A DNA stretch of 64,000 bases from Pirellula sp. SH-Sr6A (GTDB lineage: Bacteria; Planctomycetota; Planctomycetia; Pirellulales; Pirellulaceae), in NCBI RefSeq assembly GCF_001610875.1, contig NZ_CP011272.1:5437988-5501987 (forward strand). Direction: 5' to 3'. Positions 1 to 64,000 of this stretch are shown one piece after another (the first letter of the stretch is position 1; each line of letters starts with the position of its first letter). A model generated the notes under the pieces. That model saw nothing but the letters and a program-made list of their open reading frames with translations. It was not told the DNA's origin and did not search any database. A program made the translations under genes and the position numbers.

Positions 1-218
1 AGCCCCGCATCGCCCCAACTGATGCGGCCTTCCGGTGAGACTGCCGTCGCTTCGAGGACAACCAATCCGGCTCCTCCGCGGGCTAGCGAGGTGTAATGAA
101 CTCGGTGCCATTCGTTGGCAACACCTTCTTCCGACATGTATTGGCACATCGGAGAGACCGCGATTCGATTGCGGAGGGTGACATCTTTGAGAGAGAACGG
201 ATCGAACAAACCTGGCAT
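1..218 (-). CDS. Old-yellow-enzyme family NADH:flavin oxidoreductase (N-terminal part, runs off the left edge)
   Basis: The minus strand reads from an ATG at 218 into the window edge, giving 72 residues that begin MPGLFDPFSLKDVTLRNRIA. This is the start of an OYE TIM barrel: the pattern LFxPxxLKxxTLRNRIxVSPMCQYMS is the family hallmark of YqjM-like ene-reductases, in which the MCQY cysteine tunes the FMN and the following helix shapes the active site. Also visible are the W-H-x-x-HY segment and ARGGAGL with the FMN-phosphate side loop. The enzyme would be a soluble FMN protein reducing alkenes conjugated to carbonyls; the substrate cannot be told. The remaining three quarters of the protein lies outside the window. 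It is not in the supplied translations because it has no stop codon inside the window. Confidence 0.85.
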   Translation of the reverse strand, partial: MPGLFDPFSLKDVTLRNRIAVSPMCQYMSEEGVANEWHRVHYTSLARGGAGLVVLEATAVSPEGRISWGDAG

Positions 219-288
219 AATGCTTCGAACCTCGGGAAGCGGAAAAGGTAACAATTCGACGAGAACAGATAGACTGAGCGATCCGGAC

Positions 289-2130
289 CTACTTGTTGTC
301 AGCACCCGTGTCGAGCACTGCCATGAACGCTTTCTGTGGGATGTCGACGGAGCCGATCGATTTCATACGCTTTTTGCCTTCGCGTTGCTTGGCCCACAAT
401 TTGCGTTTTCGGGTGATGTCACCACCATAGCACTTGGCAGTCACGTTCTTGCGCATGGCTGGAACGGTTTCGCGTGCGATCACCCGGGCGCCGATCGCTG
501 CCTGCACCGCGACTTCGAACATGTGGCGGTCAATCTCCTCTTTGAGCTTCTTGACAACGGCACGGCCACGGCGGTCCGAGTCTCGCCGATCGCAGATGAC
601 GCTCAACGCATCGACTCGCTTGCCGTTGACGAGGATGTCCATGCGCACCAAGTCGGCTTGCTCGTACCCGATGATTTCGTAATCCATCGTACCGTACCCG
701 CGCGTTGCACTTTTGAGTTTGTCGTGAAGGTCATAGATGACTTCCGCGAGGGGCAAATCATAAGTGACGAGGGATCGCGTGGCGGAAAGGTATTCGTTTC
801 CTTTCAGCACACCGCGTCGGTCTTGGCAGAGCTTCATCACAATGCCGATGTACTCTTGGGGCAAGACGAAGTTCACGCGAACGATCGGCTGTCGAAACTC
901 TTCGATATCCCCTGAGTCGGGCACCTCTTGTGGGCGATGGATCTCCAGTTTTTCCCCGTTGCGTTTGATGATTTCGTAGGTCACGTTCGGGGCGGTTTGG
1001 ACCAAGTCCAGGTTGCATTCGTTCTCTAAACGCTGCTGGATGATCTCCATATGAAGAAGTCCGAGGAACCCGCAGCGGAAGCCGAATCCCAGGGCTTCAC
1101 TCGTCTCGGGTGCGAATTCAAACGAAGGGTCGTTGATCGCCAGTTTTTCCAGCGCGTCCCGAAGCTCGGTGAATTCCTGGCCGTCGCTGGGATAGAGGCC
1201 GCAGTAGACCATCCGTTTGGGGGGCTGGTATCCTTCGAGAGGCTTGGCATTGACGTCGTTGGCCAAAGCGACGGTGTCGCCGATGCGGACATCTTTGAGG
1301 GATTTGATGTTGCAAATCAAATACCCTACCTCACCGGCTCGCAGTTTGTCGCAAGCTCTCCGTTCGGGAACAAACTGGCCAATTTCGAGAACTTCGTAAT
1401 TGGCACCGACGCCCAAGAATCGAACCTTATCGCCTCGTTTGATCTCCCCTTCCATCAGCCGGACGTAAGTGATCGCGCCGCGATAGTCGTCGTAGTGGGA
1501 ATCGAAAACCATCGCTCTGAATGGAGCCTGCATATTCCCATTCGGGGCAGGAATGCGTTCGACGATGGCAGCGAGAAGTTCGTCGATCCCGATCCCTGAT
1601 TTGCCGGAACATTTCACAATCTCCGTGGGGTCGATCCCAAGCACTTGTTCCATCTCCGCCGTGACTTCCTCAATTCTCGCGTGAACCAAGTCGACTTTGT
1701 TGATCACTGGAATGATTTTCAAATCATGGTCCATCGCGGAGTAAGCGTTCGCGACGGTTTGCGCTTCCACTCCTTGGAAGGAATCCACCAGGAGCAAGGC
1801 CCCTTCGCAGCAGCTCAATGATCGCGAGACTTCGTATTGAAAGTCGACGTGACCCGGGGTGTCGATCAAGTTCAGTTCGTAGACCTCCCCGTTGTACTTG
1901 TAGTTCAGCGACACCGCCTTTGCTTTGATCGTGATGCCCCGTTCGCGTTCGAGGTCCATCGCGTCGAGAAGTTGCTCCTTCATCTTCCGGATCTCAACGG
2001 TTCCGGTCCGTTCGAGAAGACGGTCTGCCAAGGTACTCTTACCGTGGTCGATATGCGCGATGATGCAAAAGTTTCGGATATTTGCTAGAGGGATCTCGCC
2101 TTGCTTGCCGCCTGCTTTGACTGAACTCAT
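289..2130 (-). CDS. lepA: Elongation factor 4 (LepA), ribosome back-translocating GTPase
   Basis: The protein has 613 residues, slightly above the usual 600. The GTPase domain is intact: G1 AHIDHGKST near residues 25-33, the switch I GITI segment, G3 DTPGH near residue 91 and G4 NKVD near residue 146. The C-terminal LepA-specific domain is recognisable from MDYEIIGYEQADLVRMDILVNG and the basic tail KCYGGDITRKRKLWAKQREGKKRMK. EF4 remobilises stalled ribosomes and affects 30S assembly in the cytoplasm; this is family knowledge. The ATG start at 2130 places about ten extra residues before the conserved NIRNFCIIAHIDHGKS block. The OYE-family gene follows 70 bp downstream on the same strand. Several long ORFs opposite this gene are antisense shadows. 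Confidence 0.98.
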   Translation of the reverse strand: MSSVKAGGKQGEIPLANIRNFCIIAHIDHGKSTLADRLLERTGTVEIRKMKEQLLDAMDLERERGITIKAKAVSLNYKYNGEVYELNLIDTPGHVDFQYEVSRSLSCCEGALLLVDSFQGVEAQTVANAYSAMDHDLKIIPVINKVDLVHARIEEVTAEMEQVLGIDPTEIVKCSGKSGIGIDELLAAIVERIPAPNGNMQAPFRAMVFDSHYDDYRGAITYVRLMEGEIKRGDKVRFLGVGANYEVLEIGQFVPERRACDKLRAGEVGYLICNIKSLKDVRIGDTVALANDVNAKPLEGYQPPKRMVYCGLYPSDGQEFTELRDALEKLAINDPSFEFAPETSEALGFGFRCGFLGLLHMEIIQQRLENECNLDLVQTAPNVTYEIIKRNGEKLEIHRPQEVPDSGDIEEFRQPIVRVNFVLPQEYIGIVMKLCQDRRGVLKGNEYLSATRSLVTYDLPLAEVIYDLHDKLKSATRGYGTMDYEIIGYEQADLVRMDILVNGKRVDALSVICDRRDSDRRGRAVVKKLKEEIDRHMFEVAVQAAIGARVIARETVPAMRKNVTAKCYGGDITRKRKLWAKQREGKKRMKSIGSVDIPQKAFMAVLDTGADNK

Positions 2131-2258
2131 GGATGCGACCTATTGATATCTTCTTGTTTAAGTTTATTCCGAGGCGATCGACTTGGAGCCATGTTCCCAA
2201 CGCACGAGGCCCCAACGCACGAGGCATGGGGCATAGGGTATTCGCTCTCTTTTTTGTT
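2131..2258. repeat. Short intergenic region with a two-copy 15-bp direct repeat
   Basis: Between lepA and the ROK kinase gene, two perfect 15-bp copies of CCCAACGCACGAGGC sit head to tail at 2196-2210 and 2211-2225, followed by ATGGGGCATAGGG. No open reading frame with coding character covers them. The function is unknown. Confidence 0.6.
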
Positions 2259-3275
2259 TCACGATTGATCGGCTCGCGCGATCCCTGCAGCACCCAGGTA
2301 TCCGGCGTCACCGCCTAAGGATGCGAATTCGACTCGAGTCCCTTGTGCCACATATTCAAAGCTCCTTTGGTGGAACGAACGAATGGTCGCCGCGAGGAAC
2401 CGTTGTCCGATAACGCAATCTTTTCCCCCAAAGTCCATCGCCCCCCCGAGGACAACCAGTCCTGGATCGAGGATGTGAACGAGTGTCGCAATTCCGATTC
2501 CCAAGTACACCGCTGTTTCATCGATCAATTCCAAACTGAACGAATCCTCCGTCAGTGCCGCCTCGTAGACTCGCTTTGCGGTAACGGGTGATTGGAGCGA
2601 TTGAAGAGAACTGGAGGCCCCTGCAGCAAGCTTCTCCTGGGCCCGTGCGGCGACGGCGCTGGCGCTCGCGTAAGCCTCCAGGTGTCCCCGACCCCCACCC
2701 CAGACGCACAACCGTGCCTCGGGCGAAGAGTCAACAATCAAATGTCCGCATTCGCCCCCGAAACTGTTCTGTCCGACCACCAAGCGATCGTCGACGATTA
2801 CACCGCCCCCCACGCCAGTGCCCAAGGTCAACATGACCATGCTGCGATACACCCGACCGGTCCCTACCCAGAACTCCCCAAAAGCTGCCGCATTCGCATC
2901 GTTTGCAAACGAAACCGGCAATCCGATTTCCTTTTCCAAACAAGCAACAATGGGGAAGTGGTGCCAATGCGGGTGGTTGGGTGGCTCGATCAGCATCCCT
3001 TTCGGGATGTCCTGGCTGCCTGGCGTACCGAGACCGGCGCGACGGACGTCGCGAAGACTCAATCCGAGTTCGGTGAGCATTTCATGGCAAGTCTCCGCAA
3101 CGCGGCGCATCCCATCGGCGGGACCACGCGGTTCCTCGGTCGGAATGGCTCGAAAACCAACCGTGTTCCCATGATCATCCACTAACCCGATTTTGATACC
3201 TGTCCCGCCGACATCGATTCCAAAGACGAAGGGGGAGCGAGCTTCGGCGATATTCAGAATGGGCTGGGAGGTCAT
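2259..3275 (-). CDS. ROK-family sugar kinase (glucokinase-like)
   Basis: The protein has 338 residues with an N-terminal ATP-binding motif GIDVGGTGIKIGLVD and a second phosphate-binding block LGTGVGGGVIVD. The ROK signature GGECGHLIVD supplies the substrate-binding Glu and the zinc-ligand His. The family normally carries a CxCGxxGCxE zinc motif next; here the segment reads CVWGGGRGHLEAY, keeping one Cys and the Glu but losing the other cysteines. The likely reaction is ATP-dependent phosphorylation of glucose or an N-acyl hexosamine in the cytoplasm. It could also be a non-glucose ROK kinase. No DNA-binding N-terminal domain is present, so it is not a ROK repressor. It ends 128 bp from the lepA start and may be cotranscribed with lepA. 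Confidence 0.85.
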   Translation of the reverse strand: MTSQPILNIAEARSPFVFGIDVGGTGIKIGLVDDHGNTVGFRAIPTEEPRGPADGMRRVAETCHEMLTELGLSLRDVRRAGLGTPGSQDIPKGMLIEPPNHPHWHHFPIVACLEKEIGLPVSFANDANAAAFGEFWVGTGRVYRSMVMLTLGTGVGGGVIVDDRLVVGQNSFGGECGHLIVDSSPEARLCVWGGGRGHLEAYASASAVAARAQEKLAAGASSSLQSLQSPVTAKRVYEAALTEDSFSLELIDETAVYLGIGIATLVHILDPGLVVLGGAMDFGGKDCVIGQRFLAATIRSFHQRSFEYVAQGTRVEFASLGGDAGYLGAAGIARADQS

Positions 3276-3376
3276 AACGTCAGCAAAAGGAACAATTTGC
3301 GGCTTGATGCAAGCGTCGCGATACGGGAAAAGTATAGGTGAATTCCCGCCGTTCCCATAGGCTTAATTTCCCGGCC

Positions 3377-6265
3377 CTAACGGAGTCGATAGGCTCGCAA
3401 TCTGTTGCGAAACGATTGCACCGTGGGATCGCTGGGGGCTAATCGGATCAGCTCTTCGGCTACCGCCTCTGCTCCCAAAGGGTCCTGATTCTCAAGGTAG
3501 CAGTTGGCTAACCGCAGTCCGACAGACACATCGGTGGGCATAAATCGCCGGGCACCCTTGAGATGCTCGATTTCCTGGTCGAGTTTTTCAAGGGCTCTCG
3601 AGGCATCGGCCAACCACAATTCTCGCTTGCCAATCGGCAATTGGGACCCATCGAACTTTTCAACCGCCAGTTCCCAAAGTTGTCGATTCAAATCCGGATA
3701 CTTCTCTTTCGTGAACACGGAGCGCGCCAGCGACTGGAGGATGTCGCTGCGAGGTGGGAAGATCGAAATGTCGATCTTTTCGGGCTCTCGTTCCACCAAC
3801 AAGTTTCGGGCTGTGGCAATCGAAGAACTAGGTTTGGTACGCATCGATTGCTTCCAAATCGTGTCTAGCTGCTCATCGGTCAATTGTTGTCGAAATAATA
3901 GTGCCGAGTTGATCATCTGCTTAGGCACATGTCGGCCGAGCATATCAACTGGGGAGATCAATCGCGACATCTGGTCGCGAGAGCATTGAAGTGTCGCTAA
4001 GCATCGTCCCCAACAAGCTCGCCAATCCAGGGGCGCTGTCCATTGACTTCGCGCATAGAACAAAGACGCTTGCTCAAGCCGTTCCACCGCAGGTTTCCCG
4101 CCGGCTTGCTCGACGAGGATTTCCTGAGTCTTGGTGGACGTAGATCGGTCCAGGCCGATTTGGAGTAAAAGGGGATCGGTCGTGTGCCAAACTTGTTGCC
4201 AGTTCACATTGCCCGGCGCTTTGTTCATCTGGTTTCGCTGAAAATCATACAAACAGGCGTCGGCGAGCAATCGGAGCGCGAGCGGATTGTTCTTCAACGC
4301 ATCGGCCCCTAACTGCCACTGCGAAATCAGTTCGCGGTATCGGTCGGGAGATTGTTCTTCAATCGGTTTTCTCGATTCACCTTTCACCCACCATTCCATC
4401 GATTCACTTGCTGCCAGATTCGCCAAGTCTGGTTCTGCTCGCCAAGCCATTGCACCCGAAAGAAGGGCGAGCCCGGAAATCGACACCAAGGCTCCCCACG
4501 GTCGAGGCTTCGCGATAGGTTTCGCCATCGATTCGAGCGTCCCTCGCTTGTCGGCGTATTTGCTGGACATCGCGCAGGCGCGGCGCAGCGAAGCGCTGGC
4601 TGCTCCAAGCAGGATCGACGTTGGGAGGAAGAGCGCGGGGACGATCATTGCAAAGTCCACTGCGGAATGAGCGCATTGGCTGATCAGCAGATAGCCTCCC
4701 GCCAGTTTCATGGGGAATCCATACTTCCAGACATCACCGGGTACTCGGCGCTGGATGGATAGGAACGACGCAAAGATTCCCAGAATCATCAGGAGGAGAC
4801 CGAACCACCCGAGGTCGACCGCGCACTGAAAGAACAGGCTTTCAGGATGGTAGAACCATCCCGGTGACGAAGGGTCCTGAAAAGGAAGGTATGCGAAGTG
4901 GAACGTACCGAGCCCGCTACCAAGCCATCCATAGAACAGCATCGCTTTCCACGCGACCCCCCAAATGTAGGTTCGGCCATTGATCGCGTCTTCCTCGAGA
5001 TCGAATTCGGCCAAGCTCTGCAGGCGCCCATACACGTCTTCATCGACCTGCAATGCAACCATGCCTCCCACGGAGACAAAGATCAAGAGCGCTGAGACGA
5101 TCGCTCCCCCTCGTCCTCGACTTTTGTAATGGGCCATCATCGATGCCCCGACGACCGCCACGACGGCCGCGACCATAGCACCTCGGCAAAGACTCATCAG
5201 GAGCGCGACGACGATCAATACCAAGCATAGGAGGGAAGCGATTTGGGCTGTATTGAGATCGGCAAAAAAATCCTCGACAGCCCCTTTCAGCTTCATGAAT
5301 GTGTTCTCTTCTGATACCCGGTAGCGAACGTCCATCTTCTTCCGCTTGAGATGGATGAGCGTCCACGCGAAAAGACCGATCGCGCCGGCCAATGCAATAT
5401 TCAGAAAGCCACCAGCCGAGTTCTTGGATTGAAACGAGGCAAATGAACCTCCTGTGCGGAGACCAAGGATATTGGCTTCCTTGTAGGAAAGGGCACCTTG
5501 AATGCCAAAGGCTGCGACGGCCACTCCGGTGAAAGTGATGGTTAAGAACAGCCAGAACTGCCCCTGCCGAGAGCTAAAGAAGGCAGCTCCGCACCAACAA
5601 AGCAACGCGCACAGCAAGAGCGACACCATCGCGCCTCGAGAATGCAGCGGTTCGATACTGCGGGTCAAAGGCGACGAGGCAACGCTTTGCAAATCGCATG
5701 GGATTTGATTTGCAACAAAGGAATCGGGGTGAAGCGTATAGCCATCGATCGGGGGCGGCGCCGACGAAATACCTAGTGCCCAGCGCTGCACTTGCACGCT
5801 AGGGGGAGCGTGAGAGGACTCGAGCAATTCATATTGTGCCGATGTCTGATAAGCTGCGATCGCGAACAATCCCAACAAGAACCAAGAGGCAACGGGTAGC
5901 CCCGGAATTTCGCCGGAACGGAAGGCCGCTATCAAGACATACAGCAGGATGGCTAGGGAGCCTGCGAACAACCCCCAGTTCAGGAAATACTGGCTAATCC
6001 AAGGGGCGGAGCCGTAAAACCAAGGGGATGCAAGGAGTAATACCATGCAGCCGATACGGATGGGCCAGGCGACCAGAGTGGTCAACCAGTCCTCTTTCTT
6101 CTCCCTGGATTTCGACGTACTTCGGCTCGCGCGTCCCCGCCCTTGGTCAACGCCCGATCGTCGGGTGCCCCGGCTAGAAGTTGAAGAACTCCGTCTGGAT
6201 CGCGACGAGCGGCCTGATTCGTGTTCCGTCTTCAAATCTTCGTTGGGCTGGGGGTCGTTGTCCAT
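3377..6265 (-). CDS. O-antigen ligase/polymerase-like membrane protein with C-terminal TPR region
   Basis: A GGAG sequence with 4-nt spacing favours an ATG at 6265 (MDNDPQPNEDLK); an ATG 24 nt upstream would add MPRERRRM. The first 60 or so residues are a cytosolic Arg/Ser-rich tract. About a dozen hydrophobic segments follow. A large periplasmic loop carries WGVAWKAMLFYGWLGSGLGTFHFAYLPFQ and FYHPESLFFQCAVDLGWFGLLL, the pattern of Wzy_C/O-antigen ligase domains. The last 350 residues are soluble, ending in a TPR-like repeat (LRLANCYLENQDPLGAEAVAEELIRLAPSDP). It probably transfers or polymerises a lipid-linked glycan on the periplasmic face. The neighbouring Wza-like gene on the other strand supports an exopolysaccharide role. 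The exact substrate, and whether it ligates or polymerises, cannot be told. Confidence 0.8.
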   Translation of the reverse strand: MDNDPQPNEDLKTEHESGRSSRSRRSSSTSSRGTRRSGVDQGRGRASRSTSKSREKKEDWLTTLVAWPIRIGCMVLLLASPWFYGSAPWISQYFLNWGLFAGSLAILLYVLIAAFRSGEIPGLPVASWFLLGLFAIAAYQTSAQYELLESSHAPPSVQVQRWALGISSAPPPIDGYTLHPDSFVANQIPCDLQSVASSPLTRSIEPLHSRGAMVSLLLCALLCWCGAAFFSSRQGQFWLFLTITFTGVAVAAFGIQGALSYKEANILGLRTGGSFASFQSKNSAGGFLNIALAGAIGLFAWTLIHLKRKKMDVRYRVSEENTFMKLKGAVEDFFADLNTAQIASLLCLVLIVVALLMSLCRGAMVAAVVAVVGASMMAHYKSRGRGGAIVSALLIFVSVGGMVALQVDEDVYGRLQSLAEFDLEEDAINGRTYIWGVAWKAMLFYGWLGSGLGTFHFAYLPFQDPSSPGWFYHPESLFFQCAVDLGWFGLLLMILGIFASFLSIQRRVPGDVWKYGFPMKLAGGYLLISQCAHSAVDFAMIVPALFLPTSILLGAASASLRRACAMSSKYADKRGTLESMAKPIAKPRPWGALVSISGLALLSGAMAWRAEPDLANLAASESMEWWVKGESRKPIEEQSPDRYRELISQWQLGADALKNNPLALRLLADACLYDFQRNQMNKAPGNVNWQQVWHTTDPLLLQIGLDRSTSTKTQEILVEQAGGKPAVERLEQASLFYARSQWTAPLDWRACWGRCLATLQCSRDQMSRLISPVDMLGRHVPKQMINSALLFRQQLTDEQLDTIWKQSMRTKPSSSIATARNLLVEREPEKIDISIFPPRSDILQSLARSVFTKEKYPDLNRQLWELAVEKFDGSQLPIGKRELWLADASRALEKLDQEIEHLKGARRFMPTDVSVGLRLANCYLENQDPLGAEAVAEELIRLAPSDPTVQSFRNRLRAYRLR

Positions 6266-6564
6266 CATTCTCCGTCTTTCACGAGGCATCGAAGCATCTT
6301 TAGCCTAATCTCCAAGAAAGGCAAAAATGGAGGCATTTGTAAAAACAGGTAAGTCTCTCGTGATTGATTCTTGACGATGCGGCACGATCGATACAGGAGA
6401 GCGTTCCGGTTTTCGTGACAAATGCGCCAATGTTGGTGCGGTCGTTACATAGATTAAACTCTGCCACCTCCGATACCGATACTTCCCAACAATGGGGCTT
6501 CCTGGGTCTGCGTGTCCGCAGCACGTTCCCACCCCACTGATGGATTCGAATAGGGGGCATCCGA
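6266..6564. other. Divergent intergenic region between the O-antigen ligase-like gene and the lipoprotein gene
   Basis: These 299 bp separate two divergently transcribed genes and must hold promoters for both. A TTGACG hexamer at about 6371 is a possible -35 element on the plus strand, but no convincing -10 box at standard spacing was found. A GGGGGC stretch precedes the plus-strand start at 6565. No RNA gene or repeat was recognised. Confidence 0.4.
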
Positions 6565-7263
6565 ATGTCGGTAAAATTCCAGGAGCTTGCTGTAGCCATT
6601 AGCAATGTCTCCAAAATACGCTCACGACGTCGCTTGGTCGTCGCAATACTACTGGGCGCCGTCGTATTACCTTTCGGCGGCTGTTCCGCATTCACCGGAC
6701 TCCATAACACATGGACGTACAACGCCGGTTGGAATGAAAAAATGCTGAGAGATCGCAATGTGGTCATGGCGAGACGTGCATGGCACGCTCGCAAAGATTG
6801 CTTTGCCAATCAAAAATACATCAAAGACTTTGCTCGAGGATTTCGCGCGGGGTACATGGACGTCGCGGATGGTGGAACTGGCTGTGTGCCAACGTTCGCA
6901 CCTCGCGAGTATTGGGGGTGGCGCTATCAGTCTTGCGAAGGACAAGCCAAAGTCTCCGCGTGGTTCTCTGGATTCCCTCACGGGGCCCGGGCTGCGGAGG
7001 AAGACGGCATCGGCAACTACTCTCAGATTCAGACCTCGTTGTCGATCCAACAGCAGTACGCTCAGCACGGCATGCTCGATCCGTCGTACCAAGGAATGTA
7101 CCCCATTCCACAACAAGCTGTACCGGATGGCATTACGAATATGGCTCGCCCCGGCAATGGACTCGGGGACCCTGCCATGGACGAAGAGATGCTCCACGAG
7201 GGCGAAATCTTGGAACCAGGCGCTAGCTTGATCCCAACGCCTGTGGCTGTGCCCAATCCGTAG
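6565..7263 (+). CDS. Probable secreted lipoprotein of unknown function, linked to polysaccharide export
   Basis: The protein has 232 residues. A basic N-terminus (KIRSRRR) leads into a hydrophobic stretch VVAILLGAVVLPFGGC, whose last residues fit a lipobox with Cys about residue 40. The mature part contains NTWTYNAGWNEKMLRDRNVVMARRAWHARK, then FARGFRAGYMDVADGGTGC and APREYWGWRYQ, followed by a polar, Pro/Gln-rich C-terminus. I do not recognise a characterised family. The gene precedes the Wza-like export lipoprotein by 106 bp on the same strand, so a role in assembly of the export channel is a reasonable inference and nothing more. The long N-region before the hydrophobic stretch could mean the true start is internal. 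Confidence 0.7.
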   Translation: MSVKFQELAVAISNVSKIRSRRRLVVAILLGAVVLPFGGCSAFTGLHNTWTYNAGWNEKMLRDRNVVMARRAWHARKDCFANQKYIKDFARGFRAGYMDVADGGTGCVPTFAPREYWGWRYQSCEGQAKVSAWFSGFPHGARAAEEDGIGNYSQIQTSLSIQQQYAQHGMLDPSYQGMYPIPQQAVPDGITNMARPGNGLGDPAMDEEMLHEGEILEPGASLIPTPVAVPNP

Positions 7264-7369
7264 CGAGCACTCTGTCCTCATCGAATCGAGGTTTCTGACC
7301 TTGCTCGATACCATCCCGCAAAAACGAACCGAATGTTGATCGCCCACCTTGGGCCTTGAGGTGCGAACC

Positions 7370-8773
7370 ATGTCTGTGGAACGGAATCCCATGACGAACC
7401 GAATGAAACGATGGTGGAAGACCGCTTCCTCCTTAACCCAACTCTGCCGATCCGCGACCGTCACTGGGTTGTTGCTGCTCGGAGGCCTGAGTACCGGATG
7501 CACATCGTTGACTCAACCGATCACCGGTATTCCGGTGAGGCGATTGCCTCCTCAGTTCCTGGCCCAAACCAAAAACAATTTGGTGCCCCTCGACCCGTCG
7601 CGGTTGACACAGGAGCCGCCCCGACAATACCTGCTCGATGCGGGGGATATTCTCGGTGTCTACATCGAGGGTATTCTGCCTTACTCGTCCGCAGACAAAC
7701 CACCTGAGCCACCTCCGGTGAATCTGCCAACAGAGCAAAGCACGTTGGATCCATCGATCGGTTTTCCAATTGTCGTGCAAGAGAACGGTACCATCTCTCT
7801 ACCTTCGATCGAACCGATCAAAGTCAAAGGGATGACGATTGAACAAGTGACGAACTTGGTAAAGAAGGCCTACTTGGATGCGAAGATCGTCCAAGACAAC
7901 GCGAGACTGCAGCCGAGCGTGACGCTCATGCAGGAACGGACTTACAACGTCGTTGTTGTTCGCCAGGACATCGCCGTTCAGAACCCGTTCTTCCAGGCAA
8001 ACAATCAAATGGGAGGTCGCGGTAACTACGTTCGTGGTTCCGACCAGAGTTCGTCCGGAAAAATGATCAAACTGCCCGCTTACCAAAACGACGTTCTCCA
8101 CGCTCTGATGTCATCCGGTGGATTGCCGGGCATCAACGCGAAGAACGAAGTCAAGATTCTCAAAGCGAGCCGCGTGCGACAGCAAGAGCGTGATCAGTTT
8201 GTCCAACAGTTCTACCAAACCTACTATTCCAATCCCAATCCATGCGGATGTCCTCCTCCACTCCCTGATGATCCCAACGTGATCAAGATCCCGATGCGAT
8301 TGCCACCTGGAGTGATTCCTTCCTTCCGTCCCGAGGATATCCTCCTCGAAGAAGGGGATGTGGTGCACATCGAATCACGAGAAGCGGAAGTCTTCTACAC
8401 AGGTGGGATGTTGGCAGGTGGTGAGTGGTTGATCCCACGCGACTACGACTTGGACGTCCTCGGGGCCATGGCGATGGCAGGGACCGGTATCGGACAACGC
8501 GGACAACAGCAAGGAGGAGGATTCGGTGTCAACTCCATCGGAGGTGTACCACCGGGAATTCTCTACATCCTTCGCAAAACCCCATGCAACGGTCAGATCA
8601 CTATCGAGGTTGATTTAGCGAAGGCGGCGGTCGACCCGAGAGAACGACCCTTGGTGATGCCCGGAGATACCTTGATCCTCCGATACAAACCTTGCGAAGA
8701 AGTCTTGAACTTCAGTATCGGAACCTTCTTCACCTTCGGTCTGCAGGCCATATTGCAAGGTGTCAACCGATAG
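7370..8773 (+). CDS. Polysaccharide biosynthesis/export lipoprotein (Wza-like, SLBB domain)
   Basis: The ATG at 7370 is preceded by TGAGGTG at good spacing, so a TTG 21 nt upstream is unlikely. The protein has 467 residues: a signal peptide ending in a lipobox (LLLLGGLSTGC), then the Poly_export domain with YLLDAGDILGVYIEGIL and GTISLPSIEPIKVKGMTIEQV, then SLBB-type modules with EVFYTGGMLAGGEWLIPRDYDLDVLGAMAMAG. In Wza these form the outer-membrane channel that exports capsule or exopolysaccharide. Compared with Wza it carries low-complexity insertions, including an Asn/Gly-rich loop near residues 205-225 and a Cys-Pro segment NPCGCPPPLPDDPN. The strong terminator just downstream ends the unit. 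No Wzc-type kinase or flippase lies nearby. Confidence 0.88.
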   Translation: MSVERNPMTNRMKRWWKTASSLTQLCRSATVTGLLLLGGLSTGCTSLTQPITGIPVRRLPPQFLAQTKNNLVPLDPSRLTQEPPRQYLLDAGDILGVYIEGILPYSSADKPPEPPPVNLPTEQSTLDPSIGFPIVVQENGTISLPSIEPIKVKGMTIEQVTNLVKKAYLDAKIVQDNARLQPSVTLMQERTYNVVVVRQDIAVQNPFFQANNQMGGRGNYVRGSDQSSSGKMIKLPAYQNDVLHALMSSGGLPGINAKNEVKILKASRVRQQERDQFVQQFYQTYYSNPNPCGCPPPLPDDPNVIKIPMRLPPGVIPSFRPEDILLEEGDVVHIESREAEVFYTGGMLAGGEWLIPRDYDLDVLGAMAMAGTGIGQRGQQQGGGFGVNSIGGVPPGILYILRKTPCNGQITIEVDLAKAAVDPRERPLVMPGDTLILRYKPCEEVLNFSIGTFFTFGLQAILQGVNR

Positions 8774-8813
8774 CGTTCGAGCGATCGAACACAGAAGCAT
8801 GATACGAATAGCG

Positions 8814-8844
8814 AGCCCCTCCGGTCGGAGGGGCTTGTTTCGTT
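8814..8844 (+). terminator. Rho-independent terminator after the Wza-like gene
   Basis: A perfect 9-bp stem (AGCCCCTCC / GGAGGGGCT) with a GGTC loop is followed by TGTTTCGTTT, 40 bp after the stop codon. It also lies between convergent genes, since tadC ends at 8911 on the minus strand. Confidence 0.8.
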
Positions 8845-8910
8845 TCCCTGCTGCTCGCCGCGAACGCGGGCGAGCATCCGAAGCACCGGAGAGGTTGGCC
8901 TGCCTCGACG

Positions 8911-9891
8911 CTACTTGCCCTGCATCGCGGGGAACATTTCCCTCGCCATCTGGATCGCAGCGGGACCGACAAGAACGACGAAGACTCCGGGGAAAATGAA
9001 GATCACGAGCGGGAAGATCAACTTCACCGCCGTCTTGGCTGCCTTTTCCTCCGCGATTTGTTGCCGTTTGATACGCATCGAATCGCTTTGAACTCGCAAG
9101 GCCTGTGCAACACCCGATCCAAACTTGTCAGCTTGGATCAGAAGGGTCGCGAGTGTTCGAAGATCTTCAACGCCGGTTCGCTGCCCGAGATCTTGGAGGA
9201 CACTCGCTCGCACTTTACCCATCTGCAAATGAAGCGTGCAAAGTTGGATCTCCTCGGCCAGAATTCGATACGACGATCGCATCTCATCCGAAACTTTCCG
9301 CATCGCTTGGTCCAATCCCAATCCGGCTTCGACACTGACCACCATGAGGTCGAGACAATCGGGCAACCCCAGCGTGATCTGTTTTTTGCGGCTGGATCGC
9401 AAGAAGTCCAAGATCAATTCGGGCAAAAAGAATGCGATGCCTCCGCCCAACACCGCTTTTAACAAGACCGATTGATTGAGTCCGGAAAGCAGTGCCGTCG
9501 TGCCACCTGCCAGAACGAATCCGGAGATCGCGACGATCACCTTGATCGACAGGAACATCGCAGGTGCCTCTTCCGAGCGAAAACCCGCCTCGGATAGTCG
9601 CTGAACCAGTTTGCCCTTTTCTTCCTTCGTTTTCGGCTCCAAGTGTTTGGAGAGGGCCGGCGAGGCCATTTCCAAAGCTTTCGTTACCTTGTTCACTCCC
9701 TTGACTCGATCTTCGGCAGATTGCGACGTCCGCTTCCGGTCGTTGAGAAGGTCCAGACGCATCTCCGCCGACGCTTGCTGGTCTTTCGAAAACAGATCCA
9801 AAAGGAACCAGGCCAACGCGCCGACACCCAGGAAGACAGCTCCTAGAATGAGCCAGCGTTGATCCAAGGCGCCCAGCATGTAAATGTTCAC
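8911..9891 (-). CDS. tadC: Tad pilus inner-membrane platform protein TadC (type II secretion F domain)
   Basis: The protein has 326 residues and starts with GTG at 9891; a CGGAG seven bases upstream supports this start. It has one N-terminal membrane segment, a cytosolic helical region, two central membrane segments around FVLAGGTTALLSGLNQ and AVLGGGIAFFLPELILDF, the T2SSF helical domain with DLMVVSVEAGLGLDQAMRKVSDEM, and a C-terminal hydrophobic anchor LIFPLVIFIFPGVFVVLVGPA. TadB and TadC together form the inner-membrane platform on which the ATPase CpaF acts during Flp pilus assembly. The gene lies 17 bp behind tadB in the same operon. Confidence 0.9.
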   Translation of the reverse strand: MNIYMLGALDQRWLILGAVFLGVGALAWFLLDLFSKDQQASAEMRLDLLNDRKRTSQSAEDRVKGVNKVTKALEMASPALSKHLEPKTKEEKGKLVQRLSEAGFRSEEAPAMFLSIKVIVAISGFVLAGGTTALLSGLNQSVLLKAVLGGGIAFFLPELILDFLRSSRKKQITLGLPDCLDLMVVSVEAGLGLDQAMRKVSDEMRSSYRILAEEIQLCTLHLQMGKVRASVLQDLGQRTGVEDLRTLATLLIQADKFGSGVAQALRVQSDSMRIKRQQIAEEKAAKTAVKLIFPLVIFIFPGVFVVLVGPAAIQMAREMFPAMQGK

Positions 9892-9908
9892 GACCCGACT
9901 CCGTTGTT

Positions 9909-10874
9909 CTAAACTTTGATATCAATGATTTTGCGAATGACCAATGCGCCCGCCAATTGCATGGCGATTGCTCCCCCTAGCAACCACTGCCCGATCGGAT
10001 CGGAGAAGAGCTTCATCACGTATTCGCGATTGAGAAACAACATCACCACGAACAATCCTGGCGGCAACGCGAGCAATACGACGCCCGACAAGCGGCCTTC
10101 CCCCGTCAGTGCTTGGATCTGCCCTGCCAGTCGATAGCGAGCTCTCACCAATCGCCCAATCTTGTCCAGGATCTCAGCCAAGTCACCCCCTGTCGTCCTC
10201 TGCAATACAACCGCCGTAACGAAGAACCGGAGGTCGAGGTTCGGGATTCGCTTTGCCATGCTTTCCAAAGAGCCCTCAAGCGATACACCCAGGTTTTGCT
10301 CTTCAAAACAACGTCCAAATTCGCGGGCGAGCGGGTCTTGCATTTCCGCGGCGATCAAACCAAACCCTGCACCGATGGAGTGACCTGCACGAAGAGAACG
10401 ACTCAACATCTCGAGCGCTTCGGGGAGTTGTGCGTTGAATTTCGCAATACGCCGTTTCCTTTTGAAATTGACCCACAGGAAAGGGACAAAGAAGAGAATA
10501 GCGCCCGCGGCTGGTGCAATGAAAATCGGGATCGGAGCCATCGCGCATCCAATGGTTCCCGCCAGGGCTAGTCCAATACACAGAAAAGTGAATTGCGTTA
10601 GACTCATCTTGATGTCCGCCTGCTCGATAAGCGATTGCATATCGAACGTGCTGGCCATCCATTCGTCTAGGATATTGCGAGCCCCCCCGGTCGCACCTCC
10701 TCGCAATTGAAGAAGGTCCGAATTGTCGAGGAGATCGGGATTGTGTCGTTTCGTCAACGAACTGAGACGCGACTCCGCAATCGAGTCTTCGTCCCCACGA
10801 ATCGCAAAGGCGGCCGCACCGACCATCGCGGCGACGCAAATCCCGACAGATACTGCGATGATAAGGATCAACAT
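9909..10874 (-). CDS. tadB: Tad pilus inner-membrane platform protein TadB (type II secretion F domain)
   Basis: The protein has 321 residues. It has an N-terminal membrane segment (LIIAVSVGICVAAMVGAAAFAI), a pair of membrane segments around residues 90-135, then the T2SSF domain with LPEALEMLSRSLRAGHSIGAGFGLIAAEM and TGGDLAEILDKIGRLVRARYRLAGQIQALTGEGRLSG, which is the typical TadB pattern, and two C-terminal membrane helices. It lies 4 bp downstream of cpaF and 17 bp upstream of tadC, so the three are one transcription unit. The usual partners RcpA/CpaC, TadZ/CpaE, TadV/CpaA and TadE/F are not in the window. Confidence 0.92.
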   Translation of the reverse strand: MLILIIAVSVGICVAAMVGAAAFAIRGDEDSIAESRLSSLTKRHNPDLLDNSDLLQLRGGATGGARNILDEWMASTFDMQSLIEQADIKMSLTQFTFLCIGLALAGTIGCAMAPIPIFIAPAAGAILFFVPFLWVNFKRKRRIAKFNAQLPEALEMLSRSLRAGHSIGAGFGLIAAEMQDPLAREFGRCFEEQNLGVSLEGSLESMAKRIPNLDLRFFVTAVVLQRTTGGDLAEILDKIGRLVRARYRLAGQIQALTGEGRLSGVVLLALPPGLFVVMLFLNREYVMKLFSDPIGQWLLGGAIAMQLAGALVIRKIIDIKV

Positions 10875-10878
10875 CGTT

Positions 10879-12213
10879 TTACGCTCGCATCATGATGCGT
10901 TGACGGAATGCGCTCGCAGGTAAACGAATTCCTGCAGCCTCTAATCGTGGCATGAACGAAGGTCGTACTCCTGTCGCTTCGAAGTAACCAGCAGCCCTTC
11001 CGTTCTCGTCGATGCCGTCCTGAACAAATCGATAGATGTCTTGAAGAACCACTGTGTCCTGCTCCATCCCTTGAACCTCGGTGATATTGAGAACTCTTCT
11101 CGGACCCCCCTGCAACCGGTTTGCCTGGATGATGACATCGACTGCACCGGCGATCTGTTGACGGATGGCTTTCACGGGCAATTCAAACCCCGCCATCATG
11201 ACAAGCGTTTCCAAACGAGCGATCGCGTCGCGCGGGGAGTTCGAGTGAATCGTCGTCATCGAGCCATCGTGACCGGTATTCATGGCTTGCAGCATGTCCA
11301 GCGTCTCACCACCGCGACACTCGCCGATGATGATGCGTTCCGGTCGCATCCGCAGCGCGTTCCGAACGAGATCGGTCGCGGTTATCGCTCCCGTTCCTTC
11401 GATGTTCGCAGGCCTTGTTTCCAACCGAACCACGTGCTCCTGTTGGAGCTGAAGCTCCGCCGCATCCTCGATCGTCACAATCCGTTGGTCGTTTGGAATG
11501 AAGCTGCTGAGTGTGTTGAGGAGGGTTGTTTTACCTGAACCCGTACCACCGCTGATGATGATGTTCAGACGGGCCTTGATGCACCCTTCCAAAAGCATAA
11601 CCATCTCGGGAGTGAACGCTTTGTAATTGAGCAGCCCCTCGAGCTTCAACGGGTTGGATCCAAAGCGACGAATGGAAACGGCGGCCCCGTCCAAGGCTAG
11701 TGGAGGAATAATCGCGTTGACCCGTGATCCGTCTTCCAGTCGCGCATCGACCATGGGGCATGTTTCGTCGACACGTCGCCCGACCTTTGACACGATGCGA
11801 TCGATGATCTGCATCAAGTGGGCGTTGTCGCGAAACTCGACGGCCGTCTTTTCGAGTTGTCCCTTCCGTTCCACGAAGATGTTCTTGGGACCATTGATCA
11901 AAATATCGCTGATCGCGGGATCCTTGAGTAGAAACTCGAGAGGCCCGAGACCCAGCGTCTCGTCGAGTACTTCTTCGATCAACCGGTCCCGTTCAGACCG
12001 ATTCAGGTGAGTGTTTTCACTGTCGCAGAGATGCTCGACGACGATGCGAATTTCGCGACGAAACGACTCCCCCTTCAAGTCACCGACGCGCGAAAGATCG
12101 AGCTTATCAACCAACCGCTGGTGGATGCGTCGCTTGATGTTTTCAAAGTCATCTTGCTTCGTTTGATCGGGGGAGCGGCTTGGACTCATTGTTGGCTTCA
12201 TGGCTTTCCACAT
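10879..12213 (-). CDS. cpaF: Tad pilus assembly ATPase CpaF/TadA
   Basis: The protein has 444 residues. A helical N-terminal domain is followed by the GSPII_E ATPase domain: [16 protein letters not shown] near residue 103, Walker [15 protein letters not shown] at residues 222-235, the Asp box [10 protein letters not shown], the Walker B region and the His box [45 protein letters not shown]. This pattern is diagnostic of CpaF, the hexameric secretion ATPase that powers Flp pilus extension and retraction. Two further in-frame ATGs occur within the first nine residues, so the exact start is uncertain. It is the first gene of the cpaF-tadB-tadC operon. Confidence 0.95.
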
Positions 12214-12258
12214 TCGAACGAATCAAAATCGTCGCGAAGAGGGAGCCGCCAGCGGGTC

Positions 12259-12915
12259 CTATCCCGTCAGAACTTTTGTAAGCTCCCCGGGGGTGTTGGC
12301 AATGCTGTCTGCGCCCCATTCACGCAATTCACTCTCGGGGCGAAACCCCCAGGTTACTCCAATCGCATGGAACCCCGCCTCCACCGCAGTTTTCATGTCG
12401 GTGTTTGTATCACCGACATAAGCCATTCTTTCCGAACGGATTCCCAACTGCGATGCGATCCAGCGCGCACTGCTCGGGTCCGGCTTGCGTGGAAAACGTT
12501 CGGAATGCCCTACCACCATGTCAAACTTTGTCGATGGAAAGAATTGCGCAGCGCACTTTTTCGTAAACGCATCCGGCTTGTTGGAGAGAATGCACAGTCG
12601 CATGCCCACGTTTTCCAGAATTTCAAGCGTCGAGGGGATACCATCGTACGGTTTGGAATGGTTATTCCATCTCGTAGAGTAAACGCTGTCGAAGAGATGG
12701 AGCGCTCGTTCTTTCAGAACCAGATCGTGCGCCGTCTCGGGTAGTGCTCGTTGAAACAGCACCGAGACGCCATCTCCAACCATGAAGCGATATTCGTCAA
12801 CCCTGTAGGGCGGACGGTCGAGCAATCGCAGAACCTCGTTAACGGTTTCCGCCAAATCCAGCAGCGAATCGAGCAACGTTCCATCCAAATCGAAAATTAC
12901 TGCGTCGAAACGCAT
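12259..12915 (-). CDS. HAD-superfamily phosphatase, phosphoglycolate phosphatase-like
   Basis: The start is placed at the ATG at 12915 because AAAGGA lies just upstream and the catalytic motif FDLDGTLLDS then falls at residues 7-16. A longer ORF would run into the next gene. The protein has 218 residues with all HAD motifs: nucleophile DLDGT, motif II LSNKP, and motif IV VGDTNTDMKTAVEAG. A helical cap between motifs I and II makes it subclass IA. The ending AIGVTWGFRPESELREWGADSIANTPGEL is typical of Gph, which removes 2-phosphoglycolate; related enzymes act on other small phosphates. It is encoded 29 bp after the lipoprotein gene on the same strand. Confidence 0.85.
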   Translation of the reverse strand: MRFDAVIFDLDGTLLDSLLDLAETVNEVLRLLDRPPYRVDEYRFMVGDGVSVLFQRALPETAHDLVLKERALHLFDSVYSTRWNNHSKPYDGIPSTLEILENVGMRLCILSNKPDAFTKKCAAQFFPSTKFDMVVGHSERFPRKPDPSSARWIASQLGIRSERMAYVGDTNTDMKTAVEAGFHAIGVTWGFRPESELREWGADSIANTPGELTKVLTG

Positions 12916-12943
12916 AGCGAATCCTTTCCGCTTCCCGTAGATG

Positions 12944-13444
12944 CTAGGGTGATTCCGGTCCGGCATTGTTTTGGATCGGCTCGACCCATAGTTCCCCGAG
13001 ATCGGGGCGATAGCGGTACTGCAATCCCTGCGGCAAATCGGGCATTTTCATCGGGGGTGCCATCACCTCCTGCATGAACTCTTCGTGGCTTTTCGGCACC
13101 CTCCCGTGGGTGGCTTGGAACAATTGCAACGACTTAGGGAGCTGGATCTCGAAGAAAACGCGTTCTTTGGTCTTCAAGAACGCTGAGGCAGGGCCGGAGA
13201 TGAATTTGACCGGGTTGTAGTCCGAAACATCGTCCAAACTTTTTCCTTTCCCTGTGACACCCGTCTCCGCCTTTTGTGCCTGAAATGGTGCGTCACCTTG
13301 AGCCGCCACGGCGGCATTCTGCTCGGCAGCCAGACGATCTCGCTCGACCTCCGCCTCGGGTTTGCATCCCAGCGTTCCCAGCGCAAGGCACCCGGTGGCT
13401 AGAAGGGACAGGGGCCGACTCCAATCGCTACATCGTTTGAACAT
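12944..13444 (-). CDS. Putative lipoprotein of unknown function
   Basis: The protein has 166 residues. The N-terminus (MFKRCSDWSRPLSLLATGCLALGTLGC) is a lipoprotein signal peptide with lipobox LGTLGC. The mature part starts with a charged helix rich in Ala/Glu and has a conserved-looking segment AFLKTKERVFFEIQLPKSLQLFQATHGRVPKSHEEFMQEVM. That segment resembles the pilin-like 'helix plus ThG.yP' motif used by many planctomycetal secreted proteins. It ends with GLQYRYRPDLGELWVEP. No enzymatic family is recognised. It sits between a thioesterase gene and a HAD phosphatase gene on the same strand, with 22- and 28-bp gaps. Confidence 0.75.
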   Translation of the reverse strand: MFKRCSDWSRPLSLLATGCLALGTLGCKPEAEVERDRLAAEQNAAVAAQGDAPFQAQKAETGVTGKGKSLDDVSDYNPVKFISGPASAFLKTKERVFFEIQLPKSLQLFQATHGRVPKSHEEFMQEVMAPPMKMPDLPQGLQYRYRPDLGELWVEPIQNNAGPESP

Positions 13445-13466
13445 CGATCGATCTCCGGCAAAACAA

Positions 13467-13892
13467 TCAGGCTAAATAGGGGGTCAATGCGGAGTGCAGA
13501 GAGGCTGGCACGGATACCTTTTCCAGTGTAACCATTCCATTCGGATCCCTCACTCTCCTACAGCATACCGAAACCGACTCCCCTTTTGCCACGGGGCCAC
13601 GCGGTCCATGCAATGCAAATCCGTAACGAATGCTGGAGGAGCCGATTTTCAGAATCCGTACTTCGATGGAAACCGTGTCTTCGAAGGTGGCGGGTCCCAA
13701 AAAATCCGCTTGAACGTGAACGCGAGGCCACGTGACAGAATGCTCATCGTGGGAAAAGACGCTTGCCCCAACCGAGCGGAGCAAGGCATGTTCGGCCTGC
13801 TCCATATATTGAAATAAGGAAGAAAAATGAGCGATACCAGCGGCGTCCGTTTCGCAAAACTCAACCCGCCGTTCCCATCGGAAAGGGCCCAT
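13467..13892 (-). CDS. Acyl-CoA thioesterase, 4-hydroxybenzoyl-CoA thioesterase/YbgC-like hotdog fold
   Basis: The protein has 141 residues, the normal length of a single hotdog domain. The family motif RRVEFCETDAAGIAHFSSLFQYMEQAEHALL contains the catalytic Asp (ETDAAGIAHFS) and the long hotdog helix. The later strand VHVQADFLGPATFEDTVSIEVRI also matches the family. It would hydrolyse an acyl- or aryl-CoA in the cytoplasm; the substrate is not predictable. The nearest in-frame Shine-Dalgarno candidate is GGAG about 11 bases upstream of the ATG. Confidence 0.88.
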   Translation of the reverse strand: MGPFRWERRVEFCETDAAGIAHFSSLFQYMEQAEHALLRSVGASVFSHDEHSVTWPRVHVQADFLGPATFEDTVSIEVRILKIGSSSIRYGFALHGPRGPVAKGESVSVCCRRVRDPNGMVTLEKVSVPASLHSALTPYLA

Positions 13893-13978
13893 TCGATTCG
13901 TTGCTCCAGTAGCCGCCGCCTCAGCTGCGGACGAACTTAAGTAGCCTCCGAGGGGAAGGCTGACCGAAACCCAGAGGA

Positions 13979-13997
13979 GCCGATCCAGATGATCGGC
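13979..13997 (-). terminator. Weak hairpin downstream of rpsR
   Basis: A perfect 7-bp inverted repeat GCCGATC-cagat-GATCGGC begins 19 bp after the rpsR stop codon. No U-tract follows on the minus strand, so it is at best a factor-assisted terminator or a transcript-end stabiliser. Confidence 0.3.
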
Positions 13998-14015
13998 CGG
14001 AGCTCAGGTAGATAC

Positions 14016-14315
14016 CTACTCGCCTACGTAGGGCATCAAAGCCATGAATCGAGCTCGCTTGATCGCTTGGCTCACCGCGTGTTGGCTGGTTGCAGAGCAA
14101 CCGGATTTGCGGCGGGAAACGATACGCCCGTGTCGATTGACCAACTTGGACAGCAGCTCCACATCCTTGTAGTCAACGTACATTGGACGAGGACGCTTGC
14201 CATCTACGAGCAACGGATCCTTTTTCTTGACCTTCACCTTCATCCTCGCGCGTTTGCGAGGAACTCGCTTACCATTGGGGGGACGACGGCCAAAGGATCC
14301 TTGAAAGTCAGACAT
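14016..14315 (-). CDS. rpsR: 30S ribosomal protein bS18
   Basis: The protein has 99 residues, longer than the 75 of E. coli because of a basic N-terminal extension ([28 protein letters not shown]). The core [52 protein letters not shown] is unmistakable S18, which binds S6 and 16S rRNA in the platform of the small subunit. It is encoded alone here, without rpsF, ssb or rplI next to it. The single Cys in GCSATSQ sits where many S18 proteins have a Thr. Confidence 0.97.
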
Positions 14316-14632
14316 GTTATTTGCGGTAAACTGGAAAGCAACAGAGGACGAGGGAACTCCTTCCCCCTAAAAAAAACAAGTCGAGTCGCGGATCTTATCG
14401 TGGCATCAGCATCCCTTCAATAGGCAAAAGGGTTTGTCGGTCGGTTTTTCGAAAGACTTAGCCTCCGAAGCACCGGAAAAGTCCGCAAATCATGCGGTGG
14501 CGCTACATGGTTTGCCGCATTACCGGGGACTTCCTCGACTTCTCTGTCGTAGTTTTCGTCGATAGATCTCGCGTGTGCCGTCTGGTTGCCTTCACAGGAT
14601 GACGTCGTACTTCATCGACCCAGGAATCCCAG
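14316..14632. other. Divergent intergenic region rpsR / HEAT-repeat gene
   Basis: The region is 317 bp. It should contain the rpsR promoter (minus) and the promoter of the HEAT-repeat gene (plus). An A-rich run CCCCCTAAAAAAAACAAG lies at about 14363. I looked for a tRNA T-loop, an RNA hairpin of terminator quality and an S6:S18-binding leader; none was convincing. Confidence 0.4.
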
Positions 14633-16213
14633 ATGTTTTCTTCTCTCACCCCTCCGCTTCAGTCGACCTTTCAGGTACTCGGCATACCGTCCAACTTGGC
14701 ATCCATCCCGGTTTTGGAATGCGCGATGAGCAGTCTCATCCCGCCAGTCCGATTGGCGGCGGTTCAGTGTCTGATTGCACGCGGGGGCGACGAAGAAATG
14801 CGGGCAGTTGTGCGTCGAATCGATCGATGCCAATCGGAGGAACTCGCGTTTCTCGCATCGCATTCCACGATGCTCGCCACGCCAGTGGAAGCCGCGGTGA
14901 CGGGGCGGGACCCCGAATCGCGCCAACAGGGACTGGTAGCGATCGCCCGACTTCGGATTGCCCCGCTCTTTCATTATCTGGTTTCCGTTGCCGAGTCTCC
15001 GGAAGACTCGCAACAGATCGTGGCAACTCAGCTTCTTGATTCGCTCGCAACCGATTTCGGAGCCCAAGCTAGACAAAACGTCGGCATCCTCTCCATGCCA
15101 GGGCGCGAGCAACTCCTCGAAGACCTGCTCCCATCGATTCGCCGCTTTTCAAAACATCGGGTCGGTGCGATTGTCGATGCATATATCCTCGCGTTCCATT
15201 GGGATGATGAAGGGTTCCGCGAAATTTTTTCGCCCATTCAAGACCCCCACTGCAGCCTGCTCCTCAAGCGTTTGCGAACGCTGCACCGCACCGAAGTAAG
15301 CGAACTCGTGTGCGGCTCGCTCTGGAGCAAACTTTCCAGCGCTAACACGTTAGAGCTCGTCCTGGAGCGGAACCCGATCGAGACGCTTAAGACCCTTTGC
15401 TCCCTGGAAAAACGTTTTGGTGTCTCTCCGGTGCTCACCAAGAATCTTGCCAGTCTCTCCCTCCCCTGTTTCGGGGGGATGGAGTTGGAAAAAATCGATC
15501 GAGAAGAGTTGGATGTGGCAGCATTGCTTCGGCTCCTTGTCGCGACAGAGGCCACTCCCGATGTCATTCTTCGGGCTGTCGTGGGCGCCGCGCTCATCGA
15601 TCGTTCCGACGTCACCGTCGAATGCGCCAGCGCGATTCGCAGCCTTCGGACACTTAAGCCAGAGATCGTGGTGATGGTTTTAAGCGACTGCTTTTCGTTG
15701 CCCGACATTACGGCCTACGAACCGCCACCCTGGAAGGCGTCTCTGAAATCGGCCATCGATGATCTGCTGGAGCTCTACTACGATCTGCCATCTGTGATTC
15801 GAACGGCCGTGGATGGGTTGTTTAGTGAATTTCGCTGCGAAGAACTCTTTCAGATCTCGGATACTTGGCCCGAAGCGCATGTTCGAGCTTATGGCCGCAT
15901 CGTGAGGTTTGCAGATAGCAGTTGTGTGCATTACATCGATACCGAATCCCAATCCACCTCGGTGGCGAAACGGACCAAGGCGATTCGGATGATTCGATAC
16001 CTGGGCAAGGACGAGCGGCTTCAAGAGATCGCCGTCGCTGCTCTTTCCGACGAACACGAATCGGTTCGTATCCAAGCCATCCATGCGATCGCGTACGGAA
16101 ACGATCGAGAATCAGCCTTGGAGCTGTTGGGCCCGCTCCTGGCGGATGAGGACTTGTCGGTCAAGACAGCTGCATCCCAAGCGCTCGAGCAGTTGCAATT
16201 GAGCCCGAGCTAG
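14633..16213 (+). CDS. HEAT-repeat protein of unknown function
   Basis: The protein has 526 residues with no signal peptide. Repeated helical pairs with HEAT character are visible at both ends: VLECAMSSLIPPVRLAAVQCLIARGGDEEM near residues 29-50, and RLQEIAVAALSDEHESVRIQAIHAIAYGNDRESALELLGPLLADEDLSVKTAASQALEQL at the C-terminus. The latter is two clear PBS-lyase/HEAT-type repeats. Such solenoids act as protein scaffolds; no catalytic motif is seen. Its stop codon touches the GTG start of the next gene, so the two are probably translated together. Confidence 0.75.
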   Translation: MFSSLTPPLQSTFQVLGIPSNLASIPVLECAMSSLIPPVRLAAVQCLIARGGDEEMRAVVRRIDRCQSEELAFLASHSTMLATPVEAAVTGRDPESRQQGLVAIARLRIAPLFHYLVSVAESPEDSQQIVATQLLDSLATDFGAQARQNVGILSMPGREQLLEDLLPSIRRFSKHRVGAIVDAYILAFHWDDEGFREIFSPIQDPHCSLLLKRLRTLHRTEVSELVCGSLWSKLSSANTLELVLERNPIETLKTLCSLEKRFGVSPVLTKNLASLSLPCFGGMELEKIDREELDVAALLRLLVATEATPDVILRAVVGAALIDRSDVTVECASAIRSLRTLKPEIVVMVLSDCFSLPDITAYEPPPWKASLKSAIDDLLELYYDLPSVIRTAVDGLFSEFRCEELFQISDTWPEAHVRAYGRIVRFADSSCVHYIDTESQSTSVAKRTKAIRMIRYLGKDERLQEIAVAALSDEHESVRIQAIHAIAYGNDRESALELLGPLLADEDLSVKTAASQALEQLQLSPS

Positions 16214-16741
16214 GTGAATGCGGAAATCATTATGAGTCTTTTGGAATCCATCCTCTCTATCCTTCCCCTGCTGTGCGACGTGGCCCCGGTCCAATCATTG
16301 ATTGATTTCGTCGCAAAGGGAGCGGCATTGGGTGAATTGCTTCGAATCCAAGGCTATGACGAAACGCCTACTCCCTGGGGAATGATCGCGGCGGGAGCGA
16401 TTGGGAGCTTTATGGTGATCCTGGCTGTTTGGAAAAGCACCGTCACCTTCATCACTTGGTATCAAAAACCGATCAACAGCCCCAAACGATTGTTCGTCAA
16501 GTTGTTGAAGGTGCATCGGTTGAATCGGCTGGAATGCGCGATGGTCCGGCAAGTCGCATCGGGATTGCCAAGCGATGCCCCCCCCTCCATTCTTTTCGTC
16601 GACCCGATGTATTGGCACACCGCTGCTCCCAAGACGGGAGACGAACGATTGCGGCGCGAGGTTTTTCGGAAAGTCTTCAACACGGATTTGGATCGATACG
16701 AATCCGTGGCGAAGGATGCTATGGCCAAGGATAGTAAATAG
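16214..16741 (+). CDS. Small membrane protein of unknown function
   Basis: The coding frame starts with GTG directly after the preceding stop; an ATG six codons later (16232) is an equally good start. The product has about 170-175 residues. The N-terminus is hydrophobic (LLESILSILPLLCDVAPV), and a clear membrane helix (PWGMIAAGAIGSFMVILAVW) lies near residues 54-73. A basic cytosolic tail follows, with KRLFVKLLKVHRLNRLECAMVRQVASG and FVDPMYWHTAAP. I do not recognise the family. Coupling to the HEAT-repeat gene suggests a membrane-anchored partner of that scaffold. The stop codon is the first unit of a short TAGTC tandem repeat. Confidence 0.65.
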   Translation: MNAEIIMSLLESILSILPLLCDVAPVQSLIDFVAKGAALGELLRIQGYDETPTPWGMIAAGAIGSFMVILAVWKSTVTFITWYQKPINSPKRLFVKLLKVHRLNRLECAMVRQVASGLPSDAPPSILFVDPMYWHTAAPKTGDERLRREVFRKVFNTDLDRYESVAKDAMAKDSK

Positions 16742-16783
16742 TCACGCGGTAGTCGCGAAGTAGTCGCTCGAAGTAGTCGCTGG
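16739..16783 (+). repeat. Tandem TAGTCgcg-type microrepeat beginning at a stop codon
   Basis: Four consecutive related units of 10-13 bp each begin with TAGTC: TAGTCACGCGG, TAGTCGCGAAG, TAGTCGCTCGAAG and TAGTCGCTGG. The first TAG is the stop codon of the small membrane protein gene. A related repeat follows the tail-specific protease gene at 39965-39994. Confidence 0.7.
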
Positions 16784-16890
16784 TGCTCCCTTCCCTTCCA
16801 GCCTTCAACGCACTCTCACTTGCCGCTAGAATCCGTAGTTCGCGTCCGTTTGCCAATTGGAAGCCCATTTACCCGTGCGGAGCAATCAAG

Positions 16891-17358
16891 ATGTCTGATG
16901 TGGAACTCAAGCTTAAATCGCTGGGGTTGGAGATGCCCCCAGCCCCGAAGCCGGTGGGCTTGTACAAGCCGATGTTGATCGTGGGCAATTTGGCTTACGT
17001 CTCAGGACACGGTCCTCTTCGCAGCGATAAAACGCTCATCACGGGCCGGCTTGGCGCGGATATGTCGATCGAGGAGGGGCAGGCGGCGGCTCGGCAGACC
17101 GGGCTCGCGATGCTCGCGACCCTCAAGGCTGGACTGGGAAGTCTGGACCGCGTTTCCAGGGTGATCAAGCTATTGGGACTGGTTCGTTGCACCGACGAGT
17201 TCGAGCAATCGCCAGCGGTCATCAACGGTTGCAGCCAGCTTTTTGTCGACCTTTGGGGCGACGATCATGGTATCGGCGTCCGAAGTGCCCTAGGGACAAA
17301 CGCGCTCCCGGGAAGTATCGCCGTGGAAATCGAAGCGATTTTCGAGATCCGCCCCTGA
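16891..17358 (+). CDS. RidA/YjgF-family protein (probable imine/enamine deaminase or relative)
   Basis: The ATG at 16891 with CGGAG upstream is chosen over a longer reading that starts at 16783, because the RidA fold begins about 15 residues later. The product has 155 residues, longer than the classical 128-residue RidA. The Rid signature is present at the C-terminus, GVRSALGTNALPGSIAVEIEAIFEI, where the Arg binds the substrate carboxylate in true RidA. The segment VSGHGPL corresponds to the active-site strand. Longer members like this often belong to the less-characterised Rid subfamilies, so deaminase activity is likely but not certain. It is followed by rsmA at 42 bp. Confidence 0.82.
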   Translation: MSDVELKLKSLGLEMPPAPKPVGLYKPMLIVGNLAYVSGHGPLRSDKTLITGRLGADMSIEEGQAAARQTGLAMLATLKAGLGSLDRVSRVIKLLGLVRCTDEFEQSPAVINGCSQLFVDLWGDDHGIGVRSALGTNALPGSIAVEIEAIFEIRP

Positions 17359-17400
17359 TTAGGCCTTGAGCATCCGATCGGCGACTCGACAATCGTCAGG

Positions 17401-18312
17401 ATGTCAGAACGTCAAACCTATACCTACCTAAGCCGCACGTTTGAGGCGGCTGGAATGCAGCCCAAAACCAAATATGGGCAGAACTTCCTCATCGATCTCA
17501 ATATCTTGGACATCCTCGCGCGCGGTGCGGATCTGCAGCGCACCGATGTGATCTTGGAAGTCGGAACGGGCATGGGATCGCTGACCAAGCGAATCGCTCC
17601 CCACGTCGGTCATATGATCACCATCGAGATCGACCGCGAATTGCAGGTCCTCGCGGCGCGAGAACTGGAGGAGAACACGAATGTGACGATGCTCACCTTC
17701 GATGCCCTTCGGAATAAGAACCATCTTCGAGACGAAGTCATGGAGACGGTTCGCGAAAAGCTCGCCCTCTTCCCCGGAGCGAGGTTCAAACTCGTAGCGA
17801 ATTTGCCTTACAATGTCGCGACCCCCATCATTAGCAATCTCCTTTCGGTAGATCCCTTGCCGGAACGAATGGTCGTCACGATCCAAAAGGAACTTGCCGA
17901 ACGAATCGTATCTCCCCCCAGTTGCAAGGACTACAGTGCCTTGACCATCTGGATGCAATCGCAGTGTGATTGCGAGATCTTGCGAAATCTCCCTCCAACG
18001 GTCTTTTGGCCGCGTCCCCGAGTCGATTCGTCCATTCTCCGAATCATCCCCAATGCTGCCAAACGGGAGCGGATCGTCGATTTGGATTACTTCCACAAAA
18101 CGCTGCGCGCATTGTTTTTCCATCGACGGAAATTCCTGCGGTCTCAATTGGCAACCGCGACCCAAGATCATTTGAGCAAACCCCAAGTTGACGAAATATT
18201 GGCCAAGCTCCAATTCTCCGAGAGTTTGCGAGCGGAGCAGCTTTCTGTGGAGCAGATCATCGATCTGCTCGAGGAATCCCGGCGGCTTACTCCTCCTCCC
18301 CAAGCGGACTGA
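17401..18312 (+). CDS. rsmA: 16S rRNA (adenine(1518)-N(6)/adenine(1519)-N(6)) dimethyltransferase
   Basis: The protein has 303 residues. Family landmarks are KTKYGQNFLIDLNIL near residue 22, the SAM-binding loop LEVGTGMGSLT at 52-62, the acidic ribose-binding end of strand 2 (ITIEIDREL) and the catalytic NLPYN motif at residues 134-138. The C-terminal rRNA-binding helical domain includes FFHRRKFLRSQL. It dimethylates two adjacent adenines in helix 45 of 16S rRNA late in 30S assembly. It sits between a RidA-family gene and the riboflavin synthase gene on the same strand, 39 bp before the latter. Confidence 0.96.
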   Translation: MSERQTYTYLSRTFEAAGMQPKTKYGQNFLIDLNILDILARGADLQRTDVILEVGTGMGSLTKRIAPHVGHMITIEIDRELQVLAARELEENTNVTMLTFDALRNKNHLRDEVMETVREKLALFPGARFKLVANLPYNVATPIISNLLSVDPLPERMVVTIQKELAERIVSPPSCKDYSALTIWMQSQCDCEILRNLPPTVFWPRPRVDSSILRIIPNAAKRERIVDLDYFHKTLRALFFHRRKFLRSQLATATQDHLSKPQVDEILAKLQFSESLRAEQLSVEQIIDLLEESRRLTPPPQAD

Positions 18313-18351
18313 ACCCGAAAACGACTTGCCTCAGAAAGCGAACGCGTCGAT

Positions 18352-18948
18352 ATGTTCACGGGATTGGTTGAAGGAACCGCAACAATCGTTTCGGCAGACC
18401 GAGACGGCCCCGGAATGCGTCTCAAGTTGGAGCTGGGTGAGCTCGCCGAAGGTGTCAAGCTTGGTGACAGTATTTCCGTAGCGGGTTGTTGCCTCACGGT
18501 CGTTGAAATCGAAACAACGCGATGCACCTTTGAGCTCGGGTCGGAAACCCTTTCGAAGACGACCTTCAGCACGCGGGTACCAGGGGATCGGTTGAACGTG
18601 GAGCGGTCGCTTCGAGTGGGTGATCGCATGGGGGGGCACTTTGTCACCGGACATATCGACGGCCTCGGCAGGCTTGTCCGCAGGCGAGAGGAAGGGGAAT
18701 GGTCTCACTTCCATTTCGAAGCCCCCTTGGGCTTGCTGCGTCAAATGGTCGACAAAGGTTCCATCACGATCGATGGAGTGAGTCTGACCGTCGTGCAAGC
18801 CGATGATAGGGAGTTTTCCATCGCGCTGATTCCGCATACCCTCGAGGTCACGACACTGGGAACGATCCAGCCCGGGCAATCGGTCCATTTGGAGACGGAC
18901 ATCCTCGCGAAATACATCCAACGGGCGATCGCCCCACGTCACACTTAG
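18352..18948 (+). CDS. ribE: Riboflavin synthase, alpha subunit
   Basis: The protein has 198 residues, normal for the enzyme. It is a tandem of two lumazine-binding domains: MFTGLVEGTATI ... SISVAGCCLTV for the first and GDRMGGHFVTGHIDG ... GSITIDGVSLTVVQ for the second. It dismutates two molecules of 6,7-dimethyl-8-ribityllumazine to riboflavin in the cytoplasm. The MFTGLVE start is invariant in the family and fixes the ATG. No other rib genes lie nearby; purB follows at 18 bp and rsmA precedes at 39 bp. The gene is called ribE or ribC depending on the naming scheme. Confidence 0.96.
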   Translation: MFTGLVEGTATIVSADRDGPGMRLKLELGELAEGVKLGDSISVAGCCLTVVEIETTRCTFELGSETLSKTTFSTRVPGDRLNVERSLRVGDRMGGHFVTGHIDGLGRLVRRREEGEWSHFHFEAPLGLLRQMVDKGSITIDGVSLTVVQADDREFSIALIPHTLEVTTLGTIQPGQSVHLETDILAKYIQRAIAPRHT

Positions 18949-18966
18949 CCACGATTCAATCCAACG

Positions 18967-20346
18967 ATGCAACTTCAAAACCTCACCGCTATCTCTCCCA
19001 TCGACGGACGTTATCGCAATCAACTGGCCTCGATCGATGACGCCTCGAATGCACCCAAGCTCGACCATTACTTCTCCGAGTTTGCTCTGATTCGGTATCG
19101 CGTTTGGGTCGAAATCGAATATTTGGTTCTTCTCTCCGAGGAAGGTTTCTTGGCATTGAGTGCGGAACAAATCGCTGCACTTAGAAAGATCTACGCCGGG
19201 TTTGATGTTTCGGACGCGGAGCAGGTCAAGAATCATGAAAAGGTGACCAATCATGATGTGAAGGCGGTCGAGTACTTCATCAAAGATAAAATGGACGCCA
19301 TGGGGCTCGGCGATCAGCGGGAATGGGTCCACTTCGGACTGACATCCCAGGACGTGAACAATACTGCGGTTCCCCTGTCGTGGAAGCATGCACTTGAGCG
19401 AGAGCTGTATCCCAGACTGGATGAATTGATTGAGAAACTGCGTCGGCTAGCGATGGAATGGGAGCCTGTCTCCATGCTGGCGAGAACGCACGGCCAACCC
19501 GCATCCCCCACACGGCTGGGAAAGGAAGTGATGGTGTTTGTCGAGCGACTGGAGCATCAACTCCGACTGCTCCAGCAAATTCCTTGCTCGGCCAAGTTTG
19601 GCGGCGCGACGGGGAACTTCAATGCGCATCATGTTGCGTATCCGAGCACCGACTGGATCGCCTTCGGCAATAAGTTCGTCGAGGAGCGGTTGGAGCTGCG
19701 AAGACAGCAGTTCACAACGCAAATCGAACATTACGATGACTTGGCCGCCCAGATGGATGGGATCAAACGCATCGGAACCATCCTGATCGACTTGTGCCGA
19801 GATATTTGGACTTATGTTTCGATGGACTACTTCAAGCAGAAAATCAAAGCCGGCGAAGTAGGCTCCAGCGCGATGCCCCACAAAGTGAACCCCATCGACT
19901 TTGAAAACGCCGAAGGGAATTTAGGAATTGCGAATGCCATCTGGGAACATCTCGCGAGCAAACTACCCATCTCCCGGCTTCAACGCGACTTAACCGACTC
20001 GACCGTGTTGCGGAATATCGGAGTTCCTTTTGCCCATTTCACGCTGTCCCTTCGTTCTATCGATCGGGGATTGGGCAAACTGGTCCTGAACGAGGAAAAG
20101 ATTCGGGCAGATCTAGACGCGAACTGGATCGTGATCGCCGAAGCGATTCAGACCATTCTGCGTCGCGAGAAGATTGCAAATCCTTATGAAGCACTCAAAG
20201 CGTTGACCCGAGGTGCGGCGAGGGTGAACCAGGACACGTTCTCGCAGTACATCGACTCGCTTGAGGTCAGCGAGGAGGTCAAGCAAGAATTGAGAGCGGT
20301 GACTCCGTTTGGGTACACAGGGGTGCACCCCCCGATGGCGCGTTAG
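18967..20346 (+). CDS. purB: Adenylosuccinate lyase
   Basis: The protein has 459 residues, close to the E. coli type (456). It opens with NLTAISPIDGRYRNQL, carries HFGLTSQDVNNTA and ARTHGQPASPTRLGKE, and has the fumarase/aspartase superfamily signature GSSAMPHKVNPIDFENAEGN at about residue 299, whose loop bears the catalytic Ser. It performs two steps of purine synthesis: cleavage of SAICAR to AICAR and of adenylosuccinate to AMP, releasing fumarate. The E. coli-type subgroup is indicated by the N-terminus and the DLTDSTVLRNIG segment. It is the last gene of a plus-strand run starting at 14.6 kb. Confidence 0.97.
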   Translation: MQLQNLTAISPIDGRYRNQLASIDDASNAPKLDHYFSEFALIRYRVWVEIEYLVLLSEEGFLALSAEQIAALRKIYAGFDVSDAEQVKNHEKVTNHDVKAVEYFIKDKMDAMGLGDQREWVHFGLTSQDVNNTAVPLSWKHALERELYPRLDELIEKLRRLAMEWEPVSMLARTHGQPASPTRLGKEVMVFVERLEHQLRLLQQIPCSAKFGGATGNFNAHHVAYPSTDWIAFGNKFVEERLELRRQQFTTQIEHYDDLAAQMDGIKRIGTILIDLCRDIWTYVSMDYFKQKIKAGEVGSSAMPHKVNPIDFENAEGNLGIANAIWEHLASKLPISRLQRDLTDSTVLRNIGVPFAHFTLSLRSIDRGLGKLVLNEEKIRADLDANWIVIAEAIQTILRREKIANPYEALKALTRGAARVNQDTFSQYIDSLEVSEEVKQELRAVTPFGYTGVHPPMAR

Positions 20347-20427
20347 AAGCGACGTTCCGACGACGTGAGAGGGTCGATCCACAAGGCCCCGGTCGGGAGC
20401 TCGATCAACCCCGCACTAAAAATCGTT

Positions 20428-20604
20428 TTACCGCGTCATTGTCGTGGGAACGCGGCTGACATAGGGATGCGCAATCTGCCTGCTGGTCGAGATGACAGTC
20501 AAGCTAGCGGCGACGAGCAAGGCGACGATCACCGAGTATTCCAGAGGACTCGGACCGTCTCCAGATTGCGTGAATTGCGATAGTTTTTCTTTGATTGACT
20601 TCAT
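20428..20604 (-). CDS. Flp-type IVb pilin-like protein
   Basis: An ATG at 20604 with AGGGAG upstream gives a 58-residue protein. It has the architecture of a Flp prepilin: a short basic leader (MKSIKEKLSQFTQSGDG), then PSPLEYSVIVALLVAASLTVISTS, a hydrophobic helix with the Glu-Tyr pair at positions +5/+6 after the Gly, where the prepilin peptidase cuts. The classical consensus is GATAIEYGLIA; here GPSPLEYSVIV keeps the Gly, Glu and Tyr. The C-terminal part is short and polar. The tad genes that would assemble it lie 8 kb away on the same strand. It could instead be a minor pilin. The longer frame from 20679 lacks a sensible leader. Confidence 0.75.
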   Translation of the reverse strand: MKSIKEKLSQFTQSGDGPSPLEYSVIVALLVAASLTVISTSRQIAHPYVSRVPTTMTR

Positions 20605-20849
20605 TTTTTCGATACTCCCTGTTCTCGTCATCGGCAACGAACGGAGCGAACATCCAGTCAAACAGCCGCGATCGAACATTCGGCATGACCGTTGTTTTGC
20701 ACGAATTCCGAATTGCGCAAATTATGCGTCTGGAGAAGCTTGACGATCCGACCCGCCCTCCTACAGTCCTCACGCGTAACCGGGCCACCTACGGTGCTGA
20801 AACGGGGGGCGAGGTCGTCGATCGTCTGCGATGTAAAAAGAGGGACTCA

Positions 20850-22088
20850 ATGGAACGCCGTGCATGGTTAAAGTCTGTGGCCGCAGGGGCCTCAATCGCG
20901 ACAACGCCCCGCTTGCTCTTTGCTGAGCGATTGGACTGGCCCACTTGGCGAGGTCCCAGCAGAAACGGCGTTGTCGAAGGAGCTTGGCCAGATTCGCTGG
21001 ATGAAAAGAGCTTGGTCCCGCTTTGGAGCCGTCCGCTGGGTGATAGCTATTCAGGTCCGATTGCGTCGGGCGACTTGGTCTTTACCACGGAGAGCAAGGC
21101 GGGGAGAGAATCGGTCTATGCGCTCTCGGTCATGGATGGTGAAGTCCGCTGGCAAGTTGAATGGAAAGGAACATTGAATGTTCCTTTTTTCGCTGCCCGA
21201 AACGGCAATTGGATTCGCGCCACTCCCGCCACGGATGGGAAAACCCTTTTCGTAGGCGGGATTCGCGATGTTTTGGTCGCTCTCGATACGGCGACGGGCG
21301 AGGAAAAGTGGCGAGTCGACTTCGCAGAGCGATTTGGCAAAGTACCTGACTTTGGCATGGTTTGCTCCCCGATTGTGGACGGGGCTCACCTCTATATCCA
21401 GGCCGGCAAAGGCCTGCACAAACTCCGGTGCGACGACGGCACCATCCTCTGGTCCTCTCTTCAAGATGCAGGGGATATGATGACCAGCGGAGCATTTTCG
21501 TCCCCGATCATTGGCGAATTGCACGGTGTACGCCAATTGCTCGTGCAGACTCGAACGTTCCTCGCGGGTGTGAATCTGGAGTCCGGGGAGCCCTACTGGA
21601 AATACGAAGTGGCCGCTTTTCGCGGAATGAACATTCTTACCCCCACTCTCTGGAAGAACGCTCTCTTTACCAGCAGTTACGGCGGTCGCTCGCTTTTGAT
21701 CGACATCGAAGAAAACCGTTCTCCGAAGATTCGGTGGGAGAATAAAATTGAAGGCTACATGTCTTCGCCCGTGGTCCTCGGCAACTATCTCTACATGCAC
21801 CTGAGAAACAAACGGTTTGCTTGCCTCGATTTATCCACAGGCAAGGAAGCTTGGATTTCCAAACCCTTTGGGGAGTATTGGAGTTTGGTCACCAACGGGG
21901 ATCGGATTCTCGCGCTCGACCAAGACGGAACGCTCCGATTGATTCAGCACAATCCATTGGAACTTCAAGTTCTTTCGGAACGAGCCTTAACCACCAACGA
22001 GGAAGAAGCTTGGGCTCACGTCGGTCTTCTCCAAGGAAAAGTGATGGTTCGGTCTCAAAAGGGAATGACCGTGTACAGCTGGTCCTAA
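20850..22088 (+). CDS. PQQ-like beta-propeller repeat protein, probably exported
   Basis: The ATG at 20850 is preceded by AGAGGGA; the frame extends further upstream but without coding character. The product has 412 residues. The N-terminus (MERRAWLKSVAAGASIATTP) resembles a Tat signal. The first mature residues, DWPTWRGPSRNGVVEGAWP, are the standard opening of planctomycetal PQQ-repeat proteins. Blades with the pattern VALDTATGEEKW and FACLDLSTGKEAW are visible. No PQQ or metal ligands typical of quinoprotein dehydrogenases were found, so it is more likely a structural or binding propeller than an enzyme. It is divergent from the Flp pilin gene. Confidence 0.82.
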   Translation: MERRAWLKSVAAGASIATTPRLLFAERLDWPTWRGPSRNGVVEGAWPDSLDEKSLVPLWSRPLGDSYSGPIASGDLVFTTESKAGRESVYALSVMDGEVRWQVEWKGTLNVPFFAARNGNWIRATPATDGKTLFVGGIRDVLVALDTATGEEKWRVDFAERFGKVPDFGMVCSPIVDGAHLYIQAGKGLHKLRCDDGTILWSSLQDAGDMMTSGAFSSPIIGELHGVRQLLVQTRTFLAGVNLESGEPYWKYEVAAFRGMNILTPTLWKNALFTSSYGGRSLLIDIEENRSPKIRWENKIEGYMSSPVVLGNYLYMHLRNKRFACLDLSTGKEAWISKPFGEYWSLVTNGDRILALDQDGTLRLIQHNPLELQVLSERALTTNEEEAWAHVGLLQGKVMVRSQKGMTVYSWS

Positions 22089-22308
22089 GTTGGTTCTCCT
22101 AAAACGAGATCTCATTCTTCCCTGGCTCGGCCTCGAGTTTTCCCGAGGAGCGGATTGCAAAAAATCTTTCGGAACTCTCTCTCAACGGCTGGGTTAAGCA
22201 CTCTATCCCCTCAACGCATCCAGTCTCATAGGGGTTAGAGCTTGCACTTTCGGATTTTCGAAGAGAGGTAGGCTCTGGTTGCGATCCTCTTTTCTTATCC
22301 TTTGCCTC

Positions 22309-23127
22309 ATGGATCCCAACCCGACAACGGAATGCGGGGAGTGTTACGCGCTCCCTGCGGCTGCAAACTACCTGTCGCCAGGGTTGGCACACGGGGGGCA
22401 CGACGGAAAGCGGGCGATTGAACTCAAGTTTTTATTGCCTTGGGATTTAGCCAATCGACTTCGCGAGCGTGCGCGCAACGAACTGCAAACCGATCCGTTC
22501 GCTGATCGAAAAACAGGGCGATACAAAGTCTGCAGTCTCTATTTGGATACCGTCGCGTTCGACATTTTTCATCGCACCTCGGTAACCGACGGCAACAAGT
22601 TTCGATTCCGGCGTTACAACGAGGATCAGGAGCTGTTTCTCGAGCGTAAACGCCGCCAGAAAGGTGTCGTCACGAAACATCGGGATCTCATTCCGCTCGA
22701 TGCTTTGGATCAATCTTCGACCCTATCGTCCCCGATTTGGGATGAGGCTCAATCCTTTGGCTTGGTCCCGAGCTGCGCGGTGGAGTACGAGCGTGAAGCA
22801 TACATTAGTGAACAAACGGAGCCGCCTTTCCGAGTTACGATCGACAATCGTCTCGGGACGCATCGATTCCATCGAGCAGATTGGTTGGAATTGTCGGCGT
22901 TTCTCCATAGAAACCGAACGGAGGGAGAATTGCCTAGCACGGATTGCATTCAGCCAATGGTACCTGGGTATTCGGTGGTGGAATTCAAGTTCACCGATGC
23001 GTTGCCCGTTCACCTGAAACGGTGGGTGGAAGACTTTCAAATCGCACCCGTGAAATTCTCGAAGTACCGAACGGCGTTAAGCGACCCCAACGAATGGGTT
23101 CAAACAAGAGACGGAGCAGTGGCATGA
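22309..23127 (+). CDS. VTC-domain protein (polyphosphate-polymerase-like, triphosphate tunnel fold)
   Basis: The product has 272 residues. Its tunnel-fold features are AIELKFLLP (opening Glu/Lys strand), YKVCSLYLDT, FRFRRYN, LFLERKRRQKGVVTKHR, VEYEREAY, FRVTIDNRL, VVEFKF and KFSKYRTAL. These are the alternating basic and acidic strands of the VTC catalytic domain that in yeast Vtc4 polymerises polyphosphate from ATP. Bacterial single-domain versions are soluble, and their product has rarely been tested. Its stop overlaps the start of the DUF4956 gene (ATGA), so the two are translationally coupled. A TTG 30 nt upstream has a better-placed purine-rich sequence (GAGAGG) than this ATG, so the start is uncertain. 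Confidence 0.85.
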   Translation: MDPNPTTECGECYALPAAANYLSPGLAHGGHDGKRAIELKFLLPWDLANRLRERARNELQTDPFADRKTGRYKVCSLYLDTVAFDIFHRTSVTDGNKFRFRRYNEDQELFLERKRRQKGVVTKHRDLIPLDALDQSSTLSSPIWDEAQSFGLVPSCAVEYEREAYISEQTEPPFRVTIDNRLGTHRFHRADWLELSAFLHRNRTEGELPSTDCIQPMVPGYSVVEFKFTDALPVHLKRWVEDFQIAPVKFSKYRTALSDPNEWVQTRDGAVA

Positions 23128-23849
23128 ACGAGTGGATCCATGGGCTCTTTGAATCGAATGAAGGGGAAATGGCCAGCGGTCTATCTCTGGCGATTCGATT
23201 TATCTGTTCCACCCTATTGGGGTGGACCGTTGCTGAAGTTTATCGCCTCACCAAGCATCGATCTCAGAATCACTACGATCGATCGATGTACGTAACACTC
23301 GTTCTGCTCACGGTGTTGATCTGTATGGTGACAACGGTGGTGGGAAATTCGGTGGCGCGCGCCTTTTCACTCGCGGGAGCGCTCGCAATCGTTCGATTCC
23401 GCACCGTTGTTGAGGACACTCGAGACACTGCCTTCGTGATCTTTGCTGTTGTCGTAGGCATGGCGATTGGATGTTCCCAATGGAACGTTCCCTTGATCGG
23501 CATTCCGATCGTCAGTCTCGCAGCCGTGGGGTTGCACATGCCATGGTGGGCGAAACCTGGCATGCGAGGGCGAGGGGGTCGGACATCGGAACGTTATAGG
23601 ATTCGATTGAGATTGGGATTGGGAATCGAACTGCGTGGAGTTATCCAGGACGCGATCGATCAGGCGGTCACTTCTCAGCGAATCGTTGAGATTACGACCA
23701 TCAAACAAGGAGCTGCGATCGAAATCCTGTACGACGTCGAGTGGAGCGATCTCGTCGACCCACTCGATTGGGTCAATCGGATCAACCGGCTCCAAGGTGT
23801 TCAGTCCGTAGCCCTGGAGAGACCCGACGCCGTCGACTCAACGAGCTGA
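23124..23849 (+). CDS. DUF4956 membrane protein
   Basis: The ATG at 23124 overlaps the upstream stop by 4 bp; the product has 241 residues. Four hydrophobic segments lie in the first 150 residues: LSLAIRFICSTLLGWTVAEVY, YVTLVLLTVLICMVTTVVG, DTAFVIFAVVVGMAIG and VPLIGIPIVSLAAVGLHM. The motif VARAFSLAGALAIVRFRTVVEDTRDTAFVIFA is diagnostic for DUF4956 and resembles the conserved region of MgtC-like membrane proteins (GALSIVRFRT). The soluble C-terminal 80 residues look like a small regulatory alpha/beta domain. DUF4956 genes regularly neighbour VTC-domain genes in bacteria, so a role in moving or anchoring the VTC product is a plausible inference. Its substrate is unknown. Confidence 0.85.
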   Translation: MNEWIHGLFESNEGEMASGLSLAIRFICSTLLGWTVAEVYRLTKHRSQNHYDRSMYVTLVLLTVLICMVTTVVGNSVARAFSLAGALAIVRFRTVVEDTRDTAFVIFAVVVGMAIGCSQWNVPLIGIPIVSLAAVGLHMPWWAKPGMRGRGGRTSERYRIRLRLGLGIELRGVIQDAIDQAVTSQRIVEITTIKQGAAIEILYDVEWSDLVDPLDWVNRINRLQGVQSVALERPDAVDSTS

Positions 23850-23952
23850 TATCAGGACGCCAAGGCTATTCACACTATTGCATCCAATGCGAGCGTCCTC
23901 GCGGACTCCCGCCTCTAGGAGTACTTCTCATCTTTACAACGAGGAATCTAGG

Positions 23953-26340
23953 ATGAAGTTCTATTTACGCTGGGTGATCGGAACGATTGCGTGCACCGGA
24001 GCCGCAGCCAGCTTCTTCGCATATCCACAGCTCCCAACCTTTGGCCAGCCACCGGGCATGGGAAGGAATATGCCGGGCCCTCCGGGTCGAGGATTGGATG
24101 ATTCCTGGCTCGCAATGCTGGAGATGGAGGAAGTCCGCAAAGAGATCAAGCTGGAAGATTCTAAAAAGCAGCAGCTGGAGGCGATCCAAAGCGATCATCG
24201 GCAAGCGATCGAGAAGGCAATGGGTGAAGTTGATTTTGCCGCGTTGCCAGAGTTGGAACCAAATCAACGCGACGAAGCATTGGGGAAATTGCGTGAACAA
24301 ACCGAAAGGATCCAACGGGAATCCGATGAAAAACTAAGAGAGATTCTCAGCGTTCCGCAAAGGGAAAGACTGACCCAATTGCAAGTGCGACGAAAGGGAA
24401 TTCGTGCTTGGGCGGAAAAGGAGCTTCACGATCAGCTGCAGCTCACGGGGCCCCAGCGCGAGAGCCTTCGAGAACTGCTGGAACCTCTGGGAATTCCCTT
24501 TCAAGATTCGCGACGCGAGAACGAAGGGCCCGGTTGGTTCGGCGGTCTCTTTGGAGGGCCACCGCGGCGACCGGGTGGGTTTGGTCCCCCAGGATTCGGG
24601 CCTCCCGAGTTTGGACCAGGCGGGTTTGGGCCCGGGGGACCCGAAGGGAACCTGCAGAGCGAAACCGAAGCAAAGATCCTCGCACTTCTCGATGAAAAGC
24701 AAAAGCGTGATTGGAACAAGATCGCTGGCGAGACGTTTTCCTTTCCCGCCCCTCCCTTTCGGATGGGAGGGGGCCCCATGTCCGAATCTCGCCCCTTGGT
24801 CGCTCAGTTTGATAAGAACGGAAACGAACGGCTGGAGCGCGCCGAACGGGACGAAGCCCGCGCGTTTCTCAAGAAGCAACCCAATCGCGGAGGCCCCGGA
24901 GGACCGAGAGGTCCGGGTGGGCGCGGTGGACCCGGTGGACCTGGCGGACCTGGTTTTGGGCCTCCCGGTCGGCGTGGAACCGAGCCGTCTTCTCCCGGCC
25001 CTCGCATCTCGCTCGAGGATGTGAAGGTTTATCCGGCCGAACCGCTGTATACGGACAAAGTGATACGGACGCTATTCCTAACCTTCGAAGGGAATGACTG
25101 GGAGGAAGAGCTAGCCGATTTCAACAATACGGACGTGGATGTCCCCGCCGATCTCGTTGTGGACGGAAATCGATACCCGCAGGTAGGGGTCCATTTTCGG
25201 GGGATGTCTTCCTTTGGGATGGTCCCTGCGGGAAGCAAGCGATCGCTCAACTTGTCACTCGATTTCGCCGATCAAGACCAACGTCTTTATGGTCGCAAAA
25301 CCCTTAATTTGCTCAACGCCCACGAGGATCCCAGTTTTTTACGAACCATCCTCTATCTGGAAGCAGCACAGAAGTACGCGCTGGCACCGGTCGCCAATTT
25401 CGTCCATGTCGTGATCAATGGCGAAAGTTGGGGGCTGTATGTCAATGCGGAACAGTTCAATAAGGAGTTCATCGAAGCCCGTTTCTCCGATGCGAAAGGG
25501 GCTCGATGGAAAGTGCCGGGGAGCCCTGGCGGGCGTGGGGGACTCGAATACTTTGGTGACGAACTCGACGCTTACAAACGAACCTACCAGATCAAGAGCA
25601 AAGATCGCAAAGAGGATTGGGACGCACTGGTCGAACTCTGTAAAACTCTCAACACCACACCCGTGGAGGATCTGCCTGCGAAGATTGAACCGATATTGAA
25701 TGTCGAAGGGGTCCTTCATTTCCTGGCTCTCGACATCGGCCTCGTCAACAACGATGGTTACTGGACGCGCGCGAGCGACTACTCTCTCTATCGCGACAGC
25801 CAAGGAGTCTTCCATGTCGCGATTCACGATGCAAACGAAACGCTGAAGCCTGCGATGGGGCCCGGCATGGGGGGGCCCGGCATGGGCGGTCCTGGCATGG
25901 GCGGTCCTGGCATGGGCGGTCCCGGGAGACCAAATCGAAGAGGCGGGGATCGTGAACCCGGACCACGTGGGGGAGCCATGCGATCTCCCGTGGAGTTGGA
26001 TCCGCTTACCGGGCTGGATGACAGCTCAAAACCTTTGCGTAGTAAACTGCTCGCTGTACCGAAGTATCGGGCTCGATACTTGGAGATCCTCGCGAAGATC
26101 AACGAAGAAATACTCGGGGGAGATTTCTTGCAATCGCGCATCGAACATTACGTGCCGATGATCGACCCGTATGTCCAGCAGGATACGCGCAAACTGGAGT
26201 CGTATGAAGCATTTCGAAAAGCCGTTGCGACCGAGTCTTCTGGTCGAATCGATGGCCGCGATATGTCGATTCTCGACTTTGCCAAAGCGCGTTACGAGTA
26301 CTTGAAGAAGGCCCTCGCTGCGCCAACCGCAGCGAGGTAA
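23953..26340 (+). CDS. CotH-kinase-family secreted protein with EF-hand and Gly/Pro-rich repeats
   Basis: The start at 23953 follows GAGGA and yields a signal peptide (MKFYLRWVIGTIACTGAAAS). The product has 795 residues. Residues 45-190 are charged helices with LTxxQ-like character. Next comes a Gly/Pro-rich stretch, an EF-hand loop at residues 287-298 (DKNGNERLERAE) and a second PGG-rich stretch. The CotH domain begins near residue 350: VHFRGMSSFG, KRSLNLSLDF, LYGRKTLNLLNAHEDPSFLR, FVHVVINGESWGLYVNAEQFNKEF and NNDGYWTRASDYSLYRD before the catalytic-region HDANETL. Between that motif and the C-terminus, four GPGMG repeats interrupt the domain. CotH proteins phosphorylate secreted or spore-coat proteins. 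It is the third gene of the VTC-DUF4956-CotH cassette. Confidence 0.85.
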   Translation: MKFYLRWVIGTIACTGAAASFFAYPQLPTFGQPPGMGRNMPGPPGRGLDDSWLAMLEMEEVRKEIKLEDSKKQQLEAIQSDHRQAIEKAMGEVDFAALPELEPNQRDEALGKLREQTERIQRESDEKLREILSVPQRERLTQLQVRRKGIRAWAEKELHDQLQLTGPQRESLRELLEPLGIPFQDSRRENEGPGWFGGLFGGPPRRPGGFGPPGFGPPEFGPGGFGPGGPEGNLQSETEAKILALLDEKQKRDWNKIAGETFSFPAPPFRMGGGPMSESRPLVAQFDKNGNERLERAERDEARAFLKKQPNRGGPGGPRGPGGRGGPGGPGGPGFGPPGRRGTEPSSPGPRISLEDVKVYPAEPLYTDKVIRTLFLTFEGNDWEEELADFNNTDVDVPADLVVDGNRYPQVGVHFRGMSSFGMVPAGSKRSLNLSLDFADQDQRLYGRKTLNLLNAHEDPSFLRTILYLEAAQKYALAPVANFVHVVINGESWGLYVNAEQFNKEFIEARFSDAKGARWKVPGSPGGRGGLEYFGDELDAYKRTYQIKSKDRKEDWDALVELCKTLNTTPVEDLPAKIEPILNVEGVLHFLALDIGLVNNDGYWTRASDYSLYRDSQGVFHVAIHDANETLKPAMGPGMGGPGMGGPGMGGPGMGGPGRPNRRGGDREPGPRGGAMRSPVELDPLTGLDDSSKPLRSKLLAVPKYRARYLEILAKINEEILGGDFLQSRIEHYVPMIDPYVQQDTRKLESYEAFRKAVATESSGRIDGRDMSILDFAKARYEYLKKALAAPTAAR
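25858..25927 (+). repeat. 15-bp tandem repeat inside the CotH gene
   Basis: About four copies of a 15-bp unit of the form GGNCCNGGCATGGGC are in frame and encode GPGMG repeats inserted in the kinase-like domain. Copies two to four are nearly identical, suggesting recent expansion. Confidence 0.85.
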
Positions 26341-26379
26341 AGGCTCTGGGTCTCCCGAGAGAGGTAGACATTCCGCTGT

Positions 26380-27339
26380 TTAAAGCTTCGGTAGCACGGA
26401 CGCTTCCGGAGCGACTTGGGCGAGATTGCCAGGGATCTCCGCGTCTACTTCTTGAAGTGCCCAGCGCAGTCCCCCGATGAAGATGGATTCGAACACGGGG
26501 TTTGCCCACACGTCCTCGCGGTGTCCCATGGAGGTGTAAAAGACCCGACCCTTGCCGTGCTTGCGCGCCCAAGTTGCTGGATAAGGAGGTCGGTCGTAAT
26601 CCTTGTCTTGCATCCCTTTCGTTTCTTGAACGAGGATGACGTGCATATCGGGATTGAAGTTCTTGAGCGAATACCACTCTTCGTGCAATGTGAACTCGTC
26701 TCCGGCCTTGTCCAATCCTGGGAAGTTTTTGCTGGTAACGCGCATGGTTGCGTTTTGTTGACGGCCGTGGCGAATGAACTCTCCTCCGATCATCTGAATG
26801 TAGGGATCGATCTCAGCAGATGCCTTGGTGCGATCGCCGGGACTGTGGAACGTGTCCGAGGCGCAGTGGCTTCCTATAAAGCCTTTGCCGGCTGCGATGG
26901 CCTCCAGGAAATTCTTTTTTCCTTGTGCGGTCATCGGAGGTTCTTTGTCCCCACCCGGCTTGGTGAGGTCTTCCGTGGTGTAGAAGAGAAACCCATCAAA
27001 TGCTTCATAGTCCTTATCGAAGATGCGACCATCCTTGGTGCTGGTAACTTCGAAGCCATACTTCTTGGCAAACTCGTCCATCATTCGTTCTGCATAGGAT
27101 GGGGCACCGTTATTGCGTTTCACGACCGAGTGCTCGAAGCCCGCGCTGCGGCAGTAGAAAAGGAGTTTCTTCGGAGCAGGCTTCGCAGCGCTGGCCAAGC
27201 TGGGGGCCGCGAGCAGAGCGCCCGAAACGATCGCCGATTGTTGGATCCAAGAACGACGGGAAACCAAGGGGTGAGATGGATTCACAGGTGTTGCCTCTTC
27301 GGTGGCAGGGAGGAAAGATGGGAAATAGGACGCCTCCAT
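26380..27339 (-). CDS. ThuA-domain secreted protein
   Basis: The protein has 319 residues if the ATG at 27339 is used. A GTG at 27288, preceded by GAAGAGG, gives a more normal Tat-type signal (VNPSHPLVSRRSWIQQSAIVSGALLAAPSLASA). The mature protein is a ThuA glutamine-amidotransferase-like fold: KLLFYCRSAGFEHSVV, FDGFLFYTTEDL, GKGFIGSHCASDTFH, PYIQMIGGEFIRHGRQ, DEFTLHEEWYSLKNF and GKGRVFYTSMGHREDVW. The nucleophile-elbow GSHCASDT keeps a Cys. ThuA proteins are linked to trehalose or other sugar catabolism, but their reaction is not settled. It ends convergently with the CotH gene, 40 bp apart. Confidence 0.85.
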   Translation of the reverse strand: MEASYFPSFLPATEEATPVNPSHPLVSRRSWIQQSAIVSGALLAAPSLASAAKPAPKKLLFYCRSAGFEHSVVKRNNGAPSYAERMMDEFAKKYGFEVTSTKDGRIFDKDYEAFDGFLFYTTEDLTKPGGDKEPPMTAQGKKNFLEAIAAGKGFIGSHCASDTFHSPGDRTKASAEIDPYIQMIGGEFIRHGRQQNATMRVTSKNFPGLDKAGDEFTLHEEWYSLKNFNPDMHVILVQETKGMQDKDYDRPPYPATWARKHGKGRVFYTSMGHREDVWANPVFESIFIGGLRWALQEVDAEIPGNLAQVAPEASVLPKL

Positions 27340-27416
27340 TCTAGCCAGATTTTCCTGCCGTTAGGTAGATGGCATTCCACGGGAACGCATCGATTACAAA
27401 GTTCGGCAAAACCCCA

Positions 27417-30400
27417 TCAAGCCGACGCCTTGCGGGTAAAGCGATCGGCAATTCGCTGGCAGACGTAATAGAAAACCGGTGTGAAGAAAATCGCGAGCAC
27501 GGTGGAGGTGATCATGCCACCGCAAACAGCCGTTCCGAGCGCTCGGCGACTGGCTGCTGCCGCTCCTTCCGCAAATACAAGGGGTAGCACCCCTAATATA
27601 AACGCAATGGAGGTCATCAAGATCGGTCGAAATCGTGTGCGAGATCCTTCGATGGCTGCATCCCAAGCCGACTTGCCCGACTCGTGAAGCTCCCGTGCGA
27701 ATTCGACAATCAGGATCGCGTTCTTGCTCGCCAGAGCGATGATCAACACGATTCCAATCTGCACGTACACATTGTTATCCATCCCCGCCCACCAAATAGC
27801 CGCTACCGTGCCTAGCAGTCCCAATGGAACGACGAGCACTACCGCGATCGGTAAAATCCAGCTCTCGTACAGGAACGAGAGGATGAGATAGACGAGCAAT
27901 ACGGCCAAACCGAAAATATAGATCTCTTCCCCTTTGCTATTCTTTTCTTGCAGGGAAACACCGCTCCAATCAAAGCCGATCGCATCCGAGAATGATTCGC
28001 TCGCGAGCTGCTCCATCTTTTGCAATGCTTGGCCCGAACTGCTTCCGGGGGTTGCGGAGCCCGTAATGGTCGCGGAAGGATAAAGGTTGAATCGTCGAAC
28101 AATCTGGGCTCCGAATGAGTCTTTCAGATTCATTACGCTCCCGAGCGAGACCATCTCTCCCTTGGTATTGCGAACTTTTAGTTTACGAATGTCGTCGACA
28201 TTGTCACGGTATTCTTCATCAGCTTGAACGGTCACCCGATAGGTTCGACCGTAGAGATTGAAATCATTGACGTAAGCCGAACCGAGCGCGGCCTGCATGG
28301 TGCTAAACAAATCTCCAATTGGAACTTGCATCGACATCACGCGAGCTCGGTCGATGTCGGCGAAGATCTGAGGCACCCCCGCGCGGAAGGTAGAATTCAC
28401 GCGGGCGAGCTCCGGTTGTTTCTGAGCTTCGGCGACGAGCTTGTTCACCGCTGCTTGCAGTTCTACCAACCCGACTCCGCCTCGATCCTCTACCTGCATT
28501 TCGAATCCGCCACCGACGCCGAGCCCCTGAATTGCGGGTGGTGTAATGACCAGAATGAAAGCCTCTTTGATCGCACCCAATCGGCCCATTAAATTCTCGA
28601 CAATGCGCTCTTGGGAAAGCTCTTCGGTTGTCCGCTCCTCCCATGGCAAGGTTCGAATGAAAACCGTGGCCGCGTTCGAGGATTGGCTCCCCTCCAAGAG
28701 CGAGGTTCCACCAAGCGTGAACCACGTTTCCACCCCTTCGGTCTCGGCGAGGATTGCGTTGATCTGCTCGATCACTTCTTTCGTTCGAGATTGAGAGGCT
28801 GCGTCCGGAAGCTGGATCGCTGTAATCAAGTAGCCTTGGTCCTCGGAAGGGAGGAATCCAGTTGGCATTTTGGCATACCACCATACGGTACCGCCGATGA
28901 GGATCGCAAACGCCACGAGGGTGGCTGGCCAAGCTCTCAACACACCTTTCAAAAAGAAGATATACCAACCCTCGACCCAACGAAAGGAAGTGTTGAACCA
29001 TCTCGCTAGGAAGAACTTCTTTCCTTTCGCAGGTTTCAACCATGTCGCGCATTGTGCGGGCTTAAGCGTGAGCGCGTTGATCGCGCTGATCAGAGCCGTT
29101 GCGGCGATGGTCAGTGCGAATTGGCGATACAATTCGCCGGTGATTCCACCCAAAAAGATGGTAGGGACAAAGACGGCGAGCAAGACGGCAGTGATCCCGA
29201 TAACCGGACCCGTTACCTCGCGCATCGCGCGCTCGGTGGCCTGCTTGGGGGCTTCCCCGTTTTCAATGTGATGGGCCGCGTTCTCCACGATCACAATCGC
29301 ATCGTCGACCACGATTCCGATGGCCAAAACGAGCCCAAAGAGAGTGAGGAGGTTGATGGAGAAACCCAAGAATGGCATCGCGGCGAAGGCGCCGATGATG
29401 GTAACGGGGACCGTGGTAGCAGGGATTAATACCGCTCGCCAATCCTGGAGGAAGACCAGGATCACGACAAGGACGAGGATGCCTGCCTCGGCTAAGGTTT
29501 TATAAACTTCATGAATCGCTGCCGAGACAAAGGTGGTCGTATCGAAGGGAATATCGTACTCCATTCCTTTGGGGAACGACTGTGCGAGTTTGTCCATGGC
29601 TTCTCGAACACGATCCGCTACCTGGAGCGCGTTGGCACCGGGTAGCTGGTAAATTAGAACGCTCGCGGAATCAATGCCTCCACGCTGTGCGAACGAATCG
29701 TAGGACTGGGCTCCGATCTCCACTCTCGCGACATCGCGAAGGTAGGTAAGCGAACCATCCTCCGAGAATTTGATAATGACATTTTCGAATTGCTCGGGAT
29801 CGGTCAGTCTTCCCAGAGCGCTGATAGTGAGCTGGAAATCGGGTGCGTTTTCGTTAGGAGGTTGCCCGATCTGTCCCGCTGCAACTTGGATGTTCTGCTG
29901 TCGCAATTGGGCTAAAAGGTCTTGGAACGTCAAACCGCGAGCTTCGAGTCGTGTGGGATCGACCCAGATCCTCATGCTATACGCTCCGCTTCCGCTCACC
30001 GTCACTTCCCCAACCCCCGGGACGCGACTCAATTCATCGCGCAATCGAAGATTTGCGTAGTTGCTTAAGAAGAGGCTATCGAATGATTTGTCGGGAGAGA
30101 TCAATGAAGCGACGAGAAGAATATTCGTCGACTGCTTCTTCACGCTCAATCCCTGCTGCCGGACTTCCGAGGGGAGGAGCGGTTCGGCGAGGGCCACGCG
30201 GTTTTGAACCAGTACCTGCGCTTGATCGAGATCCGTCCCGACTTCGAAGGTGACCGTCAGGGAGTAGGAACCGTTGGAGGAAGAAGTCGACGACATATAG
30301 AGCATCCGCTCCACGCCGTTGATCTGCTGCTCCACGACCGATGCGACGGTATCCGAGACGACTCGCGAGTTAGCTCCTGGATAATTTGCGGTGACTTGGA

Positions 30401-30533
30401 TCGTAGGAGGAGTGATATTCGGATAGCGTTCTACCGGCAGATTTACAACCGCGACCAGTCCAAAGAGGACCGTCAAGATTGCGATGACATTGGCGGCGAC
30501 GGGGCGCGATATGAAGTAGCTGGATATGCTCAT
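27417..30533 (-). CDS. RND multidrug efflux transporter (AcrB/MexB type, HAE1)
   Basis: The protein has 1038 residues, standard for HAE1 pumps. It begins MSISSYFISRPVAANVIAILTVLFGLVAV. The proton-relay motif in TM4 is intact (GIVVDDAIVIVEN), as are the TM10 Lys (ASKNAILIVEF) and the GSRTRFRPILMTS motif. Twelve membrane helices and two large periplasmic loops (porter and docking domains) are evident, and the segment FLPSEDQGYLITAIQLPDAAS is a classical hinge. It exports hydrophobic or amphiphilic compounds using the proton gradient, working with an adaptor and a TolC-like outer-membrane channel. The start overlaps the stop of the adaptor gene by 4 bp. No outer-membrane factor gene is present, so TolC must be encoded elsewhere. 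Confidence 0.95.
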   Translation of the reverse strand: MSISSYFISRPVAANVIAILTVLFGLVAVVNLPVERYPNITPPTIQVTANYPGANSRVVSDTVASVVEQQINGVERMLYMSSTSSSNGSYSLTVTFEVGTDLDQAQVLVQNRVALAEPLLPSEVRQQGLSVKKQSTNILLVASLISPDKSFDSLFLSNYANLRLRDELSRVPGVGEVTVSGSGAYSMRIWVDPTRLEARGLTFQDLLAQLRQQNIQVAAGQIGQPPNENAPDFQLTISALGRLTDPEQFENVIIKFSEDGSLTYLRDVARVEIGAQSYDSFAQRGGIDSASVLIYQLPGANALQVADRVREAMDKLAQSFPKGMEYDIPFDTTTFVSAAIHEVYKTLAEAGILVLVVILVFLQDWRAVLIPATTVPVTIIGAFAAMPFLGFSINLLTLFGLVLAIGIVVDDAIVIVENAAHHIENGEAPKQATERAMREVTGPVIGITAVLLAVFVPTIFLGGITGELYRQFALTIAATALISAINALTLKPAQCATWLKPAKGKKFFLARWFNTSFRWVEGWYIFFLKGVLRAWPATLVAFAILIGGTVWWYAKMPTGFLPSEDQGYLITAIQLPDAASQSRTKEVIEQINAILAETEGVETWFTLGGTSLLEGSQSSNAATVFIRTLPWEERTTEELSQERIVENLMGRLGAIKEAFILVITPPAIQGLGVGGGFEMQVEDRGGVGLVELQAAVNKLVAEAQKQPELARVNSTFRAGVPQIFADIDRARVMSMQVPIGDLFSTMQAALGSAYVNDFNLYGRTYRVTVQADEEYRDNVDDIRKLKVRNTKGEMVSLGSVMNLKDSFGAQIVRRFNLYPSATITGSATPGSSSGQALQKMEQLASESFSDAIGFDWSGVSLQEKNSKGEEIYIFGLAVLLVYLILSFLYESWILPIAVVLVVPLGLLGTVAAIWWAGMDNNVYVQIGIVLIIALASKNAILIVEFARELHESGKSAWDAAIEGSRTRFRPILMTSIAFILGVLPLVFAEGAAAASRRALGTAVCGGMITSTVLAIFFTPVFYYVCQRIADRFTRKASA

Positions 30534-31870
30534 TGACCGATTCGCTCCGTATTCAGCGGAGGAACCTCTTTCGAGGGACTGGGTTGAACCCGATCTTTAG
30601 GGCGGATCTTCTGCAATCCCTCATACACGACTTGCTCTCCAACCATCAGTCCTTCGCGGATGACAGAATAGGAACCATGCGTCGTGCCAACCTCCACGGT
30701 TCTTCGGTGCACGATGTTGTCTTGATCAACCACCATCAAGTACTTGCCCTGTTGGTCCATGGCCAGGCATTTCGTCGGTACGAGTACAGCCTCATAAGGA
30801 GCCGAGAACGGAACTCGGACCTTGCCGTAGAGTCCCGGAGTGAGGAGGCCTTGCTCGTTGGCGAATTCGGCTCGAATGAGGGTGTTACCTGTCCCAGGAT
30901 CGGTCGTATTGTTTTGAAAATCGATACGTCCGTGATACGGAAACGTGGCGTCATTGGTCAGAGCGAGCGAAACGGGAATCGAACCCTCACTGGCTGCTGG
31001 TAATTTGCCAGCGCGAACCAAGTCTCGGTACTCCAAAAAAGAGGCTTCGTCGATATCGAAATAAACATGAATTGGGGCGACCGAAACGATAGTGGTGAGT
31101 AACGTCGTATCGGCCGTGACCACATTCTCCGGATTGATCAAAGAGCGACCTAGGATGCCCGCGATGGGGGCTTTGATCTGAGTGAATTCCAGGTCGAGCT
31201 CCGCTCGTTTTTCGGCAGCGAGGAGGGTTTGGTATTGTCCTTCGGACTCGTGAAGATTGGCTTTCGCAAGTTCTAAATCGGTATCGCTAATTGCATTCGA
31301 TGGTTTTAGCTTTTCGAGTCGATTCAGTTCGCTCCGAAGTCGTTCCAGTTGCGCTTCGAGAGCGATGCGATTTCCGCGTGCTTGTTCCAGGGCGAACTGA
31401 TAGGGTCTTGGGTCGATCTCGAACAAGGGAGTTCCTGCTTCGATTTTCTCCCCCTCTTTTGCTTGGACTATAAAGGGTTGGGTATAGGAGACCGCCCGAG
31501 TGAACCGATCGGTTGCAATGGATTGCGCCGAGGGTGCTAACGAGGTGGGGCGAGGCGAGCTGGGAAACCGATTCGGAGTTTGATTGAGGTATCCGCTTAC
31601 ACGCGGCCTAACTTCGACCGAGTGCGCGGGGGCGGTCCGCCCTGTGAAGTCCCGGTAATCCGTGACCTGTTTGACCTTGGCATCGATGGTATCGACGGGG
31701 GTGGAAGGCCTCTCCGGCATGGACGCCCCAGGAACGCCCGAACCTGGTTTCCCCAGTTTTCCTCCTGCTCCATGCCCACCGCAGCCTGTTATCGCCAGCG
31801 ATGCTGCCAGAATCCCCACGCACGCTACACCAGCGATAGCCCGCTTCCATTTGCTTTCGGTTTCGTTCAT
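30530..31870 (-). CDS. RND efflux periplasmic adaptor (AcrA/MexA type lipoprotein)
   Basis: GGAGG lies 4 bases before the ATG at 31870, which gives MNETESKWKRAIAGVACVGILAASLAITGCGG, a lipoprotein signal. A GTG 24 nt further upstream is less likely because it lies inside the putative operator. The product has 446 residues. The lipoyl half-motifs RVSGYL and AKEGEKIEAGTPLFEIDPRPYQ are separated by an unusual insertion of about 35 residues rich in Ser/Pro. The helical hairpin, the LGRSLINPENVVTADTTLLTTIVS barrel and the membrane-proximal domain follow normally. It links the inner-membrane pump to the outer-membrane channel. Confidence 0.93.
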   Translation of the reverse strand: MNETESKWKRAIAGVACVGILAASLAITGCGGHGAGGKLGKPGSGVPGASMPERPSTPVDTIDAKVKQVTDYRDFTGRTAPAHSVEVRPRVSGYLNQTPNRFPSSPRPTSLAPSAQSIATDRFTRAVSYTQPFIVQAKEGEKIEAGTPLFEIDPRPYQFALEQARGNRIALEAQLERLRSELNRLEKLKPSNAISDTDLELAKANLHESEGQYQTLLAAEKRAELDLEFTQIKAPIAGILGRSLINPENVVTADTTLLTTIVSVAPIHVYFDIDEASFLEYRDLVRAGKLPAASEGSIPVSLALTNDATFPYHGRIDFQNNTTDPGTGNTLIRAEFANEQGLLTPGLYGKVRVPFSAPYEAVLVPTKCLAMDQQGKYLMVVDQDNIVHRRTVEVGTTHGSYSVIREGLMVGEQVVYEGLQKIRPKDRVQPSPSKEVPPLNTERIGQ

Positions 31871-31884
31871 CATTCCTCCGAATG

Positions 31885-31900
31885 TACACTGCACGGTGTA
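31885..31900. promoter_or_regulatory. Inverted repeat, probable TetR-family operator
   Basis: The 16-bp sequence TACACTGCACGGTGTA has perfect 5-bp arms (TACAC/GTGTA) and further symmetry in the centre. It lies 15 bp upstream of the adaptor ATG, between the divergent efflux operon and the tetR gene at 32027, as expected for an autoregulated efflux repressor. Binding by that protein is inferred. Confidence 0.6.
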
Positions 31901-32026
31901 GTTTTTCTACGGCCTAGGGATTTTTTCCGGGGCGGTTACGAAGTCAAGCCCCCTCGGCTACAACATGGTCCTTCTCGAGATGGCGAGTTGGAAAGAATTT
32001 TTGTGATAGGAAGGGATCTTGGAGCG

Positions 32027-32644
32027 ATGCAAACCGGTGAACGGCTAACCGACCGTAAGCGAGTCGATATCCTCTCCGCCGCCGTATCCTGTTTCTCTGA
32101 AATGGGTTTCGACAACACCAGTATGGATTTGATCGCGCAGCAGGCCGGAGTTTCGAAGCGAACGGTTTACAACCATTTTCCCAGTAAAGATCGCCTCTTC
32201 GAGGCGATTGTGTCGCAACTCAAAGACCATGCCGCTCGCGCGGTCCCTCTTTGCTACCGGTCGGACGAAACGCTGGAACGGCAACTGGAGCCCTTTTGCC
32301 TCGGCGTGATCGAATTCCACTGTCATCCGGATTCGCGGGTTCTCGGAAGAATCCTCATTTCCCGGTTTATCCGTAATCCACAGCTCGGGCATGAAATGTT
32401 TGGCAATACAAAAATCTTCGAAAATCTCCTCGTCCAATGGATCCAATCGGCCCAAAAGGACAAGCGTATTTTGGAAGGCGATGCGAACTTTGCTTCCAAA
32501 CAACTACTGATGCTCGTAGAAGGATTCTGTGTTTGGCCCCAGCTCATCCTCAATGCAACAAACCCGTCCAAGCCGCAAAAGAAGAAAATCGCGAACGCCG
32601 CTGTCAAGATGTTTCTTCAGACCTACCGCGCACCATCCCGATAG
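32027..32644 (+). CDS. TetR/AcrR-family transcriptional regulator
   Basis: The start at 32027 puts the helix-turn-helix at the N-terminus as the family requires: RVDILSAAVSCFSEMGFDNTSMDLIAQQAGVSKRTVYNHFPSKDRLFEAIV, residues 11-61. The product has 205 residues. A GTG at 32003 would add eight residues. The C-terminal ligand domain includes LGRILISRFIRNPQLGHEMFGN, which matches the TetR_C AefR-like group often found beside RND pumps. It is divergent from the adaptor/pump operon and probably represses it, with ligand release when pump substrates accumulate. The frame reads open for another 440 bp upstream, but that part overlaps the adaptor gene and is not coding. Confidence 0.92.
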   Translation: MQTGERLTDRKRVDILSAAVSCFSEMGFDNTSMDLIAQQAGVSKRTVYNHFPSKDRLFEAIVSQLKDHAARAVPLCYRSDETLERQLEPFCLGVIEFHCHPDSRVLGRILISRFIRNPQLGHEMFGNTKIFENLLVQWIQSAQKDKRILEGDANFASKQLLMLVEGFCVWPQLILNATNPSKPQKKKIANAAVKMFLQTYRAPSR

Positions 32645-32738
32645 CAACCGCTCAAGCTAGAGTGGAGTCGTTGACTTCACGTTACACGCGTGTTCCCTCA
32701 AGCCTTCCTATGCCCCAAGCCCCAGTCTTTTAGAACCC

Positions 32739-33566
32739 ATGCGTACGATCCCAATCCCCACGGGGGATGTTTCTGAGCCGCCCGATAACTCCGCCAAGCA
32801 ATTTGCTGAGGAACGGCGATTTCTCCAAGGTCCCAGCAGCCGGCGCGCCGAGCTGTTTCGATCGTTGAAGATCTTTCGAGAGATCATTCGCGGTTTTCGC
32901 TATCTCCACTTCGTAGGTCCCTGCGTGACCGTCTTTGGCTCCGCTCGATTCCCGGAGAACCATCGCTTCTACACGCAGGCACGGGAGATTGGAGCCGAAT
33001 TGGCGCGAGCTGGCTTCACGGTCATGACCGGAGGCGGGCCGGGAATCATGGAAGCAGCCAATCGCGGAGCTAAAGATGTGCAAGGCCGAAGTGTGGGATG
33101 CAATATCGTTCTCCCTCACGAACAAAACCCGAACCCCTACCTCGATCTCTTTGTCGAATTCGATTACTTCTTCGTTCGCAAACTGATGTTGGCGAAATAC
33201 TCCTACGCGTTCGTCGCCTGTCCAGGTGGGTTTGGTACGCTCGATGAACTCTTTGAAATCGCCACGTTGGTGCAAACCACAAAAGTCAAAGCCTTTCCCA
33301 TCATTCTCGCAGGCGTCGAGTACTGGACTCCGATGCTGGATTTCCTGAGACAGACGATGCTCGCCAATGGAACGATCGATGCAGCGGATATTGACCGATT
33401 TATCATTACCGACTCAGCCCAAGAGATCGCAGAACGCATCAGCCATTCCGCTCGGACTACGTTCGGTCTGCAACACGGAGTTCCGCGGCCTCGCTGGTGG
33501 CTGGGCGAAACCGACCCGATTGCTTACGCACGCAAATTGAAACCGATCGCTGTACCGAAGTCCTGA
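32739..33566 (+). CDS. LOG-family protein (Rossmann fold, TIGR00730)
   Basis: The protein has 275 residues. The LOG hallmarks are present: CVTVFGSARFPENHRFY, the nucleotide-binding GGGPGIMEAANRGAKD, and the catalytic PGGFGTLDELFEIATLVQT. Plant and some bacterial LOG enzymes release cytokinin bases from nucleoside monophosphates; others are PpnN-like nucleotide 5'-monophosphate nucleosidases. An N-terminal extension of about 50 residues (EERRFLQGPSSRRAELFRSLKIFREIIRGFRYLHF) is typical of the larger LOG group. It ends 9 bp before the convergent pheT gene. Its actual substrate cannot be read from sequence. Confidence 0.88.
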   Translation: MRTIPIPTGDVSEPPDNSAKQFAEERRFLQGPSSRRAELFRSLKIFREIIRGFRYLHFVGPCVTVFGSARFPENHRFYTQAREIGAELARAGFTVMTGGGPGIMEAANRGAKDVQGRSVGCNIVLPHEQNPNPYLDLFVEFDYFFVRKLMLAKYSYAFVACPGGFGTLDELFEIATLVQTTKVKAFPIILAGVEYWTPMLDFLRQTMLANGTIDAADIDRFIITDSAQEIAERISHSARTTFGLQHGVPRPRWWLGETDPIAYARKLKPIAVPKS

Positions 33567-33575
33567 TGGGATTTG

Positions 33576-35606
33576 TTATGCTAGGAGCGAGGCGCCAAAC
33601 TGTTCCTTGCATCGGCTCACAACCTGCTGGATTACTTCATCGGCTTGGGAACTGGTCAGCGTTTCCGTCGCGCTCTGCAGCTGGAGGCTAAACAGAATCC
33701 GCTTCTTCCCTTCGCCATCTTTCTTCGTGTCGCGATAAACCTCTTGGAACGCAATTCCGACACATAAGGGGCCTGCTGCATGTCGAACGGCTTGTTCCAG
33801 TTCGAGCCATCGCAAAGGCTCGTCGACGATCAGATTCAAGTCTCGGTCGACGGCAGGGAACGGAACGATCCCCTGCAACCGAGGAACTTCCCGCGCCCGA
33901 GTCAAAAGCCGATCCAGGTTTAGCTCGCCCACTCCTACCGCCGCGTCGAGCTTCATTCCGTCCGCAATCGATCGCGATACGATTCCTGCCCAGGCGAGCG
34001 CATGTCCGTCGAGTGTCCACTGCACCCCCGATTCAGCTTGGAGGAACGGCCACGAAACCACTTCCTTTTGAATCTGCTTTTCGAACAGATCCCAACCGCA
34101 GACGCGCCCGATCACCTCCTCAAAGAGACCGACCACCTCCCGTAAATCAACTCCACCGAGTACACCCAAATGGAATTGTTCCTTGGGCAGGCCCGCGGTC
34201 ACTGGCAAGTAAACGTTAGAGGTTTCGAAAAGGTGCACGTCCTTGTTCGACTGCTGTTGGTTGTGGAGTCTCGAACCGATCAAACTAGGAACCAGCGATC
34301 GGCGAAGTTGGCTGGCGCCCTCCAACAATGGCACGACCGTAGCCAGCGGAGCAATCTCCGTCCAAGGCGAAATCGAGGAGGCGGGCGATTTGGATATCAA
34401 GCTCGGAGTCATCGCCTCGGAAAAACCAAACCCGCAGCAAACGTTGCGAACGGTCTGCATCATCGTGTCCTTGGGCCTCCGAGCGCTGGCCACCATCGGT
34501 ACTACCGCATCCTCCGGAATCTTGTCGTAGCCGTAGATGCGGGCGACCTCTTCGATCAAATCGATTTCGCGGGTCAGATCCATTCGGTAGGAAGGAGGCA
34601 ATACTGCGGCTGTTCCCGAAGACTCGCTTTGGACGACCGAACACCCCAATCGCTTGAGAATGTCCACCGACGTTGTCCACGGTACTTCAATCCCTAAAAC
34701 CTTCGCGATGCGCTCTTCTCGCAGAGTTATCTCGGGAACCGAGCGCCCCGGGCGACCCGTGTCGACCGAGCCCAATTGAAGCGTTCCCCCTGCAAGTTTC
34801 AGAATGAGCTCGCAGCAACGCTTCGAAGCCCATTCGAGTTGCTCTGCGTCGACGCGTCGCTCGTATCGATGGGAGGCGGGCGAGTGAAGCTTGAGTTTGC
34901 GAGCCGTTCGCCGAATAGCCATCGGAACGAAATCGGCTGCTTCGAGCAAAACATCTACGGTTTGTTCGGTGACTTCGCTATCGACGCCACCCATCACCCC
35001 CCCCAGGGCGACCGGTCGTTCGCTATCGGCGATGACGACCATATCCTGGTCGAGGGAATAGGTTTTGTGATCGATTGCCACAAAGGTCTCTTTGGGCTCT
35101 GCTCTGCGAACGATGATATGGCCGCCCCGAATCTGTGCGAAGTCGAAGGCGTGCAGAGGCTGGCCGCATTCAAACATCACGTAGTTGGTCGCGTCGACAA
35201 CGTTGTTGATCGATTTGACACCGATGGCGCGCAGTCGCTTTTGCAACCATTCAGGACTAGGACCAACATTCACTCCGCGTATCAATCGACCGATGTAGCG
35301 TGGACATCCCTCGGGGAATTGGTTGGTAATACGCAATTGTTCCGAGACCGCGGAGCCACTCTCCGAGGGGTTGGGTTGGGGGATCCGGAGCGTTTGCGAC
35401 AGGAGCACGGCGGCTTCCCTGGCGATTCCAATGTGCCCGAGACAGTCACCGCGATTGCTCGTTACCTCTAAGTCGATCACTGGAACACCTTCGATCAACT
35501 CGGTGCTCTCGTGATTCAATCCGGTCAATGCCCATCGCGTCGCCATCTCATCATGATCCACGGTGAGATCGACGTAGTCCGACAACCATTCCCAAGATAC
35601 CAGCAT
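33576..35606 (-). CDS. pheT: Phenylalanine--tRNA ligase beta subunit, compact form
   Basis: The start at 35606 ([14 protein letters not shown]) matches the PheT N-terminus. The product has 676 residues, against about 795 for E. coli. The shortening is explained by absence of the EMAP-like OB domain (B2): residue 40 ([13 protein letters not shown]) runs straight into [16 protein letters not shown] of domain B1. The B3/B4 editing region ([24 protein letters not shown]) and the B5 and B6/7 catalytic-like domains are present, as is the C-terminal FDX-ACB anticodon-binding domain ([16 protein letters not shown]). It forms an alpha2-beta2 enzyme with PheS. It is the last gene of rpmI-rplT-pheS-pheT. 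Confidence 0.95.
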
Positions 35607-35635
35607 GGCGAATTCACTTCTCTCAAAAAGACGAT

Positions 35636-36670
35636 CTACGACGCGAACTGACGAAGGAAACGGACGTCGCTTCGATATAAATCGCGAATGTCGGTAATGC
35701 CGAAACGTCGCATGCAGAGACGTTCCACTCCCAGTCCAAAGGCAAAACCTGAGTACTGCTCGGGATCGATATTCAAATGAGCGAATACATTCGGATCGAC
35801 CATCCCTGCTCCCCCGAATTCGATCCATTGCCCGTTCCACCAATAATCCACTTCTACGCTGGGCTCGGTGAAGGGAAAGAACGAGGGTCGGAACCGCACA
35901 TTGACATCACTACCGAGATAGCTAGTCGCAAAGAGCCTCAGTACGCTTTTGAGCTGCGCCATGGTCACATGCTTATCGACCCACAACCCTTCCATTTGAT
36001 GGAACATGGGGAAGTGGGTAGCGTCGGGCGCATCCGGACGGTAAACCCGGCCCAACGAAATGATTCGCAATGGAAGCGGTTGGCTTTCCATAACACGGAT
36101 CTGCACGGTGCTCGTCTGGCTTCGAAGCAGCATCGCATCGTGGTCAGAAGCGGCTTGTTTGTTGGCGGTCGCTAGATAGAAATTGTCGAGCGGATCGCGA
36201 GCGGGGTGATCTTCTGGGATATTAAGCGCGACGAAGTTGTGCCATGTGTCTTCAATTTCGGGACCTTCTGTAACCGAAAATCCCAGTCGCCCCATAATCT
36301 CCTTGAGATGCTCAATCGTCTGAGTGATGGGGTGCAATTGCCCCAACCGAGGCCGTAGTCCTGGTAGGGTGGGGTCCAATTTGGGGCCAGAAGGGTGAGT
36401 GCTGGCGTTTCCACCTAGCCCTGTTGCAGCGGCATCCAGTGCCGCTTGGATCGTGTCGCGAACCTCATTGAATCGCTTCCCTGCGGCTGGTTTGTCGGGA
36501 ACTTCTACAGAAGCCAATAGCTTTTGGACGCTTTTGAGAGCGCCGTTCTTTGCCCCGACGAATTTCACGCGCAGAGCTTCTAACGTCTCCGTGCTGTCAA
36601 CGGATGCAAGACTTCGCGTGGCATCCTCGACCAATTCATCCAGGGCTGCCAAGAAACGACTCAACGACAT
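35636..36670 (-). CDS. pheS: Phenylalanine--tRNA ligase alpha subunit
   Basis: The ATG at 36670 has GGAG seven bases upstream; a TTG four codons earlier is less likely. The product has 344 residues. Class II motifs are visible: [47 protein letters not shown] (motif 1 region), [25 protein letters not shown] (motif 2) and [35 protein letters not shown] (motif 3). The N-terminal coiled coil that binds tRNA-Phe is residues 1-90. It activates phenylalanine and charges tRNA-Phe. The gap to pheT is 29 bp, so they are cotranscribed. Confidence 0.97.
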
Positions 36671-36733
36671 AACTCGCTCCAATTTGGAGATCGCCGAAGA
36701 CTATGAAAAACGAGGGTCAGAAAAGTGCTGACC

Positions 36734-36766
36734 CAAAAAACAAACGGCCCTACCAGGGGGCCGTTT
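36734..36766 (-). terminator. Rho-independent terminator between rplT and pheS
   Basis: On the minus strand, a perfect 9-bp stem AAACGGCCC/GGGCCGTTT with a 7-nt loop is followed by TGTTTTTTGGG. It should end most rplT transcripts and separate rpmI-rplT from pheST, or act as an attenuator for pheST. Confidence 0.75.
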
Positions 36767-36806
36767 CGTGAATCTCCATCAGCGCTGGAATGCCGACTCG
36801 CGAGCG

Positions 36807-36828
36807 ACAGGAATATCGACATTCCTGT
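36807..36828 (-). other. Inverted repeat downstream of rplT
   Basis: Perfect 8-bp arms ACAGGAAT/ATTCCTGT are separated by 6 bases, 32 bp after the rplT stop and 40 bp before the terminator. It may be an mRNA hairpin; its role is unknown. Confidence 0.45.
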
Positions 36829-36859
36829 TCGCAGAACGGCAGTCCGCTCAGATAAACTG

Positions 36860-37219
36860 CTAGCTGATGCCGAGAGCGCTCTTAGCGGCCGCTACGACCA
36901 CAGCAAAACCTGCTGGATCGTGGATCGCCATATCGGAGAGAATCTTTCGATCCAGCTCAATATTCGCCTTGTTCAGACCGTCGATCAGCTGACTATATCG
37001 CAGATCGTGCATCCGAGCCGCCGCATTCAATCGAATGATCCAAAGTCGGCGGAAATCACGGCGCTTGCGGCGGCGATCCCGGTACGCAAACTTGCCAGCT
37101 CGGTAGAGCGTTTCCTTTGCAGTACGATACAGCCTGCGGCGACCGCCGACGTACCCTTCTGCTCGCTGGAATAAACGACGCTTCGCCTGCCTACGGGCAG
37201 AACCTTTTCTTGTTCTCAT
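36860..37219 (-). CDS. rplT: 50S ribosomal protein bL20
   Basis: The protein has 119 residues, exactly the family length. It begins MRTRKGSARRQAKRRLFQRAEGYVGGRRRLYRTAKETLYRAG and contains RDRRRKRRDFRRLWIIRLNAAAR and YSQLIDGLNKANIELDRKILSDMAI, both diagnostic. It binds 23S rRNA early in 50S assembly and in many bacteria also represses its own operon. The 200-bp gap to rpmI upstream is unusually wide for this pair. Confidence 0.98.
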   Translation of the reverse strand: MRTRKGSARRQAKRRLFQRAEGYVGGRRRLYRTAKETLYRAGKFAYRDRRRKRRDFRRLWIIRLNAAARMHDLRYSQLIDGLNKANIELDRKILSDMAIHDPAGFAVVVAAAKSALGIS

Positions 37220-37419
37220 TTTTATGCAACTCGGTTGCTAAAGTGCCTCAGGTCAACGCAAACGTCTGAGCAATTCTCAGCTTCGGCGGCCCGTCGCGAC
37301 GGTCTGCGTTCGTTCAATACCCAAACACCAGGATGGAAATAGGGCCTTGGATTTACAGAATTTCAAGGAAACTCGAAGGAAATGCTGCGACGCGGTAACG
37401 TGCCCACGCCGGTGCGATA

Positions 37420-37623
37420 CTAGTAGCTGTATCCGCGGAGCGCTTCCTGAATCGCCTTCTCGAACTGAGGCTCGAGAACCTTCGTCCCTCGCAATTGTCG
37501 GATTTTCTTGGCCGATTTGCTGATGGCCAAGTGGCTGGTTCCAGCCTTGCGGTGCTTTGCCTTACCATTGGCGGAAAGGCGGAATCGCTTGCGTGTGGAC
37601 TTGTGTGTTTTTTGTTTTGTCAT
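37420..37623 (-). CDS. rpmI: 50S ribosomal protein bL35
   Basis: The protein has 67 residues. MTKQKTHKSTRKRFRLSANGKAKHRKAGTSHLAISKSAKKIRQLRG is the classical L35 sequence, with a Thr-Arg-Lys-Arg-Phe core in place of SAAKRF. The usual preceding gene infC is missing: upstream is 190-270 bp of divergent promoter region and then the tail-specific protease gene on the other strand. It heads the rpmI-rplT-pheS-pheT unit. Confidence 0.97.
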   Translation of the reverse strand: MTKQKTHKSTRKRFRLSANGKAKHRKAGTSHLAISKSAKKIRQLRGTKVLEPQFEKAIQEALRGYSY

Positions 37624-37891
37624 GATTGAGTGGTCCTTCGGATTTTCGAGGGCCCAGAGTTTAACGAGGGTCTAAAAATCGTCCAAGGGTAAAGGGATGC
37701 CAAAAATCGCGATTTCAACAAGTTTTCCGGAAGATTCCCTTGGACGGTCAGAAGGGCGGTCGGATTTTTCGCCAGGTTTATCCATGTTGCTTTGAGGGTG
37801 ACCATCTCCTACTATGCACTACAAGATGAGGGCACAAATCCTACCCGTCCTCTCTAAACTACCTACCATGGACTCCCCGGGGCGAAGAAGA

Positions 37892-39979
37892 ATGCGCAAG
37901 CAAGCGGATTGGAAGGCACGGATTTTTGCAAGGGCGACGATCGCTGGGTTGCTGGTCAGCGGGACTTGTTTTTCGGTCCCCGCGATATCCGTCGCGGAAG
38001 AATTGCCGAGAGTCGCCGCCGTGGAGGAACCGCCAGCGAACACGGCCATGATCGTTCGCATGGTAAAGGGATTGGTCGAGAACGAGCATATCTCCCACCC
38101 CCAATTCAATGACGAAATGTCGATTCGCGGTTTCGACTTGTTCCTCCGCAATGTCGATCCGCTCAAGATGTATTTCATCCAACCCGACATCGACGAGTTC
38201 TTGGTCTATCGCGACAAACTGGACGATTTGATCCGGGTCAACAATGTCGCATTTGCATACAAAGTCTACAAACGCTATCTGACTCGCCTCGATGAGATGA
38301 TGCCTTACATCCACGAGCAGATCGATGCAGATCACGACTTCAACGTCGACGAAACGATTCTTGCCGATGCCAAAGAGATTCCTTGGGCGGCCAACGAAGC
38401 CGAACTGAAGGATCGTATTCGAAAAACAATCAAGCTGAACATCTTGTCCCTCAAAGCGGACGACAAGACGCTGGAGCAAGCTCGTGAGACGCTGCACAAA
38501 CGCTATCGCACGCTGTACTTGGCCAAGTCGCAGACCGACGTCGATGAATTGTTGGAAATCTATCTGACCTCCCTCACCAATGCCTTGGATCCGCACACCA
38601 CCTACATGTCGCCGCGCGAACAAGAGGACTTCGGGGTTCACTTGAAGCTCGAATTCACGGGCATCGGTGCAACCCTTCGTCCCGACGATGGACAGACGGT
38701 TGTCGAAAACATTGTTACGGGTGGGGCTGCGGACCGGGATGGACGGCTCAAGGTAGGGGATCATATCGTCGGCGTTTCGCAGGACGAGAGCTCGCCAGTT
38801 GTCGAAACATCGGACATGAAACTGCAAGACGTCGTCTCGCTGATTCGTGGCCCGAAAGGAACGCGCGTCCGCCTCCACGTGAAACCCGGCGGGACCGGCG
38901 CAACGCAAATTTATGAGATCACTCGCGACTTGATCAAACTCGAAGACGAGGCAGCGCGCGGCGAAATCATCGAACACGGTATGCGTCCCGATGGAGGGAA
39001 GTATCGGATCGGCTACATCAACCTCCCGAGCTTCTACCTCGATATGGATGCAGCTCGCCGAAATGTTCGGAACTATCGAAGCACGCGCCGCGACCTGACC
39101 AACATCATCAACGACTTCAAACAAAAAGGGATCGATGCCATCGTTCTCGATTTGAGCAAGAATGGTGGCGGATCTCTCCAAGAAGCCATCGCCGTGACCG
39201 GCCTGTTCATCGAACGGGGACCTGTTGTCCAAGTGAAGTCCCCTGGTGGCGATGTCGAATCGCTCGATGACACCGATAGCAGCATGATCTGGACGGGACC
39301 CCTCGTGGTAAAGATCAGCCAGATGAGTGCGAGCGCTAGCGAGATCTTTGCAGGAGCAATCCAGGACTACGATCGAGGATTGATCGTCGGTGATCCCAAG
39401 ACGCATGGTAAAGGAACGGTTCAGACCCTCCGCGACCTCGCTCAAGAGTGGAGTATCGGTGGATCCAAATCCTACGGCGGCTTAAAACTGACTATCCAAC
39501 AGTTTTATCTCCCCAACGGAAAATCAACCCAACTCGATGGGGTTGCGTCCGATGTGGTTCTCCCCTCGATCACCGCCAAGCTCGACATTTCCGAATCGGA
39601 CTTGGACTATCCGCTCCCGGCGGACAAAGTCGCCGCCAAGGTTCATAAGCACTACAAAATGACCGACCCGGCGATGAAGGTGGCGTTGCAAAATGCAGCC
39701 AACGATCGAGTCGCGAAGAACCCCGAGTTCGAAAAGCTTTTGGCTCGAATCGATTCCTACGTCCGCCAAAAAGAAGAAAAGACCATTTCCTTGAAAGAGT
39801 CGGATTACATGGCTCGACGCAAAGAACTGAACTCCGAAAAGGTGGAAGAGGAGCAGATCATTGCGAAGGAAGAGAAAGGGAAGATCTTCTATAAGAACTT
39901 CTATAACGAAGAAGTTCTGAACGTCACCCAAGATTATGTCGAAGCACTCCGTCGCAACAACAAAATCGTAGCGAAGTAG
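37892..39979 (+). CDS. Tail-specific (carboxy-terminal processing) protease, S41 family, Prc-like
   Basis: I chose the ATG at 37892 because it gives a normal signal peptide (MRKQADWKARIFARATIAGLLVSG...ISVAEE); ATGs at 37868 and 37814 are in frame. The product has 695 residues. An N-terminal helical domain (VDPLKMYFIQPDIDEF...) is followed by DPHTTYMSPREQEDFGVHLKLEFTGIGATL, a PDZ domain, and the S41 core with LDLSKNGGGSL, the catalytic Ser in MSASASEIFAGAI and the Lys in GDPKTHGKGTVQTL. The C-terminal helical DUF3340-type region ends KKIVAK-like. It degrades misfolded or tagged periplasmic proteins. The reading frame ends in a perfect 15-bp duplication that contains the stop. Confidence 0.93.
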   Translation: MRKQADWKARIFARATIAGLLVSGTCFSVPAISVAEELPRVAAVEEPPANTAMIVRMVKGLVENEHISHPQFNDEMSIRGFDLFLRNVDPLKMYFIQPDIDEFLVYRDKLDDLIRVNNVAFAYKVYKRYLTRLDEMMPYIHEQIDADHDFNVDETILADAKEIPWAANEAELKDRIRKTIKLNILSLKADDKTLEQARETLHKRYRTLYLAKSQTDVDELLEIYLTSLTNALDPHTTYMSPREQEDFGVHLKLEFTGIGATLRPDDGQTVVENIVTGGAADRDGRLKVGDHIVGVSQDESSPVVETSDMKLQDVVSLIRGPKGTRVRLHVKPGGTGATQIYEITRDLIKLEDEAARGEIIEHGMRPDGGKYRIGYINLPSFYLDMDAARRNVRNYRSTRRDLTNIINDFKQKGIDAIVLDLSKNGGGSLQEAIAVTGLFIERGPVVQVKSPGGDVESLDDTDSSMIWTGPLVVKISQMSASASEIFAGAIQDYDRGLIVGDPKTHGKGTVQTLRDLAQEWSIGGSKSYGGLKLTIQQFYLPNGKSTQLDGVASDVVLPSITAKLDISESDLDYPLPADKVAAKVHKHYKMTDPAMKVALQNAANDRVAKNPEFEKLLARIDSYVRQKEEKTISLKESDYMARRKELNSEKVEEEQIIAKEEKGKIFYKNFYNEEVLNVTQDYVEALRRNNKIVAK

Positions 39980-39994
39980 ATCGTAGCGAAGTAG
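39965..39994 (+). repeat. Perfect 15-bp tandem duplication spanning the protease stop codon
   Basis: ATCGTAGCGAAGTAG occurs twice at 39965-39979 and 39980-39994. The first copy encodes IVAK-stop and the second repeats it in the same frame. It shares the CGAAGTAG core with the TAGTC repeat at 16739-16783. Confidence 0.85.
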
Positions 39995-40102
39995 ATCGTC
40001 GGGGCCATTCCCCCGGCGGTCATGCACTACGGTTTGGGGGCGCGACAGTGGCGACCTTTTGGCATGGATACAGTGCCAGTGGTTTACAACCCGAGAGAGC
40101 CT

Positions 40103-41749
40103 ATGAGCGACGCTGCTCCGAAAACTTCAGTATCTAAGAAAACTCCCCTCTCGATCTGGATCGGGATGGGAGTTTTGCTTTTGGTGCCAGTCGCGAGATG
40201 GTCGCTCGAGGAAATCGATCATCAATATGCCAATATTGCAACCGCATTGTTGATCGCAGTGGGCGTGCTCGCTCTCACGATAGGAATCCTGAGGCGACTA
40301 CCGTGGGTCGCAACAATCGTCTACTTGGTGACGGTGATTTTGGCCATCGCATTGTTTTCCCGTTACTTCGAGTTTCGAGGCTTTACCGGAGAGCTCGTCC
40401 CAACGTTCCGATGGCGTGCGCAGTCGATCCCGTCTGACCGGGAAGGCCTCGGACAGACGGGTCATGATGAAGCGGTCGAGCGTCTGAAGCCTTGGACGAC
40501 GCACGCTCGATTCACCCAGTTTCTCGGTAATGATCGCAGCGGTAAAATCCAGTCACCTTCGATCGATTTGGATTGGCACGCGAAAGGGCCTACTCCTTTG
40601 TGGCGAGTCCAGGTGGCGGATGGCTGGTCGGGTATCACCGTTGCCGACGGGATGGTGTGGACCCTGCTTCAGGACCCAGCCGAGGAAGCCGTCGTTTGCT
40701 ACGAGCTCGCAACAGGGCGGGAAAAGTGGCGAACCCGGTTTCCTGGACGGCATACGGAACCTATGGGTGGGACAGGTCCTCGCTCTACACCGACTTGGCA
40801 AGACGGTAAGCTTTGGATCCAAACCGCCGTTGGCATCGCGGCTTGCCTAGATGCGTCGCAGGGAACCATCGAGTGGCAAAAAGACTTGCTTCGAGAGGGG
40901 TTTGCCAGTCAATCTGAGTCGGAGCAATCCATCAAATGGGGACGCAGTGGTTCTCCGCTACTGGTGCAGTCTTCGGGGCAACTTTTGGTTATTTACCCGT
41001 TGGGTGGAAAGCCTGACACCGATCAGTCGGGTTCGCTCATCGCAATGGATGCCAGTTCGGGTGAAGTGAAGTGGAAAGGGGGAGCTGCTCAAATCGCATA
41101 CGGTTCTCCCATGTTGATGAAACTCGCAGGGGTCGAACAGATCGTCGCGATTCACGAAGGCATCGTGGCTGGGCACTCCGTGGAGACGGGCGACGTTCTC
41201 TGGAGTTCACCCTGGGAGAGCCATTCCAATGCGGACGCCTGTTCGTCGTCGCCTGTCGATTGCTCATCGGATCGCATCCTGCTCGGAAAAGGCTACGCTG
41301 CAGGATCGAAATTGATTCGCATTGGCAAGTCGCAAACCGATGGCCCTGCTTCTTGGTCGGCCGAAGACGTTTGGGCGAATCATCGGATTTTGAAAACCAA
41401 ATTGACCAATGCCATTTATCACTCCGACCGCTTGTACGGTTTGAGCGATGGCATACTCGAGTGCGTCGAACCAGAAACGGGCAAGAGAATTTGGCGAGGA
41501 GGTCGATATGGGCAAGGCCAGTTGCTGATGGTGAATAACAGGCTGATGGTGACTTCGGAGGATGGGCGGTTGATCCTCGTAGAACCCGATCAAGGCAAGG
41601 AATTGCATGCGATCGATGTGCTCGATGGAGTTACATGGAATTATCCGGCGGTCGCAGGTCCCTTTATTCTCATGCGCAATGGCTCTGAAATGGTTTGTTT
41701 CTTCTCTCCCTCGGAGGAGGGGATCCAATCGAAATCGGTGCCGCCATGA
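40103..41749 (+). CDS. Membrane-anchored PQQ-like beta-propeller protein
   Basis: The ATG at 40103 (MSDAAPKTSVSKKTPLSIW) follows GAGAG and is preferred to one 81 nt upstream. The product has 548 residues. Three membrane segments lie in the first 110 residues: IWIGMGVLLLVPVARW, IATALLIAVGVLALTIGIL and WVATIVYLVTVILAIALF. The rest is an eight-blade-type propeller with blades such as VVCYELATGREKWRTRF, AACLDASQGTIEWQKDL and IAMDASSGEVKWKGG, and planctomycete-typical RSTPTWQDGKLWIQTA. No catalytic ligand set was identified. Its stop overlaps the ruvC start (ATGA), so it is coupled to recombination genes for no obvious functional reason. Confidence 0.85.
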   Translation: MSDAAPKTSVSKKTPLSIWIGMGVLLLVPVARWSLEEIDHQYANIATALLIAVGVLALTIGILRRLPWVATIVYLVTVILAIALFSRYFEFRGFTGELVPTFRWRAQSIPSDREGLGQTGHDEAVERLKPWTTHARFTQFLGNDRSGKIQSPSIDLDWHAKGPTPLWRVQVADGWSGITVADGMVWTLLQDPAEEAVVCYELATGREKWRTRFPGRHTEPMGGTGPRSTPTWQDGKLWIQTAVGIAACLDASQGTIEWQKDLLREGFASQSESEQSIKWGRSGSPLLVQSSGQLLVIYPLGGKPDTDQSGSLIAMDASSGEVKWKGGAAQIAYGSPMLMKLAGVEQIVAIHEGIVAGHSVETGDVLWSSPWESHSNADACSSSPVDCSSDRILLGKGYAAGSKLIRIGKSQTDGPASWSAEDVWANHRILKTKLTNAIYHSDRLYGLSDGILECVEPETGKRIWRGGRYGQGQLLMVNNRLMVTSEDGRLILVEPDQGKELHAIDVLDGVTWNYPAVAGPFILMRNGSEMVCFFSPSEEGIQSKSVPP

Positions 41750-42306
41750 GTTCGACGCCACCGAATGCCAGGTCGGGACTGAGATCGGAGACGTCGTATG
41801 TGCTGGGTATCGATCCCGGGCTCGCAGTGACGGGTTATGGGGTCATCCTATGGACACCCGGTCGTCCAAAATTGATTGAGGCAGGTGTGATTCGTGTCTC
41901 ACGAAATCAATCCATGTCCAAGCGGCTACTGGAGCTGCACTGCGGAATATCGGAGGTGATCGAGAGCTATCCAATCGTTGCGGTTGCGATCGAGCAGCTC
42001 TATTCGCATTACGCGCGGCCTCGGACGGCGATCCTCATGGGGCACGCTCGCGGAGTACTGACTCTCGCGGCAGCCCAGAAGGGTATTTCGGTCCATTCTT
42101 ACGAACCGACCAAGGTCAAGAAGCTTTTGACGGGCAACGGCCGCGCCCCCAAAGATCAGATGCAGCGCGCGGTTCAGATGCAATTCCAATTGAAAGCTCC
42201 TCCGGATCCCCCTGACGTGGCAGATGCTCTCGCCATCGCTCTGTGCCATTACTATGCTCAAGGCCCCATGGCAGAGATCATCACCAAGAGCAGGAAAACC
42301 AAGTGA
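41746..42306 (+). CDS. ruvC: Holliday junction resolvase RuvC
   Basis: The start at 41746 overlaps the preceding stop by 4 bp. The product has 186 residues. Catalytic acids are all visible: Asp in LGIDPGLAVTGYGV near residue 21, Glu in VAIEQLYSHY, and the C-terminal pair in PPDPPDVADALAIALCH. The RuvC segment RPRTAILMGHARGVLTLAA contains the conserved substrate-contacting helix. It cleaves four-way DNA junctions after RuvAB branch migration. It is followed by ruvA with a GTGA overlap. Confidence 0.96.
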   Translation: MSSTPPNARSGLRSETSYVLGIDPGLAVTGYGVILWTPGRPKLIEAGVIRVSRNQSMSKRLLELHCGISEVIESYPIVAVAIEQLYSHYARPRTAILMGHARGVLTLAAAQKGISVHSYEPTKVKKLLTGNGRAPKDQMQRAVQMQFQLKAPPDPPDVADALAIALCHYYAQGPMAEIITKSRKTK

Positions 42307-42938
42307 TCACGAAAATAACTGGCCAGCTGTTGAGCCTTTCTAACGACACCGCGACCCTTCACATTCCGCCATTCGAATACGAAGTCTCGATTCCCGAGTA
42401 CACCCGCAGGCATTTGCAGGCCGACTTGGGGAAATCGATTTCCCTCCACACCTTGCATTACATCGATGGAAACGCAGCACAGGGGTCGCGTCTCACCCCG
42501 AAATTGGTCGGGTTTTTGACCACGATTGAACGCGACTTCTTTGAGCTCTTTTGTTCGGTCGATGGAGTTGGGGCAAAGAAAGCGCTTCGTGCCATGGTCC
42601 GTCCGGTGCAAGACACGGCGATCATGATTGAGCAGCAAGACGCCAAAGGGCTTTCCACTTTGCCCGGAATCGGAGCGGCGACGGCCGAGAAGATCATTGC
42701 GACCCTTCGTCGCAAAATGCCTCGCTTTGCACTTTTGGTCCGCCGAGAAATGCCCAACGCAGAGGTGCAAAAGCCCGGGGTTGTCGATGAAACGTTTGCC
42801 GCGTTGCTGGTGTTGGGACACGGTGAAGCCGATGCCCGTCGATTGATCGAACAAGCTCTCGCGACCGGTCAGAAATTCAAAGACACCGAGACCATGATAC
42901 AAGCCATCTACCAACGCCAAGCAAACTCTCAGAAGTGA
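42303..42938 (+). CDS. ruvA: Holliday junction branch migration protein RuvA
   Basis: The start is the GTG at 42303, overlapping the ruvC stop, which puts the conserved ITKITGQLLS at the N-terminus. The product has 211 residues. The OB fold (domain I), tandem helix-hairpin-helix motifs (FELFCSVDGVGAKKALRAM, LSTLPGIGAATAEKIIATL) and the C-terminal UBA-like domain III that binds RuvB (VDETFAALLVLGHGEADARRLIEQAL) are present. RuvA targets the RuvB motor to junctions. ruvB is not in the window. Confidence 0.95.
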   Translation: MITKITGQLLSLSNDTATLHIPPFEYEVSIPEYTRRHLQADLGKSISLHTLHYIDGNAAQGSRLTPKLVGFLTTIERDFFELFCSVDGVGAKKALRAMVRPVQDTAIMIEQQDAKGLSTLPGIGAATAEKIIATLRRKMPRFALLVRREMPNAEVQKPGVVDETFAALLVLGHGEADARRLIEQALATGQKFKDTETMIQAIYQRQANSQK

Positions 42939-42989
42939 CCATTCTCGGCGGGTAGGTCCTCGGCACTAACATTTCTTTTGCAATGAATA

Positions 42990-44996
42990 CTATTCGTCGG
43001 TGTCGGCGATTAGTTCGCTCGGCTCGGAAGTGCTCGTTTGCGCGATGACCGGACGGATCGATTGAGCTGGATCTACTCGAACGATCTGGCCATCGAACAT
43101 TTCGACAAATTGCTGAACGATGGGATTGGTCATCGCTTTGCGAATCAATTGGGATTGAGGAACACTCGGTCGGAACTCCTCGACAACGGGTGCCGGCGCT
43201 TTGCTCTCAACATGCGGGGCGACCTCATCGGTGAGAGTGAATTCAAGAACTGCTTCGACGCGGAATTGGTCAGCAAGAGAGCTTGTGAGCTTTCTGGAAT
43301 TGTCCGCAGTTTGGAAATAATCGATCGCAAATCGACCTTCCTTGGCAACGAAAGCTCTCCATTTTCCTTTGTCAGCGACCTGGACACGGGTGATCATGTT
43401 GACGCATTCCACAATCAATCCACCGATCGATTGCGCTGCGGCTCGCAGTTGATGCAGGGGAGTGTCCGCGACGTTCGTATCGGAAGGATTTTTAGGAGTC
43501 GGTTCCCCCTCCTTCGACACGGACAGGGCTGCGGTTTGGTCGTTCGCTTGTGTCGCGGTCGTCGGCGAAGTCGCAGCGGCGGTCAGTGCGGCGGGTTTCT
43601 CGGTCCCGGGCGATGGTTCGTTTCTCGAAGGGAGCGTGGCTCCCGTTACGGTCTCATCTTTTTTTTTTGCTTCGGTCGATTCCGATGCTGCAGCGGAGGC
43701 AGGTTTTTGTTGCGAGGAACCTGTGCTTGGAACAACTGGCTGCGCTGGAGTTGCAGGCTTCGACGATCCTGCAGGAGGCGTTGGTAGTGCCGTCGTGGTA
43801 TGAACGGGCGGCCGGGGGGGAGGGAGGGATTGCCCCGACGCCAGGGCCTTAACCAAGTCTGTGAGGGCCTGCAGATCTTGAAGCTGACAAATTTGGACGA
43901 TGGCGATTTCGACGAGTACACGGCTCTGGACGCTGTGCCTCATCTTGACGATTGTTTCATCCAAAATCTGAATCGCAGCCATCAGCGAGGCGACGCCCCA
44001 TTGTTGTCCCCAGGTTCGCAATGGCTCGAGACTGGATGGATTCGCGGTTTTGATAAGGTCGCTACCGCACCCGACCGTCACGACCATCATGTCCCGCAGA
44101 TAACCAAGAAGTTGTTCGGCGAGCTGACCGACGTCGACTCCTTCTCCTGCTGCGACGTTCAATTCGTCGAGGGCTCCGGCCGCATCGCGTTGAATCATTT
44201 TGGATGCGAACGAAGCCAGTCTCGTTTCGTCGGCTGTTCCAAGCATCGCATGCACATCGGATACGGTGATCCGATTACCGCTAAAGCTGAGCAGTTGTTC
44301 CAGTAGGGACTGGCTGTCACGCATGGAGCCTGCAGCGCGGCGAGCGATGATCTGCAGTGCGGCTTCGTCTGCTTCGGTACCCTCGTTTTCGCAAATGTAT
44401 TGAAGCCGCCCCAAAATCTGATCGGTATGAACGGGGGGGAAATCAAAACGTTGGCACCGGGACAATACCGTGATCGGCATCTTTTCTGGGTCCGTGGTGC
44501 AGAAGATGAACTTCACATGTCCAGGCGGTTCCTCCAGCGTCTTCAACAATGCGTTGAACGCCTGGGTTGTCAGCATGTGGACTTCGTCGATGATGTAGAT
44601 CTTGTACGGAGATCGGCTGGGACGAACTGCAGCGTTGGCGCGGAGCTGTCGAATTTCATCGATCCCACGATTGCTCGCGCCATCGATCTCGATGACATCC
44701 ATATCCTCACCCGAGTCGATCGCTTGGGCGATGTCGGATTGAGGGTCAAATTCTCCGTCAGCGCTCGCGGAAGCATTCAACGCCTTCGCGAAAATGCGGG
44801 CGGTACTGGTTTTTCCAACCCCCCTCGCCCCGGTAAAGAGATACGCATGTCCGACCCGGTTCGTATGGATGGCATTGAGCAGCGCCTGGGCTACCGTCGA
44901 CTGCCCTACCAATTCGGAGAAGGTTTTCGGCCGGTACCTACGTGCGACGACCGTGTATTTCTGATTTCCGGTCGTAGCATCCAAGGGAGTTTCCAT
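42990..44996 (-). CDS. dnaX: DNA polymerase III subunits gamma and tau
   Basis: The protein has 668 residues. The AAA+ clamp-loader core is clear: RYRPKTFSELVGQ, Walker A GARGVGKTS near residue 57, Walker B YIIDEVHML, sensor 1 IFCTTDPEKMPITVLSRC and the SRC Arg finger. The zinc module, which in most DnaX proteins holds four Cys (residues about 73-95), is replaced by NASASADGEFDPQSDIAQAID with no Cys. A Pro/Ala/Ser/Thr-rich linker (residues 395-500) leads to a C-terminal tau-type domain. A run of ten A residues at 43659-43668 (Lys444-446) could produce a truncated gamma by slippage. It is convergent with ruvA. Confidence 0.95.
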   Translation of the reverse strand: METPLDATTGNQKYTVVARRYRPKTFSELVGQSTVAQALLNAIHTNRVGHAYLFTGARGVGKTSTARIFAKALNASASADGEFDPQSDIAQAIDSGEDMDVIEIDGASNRGIDEIRQLRANAAVRPSRSPYKIYIIDEVHMLTTQAFNALLKTLEEPPGHVKFIFCTTDPEKMPITVLSRCQRFDFPPVHTDQILGRLQYICENEGTEADEAALQIIARRAAGSMRDSQSLLEQLLSFSGNRITVSDVHAMLGTADETRLASFASKMIQRDAAGALDELNVAAGEGVDVGQLAEQLLGYLRDMMVVTVGCGSDLIKTANPSSLEPLRTWGQQWGVASLMAAIQILDETIVKMRHSVQSRVLVEIAIVQICQLQDLQALTDLVKALASGQSLPPPRPPVHTTTALPTPPAGSSKPATPAQPVVPSTGSSQQKPASAAASESTEAKKKDETVTGATLPSRNEPSPGTEKPAALTAAATSPTTATQANDQTAALSVSKEGEPTPKNPSDTNVADTPLHQLRAAAQSIGGLIVECVNMITRVQVADKGKWRAFVAKEGRFAIDYFQTADNSRKLTSSLADQFRVEAVLEFTLTDEVAPHVESKAPAPVVEEFRPSVPQSQLIRKAMTNPIVQQFVEMFDGQIVRVDPAQSIRPVIAQTSTSEPSELIADTDE
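43659..43668 (-). promoter_or_regulatory. Ten-A slippery run in dnaX, candidate programmed frameshift or transcriptional slippage site
   Basis: On the coding strand GC-A(10)-GATGAG encodes Ala-Lys-Lys-Lys-Asp-Glu. A minus-one ribosomal shift, or one extra A in the transcript, makes the next codons AGA TGA, giving a 447-residue product. A shift the other way meets TAA four codons later. E. coli gamma has 431 residues and Thermus dnaX uses an A9 run. Confidence 0.65.
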
Positions 44997-45101
44997 GTCT
45001 TACAATGTCCAGCGGGTAGTCGATCGCTTCCGGGGTTGAGTATACTCCGGTTACTCTGACGACAACAGCCATTCCCTCCGCTGCACTGAGGCCAGCTTGC
45101 T

Positions 45102-46475
45102 ATGCACTCTCTATGTCTTACGACTCCATCTCGATCGCAGGCACTCAGTTGGACTTGCATTGTCTGGCTGGTCGCCCTGGGGTGGATTTCTTCCCCCGTC
45201 GCAGCGCAATCAACGGCACCTGCGGGGCTCTATTCACGCGAGAATTTGATAGCGTGGTGTATCGTTCCCTTCGACAGCAAAAAGCGAACACCTGCCGAGC
45301 GAGCCGAGATGCTGCAGGACCTGGGGATTCGAAAGTTCGCGTACGATTACCGGGCGGAGCACATACCTACTTTCGAAGAGGAAATCTCGCAAACACGAAA
45401 ACACGGGATCGAAATCAGCGCTTGGTGGTTTCCCACCCAGCTCAACGATGAAGCCAAACACATTCTTTCGGTCATCTCCAAGAACAAGATTCATCCACAG
45501 CTGTGGGTGATGGGAGGAGGTGGCGCGAAGATGTCTGCGGAACAAGAAGCATCCTTTATCGAGTCCGAAAAGAAAAGGCTTCGGCCGATTGCGGACGCGG
45601 CTGCCGAGATTGGCTGCAAAGTGGGACTCTACAATCATGGTGGTTGGTTTGGGAAGCCAGAAAATATGGTGAAACTGCTTCGTGCCATCGATCGCCCGAA
45701 CGTTGGGATCGTTTACAACCTGCATCATGCTCACGATGAACTCGATCGGCTTCCAGAAGTCCTCGAGCTTCTTGCTCCTCATTTGCTGGTACTCAATGTC
45801 AATGGCATGCAAACGGCCGGTGATCAAGTTGGAAAGAAGATTCTGGTCATAGGTGAAGGGGATCGCGATGTGGAGGTCTTCAAGGCTATCCAAAATTCAA
45901 AGTACCGCGGTCCTATCGGGATTCTCAATCACACGGACAACGACGCTCGCACTCAGCTCCAAGCGAATTTGGCGGGGCTCACAAAACTGACTTCGAAGCT
46001 GGCATCGGGGGAATCGAGCTCGAGCCTGGAACCGATGTGCATCTCGCTCGCTCAGGGAGAATCGCCCGAGCCCATCACCGCCGATGCCTTGTCGTGGCTC
46101 GCAGGGAGTTGGCGAGGCAAAGGACTCGGGGGAGAGTGTGTCGAGACCTGGAGCGAGCCGATCGCAGGCTCTCTAGTTGGGAGCTTTCTCTTCGCCGAGA
46201 ATGGCAAACCCGTGTTCAGCGAGGTCTTCACGATTTCGCCATCAGGCCGTTCTGTCACCTTGAAGCTGAAGCACTTCGGAGCCGACATGGTCGGTTGGGA
46301 GGAAAAGGACAAGTATGTGGAGTTTCCATTTGTGAAGCGAATCGGCAATCGCTTTCACTTTGACGGCCTTACCTATATCCAGGTCTCCCCAACCCAAATG
46401 CAGGCAATCGTTCGCATGAAGCAAAAGGATGGAGCGTCGAAGGAATTGATGTTCGAATTCGAGCGTTCTAAGTGA
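45102..46475 (+). CDS. Secreted xylose-isomerase-like TIM-barrel protein fused to a DUF6265-type domain
   Basis: The protein has 457 residues with a signal peptide (LSWTCIVWLVALGWISSPVAAQS). Residues 40-310 are a sugar phosphate isomerase/epimerase-like TIM barrel: FAYDYRAEHIPTFEEEISQTRKHGIEISAWWF, KVGLYNHGGWFGKPENMVKLLRAI, VGIVYNLHHAHDELDRLPEVLELL and YRGPIGILNHTDND. Metal-ligand-like His/Glu/Asp residues are present, but activity is unproven. Residues 345-455 form a second domain starting ALSWLAGSWRGKGLGGECVETWSEPIAGSLVGSF, which matches the DUF6265 pattern (WLAGxW...ExWxxPxxGxxxG). The combination suggests an exported carbohydrate-related protein. It lies 106 bp from, and divergent to, dnaX. 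Confidence 0.82.
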   Translation: MHSLCLTTPSRSQALSWTCIVWLVALGWISSPVAAQSTAPAGLYSRENLIAWCIVPFDSKKRTPAERAEMLQDLGIRKFAYDYRAEHIPTFEEEISQTRKHGIEISAWWFPTQLNDEAKHILSVISKNKIHPQLWVMGGGGAKMSAEQEASFIESEKKRLRPIADAAAEIGCKVGLYNHGGWFGKPENMVKLLRAIDRPNVGIVYNLHHAHDELDRLPEVLELLAPHLLVLNVNGMQTAGDQVGKKILVIGEGDRDVEVFKAIQNSKYRGPIGILNHTDNDARTQLQANLAGLTKLTSKLASGESSSSLEPMCISLAQGESPEPITADALSWLAGSWRGKGLGGECVETWSEPIAGSLVGSFLFAENGKPVFSEVFTISPSGRSVTLKLKHFGADMVGWEEKDKYVEFPFVKRIGNRFHFDGLTYIQVSPTQMQAIVRMKQKDGASKELMFEFERSK

Positions 46476-46585
46476 GGAAAAGCCACCTCTAGGGCTCTTG
46501 GGTATTTGGAGAAATTCGAGAGAGTTTGTCGGTTATTCGGGTTCCCCTCAGGCTCGCCTCGTCTTCGGGTCGATGGACTTTTTAG

Positions 46586-48055
46586 ATGCATCGATCCGAA
46601 CCTATAGCCTCCGAATTCAAATTAGCTATGACGAAGCCAAGCATTTCCGCTTTCAACCGCCGAAACTGGATACTGGGTTGCATTGCCATGGGGGTAACCC
46701 AAGGGCGTGTGGTCTTCGCATCGGACGATAGCTCTGGCGTCGGAAATCGATTTCGTGTCCGTACCGTGATCAAGACGCACGGCGAAGTAAGACTGAAAAG
46801 TCAGATCGCAGATGCTACCAGCCGCAATGGGAAACCTTCCTCGGCCAAGACGGTTCCGATGCAGGCCACTACAAACCTCGACTACGAGGAAGATGTCTTG
46901 CTCAGCACTCCCCTCTCCGAAAGCAAAGCGTATCTACGAGTTGCCCAAGCGGAATCGGAAGTGCAAGTGGATCGGCACATCACGAAAACCAAACTGCGCG
47001 ATACCTGCCTCGATATTGTTCGCCTCTGCAATGACCAAGGACTCTCGACTGCCTGTCTAGACAATCCACTTTTCGCGGCCGAGCGTGACTTGCTGGAACC
47101 CCCGATCAATTCGATGTTCCTCGACAAGATCACCACCAAGACGAAGGTGAAGATCAGTGACAAATGGCAGATGGACGAAGAGGCTGCCTGTCGACTTCTC
47201 GGACTCGATGCCATTCTCGAAGGTGAGATCACCGTCTGCTTGGTCGATGCAAACGACTCCACCGCTCAACTCGACCTCAAGGGAACTGTCTCGGGTTCGA
47301 TCCGGCAAGTTGGTACGACGATCGTCTTGGACGCCAAAGCACAAGTCGACCGAAAGACCCATTCCGTCACGTGGTTCGCGGCCAACCTCGAAGAAACGCG
47401 CGACATCGGGGAGTACGAGCCTGGCTTCAAGGTTCTGGCTCAAGTTCAAATCCGCCGCGCTTCGATCGAGGAGCTCTCCAACAGCGAGTCTCTCGCGTCG
47501 ATCGAATCCCGTATTCCGACGAAAGAGAACGCGGATCTCCTGCAATTCCAATCCGACTTGGGATATTACCGATTCCTCGCCAATCGAAAATGGACGACTT
47601 ATCGAGATAATGGCGAAGAAGCAACGTTTCGTTACGTTATCGATAACCAACGCGTTGCGCAGTGCAATGTCACCAACATGGTGGACTTCGAGCCTGGTAA
47701 ACAATTGAGCATGGAAGGCTTCGTAAGCGATGTGAAGAAGTCGCTCGAAGGCATGATGTCCGAGTTGCTGGAGTCTACGGAAAGTCTGACCTCCTCGAAG
47801 CTCCGAGCCATCAAGGTAACCTCGCGAGGAACGGTTCAGGGCGTGGACATCGTTTGGATCCACTACCACTTATCCAACGACAATGGCCGTCGTGCCGTCT
47901 TAGTCTTCATGCTCAATGCCGAGCAGATGGAAACATTTGCATCGGAAGACGCTCAGGTTGTGAGCACCTTTGAGCTGATCGACTGGCCGAAGAAGATCGA
48001 TCGCAAAGCGTTGGAGGTTGCGACCGCCGAGAACGCAGAGTCATCCACTCGTTAA
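46586..48055 (+). CDS. Hypothetical exported protein, no recognised family
   Basis: The protein has up to 489 residues. An ATG at 46628 (MTKPSISAFNRRNWILGCIAMGVTQG...) gives a twin-arginine-like signal peptide ending near VVFA. Neither candidate start has a clear ribosome binding site. The mature protein is rich in Thr/Ser and charged strands. Segments such as EEAACRLLGLDAILEGEITVCLVDANDSTAQLDLKG and YRFLANRKWTTYRDNGEEATFRYVIDNQRVAQCNVTNMVDFEPGKQLSMEGFVSDVKKSLEG suggest a beta-rich domain followed by a PsbP-like alpha/beta half with the ending VSTFELI. That comparison is weak. No catalytic motif is evident. Confidence 0.7.
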   Translation: MHRSEPIASEFKLAMTKPSISAFNRRNWILGCIAMGVTQGRVVFASDDSSGVGNRFRVRTVIKTHGEVRLKSQIADATSRNGKPSSAKTVPMQATTNLDYEEDVLLSTPLSESKAYLRVAQAESEVQVDRHITKTKLRDTCLDIVRLCNDQGLSTACLDNPLFAAERDLLEPPINSMFLDKITTKTKVKISDKWQMDEEAACRLLGLDAILEGEITVCLVDANDSTAQLDLKGTVSGSIRQVGTTIVLDAKAQVDRKTHSVTWFAANLEETRDIGEYEPGFKVLAQVQIRRASIEELSNSESLASIESRIPTKENADLLQFQSDLGYYRFLANRKWTTYRDNGEEATFRYVIDNQRVAQCNVTNMVDFEPGKQLSMEGFVSDVKKSLEGMMSELLESTESLTSSKLRAIKVTSRGTVQGVDIVWIHYHLSNDNGRRAVLVFMLNAEQMETFASEDAQVVSTFELIDWPKKIDRKALEVATAENAESSTR

Positions 48056-48149
48056 TCTTCCAATACGCGAACACGCCTCCATACTTGGGTAGCCAATCCG
48101 TCGAGCGAGTCTCCAGGACCGCTCGACTCTCTAAAAGACCCAGCCGGTT

Positions 48150-49094
48150 CTAGGGCTGAAGCGACACCACTCCAGGGAACACATGTCCCGGTTTGGCAAG
48201 CTCGACGCTGTAAAGGCCAGTCCTGCACGTGGCAAACAGGGTCTTGTTGCCGGGCCCGCCGAATGCGCAGTTCGCAGGTTGTTCTGGCAATTGTATTATC
48301 CCCAGCAGCTTCCCTTGTGGCGAGACAACTTGAATCCCCAAATCGGTGGTCAAATAGAGATTCCCATCGACATCCACCGATAGACCGTCTCCACCTGAAT
48401 TCGTTTTTCCTGCCGGCTGTTTGATCTCATAAAGAACCTTGCCGATACCTATCTTGCCTGGTGCGACGACTTCGTAGGCCATCAGTTCCTTCTGCATGCT
48501 CGGCAGAACATAAAGGGTCTTTTCATCGGGTGCTAGGATGATGCCGTTCGGTGCAGTCAATTGTTCGCCAAGCCGGGTTACGTCACCATTGGGCGATCGG
48601 TAGTAAAACGCTTCGACCTTTTGTGGCCAAGGTTCAGGGGCCGCATAACGAGGGTCGGTGAAATAAATTCCCCCCTGTTGATCGATGACCAAGTCATTGC
48701 ATGCGTTGAAGCGATTGCCTCGGTACTTTCCCGAAAGCGTGGTAACCTTTTTCGAAGTGGTATCCACGGCAATGAGTTCACCGTCCATCCGGCAGCCAAT
48801 CAAGGTCCCTTTCCCGTCTAGCATCAGCCCGTTGCACTTGCCTGAAGGCTCCAGAAAGACCTCGAGGCTTCCCTTCAAATCCGTTCGAAGGATTCGGTTG
48901 TTGGGGATGTCTGTAAAGTAAAGATATTTCTTGCCGTCGTAGGCAGGGCCTTCTGTGAATTGAAAACCGTCGTGAACCTTCGTTACAGGTCCAGCAGTTG
49001 GGAAATCCTGCGCTGAGCAGCTCGAGTGGGTCGATGCAAATGCACCGAGAAAGCACACGAGGAAGGGAATCGTCGATAGAAAAAATGCACGCAT
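48150..49094 (-). CDS. SMP-30/gluconolactonase-family secreted protein
   Basis: The protein has 314 residues, with a signal peptide (MRAFFLSTIPFLVCFLGAFAS). The six-bladed propeller shows all three expected metal ligands: Glu in FTEGPAYDGKKYLYFTDI, Asn in NACNDLVIDQQGGIYFTDP, and Asp in SGGDGLSVDVDGNLYLTTDLG. A further Asn in LTAPNGIILAPDEKTLYV completes the site. Family members hydrolyse sugar lactones with a divalent cation; planctomycete genomes hold many periplasmic copies. It is convergent with the hypothetical gene at 46.6 kb and has no evident operon partner. Confidence 0.9.
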   Translation of the reverse strand: MRAFFLSTIPFLVCFLGAFASTHSSCSAQDFPTAGPVTKVHDGFQFTEGPAYDGKKYLYFTDIPNNRILRTDLKGSLEVFLEPSGKCNGLMLDGKGTLIGCRMDGELIAVDTTSKKVTTLSGKYRGNRFNACNDLVIDQQGGIYFTDPRYAAPEPWPQKVEAFYYRSPNGDVTRLGEQLTAPNGIILAPDEKTLYVLPSMQKELMAYEVVAPGKIGIGKVLYEIKQPAGKTNSGGDGLSVDVDGNLYLTTDLGIQVVSPQGKLLGIIQLPEQPANCAFGGPGNKTLFATCRTGLYSVELAKPGHVFPGVVSLQP

Positions 49095-49264
49095 CGTCTA
49101 AGTCTTTGAGTGAGAGGATAAACACACAACTCCGTTTCAAGAAGAAGTATTCTACTCTCGGATCGAGCGATTCGCATTCGAGGATCGCAATCACTCCCCA
49201 GCCAAGTTCCAAGCAGCCGAAAACGACTGCATGGAACAGGCCTTTTAATCGAGGTTTCGCGCTA

Positions 49265-49597
49265 CTATTTCATGCTGCAAGCCGAACCACTGCAAGCACC
49301 AGCTTCGGTGCACTCGGTGGTTGCGGGAACGCTGCAGCATTCCGCTTTTTCGGAGCAGCATGACGCTCCCTTTTCGCAGCAACCTGCTTTGTTGACGCAA
49401 CAGTCGCATGCGCACGCTTCGCAAGTGCAGACGCCCGTTTCGCAGCAGCAGACGCCGCCCTCGCAGCATTGGGCGCAAACGCATTCCGCTTTGGCGGTCG
49501 AAATCGAACTCTTTTGGTTCGCTGCATAGGTCACACCTACGACGAGTACCAACGCGGCAAAACTAGCTACAAACCAACCTAAATTCATTTTGAACAT
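49265..49597 (-). CDS. Small cysteine-rich secreted protein (metallothionein-like composition)
   Basis: The protein has 110 residues. A signal peptide (MNLGWFVASFAALVLVVGVTYA) is followed by an 85-residue mature part with more than 20 Cys, arranged as CVCAQCC, CCCETGVCTCEACACDCC, CCEKGASCC and CCSV. There is almost no room for another fold, so metal binding or extensive disulfides are the likely property. AGGA lies about 9 bases before the ATG. It is the second of two Cys-rich genes downstream of lpxI on the minus strand, 68 bp after the first. No homologous family name can be given. Confidence 0.75.
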   Translation of the reverse strand: MFKMNLGWFVASFAALVLVVGVTYAANQKSSISTAKAECVCAQCCEGGVCCCETGVCTCEACACDCCVNKAGCCEKGASCCSEKAECCSVPATTECTEAGACSGSACSMK

Positions 49598-49665
49598 CTG
49601 TGTAAATCCTGAACCAAAACTGTGTCAAACAATAGAAATGAAAATGCCGATCGATCTGCTCGATG

Positions 49666-50211
49666 TCAGCAATTCCATCGACACAATTCCGCCAGCCGCT
49701 CCGGCGGGCTCGTATTACAGATGGGAATCCCTTGGCGAGGAGCTGGAAAAGTTCCAGCTGAAAGGGCAATGGGTTCTTCGATCCAAACCGAAAGAAGGAT
49801 CGGTGTCCAGGCTGTGCCATCATACGAGAAGGTCGCTAAAGGTTTGGACAACTTACATCGGCAACTCTCTTCACCATCCCATTGGCATGCACCGACGGGT
49901 GGCTTGGAGGCGTGACGCAGACAGCAAGAAGATGGGAACGCGTCGACCGAACAATCGCTTGATTCGTCGGTCGCGACATGGGCTGTTCGATGTTCTTCGG
50001 CTCGCCCTTCGTCCTGCACGCAGCACGTTTCGGCGCAACAAGCCGAACCGTCGCGAGAGGGACCTGTACCGGAGTGAAGTTTGCTAATGGAAAATGGAGC
50101 AGTTAGTGCCGAGGCGAAGGAGTTGGAAATCCAGGCGCGCAAGCAGCAGCCGGGGTCGATACCGACCCCGATAAAGAGCACTAAATAAATGGCGACAGAC
50201 TTCTGGAACAT
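49666..50211 (-). CDS. Cysteine-rich secreted protein of unknown function
   Basis: An ATG at 50211 is preceded by AGGAG with 6-nt spacing, good evidence that this frame is translated. The product has 181 residues. The N-terminus (MFQKSVAIYLVLFIGVGIDPG) is a signal sequence. Cys pairs follow: GCCLRAW, ACCAETCCVQDE, DCSVDAFPSSCC, GACQWDGEESCRCKLSKP and the terminal CRWNC. A long ORF on the opposite strand lacks a credible start and is treated as the shadow. Similar small Cys/His-rich proteins occur beside metal-efflux genes in other planctomycetes (memory, unchecked), so a metal-handling role is a guess. It lies 71 bp behind lpxI. Confidence 0.65.
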   Translation of the reverse strand: MFQKSVAIYLVLFIGVGIDPGCCLRAWISNSFASALTAPFSISKLHSGTGPSRDGSACCAETCCVQDEGRAEEHRTAHVATDESSDCSVDAFPSSCCLRHASKPPVGACQWDGEESCRCKLSKPLATFSYDGTAWTPILLSVWIEEPIALSAGTFPAPRQGIPICNTSPPERLAELCRWNC

Positions 50212-50282
50212 CAACAACTCCTGCAGTCAGTATAGGTCTCGGACCGAGCTCAGGGCAACAGCGGGATCGGCCCTCGCCTCCC

Positions 50283-51134
50283 TTATTGGGTGATGGAGAC
50301 GATAACAATTCCGGCTTTTTCGGCGGCGGCCAGAGTCTTTTCCCGGTCTAGCAGAATCGTTTTCCCCGCTTCGATGGCAATGGCTTTTCCCCCTGCCTTT
50401 CTCATCGTTTCGATCGTTCGTGGGCCGATAGTGGGCAGATCGAATCGCATGTCCTGTTGAGGCTTTGCCACTTTGACCAGCGAGAATCCGCCGCGCGGGC
50501 ACAGCGAGGCGGTTCGGGTGATGCATGCGTCGGTCCCCTCTATCGCTTCCACGGCGAGGACGCTCCGATCGCGGATGGTCACGCTCTGACCAATGTCGAG
50601 TCGCCCCATTTCCTTAGCCATTCGCCAGCCAAAGTCCATGTCCGCCTGAAGTCGTGCCGTTGGATGCCTGCGAGTCAGCACGCCTGCCTCCGCCAAAAGC
50701 TGCGGGGCATAATCGGTCCCGGGGATCGTCGTCATACCTTTGCGTGCAAAGGAATGGACGACTGCGCCCAAGAGGGAGTCGTCGGTCGTGTTGGCTCGCC
50801 GCGAGTAAAGAAGTGGAAACATTGTTTTGATACACTCCCAGTCCGGTAAGTGCCCCATCCATCCCCAACCATGAAAGAGGATGGTCTCTTTGAATAATTT
50901 TCCCGATAGGCAAACTTGCTCGACGCGCTCTTTTTCAAAAAAGCGTTGCATCCCACCAAGCTTGCACACTCCCACCCATTGGGTGGCGTCCGCTACTTGT
51001 TCGATGTCCGGGGATGCGTGGTCTCGGATGGCTGCTATCACCACGCGGCATCCCTTTTCCCGCAACGCCTTCGCCACGGAAATGGGATACTCGCCCCAGC
51101 CTGCCACAATCCCAACGGTTTGCGAACTATTCAT
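50283..51134 (-). CDS. lpxI: UDP-2,3-diacylglucosamine diphosphatase LpxI
   Basis: The ATG at 51134 overlaps the lpxD stop by 8 bp and places VGIVAGWGEYPISVAKALREKG at the N-terminus as in the family; an ATG five codons upstream is possible. The product has 283 residues. LpxI hallmarks include GGMQRFFEKERVEQVCLSGKLFKE, DDSLLGAVVHSFARKGM, DFGWRMAKEMGRLDIGQSVTIRDRSVLAVEAIEGTDACITRTASLCPRGGF and MRFDLPTIGPRTIETM. It hydrolyses UDP-2,3-diacylglucosamine to lipid X plus UMP in lipid A synthesis, replacing LpxH. Together with lpxD it supports the presence of lipid A. Confidence 0.94.
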   Translation of the reverse strand: MNSSQTVGIVAGWGEYPISVAKALREKGCRVVIAAIRDHASPDIEQVADATQWVGVCKLGGMQRFFEKERVEQVCLSGKLFKETILFHGWGWMGHLPDWECIKTMFPLLYSRRANTTDDSLLGAVVHSFARKGMTTIPGTDYAPQLLAEAGVLTRRHPTARLQADMDFGWRMAKEMGRLDIGQSVTIRDRSVLAVEAIEGTDACITRTASLCPRGGFSLVKVAKPQQDMRFDLPTIGPRTIETMRKAGGKAIAIEAGKTILLDREKTLAAAEKAGIVIVSITQ

Positions 51135-52206
51135 TCGAGCCCGATTCATTCGATGCTGCATCCAACTTCAGTGCTTCGACTTGCTTTTCAAGTCGTTTGA
51201 GAGATTTTCTCATCTCGGGCAATCGGTTGATGGCAGCGAACAATGTGGCTTGCTCCATCCGAGGGATGGCGGGACTGCCGAGCAAGATCTGGTCTTCGGG
51301 GGCGTCCGAGGCGACGCCGCTTTGCGCTCCAACCATCGTGCGCGAACCGATGTGGATATGGTCCCGCAATCCAACTTGACCAGCGAGCACGACATATTCA
51401 CCGGTGGAGGTGCTCCCCGCAATTCCGACTTGCGAGCAGATCAAATTGTGTTTACCGATCGAGCAGTTGTGGCCGATCATGACCAAGTTGTCGATCTTGG
51501 TCCCCGCACCGATTCGCGTCGCGCCAAAGGTTCCGCGATCGATGGTGGTGCTCGCACCGATTTCGACATCGTCCTCGATCTCGACCCAACCTAATTGAGC
51601 GGTAGAAACATGCTTTCCATCGACCATGCGATAACCAAATCCATGCGCACCGAGCACGCAATTGGCATGAAGCACTACGCGATCGCCGAGCACCGTGCCT
51701 GGGTAGAGGACAACGCCTGGGAAGATCTGGCAATCCTCACCGATCTTGCATCCCTCCATCACCGTGGCACCGCGATGGATATGGGTTCGGTCTCCAATCT
51801 GAGAGTGGTCGCCCACGTGAGCATGTGCCTCCACGACGGCAGAGAGACTCACCTGGGCTGTTTCAGCAACCACCGCGGTGGGATGGATGCCTGTCGCCGA
51901 GCGTACAATGCAAGCGGGCCGGAAGATCTGGCAGATTTGGGCAAAAGCCTCATGTGGGTTTGGAACCACGATCTGGGGAATCGAGCAATTGGGAAAGGTT
52001 TGTCTTGTCACGCACGCTGCAGCACGGGAGTTCTCCAATCGCGGGAGGTACTTCTCGTTATCGATCAAGGTGATGTGGCCGGGCTTTGCATCCGCAAGGG
52101 GAGAGGCCCCTGTGATCAAAGGGACGTTCGATTGAGATTCATTGCTTCGCGCGAACAGTTCGCCGTGGACGCGGTTTGCTAGCGTTGCAAGATCGATGGC
52201 GGTCAT
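51127..52206 (-). CDS. lpxD: UDP-3-O-acylglucosamine N-acyltransferase LpxD
   Basis: The ATG at 52206 has AAGGAC upstream and matches the family start (MTAIDLATLANRV). The product has 359 residues. The N-terminal uridine-binding domain is followed by a left-handed beta-helix of hexapeptide repeats (IHPTAVVAETAQVSLSAVVEAHAHVGDHSQIGDRTHI ...). The motif VLGAHGFGYRMVDGKHVSTAQLGWVEIEDDVEIGASTTIDRGTFGATRIGAGTKIDNLVMIGHNC includes the catalytic His of the family (NLVMIGHNC). The C-terminus is a coiled coil. It adds the second, N-linked acyl chain in lipid A synthesis. Confidence 0.96.
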   Translation of the reverse strand: MTAIDLATLANRVHGELFARSNESQSNVPLITGASPLADAKPGHITLIDNEKYLPRLENSRAAACVTRQTFPNCSIPQIVVPNPHEAFAQICQIFRPACIVRSATGIHPTAVVAETAQVSLSAVVEAHAHVGDHSQIGDRTHIHRGATVMEGCKIGEDCQIFPGVVLYPGTVLGDRVVLHANCVLGAHGFGYRMVDGKHVSTAQLGWVEIEDDVEIGASTTIDRGTFGATRIGAGTKIDNLVMIGHNCSIGKHNLICSQVGIAGSTSTGEYVVLAGQVGLRDHIHIGSRTMVGAQSGVASDAPEDQILLGSPAIPRMEQATLFAAINRLPEMRKSLKRLEKQVEALKLDAASNESGSNE

Positions 52207-52416
52207 CTTGAAGTCCTTTTCTGTCCGAGGATTGACCCTGCTTCCGCAGAGGGGATTCATGAGCGGGACTATACGTGATCTGAATTACCAAAATCAACGC
52301 AGTTTTCCTCCCCTACCCATTAAATCGATGTTGGCTTAGTCTTCGCAATTCCACTAAACTAACGCGCGGCGCAAGATAGGTAGGACGCCGCGGTTCGCAG
52401 CACCAGGGAGGGGGCG

Positions 52417-53685
52417 ATGGCAAAAGAGTCGATTCGGTTTATCCACGCAGGTGATTTTCATTTAGAACGCCCGATGCAGGATTTGCTCGATCTGCCCGAG
52501 CATCTCAAATCCCAATTGGTCGATGCCCCATGGAAGGCGGCCGAGACAATCTTCGAGACTGCGATTGTCGAGAATGTCGACTTCGTGCTGCTCGCAGGGG
52601 ATATTCTGAATCCCGTTTCGTGCGGCGCAGCGGGGCCCGCTTTTCTGTTGGAACAATTTGAAAAGCTAAATCAAAACAAAATTCAGGTCTTCTGGGCGTC
52701 GGGTACGGTGGACGATCCCGAACGATGGCCCGAAGCCGTCAGCCTCCCACCCAACGTTCATTTGTTTTCCAAGAAGCAAGTCGAACCGGTTATCTATCGT
52801 CGAAACGGAACGCCTCTCGCCACCATCCTCGGCCGATCCAATGATGGTCGCGAATCGATTCGCGCCGCCGAATTCCAAATGGATGAAGACGATACCTACA
52901 CCATTGGCTTGGCTCACGGTGTGGCGGAACGGGATACACTCATCAGTCAACGAATCGACTACTGGGCTTTGGGAGGTAATCATCAGCGACAAACGCTTCA
53001 TGGTGAAGCTCCCCACATGCGGGTCTGCGGAACGCCTCAAGGGAGATCGTTCCAAGAAAGCGGTGCACATGGTTGTTACACTGTGGAAGTGGATGGGAAC
53101 CACGATGCGCAAATCGTTTCGACGGATGTCGATCTATTTCGCTATATCACCCAGACGTTGGACGCTGAGGATCTCGCCATGGGACGCGACATCAGGCAGT
53201 TGATGTCCAAGCGGATCTCCAAGCTGCAATCCGAAAACGGCACGCGACATTTGATCATCGAGTGGAAGATCGAAATGGATCTCGAAAATGCCGCCATGGT
53301 GGGGCCTGCTGCTCTCGAAGAAATGTTGGGTTGGGTCCGTCGCGAATACGGACATGGTGCCTGCAGCGTATGGTCAACCGACATCGAAGTCCTTTCGCCG
53401 AAGACATTCCCGAGCAAATGGCAAGAAGAAGATACCATCCTCGGTGATTTTCTTCGTACAGCTACCGATACCCGCAAGGCTCTCGGCAAGAACATCAACC
53501 TCAAGCCTTTGGTAGAATGCGAAACGCCCGGAACGCCGGTATGGCAATCGCTTTTGGATAACGACGAACCGACCACAGTCACGTCGATGCTTGATAAATC
53601 AACCCTATTGGGTGTGGATATGCTCCGCGGGCACAAAATGGATCTGCTCGCACCCACACGACGCTTCGGAGGAATGAAGTCATGA
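52417..53685 (+). CDS. YhaO/SbcD-like metallophosphoesterase with degenerate active-site motifs
   Basis: The protein has 422 residues. Metal-site motifs I (AGDFHLE), II (LAGDILN) and IV (GLAHG) are normal. Motif III, usually GNHD, reads SGTVDD, and motif V, usually GHxH, reads LGGNHQ. Two or three ligands or catalytic residues are therefore changed. The rest aligns with the DNA-repair exonuclease family: YWALGGNHQRQTLHG, RVCGTPQGRSFQESGAHGCYTVEVDG, and a helical capping domain. It overlaps the start of the YhaN-like ATPase by 4 bp, the classical arrangement for an SbcCD-like complex. The nuclease may be inactive, use an altered metal site, or act as a structural subunit. Confidence 0.88.
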   Translation: MAKESIRFIHAGDFHLERPMQDLLDLPEHLKSQLVDAPWKAAETIFETAIVENVDFVLLAGDILNPVSCGAAGPAFLLEQFEKLNQNKIQVFWASGTVDDPERWPEAVSLPPNVHLFSKKQVEPVIYRRNGTPLATILGRSNDGRESIRAAEFQMDEDDTYTIGLAHGVAERDTLISQRIDYWALGGNHQRQTLHGEAPHMRVCGTPQGRSFQESGAHGCYTVEVDGNHDAQIVSTDVDLFRYITQTLDAEDLAMGRDIRQLMSKRISKLQSENGTRHLIIEWKIEMDLENAAMVGPAALEEMLGWVRREYGHGACSVWSTDIEVLSPKTFPSKWQEEDTILGDFLRTATDTRKALGKNINLKPLVECETPGTPVWQSLLDNDEPTTVTSMLDKSTLLGVDMLRGHKMDLLAPTRRFGGMKS

Positions 53686-56600
53686 AGGTCCGCGACATCC
53701 AAATCGATGGCTTCGGTGTTTGGTCGGGATTGTCTGTGGATTCCCTGCCCGAGGGAATGACTGTTTTCTACGGGCCCAATGAAGCGGGCAAAACGACGTT
53801 GATGCAGTTCCTCCGGACCATGCTGTACGGTTTCACGGCCGATCGACGTCAGCGATATCTGCCTCCAGTTTTCGGGGGCAAGCCTGGCGGAGCGATGCGA
53901 GTAACCGGTCCAGGGGGAGGTTACGAGATAGCTCGCCGCGCGACGTTGAACGATCCTTCCATCGTGGGACAGCTGACCGTCACGAGCAGCGACGGAGTTA
54001 CCCAGGGGCAGCATCGTCTCACCTCCTTGCTCGGCAGTGTCGATGAATCCATTTTCACCAACGTTTTTGCAATCGGATTGCGCGAGCTGCAAGAGCTGAG
54101 TACCCTCGACGATACCGCTGCGGCGGACGAGCTTTACAAACTTTCGAGCGGTTTGGACCGAGTCTCGCTCGTGGATGTCATGCGGCAATTGAAGGGTGCA
54201 CGCGGCCAAATCGTTTCAACCGAAGCCGACCAAGGCCAGATGGCGCTCATGCTCCAACGGCGAGAGAAGCTTCGCGATGAAATCGAGGCGCTTACCGTAC
54301 GCGGTCGCCGATGGGGTGAGCTGGCCGCTCACCGCCGCAACCAACAAAACGAAATAGAAGAGCTAAAACTCCGAGTCGGCCAGTGGGAGCTCGAGTCGAA
54401 GACCGTCGAAACGGCGATCCAAATTCGTGAGCCCTGGCAGTCGCGCGAATCGACGAAGACCAAGCTCAAATCGTTGAATGCTCGTGTCGATCTTCCCGAT
54501 AACAGCTACGTCCGCTTGGAAGAGATCCAACGCGAAATCGAAGAGAAACGAGAGCTGGTCCAATCGATCCGAGAAGAACGAAAGGCTCTTCGCCAGCGGG
54601 CCACCAATTTACCTGTAAGCAAAGGGATTCTCACGCTCGCAGGAAAGATTGACGCAGCCAATGAACAAGGACCTTGGATTACCAGCCTGCAACTGCAAAT
54701 CCAACGGCTTGAATCGGAGTGCCAACAATCCGAAGAGCAGTTGCTCGAAGATGCCAAGCGATTGGGGCTCACGGAGCAAGACCAAGAGGCTTTGCTCAAT
54801 GATAAGCGATTGGCCAATCTGCCAGACCTTTCCAGGCAAGCGATCAGCCAATTGGCAGGCCCCGCGCGGGACGTGCGAAGCTACCAAACACGGTTGAAGC
54901 AAGCCAAAGAGCAAGGACTCAACGATAAAAAAGAAGCGTCCCGGTTGGCCGCTGAGATCGAGGGATTTCTGTCGGTACAAGGTGTGAGCGATCTCCAAAC
55001 AGCCCATAAGAGCGCTCATGATTTGCTGAGCAACCTTCGCAAGGTGCAGCAACTCGATGAACGGATTGAAAAATATCGCCGCCATCGCAAAGAGATTGAG
55101 GACCAAGCGGTCGACTTGGAATCGGAAGAGGTCTTTCCGATCGACGATGCAAGACGCCTGCTGCTCCCTTTTGTCGGCGGCTCGATGATGCTCGTACTGG
55201 GGCTTGGAAAGTTCCTTGGCTGGAACTTGATGCGGGCGTCACGCATTGCCGCGAGCGGCACGGCGCAAGTCCCTGCCCAAAGCGAGCAAACGATCGGATT
55301 TCTCTTGGTTCTCGTCGGGATCGGATTGCTGTGTTACACATTCTTTAAATGGAAGAGCTTGGAACAGGATTCGAAAGACGAACTGGACAGCTGTGACTCG
55401 CAGCTCGACGCCGTCGATTCCCAGCTTCGTAAAACCGTTCAGGAACGGGACGAGTTGCTCGAATCACTACCCGAACACACCGGAACCCTGGAGCAGCGCA
55501 TCCGCGACGCCGAAAGCGATCTGGTACAGTGCGAGAATTATCTCCCGACGTTGCACAATCTCCAAGCCGCAGAGCAGCGCTATGAAACAGCAAAGCAACA
55601 TGCGAAGGAGGCGATGCATGGTCTGAAATCGGCCAGATCATCTTGGAAGAGGATGCTGAGCCAGCTTGGAATGGCCGAATCCTTGTCCCCTAAGAGCATT
55701 CGCATTTTGGCTGAGGGCTACGAATCGCTTACGCAAACGCGACGTCGGTTGAAGGCGCAGCAAGACGAGTTAGCCCAGCGAAAAATCGAGCTCTCTACGG
55801 CCATGCAACGTATCGAGGCTCTGTCGCTCCAATTGAAAGTTGCGATCGAAGAGTCCAATCAGGCGATCAAGGATGCGACGCGTCCGACTTGGGGCGATCC
55901 TAATGAATCGCGCCGAGATGGCGTGCGCGTTCCCCAAGAAGCAAAACGCGAAGAGCGCCGAGATCGAGAACGGGATCGAGATCGGGATAAGGACCGAGAC
56001 AGGGATCGCAGAGATCAACGTCAGCGAGACGAGCAGATCTCCCTGCGGGCCGCCGCCGCTGCCGCAGCACCCGATAACAGCGAAGGGCCTTTGCTTAGAC
56101 TGCAGGAGCTCACCAACACCCTCGCCCAGCACAAACAGTACATCGTATTGCGTAAAGAACTCAAATCGCAGGACGAAGAGCTGTCGCGAAAGCAGAAGAT
56201 TGCCACGCGAGGGATGGAGAAGTGGATTCGAACACGACAATCGCACCTCGCCGACTTGGGTGTCGAGGACGCGGAGCAGCTACAGCAGCATTTGCAAATC
56301 AAATCGGAATATCTCCGCTTGGAGAACGAGGTAGCGCAATTGGATCACCGCATCCGAAGTACGATCGGTGGTCATGTTCCGTATGAGACCGTCATGCGAC
56401 TTCTCGAGAATACCCCGGCACATGAGCTAGAAAAGCGATGGGAAACGCTCGGTCAGCGCATTACCCAAGCCGAGGAAAGAGTTGCTGCTCTTCTGCAACG
56501 GCAAGGGGAGACGTCTCAGGAGATGAAGAGTTTGGCCGCCGATCGCCGCATCGCGGAAGCGAAATTGGAACTTGCCAGTCTCGAAAGGCAGATCGCTGCC

Positions 56601-57563
56601 TGTGCAGAACACTGGAGAACCCTCGGTGCGACGACTTGCATGCTTGAGAAAGTCTGCGAGGTATATGAGACCGAGCGACAGCCTGAGACCCTCCGCGAGG
56701 CTTCGGCCTTCTTGAAGCAACTTACCGATGGAAAGTATGTGCGCGTCTGGACGCCTCTCGGAAAGAACGCGTTGCGAATCGATAACGATAAAAACCAGAG
56801 TTTGCCTTTGGAGGTGCTTAGTCGAGGAACTCGAGAAGCCGTTTTCATCGCATTGCGATTGTCCTTGGCGGCCGCTTACTCGCGCCGCGGAGTGACGCTC
56901 CCATTGGTCCTCGATGACGTGCTCGTGAATTTTGACTCCATTCGAGCTAGCTTTGCTGCTCAAGTGCTTCGCGATTTCGCAGCATTAGGTCACCAAGTCA
57001 TCATGTTCACGTGCCACGAACATATCATGCGAATCTTCCACGATATCGGTGTTCAAGTCCGTGTTCTCCCGGCGCAAGGCCAATCGGGAGAAGCGAAGGT
57101 TTATCAACCCCACGATCTACCGGTGGAAAAGCCAATACGCTTGGCCGTCGAGGTGGTTGAAGTTCCCGAACCGATCGTCGAACCAGTCGTCGAAAAACGG
57201 ACCAAACCGAAGCCAGCTCCGATTGCACCCGCAGCGGAGGAGGTAATACCAAATGTCGAGTTGCCACCAGTACCCGTCGCGCCGATCGTAGTGGAGCGTC
57301 CCACTATTTCTGAGCCTCAAGTAGAGAAAGAGGAATCGGTCGTCCCGGTCGAGCCTCTGGTGCTCAAGCCGCGACGTCAACCGGTGCCTGCCATGCACAC
57401 GGTAGACGAGGACGAATCCATGCCGTTCGCCATGTGGTACGAAGAGGAGGCAACCCAAACACCGGCAGGGGATCCTGCGGAGCGTCTTTGGAACGAGCTC
57501 GATCGTATGGATCTCCCTTTCGAAGGTGAACCCCATGACCTCTGGTGGAGCGAAGCCAAATAG
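53682..57563 (+). CDS. YhaN/SbcC-like AAA family ATPase with long coiled coil and C-terminal extension
   Basis: The protein has 1293 residues. Walker A is FYGPNEAGKTTLMQFLRTMLYGF near residue 29; the C-terminal half of the ATPase has PLEVLSRGTREAVFIALRLSLAAAY (signature) and LPLVLDDVLVNFD (Walker B). Between them lie long Gln/Glu/Leu/Arg coiled coils and two membrane-spanning stretches near residues 490-560 (LLLPFVGGSMMLVLGLGKFLG; IGFLLVLVGIGLLCYTFF), as in the YhaN group. A run of alternating Arg/Asp (residues about 760-790) interrupts the second coiled coil. After the ATPase the final 160 residues form a Pro/Val/Glu-rich tail ending EPHDLWWSEAK. It likely links DNA processing to the membrane. 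Confidence 0.88.
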   Translation: MKVRDIQIDGFGVWSGLSVDSLPEGMTVFYGPNEAGKTTLMQFLRTMLYGFTADRRQRYLPPVFGGKPGGAMRVTGPGGGYEIARRATLNDPSIVGQLTVTSSDGVTQGQHRLTSLLGSVDESIFTNVFAIGLRELQELSTLDDTAAADELYKLSSGLDRVSLVDVMRQLKGARGQIVSTEADQGQMALMLQRREKLRDEIEALTVRGRRWGELAAHRRNQQNEIEELKLRVGQWELESKTVETAIQIREPWQSRESTKTKLKSLNARVDLPDNSYVRLEEIQREIEEKRELVQSIREERKALRQRATNLPVSKGILTLAGKIDAANEQGPWITSLQLQIQRLESECQQSEEQLLEDAKRLGLTEQDQEALLNDKRLANLPDLSRQAISQLAGPARDVRSYQTRLKQAKEQGLNDKKEASRLAAEIEGFLSVQGVSDLQTAHKSAHDLLSNLRKVQQLDERIEKYRRHRKEIEDQAVDLESEEVFPIDDARRLLLPFVGGSMMLVLGLGKFLGWNLMRASRIAASGTAQVPAQSEQTIGFLLVLVGIGLLCYTFFKWKSLEQDSKDELDSCDSQLDAVDSQLRKTVQERDELLESLPEHTGTLEQRIRDAESDLVQCENYLPTLHNLQAAEQRYETAKQHAKEAMHGLKSARSSWKRMLSQLGMAESLSPKSIRILAEGYESLTQTRRRLKAQQDELAQRKIELSTAMQRIEALSLQLKVAIEESNQAIKDATRPTWGDPNESRRDGVRVPQEAKREERRDRERDRDRDKDRDRDRRDQRQRDEQISLRAAAAAAAPDNSEGPLLRLQELTNTLAQHKQYIVLRKELKSQDEELSRKQKIATRGMEKWIRTRQSHLADLGVEDAEQLQQHLQIKSEYLRLENEVAQLDHRIRSTIGGHVPYETVMRLLENTPAHELEKRWETLGQRITQAEERVAALLQRQGETSQEMKSLAADRRIAEAKLELASLERQIAACAEHWRTLGATTCMLEKVCEVYETERQPETLREASAFLKQLTDGKYVRVWTPLGKNALRIDNDKNQSLPLEVLSRGTREAVFIALRLSLAAAYSRRGVTLPLVLDDVLVNFDSIRASFAAQVLRDFAALGHQVIMFTCHEHIMRIFHDIGVQVRVLPAQGQSGEAKVYQPHDLPVEKPIRLAVEVVEVPEPIVEPVVEKRTKPKPAPIAPAAEEVIPNVELPPVPVAPIVVERPTISEPQVEKEESVVPVEPLVLKPRRQPVPAMHTVDEDESMPFAMWYEEEATQTPAGDPAERLWNELDRMDLPFEGEPHDLWWSEAK

Positions 57564-57632
57564 GGACTTTTGGGTTCGCTTCGCTATACTGGTGGGAACG
57601 CACGTCGCTCCCTCTATCCCCATCGAATAATT

Positions 57633-58088
57633 ATGTTGCGAAGAAAGCTCCTGCTCGGTTTTGTGATCGCTATCCCCTTCTTGTCTTGTGGGAGCATTCC
57701 TGCTGCCATGGCGGAAGATCCCCAGCCGCCGAAGAAGGAATTGAAGCACACCACCGATTCGTTGGAGCAAGTTAAAGAACGGATTGAGAAGAAAAAGGCG
57801 GTGCTCGTCGATGTCCGAGAACTCGTCGAGTGGAACAACGGGCACATCGCGGGTGCGGTCCATCTTCCGTGGCGTGGTATGCAAGAGAAGCCAGATGCAA
57901 AGAAGTATCGGGAGCTAATTCCGGAAGGGACGATCGCGTACACCTACTGCGAAGTCGGCTATCGATCTCTGAAGGCAGGTGCCATGCTCGAGAAGTTTGG
58001 TATCGAAGTCCGTCCTCTCAAGCCTGGCTACAAAGAACTTGTCGCTGCTGGCTTTAAGAGTGATAAATATGACTTGGACGGCCGTTGA
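57633..58088 (+). CDS. Exported rhodanese-like domain protein
   Basis: The ATG at 57633 gives a signal peptide (MLRRKLLLGFVIAIPFLSCGSIPAAMA); a longer frame adds 21 unconvincing residues. The product has 151 residues. A rhodanese domain follows: AVLVDVRELVEWNNGHIAGAVHLPW, and the active-site loop TYCEVGYRS with the catalytic Cys and Arg. It would transfer sulfane sulfur or bind sulfur species in the periplasm. The Cys in FLSCGS could make it a lipoprotein. It lies 70 bp after the YhaN-like gene on the same strand. Confidence 0.85.
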   Translation: MLRRKLLLGFVIAIPFLSCGSIPAAMAEDPQPPKKELKHTTDSLEQVKERIEKKKAVLVDVRELVEWNNGHIAGAVHLPWRGMQEKPDAKKYRELIPEGTIAYTYCEVGYRSLKAGAMLEKFGIEVRPLKPGYKELVAAGFKSDKYDLDGR

Positions 58089-58551
58089 AACACAGAATTT
58101 CGCAATGGATTGATGGCCCCGGACGTCGTCTCGGTCGGGATGAAAGAGCAAGAGGCTCGCTCCGAGGTGGTGACACGTAGGCTTGTCGGCTGAAGGTCAA
58201 TCAGAATATCGCATGGCACGCGAGATGGCGGGTTGAGAGAGCTCTTTGAGCAAGATAATGCACCGAGCACTTGGAGCTGACGTTTGGTCCTGGTCAATGA
58301 TTCTGCGTTTCTGGTATCCACCTTCGGTGGAGCGTGTACGCGTGCGGCTGGCTGTTAAACGAAGGGATGCCGAGCGGGGCGGTTTGCAAACGATTGATAT
58401 GGCAATGGTTTTGTGTGTCCCTACGGGGACTATCGGTGCTCCAACTCTGCATGTCACGTTCAACAAAAAAGTCCCATAGGTCGCATGCGACCTATGGGAC
58501 TTACTTCTTATTACAGACTTCTTTTAGGGACTTTCGTTTGTCCTCGCAGTA
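58089..58551. other. Intergenic region between rhodanese and metalloprotease genes
   Basis: This 463-bp region lies between convergent genes. Frames of 60-97 codons occur on both strands, none with a ribosome binding site or protein-like composition. A minus-strand frame at 58197-58466 overlaps a small hairpin (GTCCC-TACG-GGGAC). Its right end holds the perfect 34-bp palindrome described separately. I suspect the 58.2-58.45 kb part is a repeated or decayed element, but this cannot be shown from one window. Confidence 0.4.
58462..58502 (-). terminator. Perfect 34-bp palindrome with U-tract, terminator of the metalloprotease gene
   Basis: Bases 58469-58502 form a perfect palindrome with 17-bp arms (AAGTCCCATAGGTCGCA and its complement) and no loop spacer. 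On the minus strand it is followed by TTTTTTG, so it reads as an intrinsic terminator 50 bp after the metalloprotease stop; on the plus strand no U-tract follows. Confidence 0.75.
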
Positions 58552-61509
58552 CTAGGGCTGCGTTGGGACGATAGGTTCCGTCGGTTCAACGATCTTGGTC
58601 TCGCCATCTTTCTCTTGACCGAGAATGATGATTCCGCCGCCACCGCCACCGAAGCTCGAAGGCATATTGTAGATGTAGATGGCATCGACTGCCTTCGCGA
58701 TACGCTGTTGAGCTTCGCCGAGGTGAGCGAGTGAATAGGGATCGAGACCCGCCTTGGTTTCGAGCACGGCATCGATCTTTCGTTTCAGCTCTTTCAGCTG
58801 GAGCAATGCGAGCGAGGCAATGGGCTTGCTCACTGCGGCAGTGCTAGTTGGCATGCCGAGAGTGATCAAGCGTTCCAAGTGCTCGCGTTGCAAATTGCGT
58901 CGCCACGAGGAGATGCGTGGTTTGCGAGGAGAAGCCTCTCCTTCGACCTTCGCATCGAGTTCGGACCAAACTTCGTTGTAAAGTTTGTCCATCAGTTCTG
59001 GAAGCGTCATCGCATCCTTGTCCTGTGGAACCAGCTGCTCATTGTCGTACACGCGGCGCAAAACGGTCGGGTTCATCAGCATGGTCAGTGTCGATGCTTG
59101 ATACCCGAGGATGCGGTCGTGAACGGGGAATGTCGACTCGCCCATCGATCGAATCCCTTCGTCAGCCCACTTGTCGTTGGTGAGTCGTTCGAGGATTTGC
59201 GGGGTGATTCCGAACGAGTCGTCTCGGAACGCATTGCGAATGACAAACTCCAAAGCCTTGCGTTGGGTTTCGGCAGGCACAGGAACCAAGGATTGTCGAT
59301 TACCTGGATCCCCCTTCTTGTCGCGATTGACGTGGGCTCCACCGACCCAGTTGGCCATCATGCTGACTGCCTTCATTTGCTCTCCGAGGGTCAACTCGTA
59401 CCCGCGTCTCGCTTTGGACCAGCTATCCCCGTCTTTGACGAATTTATCCAAGAGCCGTTCGCGATAGAGCTTCACCAGACGGATCTGGTTTTCAGCGTAG
59501 TCGAGAGGGTCTTTGGAGTAGTCGTAGCGACGGGCCAGAGGATCGGGACCGCCGGTGTCTTCATCGGTCGCGTACTGCAACTCAGGTTCCGAAGTCCGTT
59601 TGAGCATTTCCGGAAGCTTGGCTTCATCGGTGGAGTAACCGTATTCGATCGCCCACATGTCGTAGGGCCCGATGCCGGTCATAGTCCAATCACCTTTAAC
59701 CGATTCCTCGAGCTTGTACGGCATGTTGATTGGAATGTAATCCATTACCGACGATGCGAGGGGTTTCTTGCCAGCGACCGCATCGGAGTTGATCTCCTTG
59801 AGCGAGTAGAGGCTAGAAGCTTTGAAGTTGTGGCGGAGCCCCAGGGTGTGTCCAACTTCGTGCGCGACCAGTTCTGCCAACAAGGGGCCGATAAAAGATT
59901 CCGGCATCCCATCGAGCATGTCTTCTTTGGGTTTGGCTGGTTTCTTTTCTTCGGGTTTGCCTTCTTCCGGCTTTTTATCGCCGGCTTCGCCCGGTTTCGT
60001 TTCTTGGCTATAGATCTCTTCGAGAAGCTCCATGCTCATGCGTGCCATCGCCATATCCATTTGCTTGGCGAGGGCTACGTTGCAGTAACCATTGACTTGG
60101 CTGATGCGTCCGACGAGACCGTCATAGGGTTGGTTGCCGATCAGACGGCCATCCACTTTGGTCATCGGGTGCCCCGCGAACGGGAGCTTTGCTTGCTTGG
60201 CAAATACTTCGCGCAAATGGTTTTGATTGGCGCTAGGTGCAAGTCTCACACGCGGATCCCAGCTGGGGTTTTCGCCCAACCAAGCAATCGTTTCCGAAGT
60301 CATTCCTTCCATGGCCAACTCGGGCATCATGTCATGGAATTGGAAATTGAAGTGCCGGATCCAGCCGTCGGTCAACACGATATCCGCATCCAGGATTTCT
60401 CCGGTAATCGGGTGCACGCGGCTTGGCCCAATCGCGGTTCCCACGTCGTTGTTCAGCCAGCGAACGAAGTTGTATTGAACATCTTCGGGATCGAGGTCCA
60501 TAGTTGCTGGGGAACGCGGGTCCTGGTAGAGGACTTCGATCGCATCGGAAAAACCAACCGATTCAAAGGCCTTGTTCCAGTATTCAATCCCTTGTTTCAC
60601 CCAGCGGCGGTATCGCACGGGAGTGGTGTGCTCGATGTAAAACCGAATGGGTGTGACCGGAGGGCTCACCTTCAAATTCGGGTCTCGTTTTTCCAGTCGC
60701 CAGCGAGTGATGTAACGAACTCGTTTCTTATCGTCGTCGTAACTACCGAGGTCGGTGAAGTTGGTTACGAAATAGCCAACGCGTTGATCTGCTTTGCGAG
60801 GACGATAGCCAGAGTCTTCTGGGACTTCGCTAATCGAGTAGTGAAGCGTTTGAAACTTCCCACCGGCTGAGACAACTTCAAAAGCCAGTTCAACATTCTT
60901 CGTAAACGTTTTTGCCTTGGCGATTTTGGTCAGCTGTGGATCTTGGATGCGCACGGCACCGCCGAAGAACTTGCTAGCTTGCCCAACAAAGAGTGCGTCA
61001 GCATCGATAACGGGGCCGCCGCGGGGAGCCATCGTGACGATGGGCACGTCGAGCAAAACCGTGTCGGTGAAGAGTCTCTTGACCGACGATTTCGACTCAG
61101 GTTCGCCATTGGAACGGATTTCCAAGTTTGGAAGAACCAACGCGAGTCGCTTGTTGTATTGTCGCCAATAGACGTAGTAATCACCCGACTGCAGTCCTGC
61201 GAATTGATCACCAGCGCTGACTGTCAAAGCGATAAAGTACTTCTTGCTCGCAAAGTCTTTTGGGATTTCCAAAAGCATTTGGCCGTCTTTCTCGCGAGTC
61301 CAAACGCTGCACAGACCGTTTGGGTTCGCTGCTCGGTCAGGGGACTTTGACTCCATTTTAGTGAAGCCCTCTGTCACCTTTTCAAAGGGAGGGTACTCGG
61401 GTACGGCTCCCTCCTGTCCAAAACTCTTCTCAACCGTTGCGGTTGGGAACAGCAAAGTCCCCGCAGCCAACAGCGAGTATCTCAACATCAGATCTCGATA
61501 CCGTTTCAT
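58552..61509 (-). CDS. Secreted zinc-dependent metalloprotease (DUF5117/DUF4953-type)
   Basis: The ATG at 61509 (MKRYRDLMLRYSLLAAGTLLFPTATVEKSFGQ) yields a signal peptide; the frame opens 111 nt earlier without support. The product has 985 residues. The zinc site HEVGHTLGLRHNF is at residues 550-562, giving the HExxHxxGxxH metzincin-type motif, with the downstream Met-turn candidate SVMDYIPINMP. Upstream lies FYIEHTTPVRYRRWVKQGIEYWNKAFESVGFSDAI, the typical start of the catalytic region. A charged Lys/Pro/Glu insertion (residues 495-530) precedes it. The C-terminal 250 residues are helical, ending in a Gly-rich FGGGGGGIIIL stretch. It probably degrades extracellular or periplasmic protein. 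Confidence 0.9.
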   Translation of the reverse strand: MKRYRDLMLRYSLLAAGTLLFPTATVEKSFGQEGAVPEYPPFEKVTEGFTKMESKSPDRAANPNGLCSVWTREKDGQMLLEIPKDFASKKYFIALTVSAGDQFAGLQSGDYYVYWRQYNKRLALVLPNLEIRSNGEPESKSSVKRLFTDTVLLDVPIVTMAPRGGPVIDADALFVGQASKFFGGAVRIQDPQLTKIAKAKTFTKNVELAFEVVSAGGKFQTLHYSISEVPEDSGYRPRKADQRVGYFVTNFTDLGSYDDDKKRVRYITRWRLEKRDPNLKVSPPVTPIRFYIEHTTPVRYRRWVKQGIEYWNKAFESVGFSDAIEVLYQDPRSPATMDLDPEDVQYNFVRWLNNDVGTAIGPSRVHPITGEILDADIVLTDGWIRHFNFQFHDMMPELAMEGMTSETIAWLGENPSWDPRVRLAPSANQNHLREVFAKQAKLPFAGHPMTKVDGRLIGNQPYDGLVGRISQVNGYCNVALAKQMDMAMARMSMELLEEIYSQETKPGEAGDKKPEEGKPEEKKPAKPKEDMLDGMPESFIGPLLAELVAHEVGHTLGLRHNFKASSLYSLKEINSDAVAGKKPLASSVMDYIPINMPYKLEESVKGDWTMTGIGPYDMWAIEYGYSTDEAKLPEMLKRTSEPELQYATDEDTGGPDPLARRYDYSKDPLDYAENQIRLVKLYRERLLDKFVKDGDSWSKARRGYELTLGEQMKAVSMMANWVGGAHVNRDKKGDPGNRQSLVPVPAETQRKALEFVIRNAFRDDSFGITPQILERLTNDKWADEGIRSMGESTFPVHDRILGYQASTLTMLMNPTVLRRVYDNEQLVPQDKDAMTLPELMDKLYNEVWSELDAKVEGEASPRKPRISSWRRNLQREHLERLITLGMPTSTAAVSKPIASLALLQLKELKRKIDAVLETKAGLDPYSLAHLGEAQQRIAKAVDAIYIYNMPSSFGGGGGGIIILGQEKDGETKIVEPTEPIVPTQP

Positions 61510-61980
61510 TCTGATTTTCCAAAGAGGTACAACGATGCAAAACAAGTACGCACAACCCATTCGCTTGTCGTCGGGAGATAACGATATTGAATTGGTTCGT
61601 TCGTATTCTAGGGGATCCATCCAGAGCTGACATGGCTTGGCCGGTCGACGGGCGCAGGCTGGAGGGAGTGGAAAAGCCTAGGTCAGCGTCCGAGTGGGGA
61701 TAGCGAGGAAAGTCACCGTCCAAGGAGCTTTGCCGAAAAACAACCGCATAAATTGTCTTGCCGTCACAACCGTTAGGTCGTAATTCTCGCATTAGCAAGA
61801 ATTATGTGTCCGTTGTTGGGCTCCGTCTAGTGATTTCTTAACAATTCAATCTGTGGTTCGCGCGGCGATGGGGACGGGAACTCCAAGGGGGCTGGTACTG
61901 GTCAATCGATCCCCAAGCTGGTTCAATACCGATTCAAAGTCTCCATTTGTATTCCCTTGTCGCGCTAGGCCTTCCTCCTC
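61510..61980. other. Divergent intergenic region metalloprotease / FAH-family gene
   Basis: This 471-bp region holds promoters for both flanking genes. A GAGGAAAGTC stretch at 61705-61714 recalls the RNase P RNA P4 strand, but the rest of that RNA is absent. An AT-rich part at 61750-61850 (AATTCTCGCATTAGCAAGAATT, an interrupted inverted repeat) is the best candidate control region. No ORF with coding character was seen. Confidence 0.4.
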
Positions 61981-62835
61981 ATGAAACTTGGACGCATTCA
62001 AATCGGTTCCGATGTCGCCGTCGTTCGGATCCAGAACAATCTAGCCGCGGTCTTGGATTTGGGAGCCGCTGGGTTAACGACCCTACAGGATCTTCTCTCG
62101 TCGCCGGATCTGGAGCGGCTCGCAGTCGAACTGCCGACCCCTGGCGATGCGATGAAACTGGATTCCTTGTGCTGGCTCCCGCCGATCGACCAGCAGGAGG
62201 TTTGGGCTGCTGGCGTGACCTACAAACGATCACAAACAGCGAGGATGGAAGAGAGCGAGGCGGCCGCGAGCTGCTATGACCGCGTCTACACCGCAGCCCG
62301 ACCGGAGATCTTTTTCAAAGCGACGCCCAACCGGTGCAGCGGCCATCTTGGAAAGCTTCGCATTCGAACCGATGCGACTTGGAATGTCCCTGAACCCGAA
62401 TTGGCGTTGGTGATTTCGCGAGTCGGAAAGATTGTGGCGTATACCATCGGCAATGACATGAGCAGTCGAGATATCGAGGGGGACAATCCTTTGTATCTTC
62501 CTCAGGCCAAGGTCTACAACGAGTGCTGTGGTTTGGGACCGTGGGTCACACTCGCGTCTGCGATGCCCGAACGTTCGACGATTGGAATTCGACTTGAAAT
62601 TCATCGCGATGGTGCGCAAGTCTTCACAGGGGAAACGGGTGTTTCCCAGATGGCGAGGAATTTGGAAGATCTCGTCTCCTGGTTGCTGCGAGACAACGAC
62701 ATGCCCAATGGAGCATTTCTCTTAACGGGAACCGGAATTGTCCCCGACAGCAGCTTCACGCTCGCTCCTGGGGACCGAGTGCATATATCGATCGACGGCA
62801 TCGGAACGCTATCCAACGTGATCGTTCAGGGGTAG
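61981..62835 (+). CDS. Fumarylacetoacetate hydrolase-family protein, probable sugar-acid dehydratase
   Basis: The protein has 284 residues. The FAH fold shows VPEPELALVISRVGKIVAYTIGNDMSSRDIEGDNPLYLPQAKVYNECCGLGPWVT, which includes the metal-binding acidic residues (EPEL, GNDMSSRDIE) and the family loop. EIFFKATPNRCSGH and LTGTGIVPDSSFTLAPGDRVHISIDGIGTLSN complete it. Position 63 bp before a ketoglutarate-semialdehyde-type dehydrogenase suggests the pairing known from oxidative pentose or hexuronate pathways, in which a 2-keto-3-deoxy acid is dehydrated to 2,5-dioxopentanoate and then oxidised to 2-oxoglutarate. This is inference from context. Confidence 0.85.
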   Translation: MKLGRIQIGSDVAVVRIQNNLAAVLDLGAAGLTTLQDLLSSPDLERLAVELPTPGDAMKLDSLCWLPPIDQQEVWAAGVTYKRSQTARMEESEAAASCYDRVYTAARPEIFFKATPNRCSGHLGKLRIRTDATWNVPEPELALVISRVGKIVAYTIGNDMSSRDIEGDNPLYLPQAKVYNECCGLGPWVTLASAMPERSTIGIRLEIHRDGAQVFTGETGVSQMARNLEDLVSWLLRDNDMPNGAFLLTGTGIVPDSSFTLAPGDRVHISIDGIGTLSNVIVQG

Positions 62836-62897
62836 CGATTACCCGATTGCCGTTTCTTCATTCAGCTCCCTAACTCATTCAAATCGACGATAACACC

Positions 62898-64000
62898 ATG
62901 GAAAAAGTTCTAATCAACGGTCAGTGGATCGACTCCAACACCAACGGAAGTTTTCAAGCGACCAATCCGATGACCGGCGAATCGATTGCTCGAACCTATC
63001 CGCTGAGCGCTTGGAGCGAGCTCGATCAAGCGCTCGCGGCTGCGAGTCAAGCTTTCAAAGAACTGCGGTCGATTCATCCCAATACGATCGCGGAGTTCTT
63101 GGAAACGTTCGCGGACTTGATCCAGTCTGATAAGGAAACATTGGTTGCCTTGGCACACGAAGAGACCGGCCTGCCCGTTTCACCCAGGCTCGGCGATGTC
63201 GAGCTTCCACGAACAGTGAGCCAGCTCAAGCAAGCGGCGGCCGTAGCGCGCACCGGTTCCTGGGCTATGCCGACGATCGATACCAAGGCCAATATTCGCT
63301 CCTCGTACGAAGCGATCGGGCCGGTCTGCGTCTTCGGCCCCAATAACTTTCCATTTGCCTTCAACAGTTTGGCGGGGGGAGATTTTGCCGCGGCGATTGC
63401 AGCCGGAAATCCTGTGATAGGAAAGGCGAACTCGTCCCACCCAGCCACCACGCAGCGCTTTGCAGAGCTGGCCTTGCAAGCCATCGAGAAAACGGGGATG
63501 CCGCGAGGATTGGTCCAGCTGATTTACCGAACGACCCACGCGGATGGGGAAAAATTGGTGAGCGATCCGCGATTGGCTGCGATTGGTTACACGGGCTCGC
63601 GGCATGCTGGATTGCAGTTAAAAGCGGCTGCCGATCGCGTCGGAAAGCCCTTCTATGCGGAGCTCTCCAGTGTGAACCCCGTCGTGTTCCTACCCGGCGC
63701 CTTGAAAGAGCGTGGGGACAAACTGATCGAGGAATATGTCACGAGCGGCTTGATGGGGGCTGGGCAGTTTTGTACCAATCCCGGGTTGCTGCTGATGATC
63801 GATTCGCCCGAGGCTCGACACTTTGTGGAAGGGGTCGTCGCGAAGTACATGCAGATTCCGCCCGGAACCCTGTTGTCCAAGGGAGTGGAAAGCTCGCTGG
63901 TCAAGAGCATCGGCGTGCTCAAGGACGCAGGTGCCGAGTTGTTGGCTGGTGGAGACAAGATCGCGGGCGGACGATGCGCTGTGGCGAACACCGTCCTTCG
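62898..64000 (+). CDS. Aldehyde dehydrogenase, 2,5-dioxovalerate (ketoglutarate semialdehyde) dehydrogenase-like, 3' end outside window
   Basis: An ATG at 62898 opens a frame of 367 codons that is still open at the window edge, so it is absent from the list of closed frames. It begins MEKVLINGQWIDSNTNGSFQ. ALDH landmarks are FGPNNFPFAFNSLAGGDFAAAIAAGNPVIGKANSSHP (cofactor-binding), GYTGSRHAG, the general-base Glu in FYAELSSVNPVVF and the catalytic Cys in GAGQFCTNPG. The SSVNPVVF and QFCTNPG forms are characteristic of the AldH group that oxidises alpha-ketoglutarate semialdehyde with NADP. It follows the FAH-family gene by 62 bp. The last quarter is missing. Confidence 0.9.
   Translation, partial: MEKVLINGQWIDSNTNGSFQATNPMTGESIARTYPLSAWSELDQALAAASQAFKELRSIHPNTIAEFLETFADLIQSDKETLVALAHEETGLPVSPRLGDVELPRTVSQLKQAAAVARTGSWAMPTIDTKANIRSSYEAIGPVCVFGPNNFPFAFNSLAGGDFAAAIAAGNPVIGKANSSHPATTQRFAELALQAIEKTGMPRGLVQLIYRTTHADGEKLVSDPRLAAIGYTGSRHAGLQLKAAADRVGKPFYAELSSVNPVVFLPGALKERGDKLIEEYVTSGLMGAGQFCTNPGLLLMIDSPEARHFVEGVVAKYMQIPPGTLLSKGVESSLVKSIGVLKDAGAELLAGGDKIAGGRCAVANTVL

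Follow-up and report, generated by a model that had tools for sequence, protein, structure and literature searches.

The window, by which we mean the whole 64-kb stretch of DNA analysed, carries on its minus strand a gene for the tau/gamma subunit of DNA polymerase III, dnaX (Table 1). Its open reading frame matches the TIGR02397 dnaX_nterm profile with 422 bits, against a cut-off of 250, and the Pfam families DNA_pol3_delta2, DNAX_ATPase_lid and DNA_pol3_gamma3 are recognized in the protein, with domains I-III ending by residue 384. Among solved structures, a chain designated tau (8gj0_B, 643 aa) aligns with the DnaX family profile at E 2.2e-108, and the best named relative of the window protein among the matches listed comes from Aporhodopirellula aestuarii, with 66% identity. 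The domain layout was taken from a structure model built from 31 aligned sequences, namely the window protein and 30 hand-picked loci (alignment A1); with a mean pLDDT of 70.6, a pTM of 0.45 and much of residues 1-100 at or below 60, the model was used for layout only. In this predicted structure pLDDT is below 50 at residues 399-416, 421-445 and 447-508, and a second confident fold follows, with values of 92-96 in the blocks covering residues 511-590 and lower values at 591-610. Over 13 relatives (of the 20 in the genus that are informative), the identity of the core to the window protein is 0.80, that of residues 525-642 is 0.37, and that of the linker is 0.19 before and 0.18 after the run of A's described below. 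The window protein and 22 other genus loci have no cysteine at approximately residues 55-99 (motif script), a stretch which we take to be the usual site of the clamp-loader zinc module; among 106 other family loci, it is free of cysteine in 28 and holds four to five in 63.

Table 1. Features of the dnaX locus, in window coordinates
Feature	Position	Strand	Basis or remark
dnaX, DNA polymerase III tau/gamma subunit, 668 aa, predicted tau	42990..44996	minus	TIGR02397 dnaX_nterm and Pfam
Clamp-loader core, domains I-III, residues 1-386, common to both predicted products	43839..44996	minus	Pfam to residue 384; core helices in the model extend to 386
Linker holding the run, residues 387-509, poorly conserved, mostly low-confidence	43470..43838	minus	pLDDT and identity
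A10 slippery run, codons GCA AAA AAA AAA (A443-K446)	43659..43668	minus	plus strand shows ten T's
TGA, -1-frame stop, reached with one extra A in the mRNA; predicted 447-aa product	43654..43656	minus	
TAA, +1-frame stop, reached with one A fewer or two A's more in the mRNA; predicted 449-aa product	43646..43648	minus	
Hairpin (perfect 6-bp stem, 3-nt loop) 14 nt past the run	43630..43644	minus	sequence
Folded C-terminal domain, approximately residues 510-634, carried by the predicted full-length product only	43095..43469	minus	pLDDT and identity

In the middle of the low-confidence stretch of the model (approximately residues 399-508), the coding strand reads GCA AAA AAA AAA GAT, for A443, K444-K446 and D447. 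The initial annotation had placed a run of ten A's encoding Lys444-446 exactly here, and had described immediate stops in both shifted frames, with a 447-residue product in the -1 frame. The sequence agrees on each point: in the -1 frame the run is followed by AGA TGA, a stop after one codon, and in the +1 frame by ATG AGA CCG TAA, a stop after three codons. The predicted short proteins would end in ...KKKR (447 aa) and ...MRP (449 aa). The zero frame stays open for 222 codons past the run, and tau is encoded in a single uninterrupted frame. According to the model, a protein ending at these stops would retain the core and about 60 residues of the linker, and would be without the C-terminal domain. 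The three lysines of the run are identical to the window protein at 0.92 in the 13 genus relatives, and K445 and K446 are near-invariant (at least 90%) in alignment A1 amid an otherwise unconserved linker.

The run is the only homopolymer of at least nine nucleotides in the window, and the 6.53-Mb genome has 10 sites with at least nine A's on either strand, two of which are A10. The other A10/T10 site (G000:C1:6313492-6313501) is a T-run that lies early in an open frame of 268 codons. Four A8 matches occur in the window, three of them within the dnaX run, where 3.75 are expected. Within the window by itself this is a weak excess; the case for the run rests on its conservation.

Conservation was examined at the level of the genus, the family and the class. 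The genus search left 4 of 27 genomes without a match at E<=1e-100 and gave 22 other genus loci. The family search left 7 of 119 genomes without a match, with the fragments G054 and G084 set aside, and the class search covered 79 genomes, its own-family loci (L223-L228 and L233-L235) being excluded from the class counts. Four loci end before the run region and are uninformative (L017, L025, L038 and L214), leaving 193 of 197. To judge from the named records whose DnaX is most similar, the organisms are presumably planctomycetes. Runs of at least nine A's were found in 164 of the 193 informative loci: in 21/21 of the genus, in 94/104 of the rest of the family and in 49/68 from ten further families of the class. 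Every informative genus locus, 21 in all (the window and 20 of the 22 relatives), has a run of exactly ten, and two of them, L021 and L022, have A10 twice each. When the longest A-run of each locus is taken (n=193), 28 loci have 3-7 A's, one has 8, 69 have 9, 93 have 10 and two (L198 and L201) have 11, and T-runs in the same loci show no peak comparable to that at A9-A10. Runs occur in nine families of one class; in the class sample they were found in 2/2 loci of family f3, 1/1 of f4, 1/2 of f5, 11/19 of f6, 18/19 of f7, 13/16 of f8, 2/2 of f9 and 1/1 of f10, and in 0/3 of each of f2 and f11.

Among the best 80 of 593 named matches, a run of at least nine A's is present in 12 of the 17 records whose titles name Planctomycetota or one of its subgroups and in 5 of the remaining 63; records from Aporhodopirellula, Schlesneria, Gemmata, Phycisphaerae and Phycisphaerales are among the planctomycete-titled ones with a run, that of Aporhodopirellula aestuarii (L063) being A10. 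Four of the five other records in this best-80 set (L080, L112, L124, L135 and L139) are titled Ignavibacteria, Ignavibacteriae or Bacteroidetes, and in L112 the run is placed near the C-terminus. Four named records lie at a contig edge: L067, in which the run is still visible, L079, L098 and L106. The named set may overlap with the others (L073 and L289 are alike at the run), and the sets are not additive.

The run is absent at a length of nine or more from 29 of the 193 informative loci (10 in the family and 19 in the class, one being an A8), including all three loci of each of families f2 and f11 of the class and the four fetched loci of g18, a genus of the family. Gamma would thus not be universal in this group. 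None of the four g18 loci (L174, L177, L179 and L182) has an A-run, and all have the heptamer GGGAAAG at residues 387-388, which makes them a natural contrast group. Apart from this shared site, other heptamers of the type X_XXY_YYZ are scattered in the 29 run-less loci.

A second line of evidence concerns the stops. Stop statistics were obtained for 111 of the 118 genus and family runs, those in which the zero frame stays open; L015, L159, L198, L220 and L221 (zero frame open for less than 50 codons), L039, which runs off its contig, and the second run (A8) of L196 were excluded. A stop falls within 10 codons in the -1 frame after 110 of these runs, in the +1 frame after 100 and in both frames after 99, compared with 31%, 30% and 9% (8.9%), respectively, at codon boundaries elsewhere in these genes. 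With only the first run of each locus counted, both frames are stopped within 10 codons in 20/20 genus, 79/90 family and 41/49 class loci. The loci are related and their counts not independent, a dependence that thinning to less than 70% core identity can only reduce; in the thinned set both stops lie within 10 codons in 49/58 loci, where 5000 null draws average 5.2 and never exceed 15, and within 5 codons in 38/58, where the null draws average 1.6 and reach at most 7. One shifted frame remains open for more than 10 codons, and for up to 108, after 12 of the 111 genus and family runs, and the same holds for 8/49 in the class. The zero frame stays open for at least 50 codons past the run, or to the end of the contig, in 159 of the 164 loci. 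The initial annotation had proposed that relatives be examined for both the run and the stops, and both prove to be conserved.

Could the run be without function, either as a lysine-rich patch tolerated in a free linker or as an assembly artefact? The poor conservation of the linker and its low confidence in the model would suit this reading. Against it, shuffling the codons after the core, with the run codons kept in the pool, yields at least nine A's in an expected 1.97 of 190 loci, compared with 161 of 190 observed (three of the 193 loci, with less than 40 codons after the core, were skipped). Stops are moreover enriched in both shifted frames, and the run is seen across many separate assemblies, including the single-contig genomes G032 (L047) and G036 (L042). 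We therefore regard absence of function as very improbable. The genus, whose informative loci all keep exactly A10, is old: core amino acid identity to the window is 0.75-0.86 and fourfold-site identity 26-36%, which is approximately chance, the fourfold sites being saturated. Lysine codons outside the runs are AAA in 233 and AAG in 238 cases.

The run could also act at the level of DNA. A homopolymer of 10 is mutable in principle, and replication slippage in such a contingency tract would produce phase variation, with the short form confined to subpopulations. Run length does differ between species, as the A11 of L198 and L201 illustrates. Arguing against this are the uniform length of ten throughout the informative genus loci, the zero frame that remains open past nearly all runs, and the near stops in both shifted frames, which fit two standing products better than on/off switching. 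It is hard to credit as the explanation of the run.

What, then, is conserved: the encoded lysines or the homopolymer? A core-protein tree of 197 loci (FastTree) implies at least 16 changes in run presence, at least 26 in run length and at least 25 in codon phase, counts that are minima and stand without a shuffled-label control. These repeated changes of codon phase indicate that it is the homopolymer that is kept and not a lysine motif. Conservation at the protein level was accordingly rejected, as both phase and encoded residues vary while the homopolymer persists. In 79 of 117 genus and family runs only two whole in-frame AAA codons are present. This bears on the sliding of ribosomes on iterated AAA codons, a process described in PMC4363877, by which ribosomes would enter several frames and the two stops would end translation. 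Sliding accounts for stops in both frames and would profit from them, but the number of whole AAA codons is often down to two while the length of the run stays at 9-11, and codon phase is free to change. We consider sliding an improbable origin of the short form.

The other ribosomal candidate is a -1 shift like that known from E. coli dnaX. It would take place on an A_AAA_AAA inside the run, perhaps with help from the hairpin, and would give the 447-residue protein. In its favour are the -1 stop one codon away in the window, the near presence of such a stop behind all but one of the 111 runs, and the hairpin itself. The 60-nt downstream fold of the window stands at percentile 0.25 of its own gene. 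The signals expected of the E. coli system are nevertheless not enriched across the 111 genus and family runs. The folding energy of the 60 nt downstream has a mean percentile of 0.513 among 60-nt stretches of the same genes, and 14 of the 111 fall in the most stable 10%. Shine-Dalgarno-like sequences precede 8 of the 111 runs, where 10.6 are expected, and none is visible just before the run of the window. A_AAA_AAG stands in frame at the end of 15 of the 111 runs, and is absent from the window run (nnA AAA AAA AAA GAT). The hairpin was thus discarded as a general frameshift stimulator, and because stable structure shows no trend in the relatives, it is probably not part of the signal in the window either.

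Further points weigh against a -1 frameshift. In E. coli, according to PMC5009743, A_AAA_AAA is much less shift-prone than A_AAA_AAG. An A7 would suffice for the heptamer, yet A7-A8 are nearly absent and A9-A10 dominate. Stops in the +1 frame are enriched as well. Finally, the window genome encodes tRNA-Lys with both UUU and CUU anticodons, and PMC5009743 mentions the second tRNA-Lys of Thermus as a possible reason for slippage over frameshifting. A dense tRNA array of approximately 5 kb (G000:C1:6053989-6058767) includes both Lys UUU and Lys CUU. As with sliding, we think it unlikely that -1 frameshifting explains the run.

Judging from the sequence, two proteins, one long and one short, are very probably made from dnaX, as the initial annotation had held, and the conserved run and stops support this. 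In our opinion the A10 is probably a programmed transcriptional-slippage site like that of Thermus dnaX, by which a gamma-like protein would be made in addition to tau. RNA polymerase would realign on the run and produce dnaX mRNAs that differ in their number of A's. Transcripts with 10 or 10+3n A's would be translated into the 668-residue, tau-like protein; the others would meet an immediate stop in either shifted frame and give gamma-like proteins of 447-449 residues, consisting of the clamp-loader core and part of the linker without the C-terminal domain. We infer in vivo slippage by the polymerase, the ratio of the products and a short form that works in clamp loading.

Several observations lead us to favour slippage over the ribosomal mechanisms. 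The sharp threshold at nine A's matches the length of the RNA:DNA hybrid, whereas the ribosomal A_AAA_AAA needs seven; PMC5009743 and PMC1088944 give 9-10 bp for the hybrid and describe slippage on nine A's or T's. Slippage is also favoured by the freedom of codon phase, with most runs holding two whole AAA codons only, by the early stops in the +1 frame, by the lack of enrichment of E. coli-type stimulators and by the presence of both tRNA-Lys species.

A few loci depart from the usual layout. In five (L015, L159, L198, L220 and L221) the zero frame itself stops within 20 codons of the run. A shifted frame continues for 277 codons in L159, 221 in L220 and 196 in L198, reminiscent of a reversed layout in which tau depends on recoding, and such continuation is expected if slippage can serve either frame. 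In L221 the shifted frame continues for 54 codons, and in L015 all three frames stop within 16 codons; L015 may be broken or misassembled, and single cases of a frame change at the run could be explained by assembly errors in the homopolymer. Eight loci (L021, L022, L217, L247, L249, L250, L282 and L283) carry two runs of at least nine A's in one linker, which differ in codon phase in L021, L022 and L217 and are nearly adjoining and in the same phase in the others. These double runs give the impression that the gain of a new run precedes the loss of the old one. In L127, a record titled Phycisphaerales bacterium HKST-UBA15, the zero frame closes near residue 393, at CTA AAA AAA GCG TGA, with an A7 only; the locus may encode a short DnaX or else have its layout reversed, with a ribosomal shift.

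With somewhat less assurance, we lean towards a broader view: planctomycetes of one class, a deep branch of the bacteria, together with examples titled as a second class, standingly make a gamma-like DnaX by slippage, with the run under selection to stay at 9-11 A's. The cassette would be blind to frame, shifting its phase, being duplicated and replaced within the linker, and occasionally flipping in such a way that tau becomes the product of slippage.

What would this mean for gamma? Whether it does anything in the cell was long disputed, and PMC5009743 relates that it is now assigned to the holoenzyme of E. coli. According to a 2012 review (PMC3290774), the majority of bacteria, enterobacteria and Thermus apart, lack a dnaX frameshift signature and may not make gamma. 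A slippage run and stops in both frames, conserved in a large planctomycete clade that also shows losses, are evidence from natural selection that the short form is useful, and the many species pairs with and without the run offer natural tests of that usefulness. If gamma is indeed standingly made by slippage in this clade, this would argue that it matters to replication or repair in nature well beyond the relatives of E. coli and Thermus. There is also a caution for annotation, in that frame changes at the dnaX run should not by default be taken for sequencing errors or pseudogenes.

This kind of site is already known from Thermus dnaX and from the poly-A dnaX genes of PMC3711429. Among the titles and abstract openings listed in a literature search, none concerned slippage in planctomycete dnaX. 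What appears to be new, as far as these papers show, is how widely the site occurs in planctomycetes and how it behaves in evolution.

One close parallel is the A9 of Thermus thermophilus dnaX, with which, according to PMC5009743 and PMC1088944, the planctomycete genes share an A-run in the mRNA-sense strand, tau in a single open frame and near stops in both non-zero frames. The planctomycete runs differ in being mostly A10 or A9, in changing codon phase and in their spread over nine families of one class. For dnaX genes split into two open frames, Antonov et al. (2013) inferred transcriptional realignment on poly-A runs; that report counts 17 genes, nine with 10 A's and three with 9, 8 and 7 (PMC3711429). 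In those genes tau needs recoding, whereas planctomycete tau usually lies in one frame. Their reversed layout, with a zero-frame stop directly after the run, is not found in the window and is resembled only in the single loci L159, L220 and L198, and perhaps L221. The -1 frameshift of E. coli dnaX concerns the same gene and a similar place, gives a short product bearing the core, and has its likeness in the window's -1 stop after one codon; unlike in E. coli, A_AAA_AAG, a Shine-Dalgarno-like sequence and downstream structure are not enriched across the planctomycete relatives, and +1-frame stops are kept as well. Poly(A) sliding, as presented in PMC4363877, has iterated AAA codons and out-of-frame stops in common with the planctomycete genes; the latter, by contrast, keep the length of the A-run and not the number of AAA codons.
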